A stretch of 42,028 nt of DNA from assembly GCA_005223085.1 (NCBI GenBank), contig NJBP01000011.1, forward strand, positions 1 to 42,028, in the 5' to 3' direction. This DNA comes from Candidatus Aerophobetes bacterium Ae_b3b. GTDB taxonomy: Bacteria > Aerophobota > Aerophobia > Aerophobales > AE-B3A. Under the pieces are notes generated by a model. The model searched no databases. It saw only the letters and a program-made list of their open reading frames with translations, and had not been told where the DNA came from. Positions 1-42,028 of the stretch are shown in pieces (position 1 is the first letter of the stretch; the number at the start of each line of letters is the position of its first letter). The translations under genes and the position numbers were made by a program.

Positions 1-808
1 TGGGAGGGACAATATAACCGGCTGAACTTTGCATGGGCTCAATGATTATAGCCGCCATACTACTTATACCTGCCTTGGGATCACGGAAAGGAGCCTCTTT
101 ACTTTCAAAAAGATCCTCAAGGTATTTTACACAGAAAAGGTCACAGGCAGGATAAGTTTTGTCAAAGCTGCAGCGGTAGCAGTAGGCATAGGGAAAGTAA
201 AAAACCCCGCTATCCTGAGGAAGTACCGGATAATGGTAGAGCCACATTCCCCCTTTTCCAGTTAGAGCCTGGGCTCCGGCTGTTCTTCCGTGGTAGTCCC
301 CGTAAGCAGTGAGAATGAATGGTTTTCCCGTATACCAGCGCACCAGTTTCATGGCAGCTTCAATAATCTCCGAACCCGTTGAAGAATAAATAACCTTTTT
401 GGGAAAATCTCCCGGAGTAATCCCGACCAGTTTTTCAGAAAGTTCAACCCGGGGAGGGGTGGGAAGATCGAAGTACTGGATAAGCTTTCCCGCCTGTTCT
501 CTGATTGCCTCAACCACTTCGGGGTTACATATCCCCAGGTTATTTACCGAAAATCCATTAATGCAATCTACATACTCTCTACCATCTACATCCACTACCT
601 TTGCTCCTGAGCCTCTCTCTATGAGAGGTGGACAGCTCCAGAGGGCAAAGCCTACCTCACCGGTTGATTCTACCTGTATCCATCTTTTCAGATACTCTTT
701 TGACTTGGGACCATAGGGAGCCTCATCCACCCTGGCATTGAGTTCTTCTTTGCTCACCTGTAATTTTTTTCTTTCCTCCAGCACCCGATCCTCAAATCTC
801 TTTGCCAT
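1..808 (-). CDS. Class III PLP-dependent aminotransferase, 3' end cut by window
   Basis: The minus strand is open from an ATG at 808 to the window edge, giving about 269 residues of the N-terminal part. It reads MAKRFEDRVLEERKK at the start and contains the class III motifs VVDVDGREYVDCINGFSVNN and SSTGSEIIEAAMKLVR (the PLP-phosphate-binding region of 4-aminobutyrate/ornithine-type transaminases). A cysteine-rich stretch CYRCSFDKTYPAC follows, as in many bacterial and archaeal members. An upstream ATG at 814 sits only two bases from the GGAGG site, so 808 (8 bases away) is preferred. The catalytic lysine would lie beyond the window. It starts 50 bases after the LacI-type regulator and is probably co-transcribed with it. 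Family membership is secure; substrate (amino acid, GABA or amino sugar) cannot be told from this half. Confidence 0.85.
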   Translation of the reverse strand, partial: MAKRFEDRVLEERKKLQVSKEELNARVDEAPYGPKSKEYLKRWIQVESTGEVGFALWSCPPLIERGSGAKVVDVDGREYVDCINGFSVNNLGICNPEVVEAIREQAGKLIQYFDLPTPPRVELSEKLVGITPGDFPKKVIYSSTGSEIIEAAMKLVRWYTGKPFILTAYGDYHGRTAGAQALTGKGGMWLYHYPVLPQDSGVFYFPYAYCYRCSFDKTYPACDLFCVKYLEDLFESKEAPFRDPKAGISSMAAIIIEPMQSSAGYIVPP

Positions 809-858
809 TTTCATTTCCTCCCCAGAAGGAATTATTTCCATCTTTTATCTTGCTCTTT

Positions 859-1881
859 TTATCTCAGCTTTCGACAGGACTCTCTTATCACCAGCTTTGT
901 ATCCAAGAGTACATGCACCTTCTTTAAAGGTGGCCTGTCACTTATCTCTCGTTTAAAAGCCTTAAATACCTTCAACGCCATCTTATCTACGGGTTGAGCA
1001 ACCGTGGTTAGTTGAGGATTGCTAATCGAGGAAAAGTACATATCATCAAATCCGATAATAGAATAGTCCTGAGGAATCTTTTTTCCATTATCCTGCAGAG
1101 CACGTATAGCACCAAAGGCCATAAGGTCATTACAGCAGAATATAGCGGTGAACTTGCCCTCACCTCCCCTCATCAATTTTTGGGTAGCCGAGTACCCCTT
1201 GCTGTAGGTATAATTCCCCTTCTTTATGATACTTTTATCCACCTCAAGACTATTTTTCTTTAATGTATCAAGATAGCCTTTTAATCTATCCCTGCCCGAT
1301 AGAACAGTTAGCGGTCCAGTTATGAAAGCTATTCTCTCGTGCTCAAGATCTATCAGATACTGGGTAGCCTGACAGGCACCCAGGTGGTTATTAGCAAAAA
1401 CAGCAGGGGTATTTGCCTCAAGAACATCCTCATCTGCTAATATAACGGTAATTCCCCGACTGATTAACTCGTCCAGGTCTCCTTTTTTCAACCCTGCAGT
1501 AGTAATTATAATTCCGTCAACCTTCTGGCGCACGAGAAGATCAATGTAGGTGCGTTCCCTATTTATATCCCCCTTAGAATTACACACAAGGATTCCATAT
1601 CCCTCCTTATAACATACATTCTCAATTGCGTATGAGAGTTCCACGTAAAATGGATTCAATCTAATAGGTGCAATCAGTCCTATTATTCCAGTCTTTCCCC
1701 CTCTAAGGGACTGAGCTCTTCTGTCAGGTATGTAGTTGAGCTCTTCAATTGCCTGGAGAACTTTTTCGCGAGTATCTTCTCGCATGTAATCGTTAGGCCT
1801 CTCATTGAGAACTCGGGAGACTGTACTGATAGAAACGCCCGCTCTTTTGGCCACTTCCCTAATGGTCATCTTTTTTTCCAC
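859..1881 (-). CDS. LacI-family transcriptional regulator
   Basis: A 340-residue protein with an N-terminal LacI helix-turn-helix (TIREVAKRAGVSISTVSRVL), the hinge helix region ending near residue 60, and a periplasmic-binding-protein-like effector domain (GIIGLIAPIRLNPFYVELSYAIENV ... IIGFDDMYFSSISNPQLTTV). That is normal length for the family. It should bind a palindromic operator and release it on binding a sugar-like ligand. The start is either GTG at 1881 or ATG at 1869; the HTH is complete from either, and neither has a strong ribosome site. A near-consensus promoter and an AACGTT-centred operator lie just upstream, implying autoregulation. The next gene is the class III aminotransferase, so amino-sugar or sugar catabolism is plausible, but that is inference. 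Confidence 0.93.
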   Translation of the reverse strand: MEKKMTIREVAKRAGVSISTVSRVLNERPNDYMREDTREKVLQAIEELNYIPDRRAQSLRGGKTGIIGLIAPIRLNPFYVELSYAIENVCYKEGYGILVCNSKGDINRERTYIDLLVRQKVDGIIITTAGLKKGDLDELISRGITVILADEDVLEANTPAVFANNHLGACQATQYLIDLEHERIAFITGPLTVLSGRDRLKGYLDTLKKNSLEVDKSIIKKGNYTYSKGYSATQKLMRGGEGKFTAIFCCNDLMAFGAIRALQDNGKKIPQDYSIIGFDDMYFSSISNPQLTTVAQPVDKMALKVFKAFKREISDRPPLKKVHVLLDTKLVIRESCRKLR

Positions 1882-1913
1882 TTGTCACTCGCGCCGTTCA
1901 GGTAATGTTTTCA

Positions 1914-1925
1914 GATAACGTTTCT
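1914..1925. promoter_or_regulatory. Candidate LacI-type operator
   Basis: GATAACGTTTCT contains the AACGTT core (1918-1923) typical of LacI-family palindromes with a central CG. It lies immediately downstream of the -10 box of the regulator's own promoter, where binding would block initiation. The same core follows the promoter of the other LacI gene (36540-36551). Confidence 0.55.
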
Positions 1926-1953
1926 ATTATAATCGAAAATAAATTTTTGTCAA
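1926..1953 (-). promoter_or_regulatory. Sigma-70 promoter of the LacI-type regulator
   Basis: On the minus strand TTGACA (1953-1948) and TATAAT (1931-1926) are separated by 16 bases. Both hexamers match the consensus exactly. Transcription would start near 1919, inside the AACGTT operator, some 40-50 bases before the regulator's start codon. Confidence 0.75.
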
Positions 1954-1962
1954 GGATAACTC

Positions 1963-1978
1963 CTCGCCTTTCGGCGAG
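1963..1978 (-). terminator. Hairpin after the zinc-ribbon gene
   Basis: CTCGCC-TTTC-GGCGAG forms a perfect 6-bp stem just after the stop codon of the minus-strand zinc-ribbon gene. No clear T-run follows, so it may be a weak terminator or only a 3' stabilising stem. Confidence 0.35.
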
Positions 1979-1985
1979 AAGGACT

Positions 1986-2201
1986 TTAGACCTCTTCTTT
2001 CTCCTTAGGTTTCATAGGACTGCCACAATTTGTACATACAAAAAGAGTTGTTCCCCCGGGATGAGAGTTTTTGCCCTGGGTGAAATCATGGACTATCACG
2101 TTGGAAATAGCCTGTTCTTTTTTACATTGTGGGCAATAGTAACTGGTGATACCTTGAAGATCCCTCTTTTCGCTCTTTCTCTTTTTGAAAAAATTGAGCA
2201 T
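1986..2201 (-). CDS. Small zinc-ribbon protein
   Basis: A 71-residue basic protein starting MLNFFKKRK, with two CxxC pairs at residues 23-26 (CPQC) and 56-59 (CTNC) that would bind one zinc ion. The start is chosen because GGAGG lies six bases before this ATG; the frame is open further upstream to 2270 but without a site. Its 5' end overlaps the 3' end of the decayed IS91-like transposase in another frame, so either the element inserted just upstream or the gene travelled with it. I do not recognise a specific family. It could be a small nucleic-acid-binding protein. Confidence 0.5.
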   Translation of the reverse strand: MLNFFKKRKSEKRDLQGITSYYCPQCKKEQAISNVIVHDFTQGKNSHPGGTTLFVCTNCGSPMKPKEKEEV

Positions 2202-3364
2202 CCTTATCCTCCATATCGGAAACATCCTGGAAATAATCTGTTTGATAAATGTTAAAGATGATGCAACCATCAGGGCTTACTATCCTTTCTGTTACCATTT
2301 CCTCTCCACAGATAGGGCAGATACAAGGGTCCTTATTGAAAGTGAGCCTTATTATTTCTCTATAGGTAGTGGGAAAGAAGAGAATCTCAGATAGAAGTTT
2401 CTCTATGCTCAGTTTCCCATCCCTTTTGGTTAAAGGATCTTACCAGATCCTCTATCATCTTTTTTGGTTTCTTTGTCCTTGACCTTGCATAAAGTCCATA
2501 ATAGTGGATCATCTTCTCACTTTTCCTGGTGAATATGTTGAACCAAAAGATGGATAAAGCCTAAGACAGTTAACTTTTTTACCTTGTTTTTTGCTCCTTC
2601 TCGCACCTGGTAGCGGAAGGTAACCTCATCATTACTATACTCTATAACTCTTCGATAGGATATAGGGGGAGAGATGACATATTTTATGAGATATCTTACG
2701 ATATCTACTCTTCTTTTTCTCTCTTGCTTTGCAGAGGTTATGAACATGCGCTTTTCTTTAAATAGTTTATCGATTAGCTTTTTGTCCTTTCATTTTTAGG
2801 TAGGTATTTCTTTAATCTGGCAAGAAGAAAGTACTGCCATTTTCTCCCCAAAAGATCTTGGCTAATGTAAGAAAGACTGTACCATTTATTGTCTTTACCC
2901 AGTCCTCCTTCGGTGATAAAAGGATGAAGATGGGGACGGTAGAAGGCCAGGATATCCTTTATAAGCTCTGCTCCTGCATCTGCCATTACCTTTAAGAAGA
3001 GAGCGATCCTTGAAAAAGTAGCCCCACAGTTCTTTGGGAGTGGTTAAAACTACATGGCGGTGTCCTACTCCTTTGATCATGATGCTCTTTATCTTTATTA
3101 TCCTCTTCTCAAGATGAATGTGGCTACAGGATGGACAGAGTCTGCTCTTGCAGCTAAAGGGAATTATCTTTTCTTCCCCGCAGTTTAGGCAGCGAAGCTG
3201 GATGAAACCATTTTCCGGATCTTATGCATCTGTAGAAGACGCTGAACATTATCATTTTCTACTTTTCTGTACTGACATAGTTTTTTGTACTTATCCCAGT
3301 TTTCTTTGAAGATACGGATGAAGGTCTTCTTATCAATGTAGAAGTCTTGAGAAAGTTTGGCCAT
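2122..3364 (-). pseudogene. IS91-like transposase, frameshifted
   Basis: Reading the minus strand from ATG at 3364 gives MAKLSQDFYIDKKTF, then in successive frames CLNCGEEKIIPFSC, CKSRLCPSCSHIH, GVGHRHVVLTTPKELWGYFF, HLHPFITEGGLGKDNKWY, SPPISYRRVIEYSNDEVTFRYQ, IHYYGLYARSR and CICPICGEEM, ending at a stop at 2122-2124. This is the order of the IS91/IS801-type (rolling-circle) transposase: N-terminal zinc finger, conserved core, the HYGLY block and a C-terminal CxxC. At least four frame breaks (near 3200, 3000, 2770 and 2515) plus a stop near 2400 make it non-functional; part of the catalytic core between 3010 and 2990 also appears deleted. Total span matches a roughly 400-residue protein. No terminal repeats were identified. 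Confidence 0.8.
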
Positions 3365-3543
3365 ACGATTAATTATACGATTTTTCTCAGTTTAGCAAAG
3401 AAAAACAGCGATTTTGTTTTTAATACTTTCCTGGAGAATCAAGTCCTTTTTCGGCGCTTTTTCTTAGTGAGTACTTGTTGATGCTATTTTGTTAGAGTTA
3501 AATTCCCGTTAGAGAAGATTTTCGGGAAACTTCTAGTTTTCCG
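3365..3543. other. Intergenic stretch, no gene seen
   Basis: AT-rich sequence between the decayed transposase and the promoter of the next operon. I see no convincing open frame, RNA gene or strong hairpin here. Confidence 0.5.
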
Positions 3544-3571
3544 TAGACAAGACCATTTTTTGATATATAAT
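3544..3571 (+). promoter_or_regulatory. Promoter of the URO-D/Gfo-Idh/holA operon
   Basis: TAGACA (3544-3549) and TATAAT (3566-3571) are 16 bases apart. Transcription would begin near 3578. A possible TTG start at 3560 lies upstream of the -10 box, which supports the ATG at 3593 as the true start of the first gene. Confidence 0.6.
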
Positions 3572-3592
3572 GCTGAAGAGGAAAAAGCTAAA

Positions 3593-4672
3593 ATGACTGG
3601 GTATGAAAGAATGAGGGCAGCTTTGATGAGAAAAGAACCTGACAGGGTTCCTATCTGGGAGCTAATTGTGGACCCGCCAGTAATCAAAGCGCTTTACGGT
3701 GATATTTCCTATGCTGACTTTGTAGAAAAGGAGGATTTGGATGGGATAACCTGCCCCGAGGACCAAGAAAGAGACCAGTTGGGCAGCAATATCTATAGCG
3801 ACGAATGGGGGATAATCTGGAAGATAGAACCCAGTGGATTAAGCTACCCCGTTGAGGGACCTATAAAGTCTGAAAGAAATTTAGATAAACATAGGCCACC
3901 TGATCCTGATGCTCCCTGGCGACTGAGGACCCTAGAAAAATATGTCAAAAGATTCAAAGGAAAGAAGGCCATTGTATTCTTAGGGCATGAAACATTCGAG
4001 TTTTCCCATTACCTTATGGGGGGAATGGATAAGTTACTTATGAATTATCTTCTAAAACCGGCTCTGGTAAAACGGCTCTCAGAAATGATCAGTGAATATA
4101 AGTGCAAAGTTCTGGAAAATGCAGCGAAAGTAGGGGCAGATGCTTTGCTTACCGGGGATGACTATGCAGGAAGAAAGGGTTCCTTTATGTCCCCGAATCA
4201 TTTTAGGCAATTTGTTCAACCATACCTCAGAAAGGCCGTAAATGTTGCCAAACAGAACAATCTTCCCTTTATTAAACATACCGATGGAAACCTAGAGATG
4301 ATATCGGATATGATTATAGACACCGGAATTGATGCTCTGGATCCGATAGAGCCGATTGCCGGTATGGATATTGGCCAGACAAAAGAAAGATATGGAGAGA
4401 GGATCTGCGTAATAGGTAATGTAGATTGTACAGAGATCCTTCCCCGTGGAAGAAAAGAAGATGTCGAAGAAGCAGTGAAGGAGACCATCGCCAAAGCCTC
4501 AGAGGGTGGTGGACATATTCTGGCTTCCAGTAATAGTATCCATCCTGCCGTGAAGCCTGAGAATTATAAAACCATGATAAAGACAGCAAGAAAACACGGA
4601 GTATATCCTTTGGATCCTGAGATGGTCAAAAGATACAAGACTCACAACTACATTGCTAAGTTCGGAGAGTAA
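3593..4672 (+). CDS. Uroporphyrinogen decarboxylase-family protein (URO-D/MtaA-like)
   Basis: A 359-residue TIM-barrel protein of the URO-D superfamily. It opens with the typical YERMRAALMRKEPDRVP and contains LTGDDYAGRKGSFMSP (about 187-201), IKHTDGNLEMI (227-237), the DALDPIEP block and VIGNVD (273-278). Where MtaA/MtbA/CmuA methyltransferases carry a zinc-binding HxCG, this protein has HTDGN, so it lacks that cysteine. It is therefore unlikely to be a classical cobamide:thiol methyltransferase. It is also too divergent to be called HemE. The start was set at ATG 3593 because the -10 box covers the earlier TTG. An oxidoreductase follows 61 bases later. This URO-D plus Gfo/Idh pairing is common in uncultured sugar-degrading bacteria, and a role in sugar or small-molecule catabolism is inferred. 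Confidence 0.88.
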   Translation: MTGYERMRAALMRKEPDRVPIWELIVDPPVIKALYGDISYADFVEKEDLDGITCPEDQERDQLGSNIYSDEWGIIWKIEPSGLSYPVEGPIKSERNLDKHRPPDPDAPWRLRTLEKYVKRFKGKKAIVFLGHETFEFSHYLMGGMDKLLMNYLLKPALVKRLSEMISEYKCKVLENAAKVGADALLTGDDYAGRKGSFMSPNHFRQFVQPYLRKAVNVAKQNNLPFIKHTDGNLEMISDMIIDTGIDALDPIEPIAGMDIGQTKERYGERICVIGNVDCTEILPRGRKEDVEEAVKETIAKASEGGGHILASSNSIHPAVKPENYKTMIKTARKHGVYPLDPEMVKRYKTHNYIAKFGE

Positions 4673-4733
4673 AGCTCATAGGAAGAATTAATGAAAAAAA
4701 GTACATGTGGTCTATTTTTCAAAGGAGGAAAAG

Positions 4734-5762
4734 ATGGTTAAAATTGGGATTTTGGGAGCCGGGTTTATGGGAGGTATGCATGCTGAGGTCTATCGTAATC
4801 TACCCAATGCCGAGCTGGTAGGGGTAGCTGATAGAGAACTGGATAAGGCCCGGAAACTAGCTGGTAGACACAGAGCCACTGCTTATTCAACCGCTGAGGA
4901 CTTGTTCGGTCAAGAAAAGATTAGCGTGGTGGATATATGCCTGCCAACTTTTTTACACAAGGAATATGCCATCAAAGCTGCCCGAGAAGGGAAGCATATC
5001 CTATGCGAAAAACCCATAGCCTTAACCACCGAAGATGCGGATGAAATGATAGATACCGCAGAAAAGGCAGGAGTTAAGTTCATGATTGGCCAGGTGCTTC
5101 GTTTCTGGCCGGAATATATTAAGCTAAAGGAAATTTACGATAGTGGCCAATTGGGCAAACTTCATAGCATTACCTGTATCAGGCTCAGTCCTACCCCTGA
5201 CTGGGCTTGGGATAACTGGCTTACCGATCCTGAACGTAGTGGTGGAGCTTTGCTAGACTTACATATCCACGACACTGATTATCTTTTGTATCTTCTGGGA
5301 AAACCTCTTTCCTTGATTTGCTCTGTCTCAAGCCATTCCCTTCCCTTCGGCCATGTATTTACTACCTTTACTTTCGCTGATAACGTGATAGCCTGTACCG
5401 AGGGAGGTTGGGATATGCCGGAGAATTTTCCTTTTATCATGGCCTACACCGCCTTATTTGAAAAGGGAGTAGTGGAATTTAACTCCCGAGCCGAGAAGAC
5501 CTTAGCTATTTACATCGCAGATCGGAAAGTGGAGTATCCGGAGGTTGAGCAAGAACTTGTCGCAGCCGCAAATACAGAGGGAAACATTGCTCAACTAGGA
5601 GGATATTTTTCGGAAATAAAATACTTTGTCGACAGCGTGGAAAATGACCAAGAACCCGCTCAAGCCAGTGCCCGGGCAGCGAGAGATTCGCTCAAGGTCG
5701 CCCTTGCCGAAAAAGAATCGGCAGAAACTGGTAAAATAATTAAAATAGCAAGGGCGGGTTAG
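4734..5762 (+). CDS. Gfo/Idh/MocA-family NAD(P)-dependent oxidoreductase
   Basis: A 342-residue protein. The N-terminal Rossmann fold carries GILGAGFMGGMHAEVY (dinucleotide-binding GxGxxG) and ends with VADRE; the family signature EKPIAL is near residue 90, followed by the C-terminal alpha/beta domain with GGALLDLHIHDTDYL, where the conserved D/H dyad sits. These enzymes oxidise or reduce sugars, inositols or sugar derivatives with NAD(P). ATG at 4734 is chosen because a strong AAAGGAGG site lies at 4721-4728. It follows the URO-D-family gene and precedes holA on the same strand. The exact substrate is unknown. Confidence 0.92.
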   Translation: MVKIGILGAGFMGGMHAEVYRNLPNAELVGVADRELDKARKLAGRHRATAYSTAEDLFGQEKISVVDICLPTFLHKEYAIKAAREGKHILCEKPIALTTEDADEMIDTAEKAGVKFMIGQVLRFWPEYIKLKEIYDSGQLGKLHSITCIRLSPTPDWAWDNWLTDPERSGGALLDLHIHDTDYLLYLLGKPLSLICSVSSHSLPFGHVFTTFTFADNVIACTEGGWDMPENFPFIMAYTALFEKGVVEFNSRAEKTLAIYIADRKVEYPEVEQELVAAANTEGNIAQLGGYFSEIKYFVDSVENDQEPAQASARAARDSLKVALAEKESAETGKIIKIARAG

Positions 5763-5801
5763 AATTATCCGCTTTTAAGAGTAATTTGCAAGCTTGGGGA
5801 A

Positions 5802-6812
5802 ATGAAATATCAACAATTCTTAAGGGAGCTGGAGGCCGGAAGAATTGCTTCGGCCTATCTTTTTGAGGGAGAAGAGGATTATTTAAAGGAAGAAGCTCTA
5901 AAAAAGCTCAAAGAGAGGATAATTCTTCCCGATTATGAGGACTTCAACTACGAGAAACTTTCTGCTCTTGATGTGCCTGCTGCCCAGATAATAGAGTCAG
6001 TCTCTACTCTCCCTCTTAAAGGACTACATCGTCTGGTGGTAGTGGATGCCGTAGACAAATGGTCAGAAAAGGATCAAAGAACCCTGGCCAGCTATTTAGA
6101 AAACCCAGTGAAGAGTAGCTGCCTGGTTTGTCTCACCGGAAAATTTGACCGAAGAAGAAAACTATACCAGGAATTCCAAAAAAATGGTAAAATCGTCTCT
6201 TTTTACCCTTTATGGGATGAGGAGATCATAGATTGGGTTCAACAACGGATTAGAAAAGAGGGAAAAGAAATTGATCCCGAGGCCTTAATCTATCTAAAAG
6301 AAAGGATAGGAAACGACCTTCATAACTTAAACCAGGAGATAGAGAAGCTGATTATCTTTACCCATCCGGCACGAATAATAAAGAAGGAAGACGTAGAAAA
6401 AGTAGCCGGAGAAGGAAAAGGGGTGGGAGTATTTGACTTGATGGGTACCATAAGAGAAAAAGATCTCGCCAGAGCCCTTCCCATCCTCTCTCAGCTCCTA
6501 GAAAGAGGAGAACCACCTTTAAGAATCCATTCCCTGATTGTCCATGAAGTGCGGAGTTTACTGCGAATTAAAGAGAAAAAGAGGAGGCTTTCTCCCCAAG
6601 AGGTATGCTCTATTATTTTTGGACCGAGAAACTATTATCCTGGATTTTATACTGACCTCGCCAACCATTATCTTCAGGCGGCTAAGAAGTTTAGCCTCTC
6701 TGAGTTAATCACCGACTATGAAGATTTAGTTGAGGCAGAGGCATCAATTAAAACCGGAAGAGAAGAACCAGATGTAGTGATCCAGAGGATGGTGGTGAAT
6801 CTTCTGGGGTAA
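5802..6812 (+). CDS. holA: DNA polymerase III delta subunit
   Basis: A 336-residue protein matching HolA in length and features: YLFEGEEDYLKEEALKKLKE at the start of the AAA+-like fold, a central SCLVCLTGKFDRRRKLYQEF segment, a helical lid region and a C-terminal collar helix bundle with EDLVEAEASIKTGREEPDVVIQRMV. Delta opens the beta sliding clamp within the clamp-loader complex during replication. It lacks a functional P-loop, as expected for delta. It starts with ATG preceded by GGGGA. It is a housekeeping gene joined to a catabolic pair, 39 bases after the dehydrogenase, so probably read through from the same promoter. Confidence 0.93.
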   Translation: MKYQQFLRELEAGRIASAYLFEGEEDYLKEEALKKLKERIILPDYEDFNYEKLSALDVPAAQIIESVSTLPLKGLHRLVVVDAVDKWSEKDQRTLASYLENPVKSSCLVCLTGKFDRRRKLYQEFQKNGKIVSFYPLWDEEIIDWVQQRIRKEGKEIDPEALIYLKERIGNDLHNLNQEIEKLIIFTHPARIIKKEDVEKVAGEGKGVGVFDLMGTIREKDLARALPILSQLLERGEPPLRIHSLIVHEVRSLLRIKEKKRRLSPQEVCSIIFGPRNYYPGFYTDLANHYLQAAKKFSLSELITDYEDLVEAEASIKTGREEPDVVIQRMVVNLLG

Positions 6813-6979
6813 ATACTCAGTGAACCCCGCCATTGCGAAGCGAAGCCATCTCGGTAGTCGCCGGCTTCAGCCTGCGTAAAACCTTAGCCTGCGTTTATGC
6901 GCACCCTAAAGGGTGCGGCTACCCACTCTGCTCTTTACAGTCAACAACATGGAACGTCCTTCACTGAATATTTACGAGC
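6813..6979. repeat. Convergent intergenic spacer with a GC-rich hairpin repeat
   Basis: Between convergent holA and folD. It holds GCACCCTAAAGGGTGC (6901-6916), a perfect 7-bp stem with a 2-base loop, next to short repeated words (GCGAAGCGAAGCC; AGCCTGCG twice at about 6868 and 6887). This looks like a dispersed palindromic intergenic repeat. It lacks a T-run on either side, so it is not a standard terminator. Confidence 0.45.
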
Positions 6980-7837
6980 TTATTTTGCCTGTAGTTTTGC
7001 CGCCTCTACAGTATTTTTGAGGAGCATGGCGGTGGTCACCGGGCCAACTCCTCCCGGAACAGGGGTTATAAAGGAGGCTCTTTCTTTAGCTACCTCGAAT
7101 TCAACATCTCCCACAATTTTCCCTTCCACTCTATTAATCCCCACATCAATAACTATGGCTCCTTCCTTCACCCATTCCCCTTTGACTAGGTTCGCTTTTC
7201 CTACGGCTACAATAAGGATCTCGGCCTTTCTGACATATTCAGGAAGAGTCCCCCTTTCTCCCGTGGCAATATGGCAGACACTGGTGGTGACAAATTTATC
7301 GAGCAAGAGAAGAGTGGTTGGTTTACCCACAATATCACTATGTCCCACCATGACAGCCTCTTTGCCGTAGAGCTTTACCCCGGTGGACTTAATTAACTCC
7401 ATCACCGCCATAGCGGTGCAAGGTCCCAGAATTGGTCTGGCATAGACTACCATTCCCATGTTGGCCGGAGATATTCCTTCGGCATCTTTTTGGGAGCTGA
7501 TCATCCTTTGCAGTCCTCGTCCGTCTATATGAGAAGGTAGAGGCATCTGCAAGATTATCCCGCTCACCCTTTTGTCCTCGTTGAGGTGGTTAATGAAATC
7601 CTCTAGCTCCTTCTGGGAAACATCCTCTTTAAACTGGCGCAGGTTATACTCAATTCCTATTTTTTCACAGGACTTTTTCTGGGAACGAACATAAACTTTG
7701 GTTCCCGGATCCTCTCCTACTTGAATCGAGGATAGGGAAGGACTAACACCTTTTTCCTTTAGCCTCTTAATTTCTTCTGCTAATTTTTCCTTTATTTCAC
7801 CAGCAATTTTATTTCCATCTATAAGAGTTGCGGCCAT
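6980..7837 (-). CDS. folD: Bifunctional methylene-THF dehydrogenase / methenyl-THF cyclohydrolase
   Basis: A 285-residue cytosolic protein of normal FolD length, interconverting 5,10-methylene-, 5,10-methenyl- and 10-formyl-tetrahydrofolate. Visible motifs are the N-terminal catalytic region VYVRSQKKSCEKIGI, GIILQMPLPSHID, the Rossmann segment VMVGHSDIVGKP and the C-terminal PGGVGPVTTAMLL. Two catalytic positions differ from E. coli FolD: the Tyr-x3-Lys lysine (K54) is Gln53 here, and D121 is Glu120; Y49 and Q97 are kept. This may weaken the cyclohydrolase step. It starts with ATG after AGGAGG. It is last in the operon folE-fhs-folD, 17 bases after fhs. Confidence 0.95.
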   Translation of the reverse strand: MAATLIDGNKIAGEIKEKLAEEIKRLKEKGVSPSLSSIQVGEDPGTKVYVRSQKKSCEKIGIEYNLRQFKEDVSQKELEDFINHLNEDKRVSGIILQMPLPSHIDGRGLQRMISSQKDAEGISPANMGMVVYARPILGPCTAMAVMELIKSTGVKLYGKEAVMVGHSDIVGKPTTLLLLDKFVTTSVCHIATGERGTLPEYVRKAEILIVAVGKANLVKGEWVKEGAIVIDVGINRVEGKIVGDVEFEVAKERASFITPVPGGVGPVTTAMLLKNTVEAAKLQAK

Positions 7838-7854
7838 CTTAGCCTCCTTGAGGT

Positions 7855-9558
7855 TTAAAATAGTCCTACGGTATTTCCGGCCTCATCAATATCCACATCA
7901 ACAGCGGCGGGTCGGGAGGGAAGTCCGGGCATAGTAGGAAAGACACCACAGAGAGGATAGAGAAAACCAGCTCCCACCGAAGCCCTAATATCTCTAACCG
8001 CCAGATTATAATTCTTGGGTACCCCCTTCCACTCAGGATTATGAGAAAGGGAAAGATGGGTTTTAGCCATGTTGATGCAGAGCTTGTCATATCCAAGATT
8101 GGTATAGAGCTTGATTCTCTGATTAGCCAGAGGAGCATAATCTACCCCCTCAGCTCCGTAGATTTTGGTAGCTATAGTTTCGATCTTTTCTTCGATCGAT
8201 ATATCATCAGGATAAAGAAAATGGAAATTGTTGGGCTTTTCACAGGCGGCCACCACTGCTTCAGCTAGTTCAATGCCTCCATCTCCACCTTTAGCCCAGA
8301 CATTAACCGGAACTGCATCATCTGCACCGGCTTCTAGTGCCTTTTTGCGTACCAGGTCTATCTCAGCGGAAGTATCCGAGGTAAACCTGTTAATGGCCAC
8401 CACAGCAGGAATACCAAAGGTTTTTACAATCTGTATAATTTTGGCCAGGTTCTGACAGCCCTTTTCCAGAGCCGGCATATTCTCAGTCTCGGCAAACTTC
8501 TTTATCGTCTCATATTTTTGTCCGGGTCGAAGCATAAAAGCTCCCCCATGCATCTTTAGTGCTCTGATAGAAGCCACAATTACTGCAGCATCCAGCTTTA
8601 ATCCACTCTGACGACAAGTGACATCGACAATTTTTTCAAAACCGCAATCGGCTCCAAAGCCGCTCTCAGTCACCACATAATCGGCAATCTTTAAGGCTAC
8701 CATGTCAGCTAAGGCTGAATTATTTCCATGGGCCACATTAGCAAAAGGACCGGCATGGCAGATGGCAGGAGTATTTTCTGTGGTTTGCACCAGATTTGGC
8801 TTGATAGCATCCTTCATCAGGACTGTCATAACCCCGGCCATTTGAAGATCTTCAGCCGTCACTGGCTTGCTATCATAGGTATAACCAATAACCACTCTGC
8901 CTAATCTCTTTCTTAAGTCATGAAGTCCTGTAGTCAAGGCAAGAATAGCCATGGTCTCAGTGGCTACGGTAATGTCATAGCCAGTTTCCCGGGGGTAACC
9001 ATTGGCTCGACCTCCCAGTCCTACCACGATGCTCCTTAATGCACGGGAATTCAGGTCAACACAATATCTCCAGGTGACATTATGAGGATCAATATTTAAG
9101 GGATTGTGATGGAGAAGGCTTTCGTCTATGCGGGCTGCTAAGAGATTATGGGCTGTATCTACGGCATGGATATCCCCGGTAAAATGAAGATTGATATTTT
9201 CCATAGGCAGGAATTGAGAATACCCCCCGCCACATGCTCCTCCTTTGATCCCAAAAGTAGGGCCCTTTGATGGCTCACGGAAGGCATTACACACGCTTTT
9301 CCCGATCTTGGCCAGAGCCTGCCCCAATCCACAAGCGACTACTGTTTTTCCTTCTCCTAAAGGGGTAGGAGTGATAGCGGTAACGGTAATGAATTTACCG
9401 CTGGGTTTTTCTTTTAACCTCTCCAATACCTCAAGAGAGATTTTAGCCATGTACTTTCCATAAAGTTCAATTTCGTCCTCTTTAAGACCCAGTTCTTCGG
9501 CAATTTCTACAATCGGCTTCATCTTTGTTCTTTGGGCAATTTCCAGATCTGATAACAT
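7855..9558 (-). CDS. fhs: Formate--tetrahydrofolate ligase
   Basis: A 567-residue enzyme that makes 10-formyl-THF from formate, THF and ATP, the entry step of the methyl branch of the Wood-Ljungdahl pathway and a source of C1 units for purine synthesis. It has the ATP-binding TPTPLGEGKT (about residues 63-72), FREPSKGPTFGIKGGACGGG, MENINLHFTGD and ESGFGADCGFEK blocks, all typical of Fhs. ATG at 9558 is preferred over an in-frame TTG at 9564 because AGGAGG is seven bases from the former and only one from the latter. It sits between folE and folD in one operon. No CO dehydrogenase or acetyl-CoA synthase is seen here, so acetogenesis is not shown. Confidence 0.97.
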   Translation of the reverse strand: MLSDLEIAQRTKMKPIVEIAEELGLKEDEIELYGKYMAKISLEVLERLKEKPSGKFITVTAITPTPLGEGKTVVACGLGQALAKIGKSVCNAFREPSKGPTFGIKGGACGGGYSQFLPMENINLHFTGDIHAVDTAHNLLAARIDESLLHHNPLNIDPHNVTWRYCVDLNSRALRSIVVGLGGRANGYPRETGYDITVATETMAILALTTGLHDLRKRLGRVVIGYTYDSKPVTAEDLQMAGVMTVLMKDAIKPNLVQTTENTPAICHAGPFANVAHGNNSALADMVALKIADYVVTESGFGADCGFEKIVDVTCRQSGLKLDAAVIVASIRALKMHGGAFMLRPGQKYETIKKFAETENMPALEKGCQNLAKIIQIVKTFGIPAVVAINRFTSDTSAEIDLVRKKALEAGADDAVPVNVWAKGGDGGIELAEAVVAACEKPNNFHFLYPDDISIEEKIETIATKIYGAEGVDYAPLANQRIKLYTNLGYDKLCINMAKTHLSLSHNPEWKGVPKNYNLAVRDIRASVGAGFLYPLCGVFPTMPGLPSRPAAVDVDIDEAGNTVGLF

Positions 9559-9574
9559 AGGCAATCCTCCTTTT

Positions 9575-10141
9575 CTATTTTTCTTGTCCCCTTATAAAGC
9601 TTATTGCTTCAGCTCGGGTGGCTGGATTTTCCCTGAATATTCCTCTTACCACTGAGGTAACGGTGATTGCTCCAGGTTTTTTTATTCCTCTTATGGACAT
9701 ACAAAGATGCTCAGCTTCTATCATTACCAGAACTCCCCGGGGCTCGAGGGTCTCATTTACCACATCAGCTATCTGAGTGGTCAGCCTTTCCTGTACCTGC
9801 AGCCTTTTACTGAGAAGATCAACCGCCCTGGCTAATTTGCTTAGCCCGGTCACTCTTCCGTCTTTGGGTATATAAGCAATGTGGGCCTTGCCCAGGAAAG
9901 GTAGAAGGTGATGCTCACAGATAGAATATAGGGGAACATCCCTTAAAAGTATTATCTCATCATGTTTTTCTCCTTTGAGGATAGTTAAAAATTTTTTAGG
10001 ATCTTCCCCAATTCCTCCAAAGATGTCTTCACACATTGTGGCCACTCTTGCCGGGGTATCCTTAATCGCTGATCGATTAGGATCCTCTCCTATTCCCTCC
10101 AGAAATAGCCTTACCGCTTTTTTAATCTTATCTTTATCCAT
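9575..10141 (-). CDS. folE: GTP cyclohydrolase I
   Basis: A 188-residue enzyme converting GTP to dihydroneopterin triphosphate, the first step of folate synthesis. The zinc ligands are visible: Cys75 and His78 in CEHHLLPF, and Cys147 in [11 protein letters not shown]. The region [12 protein letters not shown] is the conserved substrate-binding segment, and the length is normal. It starts with ATG after GAGGT. It is the first gene of the operon, placing folate synthesis and C1-folate chemistry under one promoter. Confidence 0.96.
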
Positions 10142-10178
10142 GCTTACCTCGATTGTGAATTTTTTCCCAAACTCAATT

Positions 10179-10206
10179 ATTATATTAGCCCCTTTGAAGT
10201 TGTCAA
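10179..10206 (-). promoter_or_regulatory. Promoter of folE-fhs-folD
   Basis: On the minus strand TTGACA (10206-10201) and TATAAT (10184-10179) are 16 bases apart, both perfect. The start point would be near 10172, about 30 bases before the folE ATG. Confidence 0.75.
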
Positions 10207-10271
10207 ATTCCTCCTGCAGAAATTCCGGAAAGTCAACACTTCAAGCCATAAATGGGGTTTGCGAGGATTTA

Positions 10272-10299
10272 TTGACGCCCCCAAAAGGTTTGATATATT
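10272..10299 (+). promoter_or_regulatory. Promoter of the DUF362 ferredoxin gene
   Basis: TTGACG (10272-10277) and TATATT (10294-10299) are 16 bases apart, about 30 bases before the start codon. It is divergent from the folE promoter. Confidence 0.6.
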
Positions 10300-10329
10300 A
10301 CAGATAAGCTATGATTGAAGGAGTGAGCT

Positions 10330-11439
10330 ATGCAGAAAAGTAAGGTTTTCCACATTTTACCTGACGAGCCTTGGTCTAAGATAGATAGGTTATTTACTCG
10401 AAGTGGGATAAAAAAACAAATAAAGGATGACAATATTGTAGCCATAAAATTACACTTTGGCGAGTTGGGTAATACCCGCTATATTCACCCTATTTTTGTT
10501 AGAAAAATAGTGGAGTTGGTGAAAGAAGCAGGGGGTAGGCCCTTTTTAACCGATACTACCACTCTTTACAAGCACGCGCGACACACTTTATTTGACTATT
10601 TAGAGACGGCGGCCAAGAATGGCTTTACCAGGGAGAGTATGGGCTGTCCCATTCTCATCGCTGATGGATTGCATGGGAGTAATGGACAGTGGGTTGAGCT
10701 TGAGTCGTTTCATAAATTCAAAAGAGTAAAAATTGCTCAGTCTATTTATGAGGCAGATTTTTTGATTTCTCTGGCCCACCTTACTTTTCATCCAGACGCA
10801 GGTTTTGCCGGCTCTCTAAAAAACGTGGCCATGGGCTGTACCACCAAGGAAACCAAGCTGGCCATGCACTCCTCAGAAGCAAAGCCCAGTTACAATGAAG
10901 AGAAGTGTACTCAGTGCCTGAGATGTGTCAAGATCTGTCCTGGCGAGGCTTTTTATGAAAAGGACAGCCAAATTCACTACCAGGCGGAGAAATGTATAGG
11001 ATGTGGAGAATGTATTGCCGTTTGTCCATCTGGAGCAATAACAGTTCCCTGGGCATCGGTTTTTGCTTGGGATGTGCAGAGAGGATTGATGGATGGCTTT
11101 AAAGGGGTAGCTTCTGTGTTTAAGGAAAAAGTGGGATTTATCAACTTCGGTTTTGATATTACCTCTCATTGTGATTGTATGGCGAAAAGTAAATTACCCG
11201 TGGTTCCTGATATAGGCATCCTTGCCTCTCAGGATGTTATCGCCTGTGACAAGGCAAGCTATGATCTAGTCATGGAGGCTCCTCTTTATCCTGGATCCGA
11301 ACTGGAAAGAAAGGACATCAAGGCAGGACAAAACAAAGTTGAATTCATCCATTCAGATGTGGATACCTCCAGGTATTGGAAACTCTGTGAGAAGACGGGC
11401 CTCGGAAACCTGCAATACGAGCTGGAGATCATTTCTTAA
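10330..11439 (+). CDS. DUF362 protein with two [4Fe-4S] ferredoxin clusters
   Basis: A 369-residue protein. The N-terminal DUF362 domain (about 1-185) includes IVAIKLHFGELGNTRYIHP and the AGFAGSLKNVAMGC block. Two ferredoxin motifs follow: C193, C196, C199, C203 and C222, C225, C228, C232, giving two four-iron clusters. A C-terminal SHCDCMAKS adds more cysteines. Proteins of this group are cytosolic iron-sulfur proteins of unknown substrate in anaerobes. ATG is preceded by AAGGAGTG. The gene stands alone, divergent from folE. Iron-sulfur assignment is sure; physiological partner is unknown. Confidence 0.9.
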   Translation: MQKSKVFHILPDEPWSKIDRLFTRSGIKKQIKDDNIVAIKLHFGELGNTRYIHPIFVRKIVELVKEAGGRPFLTDTTTLYKHARHTLFDYLETAAKNGFTRESMGCPILIADGLHGSNGQWVELESFHKFKRVKIAQSIYEADFLISLAHLTFHPDAGFAGSLKNVAMGCTTKETKLAMHSSEAKPSYNEEKCTQCLRCVKICPGEAFYEKDSQIHYQAEKCIGCGECIAVCPSGAITVPWASVFAWDVQRGLMDGFKGVASVFKEKVGFINFGFDITSHCDCMAKSKLPVVPDIGILASQDVIACDKASYDLVMEAPLYPGSELERKDIKAGQNKVEFIHSDVDTSRYWKLCEKTGLGNLQYELEIIS

Positions 11440-11511
11440 GATCTAGCTTTCCCTCCTGGTCAAGATTTCAGGTAGAAGGTTATTGTTCCGCTCATCCCAA
11501 TATTACACAAC

Positions 11512-12486
11512 TCAGCTCAGTTTCAGTGCCTTCTGACGTTTGCTGAGTAGCATATCAATAGCAGTGATATCTTCTCTGGAGAGCATCGACTCTGCGGCGG
11601 TAACAGTTTCCTCGATCTGAAATGGACGTCTCGCACCTACAATGGCTGCAGTTACCTCGGGACGTCGCAAGACCCATGCTATTGCTAGCTGTGCTACGGT
11701 CCTACCGCTCTTTTCGGCAATGGAGCGCAGGCCTTTAACCAATTCAATATTAGCACTGAACTCTGGTTCCTCAAAGTGTGGGTCTTCCCGTCGGTGATCA
11801 TCTGCGGGCAAATTTTGCACGCGTTCTCTGGTAAATTTTCCTGTTAGAAGGCCCTTTTGCATGGGACTATATGCGATTACTCCGATATTGTTTGCCGAAC
11901 AGTAATCGAGAAGTTCTTCCTCGATACCACGCTCGAGCATACTGTAAGGTGGCTGAAGAGAGGCTACAGGATGAATCGGTTGGACACGCTTGAGTTGTTC
12001 TGCACTAAAATTGGACACCCCAGCATAGCGAACTTTGCCTTCTTTTATTAAATCTGCTATGGTACTCCAGGCTTCCTCAATGTCCTCGTCAGGATCTGGC
12101 CAATGAATCTGGTAGAGGTCAATAACATCTATTTCGAGTCTCCCGAGGCTCCCCTCAACCTCAGAGCGGATACTCTCCTTCTTCAGGCAACCGGATATAC
12201 TCCCATCTTTATCCCAGACCCGGCCGCACTTGGTAGCAATGATCAGTTTATCCCTTAATCCCTTGATCGCCTGGCCCACAACTTCTTCAGAGTGGCCCAG
12301 TCCGTAAACTGGGGCTGTGTCTATCCAATTGATTTTCTTTTCCAGTGCATGCCGGATGGTGGAAATCGACTCTCTGTCATCCTGGGGACCCCAACTGTAC
12401 TCCCAACCTCCACCTCCAATTGCCCATGTGCCTACTCCAATAATTGATAAGTTAAGGTCTGTCCAGCCTAATTTTTTTGTTTGCAT
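11512..12486 (-). CDS. Aldo/keto reductase
   Basis: A 324-residue (alpha/beta)8-barrel NADPH-dependent reductase. The catalytic tetrad can be placed: Asp and Tyr in DTAPVYGLGHSE, Lys in IIATKCGR, and His in YQIHWPDP. The C-terminal part has IVGARRPFQIEE, the cofactor-binding segment of this family (YajO/Tas-like, short A-loop). It reduces carbonyls of sugars or aldehydes; substrate unknown. ATG is preceded by AAAGGAG. An AACGTT word lies 34 bases upstream (12520-12525) and could be a LacI-type site. Confidence 0.93.
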   Translation of the reverse strand: MQTKKLGWTDLNLSIIGVGTWAIGGGGWEYSWGPQDDRESISTIRHALEKKINWIDTAPVYGLGHSEEVVGQAIKGLRDKLIIATKCGRVWDKDGSISGCLKKESIRSEVEGSLGRLEIDVIDLYQIHWPDPDEDIEEAWSTIADLIKEGKVRYAGVSNFSAEQLKRVQPIHPVASLQPPYSMLERGIEEELLDYCSANNIGVIAYSPMQKGLLTGKFTRERVQNLPADDHRREDPHFEEPEFSANIELVKGLRSIAEKSGRTVAQLAIAWVLRRPEVTAAIVGARRPFQIEETVTAAESMLSREDITAIDMLLSKRQKALKLS

Positions 12487-12519
12487 AATCTTACTCCTTT
12501 CACAGACGTTATCTCACTT

Positions 12520-12525
12520 AACGTT
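12520..12525. promoter_or_regulatory. Possible AACGTT operator core upstream of the aldo/keto reductase
   Basis: TTAACGTTCC lies just upstream of the reductase start, with a second ACGTTAT at about 12507. It resembles the operator cores of the two LacI genes. The word is short, so this may be chance. Confidence 0.25.
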
Positions 12526-12531
12526 CCGAGG

Positions 12532-12773
12532 CTAGCTTTCATCGTATAAAGCCTCTCTTCCAATCTTTCCGTAACCCGTTTGGGCTTTTTTCTTAGCCTT
12601 ATATTCTTCCGAAAAATGGGCTGTGATATTTCGTTCCCTTTTTAGCCTTTTTTCTAATTCAGTGATCTTTTCATTTAGATAAGAAATATCCGGGTCTCCT
12701 ATTATGATAAGGTCTATATCATAAGTAAATCTTGTCTGATTTTTGATTTTGCAATACACAGACTTTCTAGCAC
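12532..12773 (-). pseudogene. HTH-nucleotidyltransferase gene with internal deletion
   Basis: A good promoter and an AAGGAG site lead into a GTG start at 12773 reading MLESLCIAKSKIRQDLL, which resembles the first residues of small winged-helix proteins fused to a nucleotidyltransferase. That frame stops after 19 codons. In another frame the gene continues as YDIDLIIIGDPDISYLNEKI and KRERNITAHFSEEYKAKK, the DIDL metal-binding strand and following region of the MNT/KNTase-like fold. The GSxARG motif and most of the winged helix are missing. So the gene seems to have lost its middle and is now dead, though its promoter is intact. The 88-residue open frame here is unlikely to be a functional protein. 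Confidence 0.6.
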
Positions 12774-12797
12774 AATCAAAACTCCTTTTGGAATACA

Positions 12798-12826
12798 ATT
12801 GTACTCAATTTAGCGTACAATGTCAA
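12798..12826 (-). promoter_or_regulatory. Promoter of the HTH-nucleotidyltransferase remnant
   Basis: On the minus strand TTGACA (12826-12821) and TACAAT (12803-12798) are 17 bases apart, just upstream of the AAGGAG site (12787-12782). Confidence 0.6.
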
Positions 12827-12841
12827 ACATTTTCACTTTTC

Positions 12842-12875
12842 AAAAAAAACCTCCCAACCCTATAGGGTTGGGAGG
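12842..12875 (-). terminator. Strong intrinsic terminator for minus-strand transcription
   Basis: A perfect 12-bp stem, CCTCCCAACCCT (12850-12861) with AGGGTTGGGAGG (12864-12875), has only a TA loop. On the minus strand it is followed by eight T residues (12849-12842). It points away from the endonuclease gene and must end a transcript that starts at about 13069 or further right. Confidence 0.85.
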
Positions 12876-12920
12876 AATGAAAATAAGAAGGATATGGGAA
12901 AAATTTTGAGTATATTCTAG

Positions 12921-13004
12921 TTAGTTCGAGTTCTGCCCGGGGAGCCAGCACACCCCAATGTTGATAACAGGACCATCTTTACTACAGCTGAGCACGTAGA
13001 TCAT
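12921..13004 (-). CDS. Possible 27-residue peptide in the short transcription unit
   Basis: A 27-codon frame beginning MIYVLSCSKDGPV has AGGAG eight bases before its ATG (13017-13013) and ends 45 bases before a strong terminator. An overlapping frame ending at about 12982 reads WGSEGWEIPNYIRSQINDL and also looks protein-like, but its nearest ATG (13102) lies upstream of the putative -10 box. Neither is recognised. The RNA itself may be the functional product. Confidence 0.22.
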   Translation of the reverse strand: MIYVLSCSKDGPVINIGVCWLPGQNSN

Positions 13005-13066
13005 TGATCTGACTCCTGATATAGTTGGGTATTTCCCAGCCCTCTGATCCCCATCCGTGTTTTTTC

Positions 13067-13101
13067 TTGCCTGTATTATAGAAAAATGATACAATTGTCA
13101 T
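13067..13101. promoter_or_regulatory. Overlapping opposed promoters between endonuclease gene and short transcript
   Basis: Plus strand: TTGCCT (13067-13072), 17 bases, TACAAT (13090-13095), reading into the endonuclease gene. Minus strand: ATGACA (13101-13096), 15 bases, TATAAT (13080-13075), reading into the terminated unit ending near 12842. The two promoters interlock, and the palindrome ACAATTGT (13091-13098) covers the plus -10 and the minus -35. Polymerase should not occupy both at once, so the two transcripts probably compete. The minus promoter's 15-base spacing is short, so it is the weaker call. Confidence 0.5.
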
Positions 13102-13130
13102 GTTTTTGAAGTTATCCAAAGGAGCAGTGC

Positions 13131-13916
13131 ATGTTTGATTTCGCCAAAGAACTTAAAAGCCATCTCCAAAGAGAATTCATCACAGACAGAAAAGACTGGA
13201 GCATAAAAGGATTTATTGATGCAAAGAAAAAAATTTATCCTATTTCCCTTGATACAAAACTTCTGTCCAAGATATTAGAATTAACAATATTACCCTTATT
13301 AATTGATTTTTGTAAGAAACATCAATTGGAACATTACTTGGCAAAAAACCAAATTCAGTATCCAGATGTTACTCTAGAAGGTAAACTACTGGGAATGAAG
13401 AAATACGCATTAGATATAAAAACAACCTATCGAACTGGTACAGAAAAAAACATCCGACGAGGATTCACATTAGGTTCTTTCAGAGGTTGTCTCAGAGATA
13501 CTCGTTCAACCAGATACAGCAGATTTCCTTATGCCGAATACAAGAAGCATTGGATATTAGGCATTATTTATTCAAGGCGAGAAGGAAACGACGAAAAAAG
13601 AGTTTATGACCTTAATGAACTACCCACCATTAAATCAGTTATTACTGATTTGGAGATTATTTTACAAGAGAAATATAAAATTGCTAATTTTCTTCCCGGA
13701 AGCGGAAATACAGCTAATATCGGATCAATTACCAATTTAGAAAAACTGAGAAACGGAAGAGGACCTTTTTCAGAATATGGAAGTGAAGTCTTTGAAAATT
13801 ACTGGAGGAATTATCTGAGAAATGAGGACGCTGAAAGAATGGGAATTAAAAGGCCCTATGCTAATTTAGAAGAGTATTTTAGGTGGAAAGAAAGACAGCA
13901 AAAAAGGAAAAGATAA
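13131..13916 (+). CDS. EcoRV-type type II restriction endonuclease
   Basis: A 261-residue protein closely matching the layout of EcoRV. Shared features: KIYPISLDTKLLSKILEL near the N terminus (EcoRV IYPLGSDTKVLSTIFEL), the PD-D/ExK catalytic set Asp79 (YPD), Asp95 and Lys97 in LDIKTTY with the same 16-residue spacing as EcoRV D74/D90/K92, Glu50 matching E45, FTLGSF, KKHWILGIIYSR, and GSGNTANIGSI (190-200), the recognition loop that reads GATATC in EcoRV. FENYWRNYLRNE lies near the C terminus. The predicted target is therefore GATATC, cut in the middle as homodimer; this is inference from the loop. AAAGGAG is six bases before the ATG. The gene is AT-richer than its neighbours. Its stop lies one base from the stop of the convergent methyltransferase. 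Confidence 0.92.
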   Translation: MFDFAKELKSHLQREFITDRKDWSIKGFIDAKKKIYPISLDTKLLSKILELTILPLLIDFCKKHQLEHYLAKNQIQYPDVTLEGKLLGMKKYALDIKTTYRTGTEKNIRRGFTLGSFRGCLRDTRSTRYSRFPYAEYKKHWILGIIYSRREGNDEKRVYDLNELPTIKSVITDLEIILQEKYKIANFLPGSGNTANIGSITNLEKLRNGRGPFSEYGSEVFENYWRNYLRNEDAERMGIKRPYANLEEYFRWKERQQKRKR

Positions 13917-13917
13917 T

Positions 13918-15261
13918 CTATTCTGCCACAAAAAGAAGTTCTTGAGATTCACCATTATTACTCAACACATATTTATAGTTTTTTCTGTTCAATTCTATCA
14001 CTTTAGCTTTGTACTTCTTCAATAGACTCATCAAGTCAGCATCTGAAGGTATCCCATCAGAACGATAAGACACCACTAATATGCTATCTGCAAACTTCTT
14101 GAAAAGTGTATCAAAGGCTTGATAAATCTTATTTTTATCGTTCCAAATGGATTTTCCGTGTTTAATTCGAAGGTGTTTACTTTTCCAATCAATTAGTGTC
14201 TCCCATTTGTTATATTTAACAAGTCCTTCCAAAAAATGATAAAACTCAAGATAGTCAACCCCGACGCCCTTTGAGGAAATATAGGGAGTATCAATATAAA
14301 CTAAATCATATTTGCCCTTGACATTAAAAGCATCGGTACAAAATGCTTTATTCTTTTGCCCGTTGTCAAAAATACTCTCATTTGCTTGCTCGACAAATCT
14401 AACGAAGTGCACGGGAAAAGGAGTATCCCAGGTTATTTTATTCCCAAAACTCCTTTTAACCTTTGCTGTCCTCATATATAGGTTCTTACGATGGAAAAGA
14501 TTATAAGGCCTCTTTATGACACAAGATTGAAACAAGGCGAAATATGCGATCGCTTTTTTGTATATGTTTGTTATTAAAGTGTCTATGTTTGTGACAACCA
14601 CATCCAGCCATTCATTTTCCTCATCAGTGAAATATATTCCTTTAAATGTTTCTTGAATAAAAGTTGGGTACTTCATTTCAGGATGTCGTTTCAAGATTTC
14701 TTCTACATCTTCTTGCGTCAATGTTTCTCTTGAATTTTCTATCAAGGCTAAACCAATGTAGTAATTAGACTTTAAATAGTCGTTATAAAAAACCTGTTTG
14801 CCCCTGGTTTTAAATAGATAACTTACACAAGCAGTCCCTCCGAATGCATCCAAAACAGAATTAAAATCTAGATGCTTACAATTTTGCCAGATCCACTCTA
14901 CCAACTTGAGTTTGCTCCCTTGAAATCTAGTTGATGGGAACTGAAAAGTTATAGGTGGATACTCCGGTTCAAAAGTAGGCAAGGTTAATTGACGGTATTG
15001 CGCCGAAGGTTCTTTGATTAGTAATTCTCTACCTTTCCTTAATTGTTGCTTTATAACACTCAACGGTAGATATTCTTTTTTCAGTTTCTGAATCTCCAAT
15101 ATTGTCTCAAGGGTCTTGTTGGAGAAAAGCCGATAGCCAGAACCTATCACCTTTTCAGGCTTGATCAATTTAAGGTTCAAATAATGATTAAGGGTACTTA
15201 TAGGAAGTTCTGCCTTTTTCGATAACTGGCCAATTCGATATAATTTGTTGTTCATGGGCAT
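13918..15261 (-). CDS. D12-class DNA adenine methyltransferase with N-terminal MerR-type HTH
   Basis: A 447-residue protein with two parts. Residues 7-75 form a MerR-type winged helix (YRIGQLSKKAELPISTLNHYLN, SGYRLFSNKTLETI, LPLSVIKQQL). Residues 105-447 are a D12-class N6-adenine methyltransferase: motif X RFQGSKLKLVEW (112-123), AdoMet motif I DAFGGTACVSYLF (138-150), Y-NDY (159-162), and catalytic motif IV as DTPY (324-327) rather than DPPY. It should protect the sites cut by the convergent EcoRV-type enzyme. It is much longer than M.EcoRV (about 300 residues) and shows no obvious colinear match with it. The HTH head probably regulates its own promoter, where an inverted repeat is seen. 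ATG 15261 or 15255 are both possible; neither has a strong ribosome site. Confidence 0.9.
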   Translation of the reverse strand: MPMNNKLYRIGQLSKKAELPISTLNHYLNLKLIKPEKVIGSGYRLFSNKTLETILEIQKLKKEYLPLSVIKQQLRKGRELLIKEPSAQYRQLTLPTFEPEYPPITFQFPSTRFQGSKLKLVEWIWQNCKHLDFNSVLDAFGGTACVSYLFKTRGKQVFYNDYLKSNYYIGLALIENSRETLTQEDVEEILKRHPEMKYPTFIQETFKGIYFTDEENEWLDVVVTNIDTLITNIYKKAIAYFALFQSCVIKRPYNLFHRKNLYMRTAKVKRSFGNKITWDTPFPVHFVRFVEQANESIFDNGQKNKAFCTDAFNVKGKYDLVYIDTPYISSKGVGVDYLEFYHFLEGLVKYNKWETLIDWKSKHLRIKHGKSIWNDKNKIYQAFDTLFKKFADSILVVSYRSDGIPSDADLMSLLKKYKAKVIELNRKNYKYVLSNNGESQELLFVAE

Positions 15262-15273
15262 TGCTCAAGAGCA

Positions 15274-15300
15274 TAAAGTGTTACTTCGTACTTCACTTTA
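15274..15300. promoter_or_regulatory. Inverted repeat, candidate MerR-type operator
   Basis: TAAAGTG (15274-15280), 13 bases, then CACTTTA (15294-15300) is a perfect 7-bp inverted repeat. It covers the proposed -10 box and ends 13 bases before the methyltransferase start. The spacer holds a direct repeat TACTTC. It is the natural binding site for the HTH head of the encoded protein. Confidence 0.6.
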
Positions 15301-15323
15301 AATGAAGATCTATTCTTTGTCAA
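15295..15323 (-). promoter_or_regulatory. Promoter of the MerR-methyltransferase gene
   Basis: On the minus strand TTGACA (15323-15318) and TAAAGT (15300-15295) are 17 bases apart. The weak -10 box lies within one arm of the inverted repeat. Confidence 0.5.
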
Positions 15324-15406
15324 GTGAAAAAAGTAGATGAGCCAGGAGACCTTCCCATTACATAGACAGCTTCCTCTCAATGCCTTTTTAGGATTTATCT
15401 GGCCCC

Positions 15407-16804
15407 TCAGATATTCGGGGGCTCTAACTCATTGTGCCCAGTCATACGGGGTTCACTCCAATGAATGCGATAAGCCATGTTGGAAATTCCGTAGAGAATA
15501 AACCTTTTCCAATCGGTCAAAGGAGGGATCCTTCTCAAAATTGATGACCAGGAGTAAAACTCCCGCCAGGCCCATTCTTTTCCTTTTACTAACTCCTCGG
15601 TTGACATCTTTCGAGGCTCAAAAACAGCAGTTCCAAAGTCGTACCTTGACCAGTTTTCCTCTACTATTCTTCCCTCTTCCTTCAATTTTGCCATCAGCGG
15701 GGTACCTGGCAGAGGAGTGAGCACCGTAAACTGAGCTAAGTCTAACCTGATGCGTTTAGTAAAATCTACCGTGCGCTCGAAAATATTGTTGTCTTCAGAG
15801 TCAAAACCAAACACAAAGGCTCCCAGAACAGTAATTCCATACTTATGAAAGAGTTTCACAGCCTCTAGATACACCTCGGGTTTGTTGACCTTTTTACCTG
15901 TCTCATCTATAGAAGACTGATCGACACTTTCAAATCCAACAAACAGGAATCTACACCCACTCTCAGCCGCAAGTTTCAATAAATCTTCGTTCTCTGACCT
16001 GGCTATATTCACACTTGTCTGGCTCCCCCAGAGTATTTTTAAAGGTCTCAGAGCCTTAAATAACTCCCTGGCGTAATCTGCTTTACCGAAGATATTATCA
16101 TCAAGAAAGACAAAGACACTGGTGTTCATTTTATTCCAGAACTTAGCCACAGTCTTCCGCCAGACCCCCATTTTATCGGCTTCTATCATTTTTTCAATTT
16201 CTTTTATTACCTCTTTTACAGGTCTAAGCCGATATCTTTTACCAAAAAATCTACTTACTGCACAGAAAGAACAGTTAAAAGGGCATCCCCTAGAAACCTG
16301 AAGTGTATTGGGAAAAAGATAGTTTTCTCTTTTCAGAAGTTCCCTGCGAGGGATAGGCAAACCAGATAGATCAGGCAATTCTTTAGTCTTATAGATTTTT
16401 TTGAGTTTACCTTCCTCGTAGTCCTCCAGAAGTTTAGGCCAGAGTCCCTCTGCCTCGCCGACTACAACAGCATCGGAGTGCTCGAGTGCCTCCTCTGGCA
16501 TAGCACTTACATGCATTCCACCCATGATAACTGTTTTACCCATCCTTCTAAATCTATCGGCAAGTTCGTAAGCTCGAGGAGTTTGAGCTGTCATTACGGT
16601 TATACCAATCAAATCTGCCTCTTTTATTTCCTCTAGCTCAAGATCTACACCATCTATATTTTCATCGATTATTTTGTAACTATACCCAGGAGCTAAAGCA
16701 GCCAATAATACCAGGTTTAAAGGTGGAAATCTGAAGGACTTTGAGATAAAACCGGGTCTGGTAGAAGTGGGAGAAATCAAAACAATCTTATTTATCTTTC
16801 TCAT
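15407..16804 (-). CDS. B12-binding-domain radical SAM protein
   Basis: A 465-residue protein. Residues 1-150 form a cobalamin-binding-type Rossmann domain (DLIGITVMTAQTPRAYELADRF, VIMGGMHVSAMPEEALEHSD), without the DxHxxG base-off motif. The radical SAM core follows with the CxxxCxxC cluster ligands Cys174, Cys178 and Cys181 in SRGCPFNCSFCAVS. LFVGFESVDQSSIDETGK and LTPLPGTPLMAKLKEEGRI are standard later blocks. The C-terminal tail (EWAWREFYSWSSILRRIPP) resembles the DUF4070-type tail of hopanoid- and lipid-modifying members. It lies downstream of two glycosyltransferases on the same strand, suggesting modification of a lipid or surface glycan; the reaction is unknown. Confidence 0.9.
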   Translation of the reverse strand: MRKINKIVLISPTSTRPGFISKSFRFPPLNLVLLAALAPGYSYKIIDENIDGVDLELEEIKEADLIGITVMTAQTPRAYELADRFRRMGKTVIMGGMHVSAMPEEALEHSDAVVVGEAEGLWPKLLEDYEEGKLKKIYKTKELPDLSGLPIPRRELLKRENYLFPNTLQVSRGCPFNCSFCAVSRFFGKRYRLRPVKEVIKEIEKMIEADKMGVWRKTVAKFWNKMNTSVFVFLDDNIFGKADYARELFKALRPLKILWGSQTSVNIARSENEDLLKLAAESGCRFLFVGFESVDQSSIDETGKKVNKPEVYLEAVKLFHKYGITVLGAFVFGFDSEDNNIFERTVDFTKRIRLDLAQFTVLTPLPGTPLMAKLKEEGRIVEENWSRYDFGTAVFEPRKMSTEELVKGKEWAWREFYSWSSILRRIPPLTDWKRFILYGISNMAYRIHWSEPRMTGHNELEPPNI

Positions 16805-16924
16805 TTTTCATCTCGTTTGGATCATTCCTCATCGATGGTTACATTGTATATGACTCAACGCAAAGCAGCCCGCCAGCATCATCTCACTCTTTCGAACAAA
16901 GTGAAAATCAGCTACTCAAACGGG

Positions 16925-18136
16925 TTATTTATCTTTTACTACGGTTTTCTCCAGCACCCCCTCGAGAATCTCCGCACCTTTCTGCCAGGAAAATTTCTCT
17001 TCTACCAAGGCGCGGCTCCTCTGGCTGATTCGTTGATAAAGCTCATCGTTTTTAAACAGCTTAACTACCCGGTTAACAAATGTCTCAGGGTCATTCGCAA
17101 TAACGATATTATGCATATCCTCCACGGGAATTCCTTCCGCACCCAGCGAGGTAGTTACCACCGGAATAGCCATAGCCATCGCTTCCAAGATTTTACCCCG
17201 AAAGCCCTTTCCCAATCTTATGGGTGCCACGAAGACTTTTGCTACCCTGAGATAATCTCGTACATCCTCCACTGTGCCGGTGACTACAATGTCCCGGTCT
17301 CGCTTTGCTGCGGCAAGAATATCAGGTGTTGGATCGCGGCCAATAATGTAAAATTTGATACCTGGGAGGGTGTTCTTGAGGTATGGCCATATTTCCTTAA
17401 TAAAATACATAACCGCCTCTCGATTAGGATCGTGTGGGTAATTACCAAGAAAGGCCACGCTCATTTCCTGTTCCCCAGGGGATACGGGACTAAATTTTTC
17501 CGTATCTACCCCGTGAGGGACCACATCGATGTCCAGACCTGGAGCATATCGAAGAAGCCCCTCCCGTTCTTCCGGGGTTAGGGTAATAACCTTGTCCACG
17601 TCCCGATACATGGCGAATTCATACGCTTCAAGTCGATAAAGCTCCAGCATGGCTCTAAAACCTCTGATTGAGAAAATTCCGTACAAATCAAGAACTTTTT
17701 TGCGAGAAATCGTGTAACACTCGTGGCAGGAGACAATTCTTTTCGTTCGCGGATTGATGTCGGAGTTCTGATAAAGATACTGGCCCATTACTGAATATTC
17801 CGCTATTACCACATCATAGTCAGAGCGCTGTGTCATCTTGGCAACCGTATGATGCATTTCGGACGACTTAGTGTTACACATATATGGCGGCACTTCCGAG
17901 GAAAAAAAGTCACTTATCCGGCGGAAGGTATTCCGAGGTGGAGGATAAGGCATCAGCTCAAGCTCGCTCAGATAAGGCTCAAGCGTACCTAGATATCGCC
18001 GGTCCTCATTATGTATAAATGAAGCCAATCCAACCCGATGATGACGAGAAAGATATTTGATTCGGTTATAAATAATGATTGGTCCACCAATGACCTTACC
18101 ATGGGGAAATTCTTTTGGTACAAACAATATTTTCAT
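16925..18136 (-). CDS. Glycosyltransferase, GT-B fold (GT4-like)
   Basis: A 403-residue protein with an N-terminal acceptor domain (MKILFVPKEFPHGKVIGGPIIIYNRIKYLSRHH) and a C-terminal nucleotide-sugar domain (VAFLGNYPHDPNREAVMYFI, KFYIIGRDPTPDI, FVAPIRLGKGFRGKILEAMAMAIPVV). The last block carries the E-x7-E-like donor-binding motif of GT4 enzymes. No membrane segment is seen, so it acts in the cytosol or at the inner face of the membrane. It starts 42 bases after the preceding glycosyltransferase gene ends and is probably in one operon with it. A 254-codon frame on the opposite strand here is only a shadow. Confidence 0.9.
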   Translation of the reverse strand: MKILFVPKEFPHGKVIGGPIIIYNRIKYLSRHHRVGLASFIHNEDRRYLGTLEPYLSELELMPYPPPRNTFRRISDFFSSEVPPYMCNTKSSEMHHTVAKMTQRSDYDVVIAEYSVMGQYLYQNSDINPRTKRIVSCHECYTISRKKVLDLYGIFSIRGFRAMLELYRLEAYEFAMYRDVDKVITLTPEEREGLLRYAPGLDIDVVPHGVDTEKFSPVSPGEQEMSVAFLGNYPHDPNREAVMYFIKEIWPYLKNTLPGIKFYIIGRDPTPDILAAAKRDRDIVVTGTVEDVRDYLRVAKVFVAPIRLGKGFRGKILEAMAMAIPVVTTSLGAEGIPVEDMHNIVIANDPETFVNRVVKLFKNDELYQRISQRSRALVEEKFSWQKGAEILEGVLEKTVVKDK

Positions 18137-18178
18137 AGGCTGCTCATCTTTGCATTGAACGGGGAGCGAAAGATGTTT

Positions 18179-19372
18179 TTACTTGGGAATCCCCCGACCT
18201 ACCGCTACTCGGGTCAACCCCTGCCATCTCTTGATGAGATTCCTAAGCCAAGTAGGAGTATCTATGTCTTTGAATGGATTATTCTTAGCCAGTTCAATAT
18301 TTACCTCGCACTCATCCATACCCCGTTTATCTGAGAGCTTTTTATATTCTTCTTTCAAGAGCTCATTCGTCCTAATAATCCGCTCCTCCAGATCTGGACC
18401 AAGGAACATGCCCGGATAAGGCATTAGTTCCTCCCGACCGACACCTTCTATTTCTTCGTGATCAATTACTTTTTTTCTCTCATACAAGAATCGCTTTATG
18501 TCCTCGCGTAGACTCCTCCAAGCTGGTCGGAAAATTTTCGGCGGAACGTGTTTGGTGTATAGTTCTCTGTCAAGCCACACAGTTATTCTATTTATCCTGA
18601 GATTGATGAGAAAATCAATGTCCTCTCCCCGAGTGATAAGAGGATCAAAGGGAACCTTCATTACGGTATCATGGTGAACCACCATGTTCCCGCCAAAGAT
18701 AAACGGAGTTGGTTTCAGACGAGGAGGCCTTCCAATAATCAATTCAAACGCCTCGTTCATAGCGGATGCGTTGTTCCAATAGGGCCTGCGCCATGCTGGT
18801 ACCCTACTCACATCAAGCCGGTAGCTATCAGGCTGGAGATAATATCCCGCCACCACCTTAATCTCTTGGCCTTGGTATTCACTCCCAATGAACTCTTGAG
18901 CCTTGCTCAGAAATTTACTATCTGTGATGGCTTCATCATCATCAAGGAATATGGTTATCTCGCTGCCATTGAGAATACCGGCCAGTGAACACATATTGCG
19001 TACCGCAGGATAACTGTCCAAATTAATAAGCTCACATGCAGCCTCCGGTACACCATCATGGATGAGGGCGCGGCGGAGCCTATTAAGATTTTGGCTGTGC
19101 AAAAGGGCAATATCATAGTGTGCGCTGTATGGCTCAACCACATCCTGCACCTTGGCTATAACCTCATTCGTGATATGAGAAGCATTGGCAACTACGACCA
19201 CTACTACTTTAAATTCCTGAGTGTTAACTAGCTCAAAGCTGTCTAACAGCCGCCCCAAGGTACCCTCTTCATTGAGTGGGGTTGGATGATCAAAAATAAT
19301 TTCCTCTTCGCCACCTGATAACCCACCTGCAGGACCCCAGTATGAGGGAATAACAATGGTTGCGCTTTTCAT
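18179..19372 (-). CDS. Glycosyltransferase, GT-A fold (GT2-like)
   Basis: A 397-residue protein starting MKSATIVIPSYWGP, with the donor-metal motif DDD at 144-146 (IFLDDDEAI) after ILNGSEIT, and a second conserved block RGEDIDFLINLRI. This is a GT-A-type transferase, here with a long insertion (about 20-40, 95-125) compared with minimal GT2 enzymes. It uses a nucleotide-sugar donor; acceptor unknown. First gene of the GT2-GT4-radical SAM run on the minus strand. No clear promoter was found upstream. Confidence 0.83.
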   Translation of the reverse strand: MKSATIVIPSYWGPAGGLSGGEEEIIFDHPTPLNEEGTLGRLLDSFELVNTQEFKVVVVVVANASHITNEVIAKVQDVVEPYSAHYDIALLHSQNLNRLRRALIHDGVPEAACELINLDSYPAVRNMCSLAGILNGSEITIFLDDDEAITDSKFLSKAQEFIGSEYQGQEIKVVAGYYLQPDSYRLDVSRVPAWRRPYWNNASAMNEAFELIIGRPPRLKPTPFIFGGNMVVHHDTVMKVPFDPLITRGEDIDFLINLRINRITVWLDRELYTKHVPPKIFRPAWRSLREDIKRFLYERKKVIDHEEIEGVGREELMPYPGMFLGPDLEERIIRTNELLKEEYKKLSDKRGMDECEVNIELAKNNPFKDIDTPTWLRNLIKRWQGLTRVAVGRGIPK

Positions 19373-19544
19373 CGCTCAGCCCATCTTCCTATTAATTTGT
19401 GCAGCTTCCGAACCATTTTTCATCTTGGCCGTCTTAATACCGTTGAGCACATTCATCCTTTCTTCGATCCAGATTGACTTTAAGATTCCTGCATGAGGAT
19501 CGATGACCATGACCTCTCCTCCGAACTAACTGCTTTTTCCATGA

Positions 19545-19688
19545 ACTATAGGGGTAATAACCAATGGGGCATGGGTCTGGACATCGTTGCCAGGGGGACC
19601 CCTTGATAAGGATAGGGAAATTTGTTACATAGCCGATACCCTCAATCTGGAGGAGTACCTCCAGGAAGCAAGACAAGGGGGATACTAG
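19545..19688 (+). pseudogene. Unrecognised coding remnant
   Basis: A 47-codon frame without a start codon, bounded by stops, reads GAWVWTSLPGGPLDKDREIC and LNLEEYLQEARQGGY, which looks like the C-terminal end of a lost protein. I do not recognise the family. It sits upstream of another remnant and has no expression signals. Confidence 0.3.
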
Positions 19689-19788
19689 TAGAGATATTAT
19701 ACGAGAAAATAAAAGAAATGTAAAACGTTGAGGTGAGGAAACCTCTCTTCTTGTACAAGCATTCTCCTATTTTGTCGAACGAGGCAAA

Positions 19789-20056
19789 ATGAGCTATGTC
19801 TTTGCCCGATTAGAGCCTTGGTATCGTTACCGGAAAGGTTCCATCCAGGTTAGTTCCCAACCTTCCCGTGCCAGGGTATCCATCGATGGAGTAGATAAGG
19901 GTAAAACTCCCCCTAACCATAAGACAAGTAAAGGTAGGTTGGCATGAGGTAGCGGTGATAAAAGAAGGTTATCGGATTTACGTCAAACATGTGTATGTGG
20001 ATAGGGGAGAGCGAGTTTACCTTGAGGCAGAGCTGGAAAAATTAGAATATTGGTAA
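19789..20056 (+). pseudogene. PEGA-domain protein remnant, frameshifted
   Basis: From ATG 19789 the frame reads GSIQVSSQPSRARVSIDG and VDKGKTPP. After a one-base insertion near 19912 it resumes as VKVGWHEVAVIKEGYRIYVK and VYVDRGERVYLEAELEKLEYW. Together this is one PEGA domain (surface beta-sandwich repeat). The N-terminal part of the original protein is missing, so this is a decayed fragment. Confidence 0.6.
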
Positions 20057-20128
20057 CTGCTCCCTGCAGAAACCACAGAGTGCGCAGAGATGAATCAAAA
20101 AGAGAAATTAGCGAAATAGCAGTGTGAG

Positions 20129-20220
20129 GGGTCAGGTCTTGAATCGTGAAAGTCGTAGAGGGGCAGGGTCACTGCATCGATAGCTTAAGCGGCCAAGATT
20201 CAAAAATCAAGACCTGACCC
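20129..20220. repeat. Short inverted-repeat element (REP/RAYT-type, non-autonomous)
   Basis: A 92-bp element bounded by GGGTCAGGTCTTGA (20129-20142) and its exact complement TCAAGACCTGACCC (20207-20220), 14 bp each. Sequences of this GGTCAGGTCTTGA type commonly flank REP-associated tyrosine (Y1) transposases of the IS200/IS605 superfamily. No transposase is present, so this is a solo, passively mobilised copy. The interior has no gene. Confidence 0.6.
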
Positions 20221-20335
20221 TCCTGCCATTAAAACCTCATTCCATGATTCTATCCTGGAATGATTTTCCTACCTGGCTTCCGAGACTTAACAGACTTTAG
20301 GAATAATTTTTGATAAAAAAGATTTCAGGAGAAAG

Positions 20336-20364
20336 TTGACAGCTTGAAGATAATATACTATAAA
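20336..20364 (+). promoter_or_regulatory. Promoter of the polar amino acid importer operon
   Basis: TTGACA (20336-20341) and TATAAA (20359-20364) are 17 bases apart. The start point near 20371 lies downstream of a TTG at 20366, so translation must start at ATG 20393, which has AAGGAGG before it. Confidence 0.75.
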
Positions 20365-20392
20365 GTTGGTTAAAATAAAAAGGAGGTGGAAA

Positions 20393-21166
20393 ATGGTAAA
20401 AAGAAAGATGGGATTAATTTTGGCAGTGGTAGTTTTCACAGCGGTCCTCTTAGGTAGTAGTGTTATTTCTCCCGCAGCGGAGAAAAAAGTCTACATCGTT
20501 GCCTCGGATATTTCCTGGCCCCCCTTTGAATGGAAAGATGAGGCCGGCAATTATGTAGGGTTTGATCTGGATGTGATGCGGGAGATTGCCAAACTCCAGG
20601 GTTATGAGATCGAGATCGTAGATATCGCCTTCGATTCTATCATACCGGGAGTGGTGGCAGGCAAATATGATATAGCCGCCTCGGGCTTTACCATCACCGC
20701 AAAACGAGAAGAGGTAATAGATTTCTCCGGACCCTACTATTCATCGGATCAGGCTGTTCTAATTCGCAAGGATTCCGGTCTCAATATCGGTACCGTCTTC
20801 AGCGAAGGTCATAAGCTAGGAGCGCAAACAGGGACCACCGGAGCCGACTGGATTAAGACCAATCTGGTCGAGAAAGGAGTAAAGGTGGAACTGAAGCTTT
20901 ACGAGACCTATCCTCTGGCGGTACTCGATCTGATCAACAAAAATATAGACGCGGTTATCCAGGACGAGCCAGCCTCAAGAGCATCTGCGGCCAAGGAAAA
21001 AAAGAGAATTGAGATTACCGGTATCATCGTGACCGGGGAGGAGTTTGGATTCCTGGTCAAGGACGGAGACCCCTACGGACTTTTGCCCAAGATAAACGAG
21101 GGGATGTTGAAGTTACGTGCCTCGGGGGAATGGGATAAGCTGATCGCTAAGTATTTTGGTGGATGA
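20393..21166 (+). CDS. Polar amino acid ABC transporter substrate-binding protein
   Basis: A 257-residue secreted or anchored binding protein of the SBP_bac_3 family. It has a signal peptide (MVKRKMGLILAVVVFTAVLLGS ending near the AEKK junction at about residue 28), then the family start VASDISWPPFEWKDEAGNYVGFDLDVMREIA, the hinge segment GKYDIAASGFTITAKREEVIDFS and the second-lobe GAQTGTTGADWI. It captures an amino acid or similar polar solute outside the membrane and delivers it to the permeases. First gene of the operon SBP-permease-ATPase-permease. The ligand (His, Gln, Arg or opine type) cannot be fixed. Confidence 0.93.
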   Translation: MVKRKMGLILAVVVFTAVLLGSSVISPAAEKKVYIVASDISWPPFEWKDEAGNYVGFDLDVMREIAKLQGYEIEIVDIAFDSIIPGVVAGKYDIAASGFTITAKREEVIDFSGPYYSSDQAVLIRKDSGLNIGTVFSEGHKLGAQTGTTGADWIKTNLVEKGVKVELKLYETYPLAVLDLINKNIDAVIQDEPASRASAAKEKKRIEITGIIVTGEEFGFLVKDGDPYGLLPKINEGMLKLRASGEWDKLIAKYFGG

Positions 21167-21247
21167 TAGAGAACTAGAAATACAAGTGTGGAAAGAGGAT
21201 GGGAATATCCTCCTCTTTCCACTGTCAAGGAAAAGAGGTGAACAAGC

Positions 21248-21925
21248 ATCGAACCACTGGTTCTCGTCTGGAATAGTCTTCCGTTTCTCCTCAAGGGGAC
21301 CGTGGTCACTCTGGAGCTCACCTTTTTACTTCTGGTGGTGGGACTGGCGGTTGGTATACTCTTAGCTTTGGGTCAGGTCTATGGAGGAAAAGGACTTGTC
21401 CTTCTCAGCTCAACCTATGAGCAAATCTTCCGATCCATCCCGGCTCTGGTTCTACTTTTCCTTTTTTTCTTTGGTTCATCCTTCGTTGGACTTAATATTT
21501 CAGCCTTCCTTTCCGCAGTTCTTGCCCTGGGTTTTCGCTCTTCTGCCTACCAATCACAGATCTTCCGGGGAGCCATTCAGTCCATCAGTCAGGGTCAGAT
21601 GATAGCGGCCCGTTCTCTAGGAATGAGCAAATTTCAGGCAATTAGGCACATTATTTTGCCCCAAGCCCTCCGGCTTTCCCTTCCTCCCTGGTCTAATGAG
21701 TATTCAAGTGTGGTTAAAGATACATCGCTTGCCTATGCGGTGGGAGTTATAGAGCTGGTGCGGGAAGGAAGGTACATCATTGTGAGAACCTTTGAGCCAA
21801 TGATAATATATATTACCATTGCTGTCATTTATTTTATCTTGACCTATGCAGGAAATAGATCCCTGGGATATCTGGAAGAAAAGCTTAAGATTCCAGGGTT
21901 TGAGACTAAGAGCAGAAAGGAATAA
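21248..21925 (+). CDS. Polar amino acid ABC transporter permease (first)
   Basis: The protein aligns with the second permease of the operon: both have a LLKGTVVTLELT block near the N terminus, a GAIQSISQGQMIAARSLGM EAA-loop and IILPQAL before the last helices. The frame opens after TGA at 21239-21241. The region up to 21248 is needed to give the first transmembrane helix its full N-terminal tail (IEPLVLVWNSLPFLLKGT). GAGGTG lies seven bases before an ATC at 21248, so initiation there is likely; the next GTG (21302) starts inside the conserved block with poor spacing. Length would be 225 residues with about five helices. Alternatively the ATC is a sequencing error for ATG. Confidence 0.85.
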   Translation: MEPLVLVWNSLPFLLKGTVVTLELTFLLLVVGLAVGILLALGQVYGGKGLVLLSSTYEQIFRSIPALVLLFLFFFGSSFVGLNISAFLSAVLALGFRSSAYQSQIFRGAIQSISQGQMIAARSLGMSKFQAIRHIILPQALRLSLPPWSNEYSSVVKDTSLAYAVGVIELVREGRYIIVRTFEPMIIYITIAVIYFILTYAGNRSLGYLEEKLKIPGFETKSRKE

Positions 21926-21928
21926 CTC

Positions 21929-22699
21929 GTGTCAGTTAACCAAGGTATAACCTTAAAGGTGGAGAATATACACAAAACCTACGGCAGAGAAAAGGTTCTC
22001 CAGGGTATTTCCTTCGAGGTAAAGAAGGGAGAAACCAAGGTGATTATCGGACCATCGGGAACAGGGAAAAGTACCCTCTTACGCTGTGTCAATCGACTGA
22101 CCATTCCTGATGCAGGGAGAATCTGGCTCGATGGGACCGAGATAACCCATCCCCGGACTGATATTAATAAGGTCCGCCAATCCATCGGCATGGTCTTTCA
22201 GGACTTTAACCTCTTTTCTCATCTATCAGCTCTGGATAATGTCCGGATAGGCTTAATTAAAGTAAAAAAAATGGTGAAAGGAGAGGCTACCGAGGAGGCA
22301 ATGAGACACCTGGCCCGGGTTGGATTGGAAGATAAAGCAGCCGCTTACCCGGCTGAACTGTCCGGTGGTCAGCAGCAGCGGGTAAGCATTGCCAGGGCCC
22401 TGGCCATGGGACCTAAACTGATGCTTTTTGATGAGCCAACCTCGGCTCTGGATCCAGAGTTGATTGGAGAGGTTCTCAAGGTAATGAGGGATCTAGCAGA
22501 AAGTGGTATGACCATGGTGGTGGTCTCTCATGAAATGGGATTCGCTCGTTCCGTTTGTAACGAAATTGTCTTCATCGAGAATGGAGTGATAGTCGAGCAG
22601 GGACCACCTGAGGTCTTGTTCGAAGATCCACAACATCAGCGGACCAGGCAATTTCTTTTCAAAATAACCGAGCTGTACGGAAAATCGGAGAGAAAATGA
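21929..22699 (+). CDS. Polar amino acid ABC transporter ATPase
   Basis: A 256-residue cytosolic ATPase with Walker A GPSGTGKS, Q-loop VFQDFNLFSH, signature LSGGQQQRVSIARAL, Walker B LMLFDEP and H-loop VVVSHEMGFA, of the GlnQ/HisP type. GTG start, with AAAGGA seven bases upstream. Its TGA overlaps the next gene's ATG (ATGA), indicating translational coupling. It powers the two permeases on either side of it. Confidence 0.95.
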   Translation: MSVNQGITLKVENIHKTYGREKVLQGISFEVKKGETKVIIGPSGTGKSTLLRCVNRLTIPDAGRIWLDGTEITHPRTDINKVRQSIGMVFQDFNLFSHLSALDNVRIGLIKVKKMVKGEATEEAMRHLARVGLEDKAAAYPAELSGGQQQRVSIARALAMGPKLMLFDEPTSALDPELIGEVLKVMRDLAESGMTMVVVSHEMGFARSVCNEIVFIENGVIVEQGPPEVLFEDPQHQRTRQFLFKITELYGKSERK

Positions 22700-23364
22700 A
22701 TTTTTTTGAGCTAACTTATGACATACTTCCCGCTTTACTCAAAGGGACGGTGGTGACTCTGGAGCTCACTGCCTGCTCAATTTCCCTGGGGTTTGTGCTG
22801 GGAATTGCTCTAGCCCTGGGACGATTATATGGCAACCGTCCGATTTCTGCCTTCAGCTCTGGTTACATCCAGTTTTTTCGGGGTACCCCTCTTTTAGTAC
22901 AGTTGTTCATCCTCTACTATGGACTTCCTCGCTACGATATAAGGCTTTCCTCTTTTGTAGCCGGTATCCTGGGGTTGGGATTAAATAGTGCTGCTTATCA
23001 AGCAGAATATTTCCGGGGAGCCATTCAATCTATCAGCCGGGGCCAGATGATGGCGGCCAGGGCTATCGGGATGAGTCGGTTCAAGACAATCATGAATATT
23101 ATCTTACCCCAGGCTCTCAGAATCGTTATTCCTTCCTGGTCAAATGAGTTAATCTACACCCTTAAATACTCCTCGGTTGCCTACATGATAGCAGCTCCTG
23201 AGCTGATGGCTCAGGGTAAGTTCATTGCGGCTGAGAACTTTAGGTACTTTGAAGTTTTTCTGGTGGTGGCTTTTATATATCTGGTTGCGGTACTCATTGT
23301 TTCCCGGGCTCTAAACGTGGTAGAAAAACGAGTAAGAATTCCCGGTCTACAAATGGCACAATAA
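22696..23364 (+). CDS. Polar amino acid ABC transporter permease (second)
   Basis: A 222-residue inner-membrane permease of the HisM/HisQ type, with the ILPALLKGTVVTLELT start and the EAA-loop QMMAARAIGMSRFKTIMNIILPQAL. About five transmembrane helices. It forms a heterodimer with the first permease. It starts by overlapping the ATPase stop. Last gene of the operon; no terminator was seen before the convergent membrane-protein gene at 23393. Confidence 0.93.
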   Translation: MNFFELTYDILPALLKGTVVTLELTACSISLGFVLGIALALGRLYGNRPISAFSSGYIQFFRGTPLLVQLFILYYGLPRYDIRLSSFVAGILGLGLNSAAYQAEYFRGAIQSISRGQMMAARAIGMSRFKTIMNIILPQALRIVIPSWSNELIYTLKYSSVAYMIAAPELMAQGKFIAAENFRYFEVFLVVAFIYLVAVLIVSRALNVVEKRVRIPGLQMAQ

Positions 23365-23392
23365 ATCCATCTATGAAGAGTCCCTCAGGAAT

Positions 23393-24280
23393 TTAATCTC
23401 TCCTATATAGTTTTCTCATCCTTTGCGGAAAGTCAATCCATACCAGAACAAAAAATAAGAGGCCTACCAGAGACACCACTGATTTGGAGGGTCCTCGGTA
23501 GCGATGGATAAAAGAAGGAAAAATCCTCCCCTCTTTATATATGCCCTCAATGCAGATTCGATCACCTTCCCTGAACCTTTCCGAACTAACAAGTTCAAGC
23601 ATAACTCCCATGTCTCTGATTATTACCGGATTTGTCGAGATAACTTTAGCTTTGTAAAGCTCTATTTTTTTTCCTTCCCATTTTTGAGGATGGGCAAAAA
23701 AGTCAAGGTAATCTACGTTGTGTTTCATCATCAAGGAGGTGGTGGAAAGAGAAATGACCAGGACGACCAGAATCAAAGGAAAAGCGATTTTTAAATTGGG
23801 AGCCTTCAAAGAAAGAGGACTTCCAACCGGCCTCTTTTCTAAAAGACAGATAACCAAAATTCCTATAGACAGTGCACGCAGGAGAAGGGAGACATTATCA
23901 CCCGACCAGAATAAATTAAGGTAGAACTGCTTAAAAGAAATGGGGTAAAAAAGGAGTACGCCGTTTCCTATCCTATACTGGGTGAGATCCAAAGCAAGAT
24001 GAAAGATAGCTCCCAGAAAGATCAAGACCCAGCACTTTTTAAAATTTTTACTGAACGAAGAGATCACCGAGGCAACTAAAGCGGCCATAAAAGGGGTGTG
24101 GAAAACTGCAACATAGGAAGATGAACTAATGGGATTCAGGTGAGCCAAATCGGTAAAGTAAAGAGCTACCCGGCCGATATCTGGAAGGATAGATCCCAAG
24201 AAAAATAGCTTGAGATCCCTTAGTTTAATGAGACGTGCCATAATATAGGCAAATCCGAGATGCACAACCCAGTCAGGCAT
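23393..24280 (-). CDS. Membrane metal-dependent hydrolase-like protein (YdjM-type) with C-terminal OB-like domain
   Basis: A 295-residue protein with several hydrophobic helices. The N-terminal half has the spaced motifs DWVVHLGFAY, LGSILPDIGR, FHTPFMAALV and AIFHLALDLTQ, giving His, Asp, His and His-x3-Asp residues as in YdjM-type inner-membrane hydrolases. The C-terminal part is soluble (KWEGKKIELYKAKVISTNPV ... EGDRICIEGIYKEGRIFP), resembling a small OB-fold, then a last hydrophobic helix. Whether it hydrolyses anything is unproven. It lies 23 bases after the HAD phosphatase gene, in one transcription unit. Confidence 0.7.
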   Translation of the reverse strand: MPDWVVHLGFAYIMARLIKLRDLKLFFLGSILPDIGRVALYFTDLAHLNPISSSSYVAVFHTPFMAALVASVISSFSKNFKKCWVLIFLGAIFHLALDLTQYRIGNGVLLFYPISFKQFYLNLFWSGDNVSLLLRALSIGILVICLLEKRPVGSPLSLKAPNLKIAFPLILVVLVISLSTTSLMMKHNVDYLDFFAHPQKWEGKKIELYKAKVISTNPVIIRDMGVMLELVSSERFREGDRICIEGIYKEGRIFPSFIHRYRGPSKSVVSLVGLLFFVLVWIDFPQRMRKLYRRD

Positions 24281-24303
24281 TTAGGAGTTCCTCTTTACTG
24301 AAT

Positions 24304-25029
24304 TCATGAGGGGAAAGTTAATTTTTTAAGCATAGGCAATAGCTCAGGGAGCCGATTAATTTTGTAGTCAGGGTGAAAAGACCTGTGGTTAGACCGCTTT
24401 TTTCTTTGATTAATCCAGATGCTGAGCATGCCAGCAAGTTTTGCTCCCGCGATATCGGTCTCCAGTAGATCTCCTACGTGAATAGTCTCTTTTGGCTGAA
24501 CTTTTAGTAGCTTTAAGGCTTGGTTAAACATGAGTGAGTTGGGTTTATTGTATCCCACTTCATCAGAAAAGACGGTGCAGTCAAAAAATTTCAGGACTCC
24601 CAGGGACTGCAAGATTTTTCTTAAGATTCTGCCAGGCGCAAAGCCCGAATCAGACACCAAACCCAGGGGGTATTTTTGGTATAGTGATTCTAAGGTGAAT
24701 TTTACTCCATCTAGCAGGCTAGGAGGATCTTTAAGAATGACCTCTTCAAAATCTCTGACAATGGCTAATTTTGGGCCTTGCTTTATTTCTATGCCCAGTT
24801 TCTTTAAAATCATTTCTACTCTTTCCTTTACTGAAATAAAACGATATTGCCCCGCTGAATCTGGACGCCAGAGACCCTGAATAGAGAAATATACCTGCCT
24901 GATGACTTTTTCATCTGGAGAGGCATTTTGTTTATCTAATAACTCCACCAGGTGTTCAATCCGCAAAGAAGTATAATCTTTCACACAAATTAAGGTATTC
25001 CATAAGTCAAATGTAATTGCCTTTATCAT
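24304..25029 (-). CDS. HAD-superfamily hydrolase
   Basis: A 241-residue protein with HAD motif I ITFDLWNTL (nucleophile Asp8, but Trp at the +2 position where many phosphatases have a second Asp), motif II GLVSDSG, the motif III lysine in GYNKPNSLMF and motif IV HVGDLLETDIAGA. The start is set at ATG 25029 (GGGAG upstream); a longer frame starts at 25116, which is upstream of the likely transcription start. Substrate unknown; the missing second Asp suggests a dehalogenase-like or slow phosphatase activity. First gene of a two-gene unit with the YdjM-type protein. Confidence 0.85.
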   Translation of the reverse strand: MIKAITFDLWNTLICVKDYTSLRIEHLVELLDKQNASPDEKVIRQVYFSIQGLWRPDSAGQYRFISVKERVEMILKKLGIEIKQGPKLAIVRDFEEVILKDPPSLLDGVKFTLESLYQKYPLGLVSDSGFAPGRILRKILQSLGVLKFFDCTVFSDEVGYNKPNSLMFNQALKLLKVQPKETIHVGDLLETDIAGAKLAGMLSIWINQRKKRSNHRSFHPDYKINRLPELLPMLKKLTFPS

Positions 25030-25106
25030 TTTTCTCCCTATCATTGGTTGATGGTCTAATCCTGGTGACCTCTGGTTAGCCTGCAGGTCCCGGGGGTGTG
25101 GAGATA

Positions 25107-25134
25107 AAAATATCAAAATGGCCTAAGATGTCAA
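25107..25134 (-). promoter_or_regulatory. Promoter of the HAD/YdjM-type unit
   Basis: On the minus strand TTGACA (25134-25129) and TATTTT (25112-25107) are 16 bases apart, giving a start near 25100 and a leader of about 70 bases. Confidence 0.6.
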
Positions 25135-25190
25135 ATCCACTGTAAACTTCCTTATTCTTACCACATGTTGTATCATTGATCGAATTTTAC

Positions 25191-25219
25191 TTGACTTATA
25201 GCTTTCAACACAATATCAT
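25191..25219 (+). promoter_or_regulatory. Promoter of the MpsC-family gene
   Basis: TTGACT (25191-25196) and TATCAT (25214-25219) are 17 bases apart, about 70 bases before the start codon. Confidence 0.5.
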
Positions 25220-25293
25220 TATTACCACAAAAGGGGACAAGGCGGGAAATGTCTCAGGGAGGGGGTAGTAAAAAATAGTGCTTAGGAGTTCCT

Positions 25294-25686
25294 ATGGTGA
25301 TAGATAGGACTAAGGGACAAGTTGAAGCCCAAATCAGCGAGGCGATAATAAAGTTTGAAAAAGAATATATGGGAAGAGGTCCCATGGAGGCCAAGACCTA
25401 TATCATAAAAGATATGGTTTTTGTCCGACTTAAAGGGGTTCTTACGCCAGCTGAAAAACAGCTAGCCAAGAGCGCTGAAGGCGCTGACTTAATAAAAAGA
25501 ACACGCGTTCAATTATTAGAAGGTGCAAAGTTTTTATTAGAAAATATTATTTCTGATATTACCGCTTGTCAGGTAAAAAGCCTGCATACAGATATAAGCA
25601 CAAAAACTGGTGAGAGAATTATCATTTTCACATTAGACCGAAACTTAGAAGACAAATTCAAAACCGAGCAAACCAAGGAAAAATAG
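25294..25686 (+). CDS. DUF2294 / MpsC-family protein
   Basis: A 130-residue soluble protein: GQVEAQISEAIIKFEKEYMGRGP, TYIIKDMVFVRLKGVLTPAEKQLAK and the long helix LLEGAKFLLENIISDITACQV, ending in a strand IIIFTLDRN. This is the DUF2294 pattern, annotated as part of a Na+-translocating membrane-potential-generating (Mps) system in staphylococci. No MpsA or MpsB partner is present here, so that role is not supported locally. ATG preceded by TAGGAG. It stands before the PEPCK gene, with a promoter starting right at its stop codon. Confidence 0.8.
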   Translation: MVIDRTKGQVEAQISEAIIKFEKEYMGRGPMEAKTYIIKDMVFVRLKGVLTPAEKQLAKSAEGADLIKRTRVQLLEGAKFLLENIISDITACQVKSLHTDISTKTGERIIIFTLDRNLEDKFKTEQTKEK

Positions 25687-25714
25687 TTGACTAAATTCTT
25701 TTTTGTTGTAGAAT
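25687..25714 (+). promoter_or_regulatory. Promoter of the PEPCK leader
   Basis: TTGACT (25687-25692, overlapping the preceding stop codon) and TAGAAT (25709-25714) are 16 bases apart. Transcription would start near 25721, giving a leader of about 160 bases. Confidence 0.6.
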
Positions 25715-25740
25715 GCAGTTACTAAAAATAATATCCTGGA

Positions 25741-25845
25741 AGACTGGGCAAGGACCCCGAATGCTCGGGGTTGTGGCAAAGTAAGCCGACATCAAGCTTT
25801 CTAGTCCTCTTGAAAGAGGGCGGAAGGGCATGTTGGCTTTTTTGT
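25741..25845 (+). promoter_or_regulatory. Structured leader with terminator before the PEPCK gene (candidate riboswitch or attenuator)
   Basis: Between the promoter and the PEPCK ribosome site are: a hairpin ACCCCGA-ATGC-TCGGGGT (25754-25771); then a stem AAGCCGACAT (25783-25792) with ATGTTGGCTT (25830-25839) followed by a T-rich run, a classic terminator; and inside it a stem CCTCTT-GA-AAGAGG (25806-25819). The terminator would stop transcription before PEPCK unless the RNA refolds or a factor acts. The string GGCAAGG...GTGGCAAAG around the first hairpin recalls class I cyclic-di-GMP (GEMM) aptamers only loosely. I cannot assign it to a known class. Confidence 0.65.
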
Positions 25846-25882
25846 TTTATAGCTATTTTCACGAAAAAAGGAGGGAGCTCTA

Positions 25883-27754
25883 ATGGAAGAAAAACATGTT
25901 GAATTACTTAAGACAAAGTGCGATGAAGAAAACTATAAAAAACTGATGGAATTGAATAATCCAGTACTTCATAATTTTATTGCAAAATATGTGGAGCTTT
26001 GTAACCCTCTATCTGTCTTTGTACGTACCGATTCTCTGGAGGATACCAGGTATATAAGAGACAAAGCCAGAAAATTGGAAGAGGAAACTCAGCTTCTTAT
26101 AGATGGTCACACGGTTCATTTCGACGGTTACTTTGACCAGGCAAGAGATAAAGAAAATACAAAATTTCTGGTAACCAAAGACTTAAGCTTAGGTCCTGAT
26201 ATTAATTCAATAGATAGGCAAGTCGGCTTAGTGGAAATCCAGGATTTATTGAAAAGTATTATGGATGGAAAAGAGATGTTTATTTTGTTTCTTTGTTTAG
26301 GACCCATAAATTCGGATTTTTCTATCTATGCTGTGCAGATTACAGATTCTTGTTATGTAGCCCATTCAGAAGATATTCTTTTTAGACCTGCTTACCAAGT
26401 ATTTAAAAGAAAAGGGCCTGATATAGAATTTTTTAAATATGTCCACTCTGCAGGAGAGTTAGAAGGAAATGTAAGTAAAAATATAGATAAACGAAGGGTT
26501 TATATAGATTTTGCGGAAAATATAGTTTACAGTGTTAATACTCAATATGCAGGAAATACAGTGGGACTAAAGAAGTTATCTTTAAGACTGGCTATAAGAA
26601 AGGCAGATAAGGAAGGCTGGCTTGCCGAACATATGTTTGTTATGGGAGTCTATGGACCTGATGAGAGGAAGACTCATTTTACCGGCGCCTTCCCCAGTTT
26701 TTGTGGTAAGACCTCCACTTGTATGGTAAGAGGTGAGAATATCCTAGGAGATGATATTGCTTATTTAAGAAAAAGAAGGGGGAAGGTATTTGCGGTAAAT
26801 GTAGAAAGGGGAATATTTGGAATAATCAAAGATGTAAATCCAGAAGACGATCCTTTGATTTGGGAAATATTGACTACTCCAGGCGAGGTTATTTTTTCTA
26901 ATATCTTAGTTAAAGATGGAGTTCCTTACTGGCAAGGTGATGGAAGACTGCCGCCTGATGAAGGGATAAATTTTTCTGCCAGGTGGTTTAAAGATAAAAT
27001 TGATGAAAAAGGTAGCCCCATTCCTTATGCTCATCCCAATGCAAGATACACTATTAGATTGGGAAGCTTAAAAAACCGTGACCCTCAATTAGAAGACCCA
27101 GAAGGTGTTGTAGTTAAAGGAATAATCTATGGGGGAAGAGATTCGGACACCTGGCCACCTGTATTTGAAAGCTTTGATTGGGTGCATGGTGTGATAACCA
27201 TAGCCTCTTCTTTAGAATCAGAAACCACTGCTGCTACTTTAGGAAAAGGCGGTGTGAGAAAATTTAATCTTATGGCAAATTTGGACTTTTTATCTCTACC
27301 TATCGGGAAATATATTCAGAACCATTTAGATTTTGTAAAAGATTTAGAGAAACCTCCCCTTATCTTTGGAGTAAACTATTTTCTGAAAGGCCAAAATAGT
27401 AATTATCTAACAGGAATGCAGTATAAGCGTGTCTGGCTTAAGTGGATGGAGCTGAGAGTTCATAATGATATAGAAGCAATCAAAACACCCATAGGATTTT
27501 TTCCAAGATACCAGGACCTTAAAAAATTATTTAAAGAGGTTCTTAATAAGGATTACCCTGAGGAAGATTACCGTAAACAATTCACCTTAAGAATTCCCGA
27601 GAATATTGCAAAGATTGAAAGGATTGTAGAAATTTATAAGACAAAAGTAACAGATTCCCCTGACATTTTCTTTAAGCTTCTTCAGGAACAGAAACAATGG
27701 CTAGAAAAAATAAAAGTTCAATATGGAGATTATGTTGCTCCTACTCTATTTTAG
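25883..27754 (+). CDS. pckG: Phosphoenolpyruvate carboxykinase (GTP)
   Basis: A 623-residue enzyme interconverting oxaloacetate plus GTP with PEP, CO2 and GDP, at the gluconeogenic/anaplerotic node. Visible are YAGNTVGLKKLSLRLAI (about 222-238), the nucleotide P-loop with the hyperreactive cysteine FPSFCGKTS (271-278), and the metal-site GDDIAYLR (289-296), all of the GTP-dependent family. The wording of these blocks recalls archaeal (Thermococcus-type) PEPCKs more than classical bacterial ones; that is an impression, not an alignment. The gene is AT-rich. ATG preceded by AAGGAGGGAG. A regulated leader precedes it. Confidence 0.93.
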   Translation: MEEKHVELLKTKCDEENYKKLMELNNPVLHNFIAKYVELCNPLSVFVRTDSLEDTRYIRDKARKLEEETQLLIDGHTVHFDGYFDQARDKENTKFLVTKDLSLGPDINSIDRQVGLVEIQDLLKSIMDGKEMFILFLCLGPINSDFSIYAVQITDSCYVAHSEDILFRPAYQVFKRKGPDIEFFKYVHSAGELEGNVSKNIDKRRVYIDFAENIVYSVNTQYAGNTVGLKKLSLRLAIRKADKEGWLAEHMFVMGVYGPDERKTHFTGAFPSFCGKTSTCMVRGENILGDDIAYLRKRRGKVFAVNVERGIFGIIKDVNPEDDPLIWEILTTPGEVIFSNILVKDGVPYWQGDGRLPPDEGINFSARWFKDKIDEKGSPIPYAHPNARYTIRLGSLKNRDPQLEDPEGVVVKGIIYGGRDSDTWPPVFESFDWVHGVITIASSLESETTAATLGKGGVRKFNLMANLDFLSLPIGKYIQNHLDFVKDLEKPPLIFGVNYFLKGQNSNYLTGMQYKRVWLKWMELRVHNDIEAIKTPIGFFPRYQDLKKLFKEVLNKDYPEEDYRKQFTLRIPENIAKIERIVEIYKTKVTDSPDIFFKLLQEQKQWLEKIKVQYGDYVAPTLF

Positions 27755-27801
27755 AAAGCAATGACTATGCTCAGATATTCTTATAAGGAAGGTAGTTAAT
27801 T

Positions 27802-27955
27802 ATGGTAAGTCAGCCCAGTTTCGAGGTAGAGACGGGTGAGCGTATCAAGATTTTTAATATCATTTGATACCAAGAACACTCCTTATATCCAAACAGATAT
27901 TTTAATTATTGGAAGTGGCGTGGCTGGACTTCGAGTACAATCTCTCTACGATTAA
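27802..27955 (+). pseudogene. FAD-flavoprotein N-terminal remnant (L-aspartate oxidase-like)
   Basis: ATG 27802 reads SQPSFEVETGERIKIFN, then a one-base shift near 27865, then DTKNTPYIQTDILIIGSGVA, GLRVQSLYD and a stop. The GSGVAG motif in ILIIGSGVAGL is the ADP-binding N terminus of NadB/succinate dehydrogenase-type flavoproteins. Only about 50 codons survive, so the gene is a dead stub; the rest was deleted. Confidence 0.6.
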
Positions 27956-28014
27956 ACTAAAGCAAAAAGAGAAATTAACCTGAAAAATGAAGGTGGGTAA
28001 TAAGGAGGATTCAG

Positions 28015-29217
28015 ATGGATTGGAAAATGTCTATATCAAAAAGGGTAAATCTAATCAGCTCTTCACCAACTCTGGCTATAACTGCTAGGGCGAAACAGAT
28101 GAAGCAAGAGGGAATCGATGTTATCGGGTTTGGAGCAGGTGAACCAGATTTTGATACGCCCGCCCATATTAAAGAGGCAGCTAAAAAGGCAATAGATTCT
28201 GGTTTTACTAAATACACTCCAGCCTCAGGGATGAAAGAATTAAAAGAGGCGATTTGCAGGAAATTTGAAAATGATAATAATCTTGATTATTCTCCTGAGG
28301 AAATCATTGTCTCTTGCGGAGCAAAACATTCAATCTTTAATGCAATTCTCACCCTGTGTAATGAGGACGACGAGGTAATTTTACCTTCGCCTTACTGGGT
28401 AAGTTACCCTGAAATGATTAAGGTCGCAGGTGCAAAGCCTGTAATCTTAAAGGCAACTCAAGAAAATAACTTTAAGATTACCCCCCAGCAGTTGCAAGAG
28501 ACGATTACTCCAAAGACAAAACTATTAATTTTGAATTCTCCCTCTAACCCTACAGGTATGGTTTACACAAAGGATGAACTTTCATCTATCAGCAACACCT
28601 TAACAGAGAAGGGTATCTTTTGTATCTCAGATGAGATCTACGAAAAGATTATCTATGATAGTCAAGCGCATATAAGTATCGCCTCTTTAGCTCCAGAGAT
28701 AAAGAAATTGACCATTGTCGTAAATGGCGTCTCCAAATCTTATTCAATGACCGGCTGGCGGATAGGCTATGCTGCTGGTCCTAAGGAAATCATCCAGGCA
28801 ATGTCTAATCTGCAGAGCCATTCAACTTCCAATCCTACCTCGATTTCTCAGAAGGCGGCTTTGGCTGCTTTAGAAGGGCCTCAAGAGCCTTTATGTAATA
28901 TGGTAGCCGAATTTGTCAAAAGAAGGGATTACATTGTGGAGAGGTTAAACTCTATAAAGGAAATTTCGTGTCTGAAGCCGCGAGGTGCCTTTTATGTTTT
29001 TCCTGAGGTATCGCAGATTATTGGAAGAATCTTCAAAGGTAAGATAATAAAAGATTCAGTTTTTCTTGCCGAGATTTTATTAGATGAGGCTAATGTGGCC
29101 GCAGTGCCAGGCTCGGTTTTTGGCGCAGATGAATATCTTCGACTTTCTTACGCCACCTCTATGAAAAATATTTCTAAAGGGCTGCAACGCATAGAAGGAC
29201 TAATAAACAAATTATAA
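28015..29217 (+). CDS. Class I aminotransferase (aspartate aminotransferase type)
   Basis: A 400-residue PLP enzyme with GAGEPDFDTPAHI, the substrate/PLP segment SCGAKHSIFNAI, NSPSNPTGMVY, SDEIYEKIIY and the PLP-lysine block SKSYSMTGWRIGY, ending with YLRLSYATS carrying the carboxylate-binding arginine. This matches subgroup I-beta aspartate aminotransferases. ATG 28015 has AAGGAGG six bases upstream. Its last six bases overlap the convergent GH38 gene. It pairs functionally with PEPCK by supplying or using oxaloacetate. Confidence 0.93.
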   Translation: MDWKMSISKRVNLISSSPTLAITARAKQMKQEGIDVIGFGAGEPDFDTPAHIKEAAKKAIDSGFTKYTPASGMKELKEAICRKFENDNNLDYSPEEIIVSCGAKHSIFNAILTLCNEDDEVILPSPYWVSYPEMIKVAGAKPVILKATQENNFKITPQQLQETITPKTKLLILNSPSNPTGMVYTKDELSSISNTLTEKGIFCISDEIYEKIIYDSQAHISIASLAPEIKKLTIVVNGVSKSYSMTGWRIGYAAGPKEIIQAMSNLQSHSTSNPTSISQKAALAALEGPQEPLCNMVAEFVKRRDYIVERLNSIKEISCLKPRGAFYVFPEVSQIIGRIFKGKIIKDSVFLAEILLDEANVAAVPGSVFGADEYLRLSYATSMKNISKGLQRIEGLINKL

Positions 29218-31911
29218 TTCCATCTCTAGGAGGCTCTTTTTAAACACCAGGTGTAGAGTGATAATTTCAAATCCTTTGACGGTGACCTTTACCATGTTTG
29301 CTGGCTGGATCTCGAGTCTCTCCTGCCTTCTCTCATTCAGTCCCGCGAGGTATGCCTCTTTCAAGGGAAGGAAAAAGGATAGGCTCCCTTCCATGGTCTG
29401 CGGGACGGTGTTATAGAGCCTCAGGATAACGGCTTCTCCCTCTTCTGCTTTCTTTAAAGCAGAAAGGATGAGGCTTTCTGGCTTAATTTCCACCAGGGAC
29501 ATTTTGCCGGGCAGTTTCCCCTCATGACTTTCGGTTTGCCAACATCTCATGGGAGTATTAAAGCCCTCTGCTTCCATAAATGTTCTAGCCCTCTGCCAAT
29601 CACTCCCGTGAGGAATAAGAGAGTAATGGAAAGTATGGGTTCCCAGACACTGTGCTCCCGGAGTGGGAAAGGGCCATCCGGCATGACCCTTTCGAGTGAG
29701 AAGACCATCCTGTGATAGCCAGCCCACGCATCTCAATAAAGTCAGAGCAATAATAGATCGCTTGTCTTCCTCTACTATTTCGTATTCCGGAAGTCCCTGG
29801 TTAGCTATGGTAAGTCCAAAATCTCCATTATTTATGTCCACAAAGTTTTGCTGCGGGTTAATTCCAGAGGATTTTTCCATCCATTCTTTTGCTTCTGGGG
29901 GCGATATTTTTCGACTTATCACTTGAAAATGAGCCTCGGCATACGATGTATCAGTCTCTATCTCAGTGGGGAACGTAACCCTCAGGCGATGATCTTTTGC
30001 CTTATTTTCAATGACGGTTCTCACATCAACCCTTTTTACCCCGGGATAAAGTGAAACATAGCTGGTAATGGGACAATCTACGGTCTTGGACGATCTTTTC
30101 TTTCTGTCCTTGCTCAAAGATTCGGGAAGTTCAAAGTGGATCTTAATCCTCAAGGTAGATCTTACAGAGTTGAAAGCCTCCCATTTTATCTGTGATTTCG
30201 CCTCAACACTGGATATTAGCAGGTCCTCACAAGGTGGTGAGTAGGTATATTCATCTCCGGCATCTCCTCCATCCACAAAGAGGTTACAGTTCTGATAGCT
30301 TATTTTTGTCTCTTTATCGTATATATCGAGAGTCCCGCTCTTCAAGTTTGGAGTGACTTTGAGGTACTCATTTTCCAGCTTAAGCTCCTCAGGCTTTTTT
30401 TCTTTTTCTTTCTCATAACCCGGTTTTATGCGGTAGGTTCGGTAGCCCAATCCCGGTACATCGCGGGCCAATAGACTCAGATGATAACTGGTAGTCCGGT
30501 ACACCTGCGGAAGATCATCAGAGGTATACTTTATTTTCTCTACCCTCTCCGCCTTTTCTATGACAGACGGAATCTCTTTATTTTCCTCATCATACATCCT
30601 GAGTAGGGTAGGAAGAGGAGTTACCTTTTCTTTTTCCCTAATTTCTATCAATCGTCCGGCTTGCCAGTCGACCCTTCTTGTTAGCTCAGAATTGAGTTCC
30701 ACCGTTGCTTCTACTAAGTCAGTCCTTTTGTTGGGGAGGGGGTTAAAGATCACCAAATTCACCTCATTATTAGTCGTGTCAATGCTGGCCGCCAGATAAT
30801 TGATGGCCTGGCTATAAAGCCCTTCTCCCACCTGTTGAGCCTTTTTGAATCTGGTAATCATCTCCTCATGAATTTCATCAAGGCCACATCCACAGATGCT
30901 GTCATGAGCATGATTTTTTAAAAGATACCGCCAGGCATGCCAGATTAAGGAGGAAGGATAAGGCTTTCCAGCTAGATAAGCAAGAGTAGAGAAAGGTTCC
31001 ACCCATTTTTCAAGTAAAATCTGGACTCTTTTGTTCCATTGCTTTAGATACATTCTGGAAGAAAGAGTTCCGGTAAGAATAATAGTTCTTTCCCCGGATC
31101 TCCACTCTTTGCGGTAAATGGGAAGCTCATAAACCTTTTCTCTTAATTCCTTAAAGAAGATAGGCAGGGTGGAATGCACGAGCAGCGCCGAATCCATTTT
31201 TTTATTGACCTCTCTAATAAGGCGGGGAAGTTCCGGCTGGGGTTCTAGATGATCGCAGCCATTCATAAGGAGAAGTAGATTGGTGGTAGCAAGGGGAGAA
31301 AGTTTTTCTACCATCGAATTGATTCTGCGCCTCGAATCATCCACCTCGGAGGGAAGAGCTGCTCCGGTACAGTATCCAAAAGGTAAATGAACGGTTAGTA
31401 CCTTTGAACCATTCGGAGCCTGCCAGATAAACTCGGTTTTTTTTACCTCCTTTCCCACTCCTCGCCAGATCACCGCAGTTTCTATGCCAAAACCTTTTAG
31501 TAGTTGAGGCATCTGAGCTATGTGTCCGAAAGAATCAGGAAGGTATCCCACTTCCATTTTTCCTCCGAATTCCCGGCAGATCTTATCACCCAGGAGTAGA
31601 TTTCTTACATAGGATTCTGCGCTGACCAGGAATTCATCGGGGAGGATATACCAGGGACCGATGAGAAGTCGTCCTTTAGCGATAAGCTTCTTCAGTCTTC
31701 CCTTATTTTCGGGCTTAATCTTCAGATAATCCTCCAAGACCACAGTTTGCCCATCCAGCATGAAATAATGATAGTCGGGATCTTTTTCCAGAACATCAAG
31801 AAGATGGTCCACCAGGTCAACCAATTTTATTCGGTACTCTTCTAGAGTAAGATACCATTCTCTATCCCAGTGAGTATGAGACACAATGTGAATCCGCTTT
31901 TTGTCGGTCAT
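29212..31911 (-). CDS. GH38 alpha-mannosidase-type glycoside hydrolase
   Basis: An 899-residue cytosolic protein (no signal peptide). The zinc-binding HTHWDREWY lies at 12-20, the nucleophile is Asp126 in YLPDSFGHIAQMPQ, and GCGLDEIHEEM supplies a later metal/substrate histidine. The C-terminal beta-sandwich domains follow. It retains a covalent intermediate and cleaves alpha-mannosides or, as in MngB-type enzymes, mannosylglycerate. It lies after the sugar importer on the same strand (197 bases after the second permease gene), so it probably acts on the imported oligosaccharide or glycoside. Confidence 0.92.
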   Translation of the reverse strand: MTDKKRIHIVSHTHWDREWYLTLEEYRIKLVDLVDHLLDVLEKDPDYHYFMLDGQTVVLEDYLKIKPENKGRLKKLIAKGRLLIGPWYILPDEFLVSAESYVRNLLLGDKICREFGGKMEVGYLPDSFGHIAQMPQLLKGFGIETAVIWRGVGKEVKKTEFIWQAPNGSKVLTVHLPFGYCTGAALPSEVDDSRRRINSMVEKLSPLATTNLLLLMNGCDHLEPQPELPRLIREVNKKMDSALLVHSTLPIFFKELREKVYELPIYRKEWRSGERTIILTGTLSSRMYLKQWNKRVQILLEKWVEPFSTLAYLAGKPYPSSLIWHAWRYLLKNHAHDSICGCGLDEIHEEMITRFKKAQQVGEGLYSQAINYLAASIDTTNNEVNLVIFNPLPNKRTDLVEATVELNSELTRRVDWQAGRLIEIREKEKVTPLPTLLRMYDEENKEIPSVIEKAERVEKIKYTSDDLPQVYRTTSYHLSLLARDVPGLGYRTYRIKPGYEKEKEKKPEELKLENEYLKVTPNLKSGTLDIYDKETKISYQNCNLFVDGGDAGDEYTYSPPCEDLLISSVEAKSQIKWEAFNSVRSTLRIKIHFELPESLSKDRKKRSSKTVDCPITSYVSLYPGVKRVDVRTVIENKAKDHRLRVTFPTEIETDTSYAEAHFQVISRKISPPEAKEWMEKSSGINPQQNFVDINNGDFGLTIANQGLPEYEIVEEDKRSIIALTLLRCVGWLSQDGLLTRKGHAGWPFPTPGAQCLGTHTFHYSLIPHGSDWQRARTFMEAEGFNTPMRCWQTESHEGKLPGKMSLVEIKPESLILSALKKAEEGEAVILRLYNTVPQTMEGSLSFFLPLKEAYLAGLNERRQERLEIQPANMVKVTVKGFEIITLHLVFKKSLLEMEL

Positions 31912-32107
31912 GGGAAACTCCCCTCATCTTATTAGTAATAAGAACTGAATAGTTAGCTTCTGTAAGGTATTTTCTGGCCTTCATCACTTCTCCCTTAAGT
32001 CTTTGCAATCTTTCGATTTGGAGAAGCAAACTATTTCCTTAATTTGAGCCAGGCTTATGGCATCCAGTAGGGGTTTAGAAGGCAAGTGGTAAACAATCTT
32101 CCCAAAT
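31912..32107. other. Spacer between permease and GH38 genes
   Basis: On the minus strand a start-less frame reads RDEFGKIVYHLPSKPLLDA and LAQIKEIVCFSKSKDCKDL, then shifts to VMKARKYLTEANYSVLITN. It looks protein-like but has no start codon and I do not recognise it. It may be a small decayed gene inside the operon. No terminator is seen. Confidence 0.3.
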
Positions 32108-32917
32108 TCATCCCTTTACGTATCCCACCATACCTTTTACCAAATTTTTCTGGATTAAAATGTACATCAATATCGGTGGTATGGCATACAATAAGGACAT
32201 AGATGATAAAAGCCCATAATTAACCACCCCGTATTCTCCATAGGTAGTGAAAATTCCCACCGACAACGGCATCAACTCTATCTTGCGTAGTAGAATAAGC
32301 GGGATCAGAAATTCACCCCAGGCAAACATGAATGTCATAAACCATGCCACAGCTAAACCAGGCCCACATTGAGGAAGAACTATCCGAAAAATCGATTTCC
32401 ATCTACTACAACCATCGATCCATGATGCTTCCTCAAAGACGGTCGGAATTGTGTCATAAAAACCTTTTAGGAGTAAAAGCGCAAAAGGGATATTAAGAAC
32501 ACTGAGAGTTAAAATCACGCTCAAATACGTGTTTACTAGATTAAGTTTTATAAAGATTAAATATATGGGGAGCATAAAGGAAGATACAGGTACAGTTCTC
32601 AAAAATACAAGTCCGTACAGTAAAATATTTGCTCCAAAAAACCTCACCCTGGAAAACGGATATGCCGCCATAGTAGAGAGAAAGAGCACCAGAGTGGCAG
32701 TTGAACCGGCGATGAGCAGACTGTTTAATGTCCAATGTAACGGACGTCCGGAGAAGGTTCGACCAAAGTTTTCCATGGTCATTCTGCTTGGTATTTTCGC
32801 AGCCGGACTAGCGGCCGGATTCACAGAAGCGAGGACCAGCCAAGTTAAAGGTATAAGCGCAAACAGAAACACTATTATTAAAGGAATATGGATAGCCACA
32901 GTTTTGGAATACCTCAT
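32108..32917 (-). CDS. Sugar ABC transporter permease (MalG type)
   Basis: A 269-residue inner-membrane protein with about six transmembrane helices and the EAA-loop EEASWIDGCSRWKSIFRIVLPQ. The start MRYSKTVAIHIPLIIVFLFALIPLTW and the C-terminal run are typical of CUT1-family MalG-like permeases. It begins four bases after the stop codon of the MalF-type permease. No transporter ATPase gene is in the operon. Confidence 0.93.
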   Translation of the reverse strand: MRYSKTVAIHIPLIIVFLFALIPLTWLVLASVNPAASPAAKIPSRMTMENFGRTFSGRPLHWTLNSLLIAGSTATLVLFLSTMAAYPFSRVRFFGANILLYGLVFLRTVPVSSFMLPIYLIFIKLNLVNTYLSVILTLSVLNIPFALLLLKGFYDTIPTVFEEASWIDGCSRWKSIFRIVLPQCGPGLAVAWFMTFMFAWGEFLIPLILLRKIELMPLSVGIFTTYGEYGVVNYGLLSSMSLLYAIPPILMYILIQKNLVKGMVGYVKG

Positions 32918-32921
32918 TTAT

Positions 32922-33788
32922 TTACACCCTTTCCATTCTTCTAAGCAAGATTAAGTAACCGATGCAGGCCATAGCTACCATCGCCGTCATAATGAAAGAT
33001 ATGGCTGCTCCATATCCAATTTTATAGAGACGGAAGGATTCGTTGTAGATGAATACCGGAGCTATCTCTGTAGCATGTCCTGGGCCTCCGCCTGTTAGAC
33101 CATAGACAAAGGTAAAGTAGCCAAAGGTCCAGATGGTGATTAAAAAGAGATCTATCAAGATTACCGGCGCAGTTAAAGGTAAAGTTATGGCTATGAATTT
33201 TTGCCATGAGGAGGCCCCATCTACCTCTGCAGCTTCGTAGAATTGAGGCGGAACTGTTTCCAGGGCTGATAGAAACAGTATCATGGAGAAAGCTGTACCA
33301 CCCCAAACGTTGCCAATTATAGAGACCCCCAAAGGCTTTTCGCTGAGCCACCTGACAGGAGGAACTCCAACTACCCTTAAGATACTGTTCAAGGTGCCCT
33401 CATAATGAACGAATGCTCCCCAGGTATAAACCTTCACTATATCTGGAATAATCCAGCTCATGGTAACAGCCGCCGCCACCGCTGATTTAATTTTTACGCC
33501 TTTGTGGTGCATTAGCACAGCTAAAAATAGTCCTAATGCACACTGACTAGCCACCACAGATCCCGTATAAATAGCCGATTTTACAAGGGAATTGTAAAAA
33601 AAGGGATCTCTGAAAAGTCTCTCATAATTCCTTAAGCCAATAACTTGAGGTGACTTGGCGGCTGGCCCAATCAACATGATATCAGTAAAACTTGCATAAA
33701 ATGCCCACCCCACCGCAACCAATAAAAAAATTAGAAAAATTAAGGTGGGGGAGAGCATCCCTACTATTAGTTTGGTGTTCTCCCTCAC
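32922..33788 (-). CDS. Sugar ABC transporter permease (MalF type)
   Basis: A 288-residue inner-membrane protein with about six helices, opening MRENTKLIVGMLSPTLIFLI, and the EAA-loop YEAAEVDGASSWQKFIAITLP. Family: CUT1 MalF-like. It starts 12 bases after the binding-protein gene and forms the transport channel with the MalG-type partner. Confidence 0.93.
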   Translation of the reverse strand: MRENTKLIVGMLSPTLIFLIFLLVAVGWAFYASFTDIMLIGPAAKSPQVIGLRNYERLFRDPFFYNSLVKSAIYTGSVVASQCALGLFLAVLMHHKGVKIKSAVAAAVTMSWIIPDIVKVYTWGAFVHYEGTLNSILRVVGVPPVRWLSEKPLGVSIIGNVWGGTAFSMILFLSALETVPPQFYEAAEVDGASSWQKFIAITLPLTAPVILIDLFLITIWTFGYFTFVYGLTGGGPGHATEIAPVFIYNESFRLYKIGYGAAISFIMTAMVAMACIGYLILLRRMERV

Positions 33789-33800
33789 CTGATTCCCTCT

Positions 33801-35135
33801 CTATTTGATCGTCTCAACTTTGTCTTTTCCGAATTCCTCGATCAATTTGTTGTTGTACCACTCCGTAGCCTCGGCAGCGGTAAGGCCATCTACAGCCACT
33901 TTCTCCATGGCCTGCTGAACGTAACGTGACACCGTGGCGTATCCGGCAAGCGCATCCCGGTAATCTGAATAAGGAAGGAGCTTTCCAATCTCCACTAGAA
34001 ACTCGTTCTCTGCATATTCCGGAACCTCAGCTGAATCCTTCCTCATAGATAACTTTCCGGCTGCCCCAAGCCATTTGGCCATTCTCTCCTTGCTGTTGAG
34101 TATTCTCAAAAATTCCCAGGCCAGATCCGGATCCTTTACTCTCGCGTTCATGGCTACCGTCCATCCACCAGAAATGGTCTGTATAGGAGGTGTACCGGGG
34201 TGGCCAGATCCAGGAAGGCCGGCCCAAGCAAGAAGCTCTCCTCTCTCCTCTTCTGGTGGTCGTTCTGCTTCTGGCCAGAATTCGGCCCATTCCCAAGAGC
34301 CTCCCTGACCGATCCCAATTTTGCCTTCTCGCATCAGTCTTCTCCACTCACCCCAAACGTCTGGGGCATACATGGCATCAGTGGGAGATAGTTTCCGTAC
34401 GAAAAATATCTCGCGGTAAAAGTTAAGGGCACGCTCGATGGCAGGGCTGCTTCCGATCCACTTTTCGGTGGTGTAATTCCAGAGTCTATTACGATCGCCT
34501 GCTGAGGTATCGGCTCCCAAAATCTGCGAGTAAATCCCGCAGCAAGTAGCACCTTCTCCCCACTTAGATCCCATGGGAATGTATAGTGGATATTCAACAC
34601 CTGGTACCCTCTCTTTGATTCTTTCAGCGGTTTCCAATACCTCATCCCAATCCTTGGGCTTCCAGGGCATGGGGATGCCCGCCTTCTCAAAGTTGGGTTT
34701 CCAATACCACAGAATCGCATTTGCTGCCGTTTCCAATACAATTCCATAGGCATGGCCTTTATATGAACCCATGGCCTGAAATGCTGGGTAATATTGATCC
34801 CAATCCGCCCAGTCTTTAACGTAGCCATCCAGCTCCCGGATATAACCGGCTTCCACAGTGTCGGCTATCATAGAACCATCTACCATGATAACGTCGCCTG
34901 CCGCGCCCGCCGCCAAATCCAGCGTCATTTTCTCCACAAAAACCACGCCATATGGAATCAGCATCCTATCAACCTTGGCTCCGGTAGTTTTCTCAAACTC
35001 TTCGATTGCCGATTCAAATATAGGCTTCCAGGGTTCTCCGTATTGAACTGAAATTACCTTTTGGGCAAAACCTGTGACGGTAAGTGCTCCCACCAATAAC
35101 ATCGCCATTGAAAAGACCAAAATCTTTTTACTCAT
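33801..35135 (-). CDS. Sugar ABC transporter extracellular substrate-binding protein
   Basis: A 444-residue SBP_bac_1-family protein with a signal peptide (MSKKILVFSMAMLLVGALTV, cleaved near AFAQ-like GFAQK at residue 25), then the mature protein with IEEFEKTTGAKVDR, DVIMVDGSMIAD, and WTVAMNARVKDPDLAWEFL. Size and order fit binding proteins for oligosaccharides or glycosides. First gene of the operon SBP-MalF-MalG-GH38. Operator-like AACGTT half-sites lie upstream at 35312-35333, next to the LacI-type gene. Confidence 0.93.
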   Translation of the reverse strand: MSKKILVFSMAMLLVGALTVTGFAQKVISVQYGEPWKPIFESAIEEFEKTTGAKVDRMLIPYGVVFVEKMTLDLAAGAAGDVIMVDGSMIADTVEAGYIRELDGYVKDWADWDQYYPAFQAMGSYKGHAYGIVLETAANAILWYWKPNFEKAGIPMPWKPKDWDEVLETAERIKERVPGVEYPLYIPMGSKWGEGATCCGIYSQILGADTSAGDRNRLWNYTTEKWIGSSPAIERALNFYREIFFVRKLSPTDAMYAPDVWGEWRRLMREGKIGIGQGGSWEWAEFWPEAERPPEEERGELLAWAGLPGSGHPGTPPIQTISGGWTVAMNARVKDPDLAWEFLRILNSKERMAKWLGAAGKLSMRKDSAEVPEYAENEFLVEIGKLLPYSDYRDALAGYATVSRYVQQAMEKVAVDGLTAAEATEWYNNKLIEEFGKDKVETIK

Positions 35136-35311
35136 TTTTTTCCCCTTGGATATGGTCCATTTTTTTCATGAAGGCTTCCCCAAAGAGAAATTAATCTTTC
35201 CCCACTTTTCTCTTGAGAAAGCTTTCCGTTCTCCGAGCTAGTAACCCTACCTACCTCTTTCACCTCCTTCGCAGCCTTGCCATTCTAGCTCTGGTATCTT
35301 TTTCGGAAAAC

Positions 35312-35333
35312 AAACGTTGGACTACCCACGTTT
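35312..35333. promoter_or_regulatory. LacI-type operator pair before the sugar importer
   Basis: AAACGT (35312-35317), 10 bases, ACGTTT (35328-35333) form an inverted repeat; the left part sits in CAAACGTTGG, which shares the AACGTT core of the LacI-gene operators. A possible -10 TAGAAT lies at 35287-35282 on the minus strand. Binding here by the adjacent LacI-type regulator would control the importer. Confidence 0.5.
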
Positions 35334-35412
35334 AAAAAAATGACATGGTTCATTCTCGTTTCAGTCCTTCTTTATTTGTCTTTCATGAGCCAGGAGTTCT
35401 AAAACTAAATTT

Positions 35413-36504
35413 TCAACTATTAAATCCATCTATATCTCCCTCTAAGTTAACCTTCATTCTCCCTTTTAATTTAGCTCCACAGGAGTCTCTTACCAAAAGC
35501 TTGGTCTTTACTGAGATATGGCGAGTCTCCAAGCAATCCTTTTTTTGGTGAAGATGCTTCACTCGCTCTATGATCATCCGGGCTCCCATTTCTCCTATTT
35601 TATAAGCCTGCTGCATCACTACTGTCAAAGGCATAAATATATGGGAGGCTACAGCAACTTCGTCAAACCCTATAAAAGCCAAATCCTCAGGAACATTAAT
35701 CCCTTCCTCTCTTATAGCCTTTAAAGCCCCTACAGTGGCAATCTCATTATAGGTAAAGATGGCAGTAGGTCTTTCCTTCAAAAGATCTTTAGTCGCCCTC
35801 CAGCCTTCCTCAATAGAAGAGGGGAGTTTGGGAGCAACTTTTTTAATCAATTCTTTTTGGTAGATAATGCGATGATCTTCCAGGGCTTTTTTGTAGCCTT
35901 CTAATCGGTCGTATACTGAGGTTTGATATTCCTGCCCCGTAATGTAGCCTATCCTTCGGTGGCCAAGCTTGATTAAGTGGGCAGTTGCCTCATAAGCACC
36001 CCCAAAGTTATCAGAAACAACGTAATCGGTATCTAATTCTGGAAAGTAGCGATCTATCACCACTACTGGGATATTACCCTTAATCAGGGATTTAAGGTAA
36101 GAAAGATTGCTACCCTCCTCAGTAATTACCGGGAAGATAAGTATCCCCTCTGCCCTTTTTTCATGGAGGAATCTTAGATAATTATGCTCTGTTTTCAAAT
36201 TTTCTCTGGAGTTAAAGCTGAGTAACTGAAACCCTTCTTTAGCGACAGTCTCTTCTATTCCTTCCATGATGGGATCTAGATTGCTCTTATGGGTACCAAT
36301 GTTATAGATAAATCCTACCGTGGTGGTCTTTTGAGAAGAAAGTTCTCTAGCTACTGCATTAGGTATGTAATTAAGCTCTTTTGCTATTCTCCGAATTTTC
36401 TCGGTAGTCTTAGCACTGATCTTAGGACTATTTTTAAGTGCCCGGGAAACAGTAGAATAGGATACGTTGGCTGCCCTGGCAACATCTTTTATGGTGATAC
36501 TCAT
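35413..36504 (-). CDS. LacI-family transcriptional regulator
   Basis: A 363-residue protein with the LacI HTH (ITIKDVARAANVSYSTVSRALKNSP), hinge helix and effector domain (TTVGFIYNIGTHKSNLDPIMEGIE ... AFIGFDEVAVASHIFMPLTVVMQQ). Length is normal for the family. It is upstream of, and on the same strand as, the sugar importer and GH38 genes and is their likely regulator. A perfect promoter with an operator directly downstream implies autoregulation. Confidence 0.94.
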   Translation of the reverse strand: MSITIKDVARAANVSYSTVSRALKNSPKISAKTTEKIRRIAKELNYIPNAVARELSSQKTTTVGFIYNIGTHKSNLDPIMEGIEETVAKEGFQLLSFNSRENLKTEHNYLRFLHEKRAEGILIFPVITEEGSNLSYLKSLIKGNIPVVVIDRYFPELDTDYVVSDNFGGAYEATAHLIKLGHRRIGYITGQEYQTSVYDRLEGYKKALEDHRIIYQKELIKKVAPKLPSSIEEGWRATKDLLKERPTAIFTYNEIATVGALKAIREEGINVPEDLAFIGFDEVAVASHIFMPLTVVMQQAYKIGEMGARMIIERVKHLHQKKDCLETRHISVKTKLLVRDSCGAKLKGRMKVNLEGDIDGFNS

Positions 36505-36539
36505 TTTAGTTTAGCAACTCCACGTCACTTTTAGTGTAT

Positions 36540-36551
36540 GCAAACGTTAGC
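36540..36551. promoter_or_regulatory. LacI-type operator of the regulator gene
   Basis: GCAAACGTTAGC is palindromic at ten of twelve positions around a central CG, the classic LacI-family form. It lies just downstream of the -10 box of the regulator's promoter and 35 bases before its start codon. Confidence 0.7.
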
Positions 36552-36560
36552 TCACCATAA

Positions 36561-36588
36561 ATTATATACATTTTTATATGTTTGTCAA
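36561..36588 (-). promoter_or_regulatory. Promoter of the second LacI-type regulator
   Basis: On the minus strand TTGACA (36588-36583) and TATAAT (36566-36561) are exactly 16 bases apart, both perfect. The layout matches the first LacI gene. Confidence 0.75.
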
Positions 36589-36780
36589 TGACTCATAAAA
36601 AAGATAGATGATGATAGAAGATGAGGAAATTCCTCTGGTAAAGGTTGGAAGAAAATTTGACTTTTCTTTCCATTCTATTATTCTAAATGGTTGAAATTGT
36701 GCCAAGAATATCTCGGGACTCTTCCCCTTCGTTGCTGTATATCGACTTTGGATTGTTTCTGCTCGTCTTCTCGTCTCGGG

Positions 36781-36825
36781 AAAGACGTGAAACTCGTCGC
36801 TTCACTCCTCAGACAACACGTCTTT
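36781..36825. repeat. Long-loop inverted repeat in the 36505-37007 gap
   Basis: AAAGACGTG (36781-36789) and CACGTCTTT (36817-36825) are exact complements with a 27-base loop that holds CTCGTCGC. The surrounding gap has no gene that I can support. It could be a protein-binding site, a leader or a small non-coding RNA element. Confidence 0.4.
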
Positions 36826-36944
36826 CTTCTTCCTCAACTCCAAGACTCGTTAAGGTGGCTGATATAAGGCTCCTGCGGGGAAAGTCCCTCGATACGCGTA
36901 TAAATCTTCTAAATACTAATATTTTCCTAAGGTATTATCAAATC

Positions 36945-36973
36945 TTGACATGGCGCTGCTATCTTTCTTAAGT
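36945..36973 (+). promoter_or_regulatory. Candidate promoter of livGFHM
   Basis: TTGACA (36945-36950) is followed after 17 bases by a weak -10 TTAAGT (36968-36973), about 35 bases before the livG start. Confidence 0.4.
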
Positions 36974-37007
36974 ATGTCAGAGAAGTTAGCAAAAGAGGTG
37001 CGATGGG

Positions 37008-37760
37008 ATGTTGGAAGTAGTGGACCTGGAAAAAAACTTTGGGGGAATTAAAGCGGTTGATGGATGTTCGTTGAAGGTAGAGCAAGGTTCTATCACTGGC
37101 CTCATTGGACCTAACGGGGCCGGAAAAACCACCCTTTTTAATTTAATCACCGGGTTTTATGAACCGGATGGAGGAAAAATCTGGTTCAATGGAGAGATAA
37201 TTAGCGGTCTTTCTCCCCATAAAATTGCCAGAAGAGCACTAACCAGAACTTTTCAAATTCCCCGAGAACTCAAAGAGATGACGGTACTGGAGAATCTAAT
37301 GGTGGTCCCTGAAAATCAGGTAGGGGAGCGTATCTGGAATTCGTTTTTTCGCCCCGGAGTTGTGAGACGCCAAGAGAGAGAACTTAGAGATGAGGCCCTG
37401 GAGGTGCTGGAGTTTGTGGAGCTTATTGATTTGGCCAATGAATACGCCAAAAATCTATCCTCTGGTCAGAAAAAACTTCTGGAACTGGCTAGAACGTTAA
37501 TGGCTGAGCCTAAAATGATCCTTCTGGATGAACCTGGGGCAGGAGTGAATCCGACCTTGATGAAAAAGCTGACCCGGAACATTGAGAATCTTCGCCAGAG
37601 AGGAAAAACCTTCTTTCTTATCGAGCACGATATGGATCTCATTATGAACCTTTGTGACACCGTAATAGTCATGAATAAGGGAAGACAACTAGCAGAGGGA
37701 ACACCGGATGAGATTAAAAAGAATGAAAGTGTACTGGAGGCGTATCTGGGAGGACGCTAG
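37008..37760 (+). CDS. livG: Branched-chain amino acid-type ABC transporter ATPase (LivG)
   Basis: A 250-residue ATPase with Walker A GPNGAGKT, signature LSSGQKKLLELARTL, Walker B MILLDEP and H-loop LIEHDMDL. The long insertion between Walker A and signature (MVVPENQVGERIWNSFF) is typical of LivG. AGAGGTG lies upstream of ATG 37008. The operon order livG-livF-livH-livM follows with almost no gaps. Family transporters carry branched-chain amino acids, urea or amides, so substrate is provisional. Confidence 0.94.
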   Translation: MLEVVDLEKNFGGIKAVDGCSLKVEQGSITGLIGPNGAGKTTLFNLITGFYEPDGGKIWFNGEIISGLSPHKIARRALTRTFQIPRELKEMTVLENLMVVPENQVGERIWNSFFRPGVVRRQERELRDEALEVLEFVELIDLANEYAKNLSSGQKKLLELARTLMAEPKMILLDEPGAGVNPTLMKKLTRNIENLRQRGKTFFLIEHDMDLIMNLCDTVIVMNKGRQLAEGTPDEIKKNESVLEAYLGGR

Positions 37761-37762
37761 AG

Positions 37763-38464
37763 ATGATCCTTGAGGCTCGCAATATTAAAGCTGGTTATGG
37801 AGAAGTGGAGATACTCCACGGGATTTCTATGGGGGTAGATAAGGCAGAGATTATTTCTATCATTGGTCCTAATGGAGCCGGTAAATCCACTCTCATGAAG
37901 ACTATCCTCGGGTTGTTAAAACCTACCCATGGAAAAATAACCTTTGATGGTCACGACATTACTGGTCTATCACCGGACAAGATAGTAAGGCGGGGCATCT
38001 GTTATGTTCCTCAAACAGACAATGTCTTCCCATCCTTAACGGTGGAAGAAAATCTGGAGATGGGAGCTTTTATCAGGAAGGATGATTTTAGACCGAGGAT
38101 GAAAGAGGTCTACGGGATCTTCCCCGATTTAAAGGAGGCAAAAAGATTCCGAGTAAGAAAACTCTCAGGAGGTCAGCGCCAGATGGTGGCCATGGCCAGG
38201 GCCTTAATGCTCGATCCCCAGGTTCTACTTCTGGATGAGCCTTCAGCAAGTCTTTCTCCAAAACTGGTCAAATTAATCTTTGAAAAGATTGTAGAAATAA
38301 ACCAATCCGGGGTAGGTGTTCTCATGGTCGAGCAGAATGCCCGGGAGGCTTTGAAACTCTGTCACAGAGGGTATGTTCTGGCTATGGGCCACAAAAAATT
38401 TGAAGACACCGGGCAGGCTCTACTTAACAACGAAAAGGTAGGAAAACTTTATTTGGGAGGTTAG
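37763..38464 (+). CDS. livF: Branched-chain amino acid-type ABC transporter ATPase (LivF)
   Basis: A 233-residue ATPase with Walker A GPNGAGKS, signature LSGGQRQMVAMARAL, Walker B VLLLDEPSASL and H-loop MVEQNAREAL, and the short LivF length. It begins two bases after the livG stop; it pairs with LivG to drive LivH/LivM. Confidence 0.95.
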   Translation: MILEARNIKAGYGEVEILHGISMGVDKAEIISIIGPNGAGKSTLMKTILGLLKPTHGKITFDGHDITGLSPDKIVRRGICYVPQTDNVFPSLTVEENLEMGAFIRKDDFRPRMKEVYGIFPDLKEAKRFRVRKLSGGQRQMVAMARALMLDPQVLLLDEPSASLSPKLVKLIFEKIVEINQSGVGVLMVEQNAREALKLCHRGYVLAMGHKKFEDTGQALLNNEKVGKLYLGG

Positions 38465-38466
38465 GA

Positions 38467-39387
38467 CTGGAACTACTTTCGGGAATTCCTCAGTTAATTG
38501 TATACGGCATTATTTCGGGAAGTATTATTACTCTCGGGGCAATTGGTCTATCCTTGACCTACCGTATTTTGAACTTTGCCAATTTCTCTCACGGCGACAT
38601 TATGTCCCTGGGTGCTTTTCTGGCTCTAGTTTCTCTCAGCCTGCTGCGAGGACTGGGCATCCCTGATAGCCCATTTGGTCCCCTTTCCTTTGGTTTACCG
38701 ATGGTGCTGGCTTTTTTTATAGCTCTTTCATTGACCGCACTAGCAGCGATTATTATTGATCGGATCCTGTACCTCAGACTACGCCGAACCGGGCCCATTA
38801 TATTGCTCATTGCCGCAGTAGGAATGGCTTTTTGTTTGAGGAACATCATCCAGTTTATCTGGGGACCTCAGCCTCAGTACTATATTAAAGCGATTCAGAT
38901 CGCACGCAAGATACCTCTCCTGGGGATCAGGATCAAACCTGACGAGATCTTTATTATCATAGTTGTGGCCCTCCTGGTTATTGGCTTACACTTTTTCTTA
39001 CAAAAGACCAAAATGGGCAAGGCCATGCGGGCTGCCTCCGACAATATGGAATTGGCCCGGGTTAGCGGCATCGATACCGAAAAAGTAATTATGTGGACCT
39101 GGGCAATCGCAGCAGCTCTGGCTGCTGCAGGGGGGATATTGGTGGGGATCGAGGATAAATTTATAACCCCCGATATGGGCTGGCAGATGCTTCTTCCCAT
39201 CTTTGCTGCTGTGATTCTGGGAGGAATAGGAAATCCTTATGGAGCGATGGCCGGAGGGATGATCATCGGTCTTTCAGGAGAGATCTCCACTGCCTTCATT
39301 TCTACCGCCTATAAGCCGGCAGTTGCTTTCATAATTATGGTCATTATGTTGATTATCAAACCCAGAGGACTTTTTGGGACGAGATAA
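38467..39387 (+). CDS. livH: Branched-chain amino acid-type ABC transporter permease (LivH)
   Basis: An inner-membrane permease, 306 residues if it starts at CTG 38467. GGGAGG lies six bases before that codon, and the following residues LSGIPQLIVYGIISGSIITL form the first helix of every LivH. The first ATG/GTG/TTG in frame is TTG at 38554, which would cut this helix off. Later NFANFSHGDIMSLGAF and GGIGNPYGAMAGGMIIGL are typical. CTG initiation is unusual; an alternative is a sequence error. It follows the livF stop by two bases. Confidence 0.9.
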   Translation: MELLSGIPQLIVYGIISGSIITLGAIGLSLTYRILNFANFSHGDIMSLGAFLALVSLSLLRGLGIPDSPFGPLSFGLPMVLAFFIALSLTALAAIIIDRILYLRLRRTGPIILLIAAVGMAFCLRNIIQFIWGPQPQYYIKAIQIARKIPLLGIRIKPDEIFIIIVVALLVIGLHFFLQKTKMGKAMRAASDNMELARVSGIDTEKVIMWTWAIAAALAAAGGILVGIEDKFITPDMGWQMLLPIFAAVILGGIGNPYGAMAGGMIIGLSGEISTAFISTAYKPAVAFIIMVIMLIIKPRGLFGTR

Positions 39388-40413
39388 ATGGACACTTTCA
39401 TAGGGATTCTTAACTATCTGGTCTTCTTTGCCATTACCGCCGGTATCTATGCGGTTCTTTGCCTGGGACTAAATATCCAGTGGGGCTATACCGGTCTATT
39501 TAATATAGGGATTGCTGGCTTTTTTGCAGTAGGAGCTTATACCTCAGCTCTTCTTTCCGGCCCCCCTCCGGGGCCTCTTGACTGGCGAACAGTGGGAGGC
39601 TTTCAGCTCCCTTGGGTAGTGGGGCTTCTGGGGGCAATCATCGCTTCGGGGATAATAGCTTTCTTTATCGGACTTCTTACCTTGCGCCTTAAAGAAGATT
39701 ACCTGGCCATTGCCACCATCGGGATTGCCGAGGTCATTCGGCTCATTTTAAAAAACGAAGGTTGGTTAAGTAATACCGTCTGGGGTATTAAACATATCCC
39801 CTCGCCTCTTCACCAACCTATCGAGGCCGGAGTTTCCAGTTTTCTCAAGGGACATCCTCAGCTCTCGCCCTGGCTGGTTCATTTTATCTCCAATGCCTAT
39901 AATTGGTTCTATCTGGCCCTGGTACTGGTAATCTTAGGACTTCTCTATTGGACCAGCGAGAGAAGTATCCGATCACCGTGGGGGCGGGTCTTAAGAACAA
40001 TTCGCGAGGACGAAGCTGTAGCCGCCGTGTCGGGGAAAAATGTTTTCTCATTTAAGCTACAGTCTTTCGTCTTAGGAGCTATGGTTATGGGTATGGCGGG
40101 AAGCCTCTATGCTCATTATGCCAAATTCATTGATGCCAGTAGCTTTGAGCCTCTTTATGGCACCTTCTTTATCTGGGTAATGCTGATCATTGGAGGAAGT
40201 GGAAACTCAAAAGGAGCCGTCTTGGGAGCTTTTGTCATCTGGGGCATCTGGGCAGGAACAGAGTTTCTTACCGGACCTCTTGCTCTCTCTGGCACCCAAG
40301 CGGGGGCTCTGCGCGTAATTGTGGTGGGAGTCCTTCTAGAGTTAACCCTACTTTTACGCCCCCAGGGCATTTTAGGCGAGGAAAAGATAGTTTCCCGAAT
40401 GCTTAAGAAGTGA
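39388..40413 (+). CDS. livM: Branched-chain amino acid-type ABC transporter permease (LivM)
   Basis: A 341-residue inner-membrane permease with about nine helices, the family block NIQWGYTGLFNIGIAGFFAVG near the N terminus, ATIGIAEVIRLIL and the late GAVLGAFVIWG. It starts directly after the livH stop codon. Last gene of the operon, followed by a strong bidirectional terminator. Confidence 0.94.
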   Translation: MDTFIGILNYLVFFAITAGIYAVLCLGLNIQWGYTGLFNIGIAGFFAVGAYTSALLSGPPPGPLDWRTVGGFQLPWVVGLLGAIIASGIIAFFIGLLTLRLKEDYLAIATIGIAEVIRLILKNEGWLSNTVWGIKHIPSPLHQPIEAGVSSFLKGHPQLSPWLVHFISNAYNWFYLALVLVILGLLYWTSERSIRSPWGRVLRTIREDEAVAAVSGKNVFSFKLQSFVLGAMVMGMAGSLYAHYAKFIDASSFEPLYGTFFIWVMLIIGGSGNSKGAVLGAFVIWGIWAGTEFLTGPLALSGTQAGALRVIVVGVLLELTLLLRPQGILGEEKIVSRMLKK

Positions 40414-40471
40414 GTCTAGGGTACCTTTTTGGGGAATTCAGTCAAAGAGTTTTCTTCATTTTTCAAAAAAC

Positions 40472-40504
40472 AAGAAGGCCTGTCCATCTAAGACAGGCCT
40501 TCTT
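40472..40504. terminator. Bidirectional terminator between livM and the binding-protein gene
   Basis: A perfect 13-bp stem, AAGAAGGCCTGTC (40472-40484) with GACAGGCCTTCTT (40492-40504), 7-base loop, preceded by A-rich and followed by T-rich sequence. It separates two convergent genes and can end transcription from either side. Confidence 0.9.
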
Positions 40505-40526
40505 TTGAGGCAAATGCAAACCTGAT

Positions 40527-41762
40527 TTACATTTTGACCGGATAGGTTCGCACACTTATCACCTTACCTGCGGTAATGAACCATACCTCAATTCCTCCTT
40601 CACTCATGTCACCATTCTCGTTTATGGTGCAGGGCCCGGCGACCCCTTGATAATTAACGTCAGCACCAGCTTTTGCAAGACCTAAGGCCTTGACAAACTC
40701 GTTATAGGTGACCTCCACCCCGGGGGGATTGGCTACTGCTCTTAGATTATCCCGGATGGCTCGACCTTGTTCGGCCCGGGACATCTTGAGAAAATCCGGA
40801 CCTGTTTTCTGAATAGCCAGGGCGATCAGAGCTACGGCATCGTAACTTTCGCCGCGGAAGGGTACCGTTGACTTTCCATACTCGGCAATATAGTCAGCCT
40901 CAAATTGTTCTGCCCCTTTCGACTCAAGTGGTCCGGGTGCGGTACCGAAAGACCCTTCAAGATACTGAGATGCCGGGCCTGCCGCTACTGCTTCACCTTT
41001 CATACCATCAGGAAAAATGTATTTTCCCTCATATCCCAGTTCTACCGCCTGTACCAGCATCTTGTTTCCATCCACCGGGTAGGCTATTACCTGGAGAACC
41101 TCGGGATTCCCCTTTATAGCTGCTTCTATTTCTCCCCGGTAGGAGGGCTTACCCTCCTCATAGGGAACCATAGCCAAAACCTTTCCCCCTCTTTCTTCAA
41201 AAGCTTTCTTGAAGACCTCAGCCAGTCCTTTACCGTAGGCGTTGTTTGTATATATTACCGAAGCCCTCTTAAAGCCCAGTAATTCAGCGGCCTGCCGTGC
41301 ATTTACAACTCCTTGGAAAGCATCAGATACACAGGTGCGATAGACAAAGTCATTATCATCCAGGTCGGTTATGGCAGGTGAAGTAGAAGCGGGGGAGATC
41401 TGAACCACCTGATTAGCTATGGTGATGCTGGAGACAGCAAAGGTGACCCCACTACTCAGGGCCCCTACCAGTGCTGGAACTCTGTCAATCTCCACCAGCT
41501 TAGCTGCTGCATCACGGCCTACTGCCGGAGCAGTTCCCGTATCTCTTACCACGATTTCCAGGAGCTCACCCAGTAGACCTCCAGCCTCGTTTATCTGATC
41601 CACAGCTAATTTAGCCCCATTGGCAATGGGAGGACCAAAGGGAGCCAGAGCACCGGTAAGAGAATACAATCCCCCAATTTTGATAGTTGCTCCTACCCCG
41701 CCACCGGTAGCTAATCCCAACAAAAGCAGTAAAACAGTCAGCCTAATGAATATTTTCTTCAT
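40527..41762 (-). CDS. Branched-chain amino acid-type ABC transporter substrate-binding protein
   Basis: A 411-residue periplasmic-type binding protein with a signal peptide (MKKIFIRLTVLLLLLGLATG, cleaved near residue 25), then GATIKIGGLYSLTGALAPFG, INEAGGLLGELLEIVV, SPASTSPAITD and the later segment TVPFRGESYDAVALIA. This is the LivK/Peripla_BP_6 family. It is convergent with livGFHM, whose operon lacks a binding protein, so it probably serves that transporter. AGAAGGAGG precedes ATG. Its own promoter region was not resolved. Confidence 0.94.
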   Translation of the reverse strand: MKKIFIRLTVLLLLLGLATGGGVGATIKIGGLYSLTGALAPFGPPIANGAKLAVDQINEAGGLLGELLEIVVRDTGTAPAVGRDAAAKLVEIDRVPALVGALSSGVTFAVSSITIANQVVQISPASTSPAITDLDDNDFVYRTCVSDAFQGVVNARQAAELLGFKRASVIYTNNAYGKGLAEVFKKAFEERGGKVLAMVPYEEGKPSYRGEIEAAIKGNPEVLQVIAYPVDGNKMLVQAVELGYEGKYIFPDGMKGEAVAAGPASQYLEGSFGTAPGPLESKGAEQFEADYIAEYGKSTVPFRGESYDAVALIALAIQKTGPDFLKMSRAEQGRAIRDNLRAVANPPGVEVTYNEFVKALGLAKAGADVNYQGVAGPCTINENGDMSEGGIEVWFITAGKVISVRTYPVKM

Positions 41763-41811
41763 CTCAAGAACCTCCTTCTCTGTACGATATCTTATTTCAA
41801 CTTAGACAAAA

Positions 41812-41850
41812 TTTACTCCTCACCTTTGGAAAATAGTTTTTTACTCCTCA
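41812..41850. repeat. Direct repeat upstream of the binding-protein gene
   Basis: TTTACTCCTCA occurs at 41812-41822 and again at 41840-41850, 28 bases apart start to start. On the minus strand this is TGAGGAGTAAA upstream of the binding-protein gene. The repeats may be binding sites for a regulator; they do not match a class I recognise. Confidence 0.4.
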
Positions 41851-42028
41851 GACTATCCTTCATCTAGCGCAATCCGGGACTTTGCCTAAAAAATAGTCCT
41901 TTTTCACCCCCTTTCATGGCTTTTTTACCCAGGATTATTATCCCGTCTTTCAAAAAAGGACCAATCCAATTGCTCCTTATCTTAGAGATAATTTAATTTT
42001 AGTCAAGTGATACTCTTCCTCTTTCTTT

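Follow-up and report, generated by a model that had tools for sequence, protein, structure and literature searches.

A MerR-headed D12-class adenine methyltransferase convergent with an EcoRV-family endonuclease: a probable repressor of its own promoter

Introduction

It has long been asked how a restriction-modification (R-M) system that enters a new cell ensures that protection comes before attack, and the answers so far are mainly XRE-type C proteins and a handful of self-repressing cytosine methylases. Self-regulating type II methylases include M.SsoII/M.Ecl18kI, M.EcoRII, M.MspI, M.ScrFIA and M1.LlaJI (PMC3978073, PMC6100179). In M.SsoII, an N-terminal helix-turn-helix (HTH) on a flexible linker lets the methylase repress its own gene; the enzyme binds a palindrome at the M promoter, and operator binding and methylation are mutually exclusive (PMC6100179, PMC3978073). 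Its regulatory domain has been modelled on the phage 434 repressor (PMC3978073).

The locus described here lies in a stretch of 42,028 nucleotides from Candidatus Aerophobetes bacterium Ae_b3b (the window). It is an EcoRV-type system in which the roles of methylase and regulator seem to be combined in a single protein. In the literature searched (subscription journals and REBASE were outside its scope), this head and this enzyme class are not described together, and no paper on MerR-methylase or LexA-methylase fusions was found.

Results

The fusion methyltransferase

The initial annotation read the methylase gene (M) as a MerR winged helix fused to a complete D12 methyltransferase and proposed a domain search as a check. 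Both domains score above their Pfam cut-offs: MerR_1 (PF13411) covers residues 7-74 (E 6.5e-12, 45.8 bits against a cut-off of 21.6) and MethyltransfD12 (PF02086) covers residues 112-330 (E 8.5e-13, 49.1 bits against 22). The D12 match spans just 189 of the 253 profile positions. Headless homologues of 350-365 aa align with residues 104-447, up to the C-terminus, and the domain is therefore complete. In an alignment of 22 type-B methylases, motifs X, I and IV of M stand in alpha order (TRFQGSK, DAFGGT and DTPY), with motif IV reading DTPY rather than DPPY, as it does in nearly all headless relatives aligned. By profile, motifs and fold, M is a D12-class adenine methyltransferase with predicted N6-adenine activity.

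Table 1. Features of the window locus and LexA-headed methylases of other genomes.
Feature	Location	Strand	Basis or remarks
M gene, MerR-D12 fusion methyltransferase, 447 aa	13918..15261	-	Pfam; L017 homologue
MerR-type winged-helix head, residues 7-75	15037..15243	-	PF13411; CadR-DNA and GlnR-DNA fold match
Linker, residues 79-105, predicted disordered, poorly conserved	14947..15027	-	pLDDT; L017 identity
D12-class adenine methyltransferase domain, residues 104-447, TRFQGSKLK/DAFGGT/IDTPY	13921..14952	-	PF02086; alignment; Dam fold
R gene, EcoRV-family restriction endonuclease, 261 aa	13131..13916	+	PF09233; PDB EcoRV; alignment
M promoter-like site, TTGACA-17-TAAAGT	15295..15323	-	region's best-scoring site; consensus match only
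Candidate operator, dyad TAAAGTG-N13-CACTTTA	15274..15300	.	dyad search; related L017 promoter/dyad
R promoter-like site, TTGCCT-17 nt-TACAAT, TG before it	13067..13095	+	consensus match only
LexA-headed methylase	L052 5737-7506	-	window-type D12; EcoRV-family partner
LexA-headed methylase	L081 1135-2856	-	window-type D12; EcoRV-family partner
LexA-headed methylase	L263 2892-4586	+	tandem with another gene
LexA-headed methylase	L264 1599-3191	-	LexA search
LexA-headed methylase	L265 2674-4236	+	MamI-like partner nuclease
LexA-headed methylase	L266 2208-3752	+	HindIII-like partner nuclease
LexA-headed methylase	L267 1624-3183	+	334-aa gene, visible start closely like that of L265
LexA-headed methylase	L268 2410-4311	+	BsaWI-like partner nuclease

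An AlphaFold2 model built with a 22-sequence alignment (mean pLDDT 79.7) predicts two folded parts, a winged helix (residues 7-78) and a Dam-like domain, joined by a disordered linker (residues 79-105, pLDDT <50). Foldseek matches the head to the DNA-bound MerR-family protein CadR (1.3 A over 68 residues) and to GlnR-DNA (1.4 A over 73 residues, TM 0.78 of the target); its match for the body is E. coli Dam. The VIA-align list consists mostly of methyltransferase folds and barely tests the head. The NCBIfam models nearest to the head are ZntR-, FtsR- and HspR-type MerR proteins, all far below their cut-offs. On the Pfam and Foldseek matches, the head is a MerR-family DNA-binding domain for which DNA binding is predicted. 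The Pfam scores, the headless alignment and the predicted fold bear out the reading of M as a fusion, and residues 7-75 do score as a MerR domain. A canonical MerR regulator was rejected as a description of the head: in the predicted structure a helix (residues 67-78) is followed by the disordered linker and then by the methylase, and the long dimerisation helix and C-terminal effector domain are missing after the HTH.

The same fusion, in the same gene order, is present in a WOR-3 (Caldifarciminota) genome (L017), where the MerR head matches PF13411 with E 2.5e-14. The two proteins are 66% identical overall, with 55% identity in the head, 72% in the D12 part and 18% in the linker (residues 76-103). 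The existence of this same-headed protein in another genome rules out a sequencing or frame artefact.

Partner endonuclease and origin of the locus

The gene beside M, which the initial annotation had not described, encodes an endonuclease (R). Its product matches PF09233 (E 1.4e-77, 260.9 bits against a curated cut-off of 25) and EcoRV in the PDB (E 8.7e-38), and in alignment with EcoRV it keeps the PD-(D/E)XK catalytic residues (YPD...DIK) and the GSGNT recognition loop (GSGNTANI). R is, judged by these matches, an EcoRV-family type II endonuclease, and the recognition site of the system is probably GATATC or a relative. Avoidance of EcoRV sites by the host was considered and gave no signal, GATATC occurring at 0.88 of expectation in 350 kb and ranking 15th of 64 palindromes.

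R and M are tail to tail with their ends 1 bp apart, and no terminator-like site was found between them. A profile search, with a small profile that may miss a divergent C protein, found no C-like ORF at the window or L017 locus; the same profile detected C genes in other EcoRV systems. With no C-like ORF detected at the window locus by this small profile, a C-protein-controlled system having an XRE C gene upstream of R was rejected.

The GC content of the R and M genes together is 34%, compared with 43% in a host genome sample of 20 stretches (350 kb of host DNA), and no relatives of M were found in the other genomes of the phylum that were searched. These two features suggest that the R-M pair was acquired horizontally. 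Beside the pair, an 88-aa ORF (12532-12798, minus strand) shows weak, sub-threshold similarity to AbiEii/MNT nucleotidyltransferases and may be what is left of a gene at the border of the acquired segment.

Promoters and a candidate operator

Promoter-consensus sites are not above chance in the region (4 found, 8.5 expected). The initial annotation had predicted a dyad upstream of M, and one was located over the -10 box of the M promoter-like site, its left arm in M sense being the -10 hexamer TAAAGT itself. The AAAGT-N15-ACTTT pattern occurs once in the window against 0.05 expected. Within its 150-bp context the inverted repeat is matched by 25 of 100 shuffles, which is not significant, so that the window dyad proves nothing by itself.

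The L017 locus has a perfect 11-bp inverted repeat, CTATAAAGTAT-N6-ATACTTTATAG, directly before the start codon of M; none of 100 shuffles equals it, and its core, AAAGT...ACTTT, is that of the window dyad. The upstream regions of the two M genes also have in common ACTTTTTTC, a TTGACA-like box and an ACTTTAT arm. Their similarity is above that of 1,999 of 2,000 dinucleotide shuffles and of 4,007 of 4,011 other, unrelated host 100-mers. The outer half-sites are spaced 25 bp apart in the window and 20 bp in L017. Taking a weaker internal half-site, GAAGT, would remove this difference, on account of which the operator boundaries are provisional. Near the R promoter, neither the M dyad nor an M-operator-like site was found.

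Distribution among EcoRV-family systems

An EcoRV-family profile scan of one genome per species yielded at least 571 relatives, the best 80 of which were read; with 20 viral and 8 plasmid or phage loci, about 110 loci were covered in all. Their nucleases pair in roughly equal numbers with two methylase types. One is M.EcoRV/Dam-like and about 300 aa long. The other, to which M belongs, is about 360 aa long, carries DTPY, and is the partner of about half of the sampled EcoRV-family nucleases; M was accordingly rejected as an M.EcoRV orthologue. The window-type D12 domain is nearest to the C-terminal D12 half of AlwI-family double methylases.

Window-type methylases are nearly always headless in the sampled EcoRV-family systems. 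Sorted by gene order, the systems with this methylase type comprise 47 in tandem, four convergent ones and a single R-M fusion (L039). All four convergent systems (window, L017, L052 and L081) have a regulator head, MerR in two and LexA in two, compared with none recognised in the complete tandem systems (Fisher p 5e-6, but with effectively two independent origins). Phylogenetic reconstruction groups the window with L017 with full support (100/99), separate from the LexA-headed pair. The wider proposal of a regulator in all EcoRV-type systems whose R and M are transcribed separately did not hold: the small C profile matched nothing in several systems that have M.EcoRV-type methylases in convergent or divergent order, although one of these, L104, has an XRE-like ORF that the profile overlooked.

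The window and L017 fusions are the only two of the MerR-D12 kind among the approximately 110 EcoRV-family loci and about 1,250 genomes; a profile search of the latter, in five phyla, found no others, and viral contigs held no MerR-D12 relatives by P0001 or by the two-member profile. The N-terminal extensions of three other methylases (L026, L059 and L019) are without a Pfam domain. Two unusual single-frame proteins were also seen. L039 (1200-3107, plus strand) joins an EcoRV-family endonuclease and a window-type D12 methylase in one 635-aa protein, and L034 (3351-5750, plus strand) joins a glutamyl-tRNA synthetase and an EcoRV-family endonuclease in one 799-aa frame, a putative fusion or an assembly artefact.

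LexA-headed methylases

The heads of L052 and L081 contain the winged helix, S24 peptidase, AAG cleavage site, and Ser and Lys residues of LexA, and free-standing LexA is also present in both genomes. A LexA search of 362 Patescibacteria gave six LexA-methylase fusions beyond these two (L263-L268), on D12 or N6_N4 methylases. Eight Patescibacteria methylases thus have a complete LexA head, two on the window's D12 type and six on other methylases, and seven of the eight genes lie tail to tail with the gene next to them (Table 1).

The eight 100-bp regions upstream of these genes contain 11 TTCGA/TCGAA sequences against 2.2 expected (0 of 1,000 shuffles), an enrichment that would be expected if the head reads its own promoter. 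L052 and L265 have a nearly identical promoter with two TTCGA half-sites, despite different methylases and nucleases, which suggests that regulator head and operator travel as a unit. SOS control of R-M by LexA-headed methylases is possible.

A further fusion, L269 (1877-3688, plus strand), joins a RadC-like protein (UPF0758_N and RadC JAB domains by Pfam) to a D12 methylase, and L270 (2028-3842, minus strand) has nearly the same N-terminal sequence. Each adjoins a gene resembling that beside L263.

Discussion

The window locus is probably a type II R-M system that combines an EcoRV-family endonuclease with a D12 methylase not of the M.EcoRV type, whose MerR-type head represses its own promoter. 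On entry, M would be transcribed from its TTGACA-17-TAAAGT site and host sites would be methylated. Once these were saturated, free M, paired on DNA, would use its head to bind the dyad that overlaps the -10 box and would bring its own transcription down to a maintenance level, which would also avoid over-methylation of invading DNA. M.SsoII serves as the analogy here: when methylation sites have run out, free M would be expected to repress its own gene. The early, strong transcription of M would run antisense through R and delay it, as is possible because the genes are tail to tail, 1 bp apart, with no terminator-like site found; autorepression would then end the antisense transcription and release R. 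DNA binding, repression, dimerisation on DNA and antisense coupling are all predicted steps of this scheme.

Autorepression of M is the best reading, with a logic like that of M.SsoII and a different head and methylase. Counted in its favour are the domains and their fold, the endonuclease partner, the L017 match, the lack of a detected C-like ORF, the promoter with its dyad and its likeness to that of L017, the association of regulator heads with convergent order, the TTCGA repeats at the promoters of LexA-headed methylases, and the M.SsoII precedent. Counted against it are the performance of the window dyad against shuffles, the half-site spacing, the failure to find an M-operator-like site near R, the promoter count and the restriction to two examples. 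The missing long dimerisation helix and effector domain also count against a model in which M pairs on the dyad.

The head could instead serve as an accessory DNA-binding module, anchoring the methylase or directing it to its targets, for instance by raising affinity or processivity at methylation sites. Its DNA-binding type and its N-terminal position on a flexible linker would suit such a role, as would the candidate status of the operator. Dozens of close headless methylases have the same partner type, however, so that target recognition is unlikely to depend on the head; the head is conserved where the linker is not, and promoter DNA is common to the window and L017. An accessory role is, on balance, unlikely. 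Classical MerR proteins are promoter activators, and a head of this family might likewise untwist the M or R promoter upon a signal. The spacers of MerR-activated promoters are 19-20 bp, whereas that of the M promoter-like site is 17 bp, which needs no untwisting. The dyad covers the -10 box and beyond instead of lying within the spacer, no effector domain is present, and a similar site was not seen at R, all of which makes activation quite improbable. That the fusion is a passive relic, the end of a MerR gene joined to M and tolerated without function, would fit the finding of only two cases, but the head and its fold are kept at 55% identity while the D12 part has 72% and the linker 18%, and the same gene order occurs in two phyla; this explanation has very little probability.

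Eight LexA-headed methylases besides the MerR fusion make the recruitment of regulator heads to type II methylases a recurrent event. A broader and more tentative proposal, which we hold somewhat less probable than its opposite, is that type II methylases of little-studied phyla have repeatedly gained interchangeable heads (MerR or self-cleaving LexA), mostly where M and R are tail to tail, that these heads repress their own genes, and that LexA could tie the methylase level to DNA damage through RecA-driven self-cleavage. If M is indeed both methylase and regulator, the regulator head is shown to be a swappable part. Its LexA-headed relatives would couple restriction-modification to the SOS response without an intermediary.

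The comparison with XRE-headed methylases made in the initial annotation is a fair one, the well-studied self-regulating methylases being C5-cytosine enzymes such as M.SsoII (PMC3978073). M resembles M.SsoII in the N-terminal head on a flexible linker, and the M.SsoII group as a whole in the proposed repression of its own gene by the methylase. It differs from that group of C5-cytosine methylases in its MerR head, its D12 N6-adenine class and its convergent R, and is known from sequence; an SsoII-like class defined by a C5-cytosine methylase with an XRE-like head does not include it. The EcoRV system itself (L012) has a homologous endonuclease (about 37% identity). There, a separate XRE-type HTH gene precedes R, which agrees with the separate C protein noted for EcoRV in the initial annotation, and M, which is of the M.EcoRV/Dam-like type, stands in divergent orientation. 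In the window, no C gene was found, M is convergent and of the other D12 type, and the regulator head is on M. Regulator and R-M enzyme are also united in CR.NsoJS138I, a C-REase fusion reported to be active in both roles (PMC3850674); in that protein an XRE C protein is joined to the endonuclease, whereas in the window a MerR head is joined to the methylase.

In the genomes and literature searched, the fusion is neither common nor already characterised: two cases were found, and no paper describing them. The principle is less isolated than the initial annotation implied, given an HTH-like head on plasmid-borne AlwI-family D12 methylases. The MerR-D12 fusion is a rare variant of the self-regulating methylases, more interesting for the class it opens than as a single case. 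The AlwI-family double D12 methylases of Staphylococcus, Lactococcus and Enterococcus plasmids contain, in their C-terminal half, the nearest plasmid relative of the window D12 domain, and the S. aureus enzyme, like M, starts with an HTH-like stretch. They differ from M in having two D12 domains, an AlwI-family (type IIS-like) partner and a head that is weakly HTH-like and under every Pfam cut-off. In the S. aureus plasmid protein (L006 3510-5642, plus strand) the N-terminal stretch is about 55 residues long and MerR-like by eye. Lactococcus and Enterococcus plasmids commonly carry full-length relatives of this protein, with 54-56% identity.
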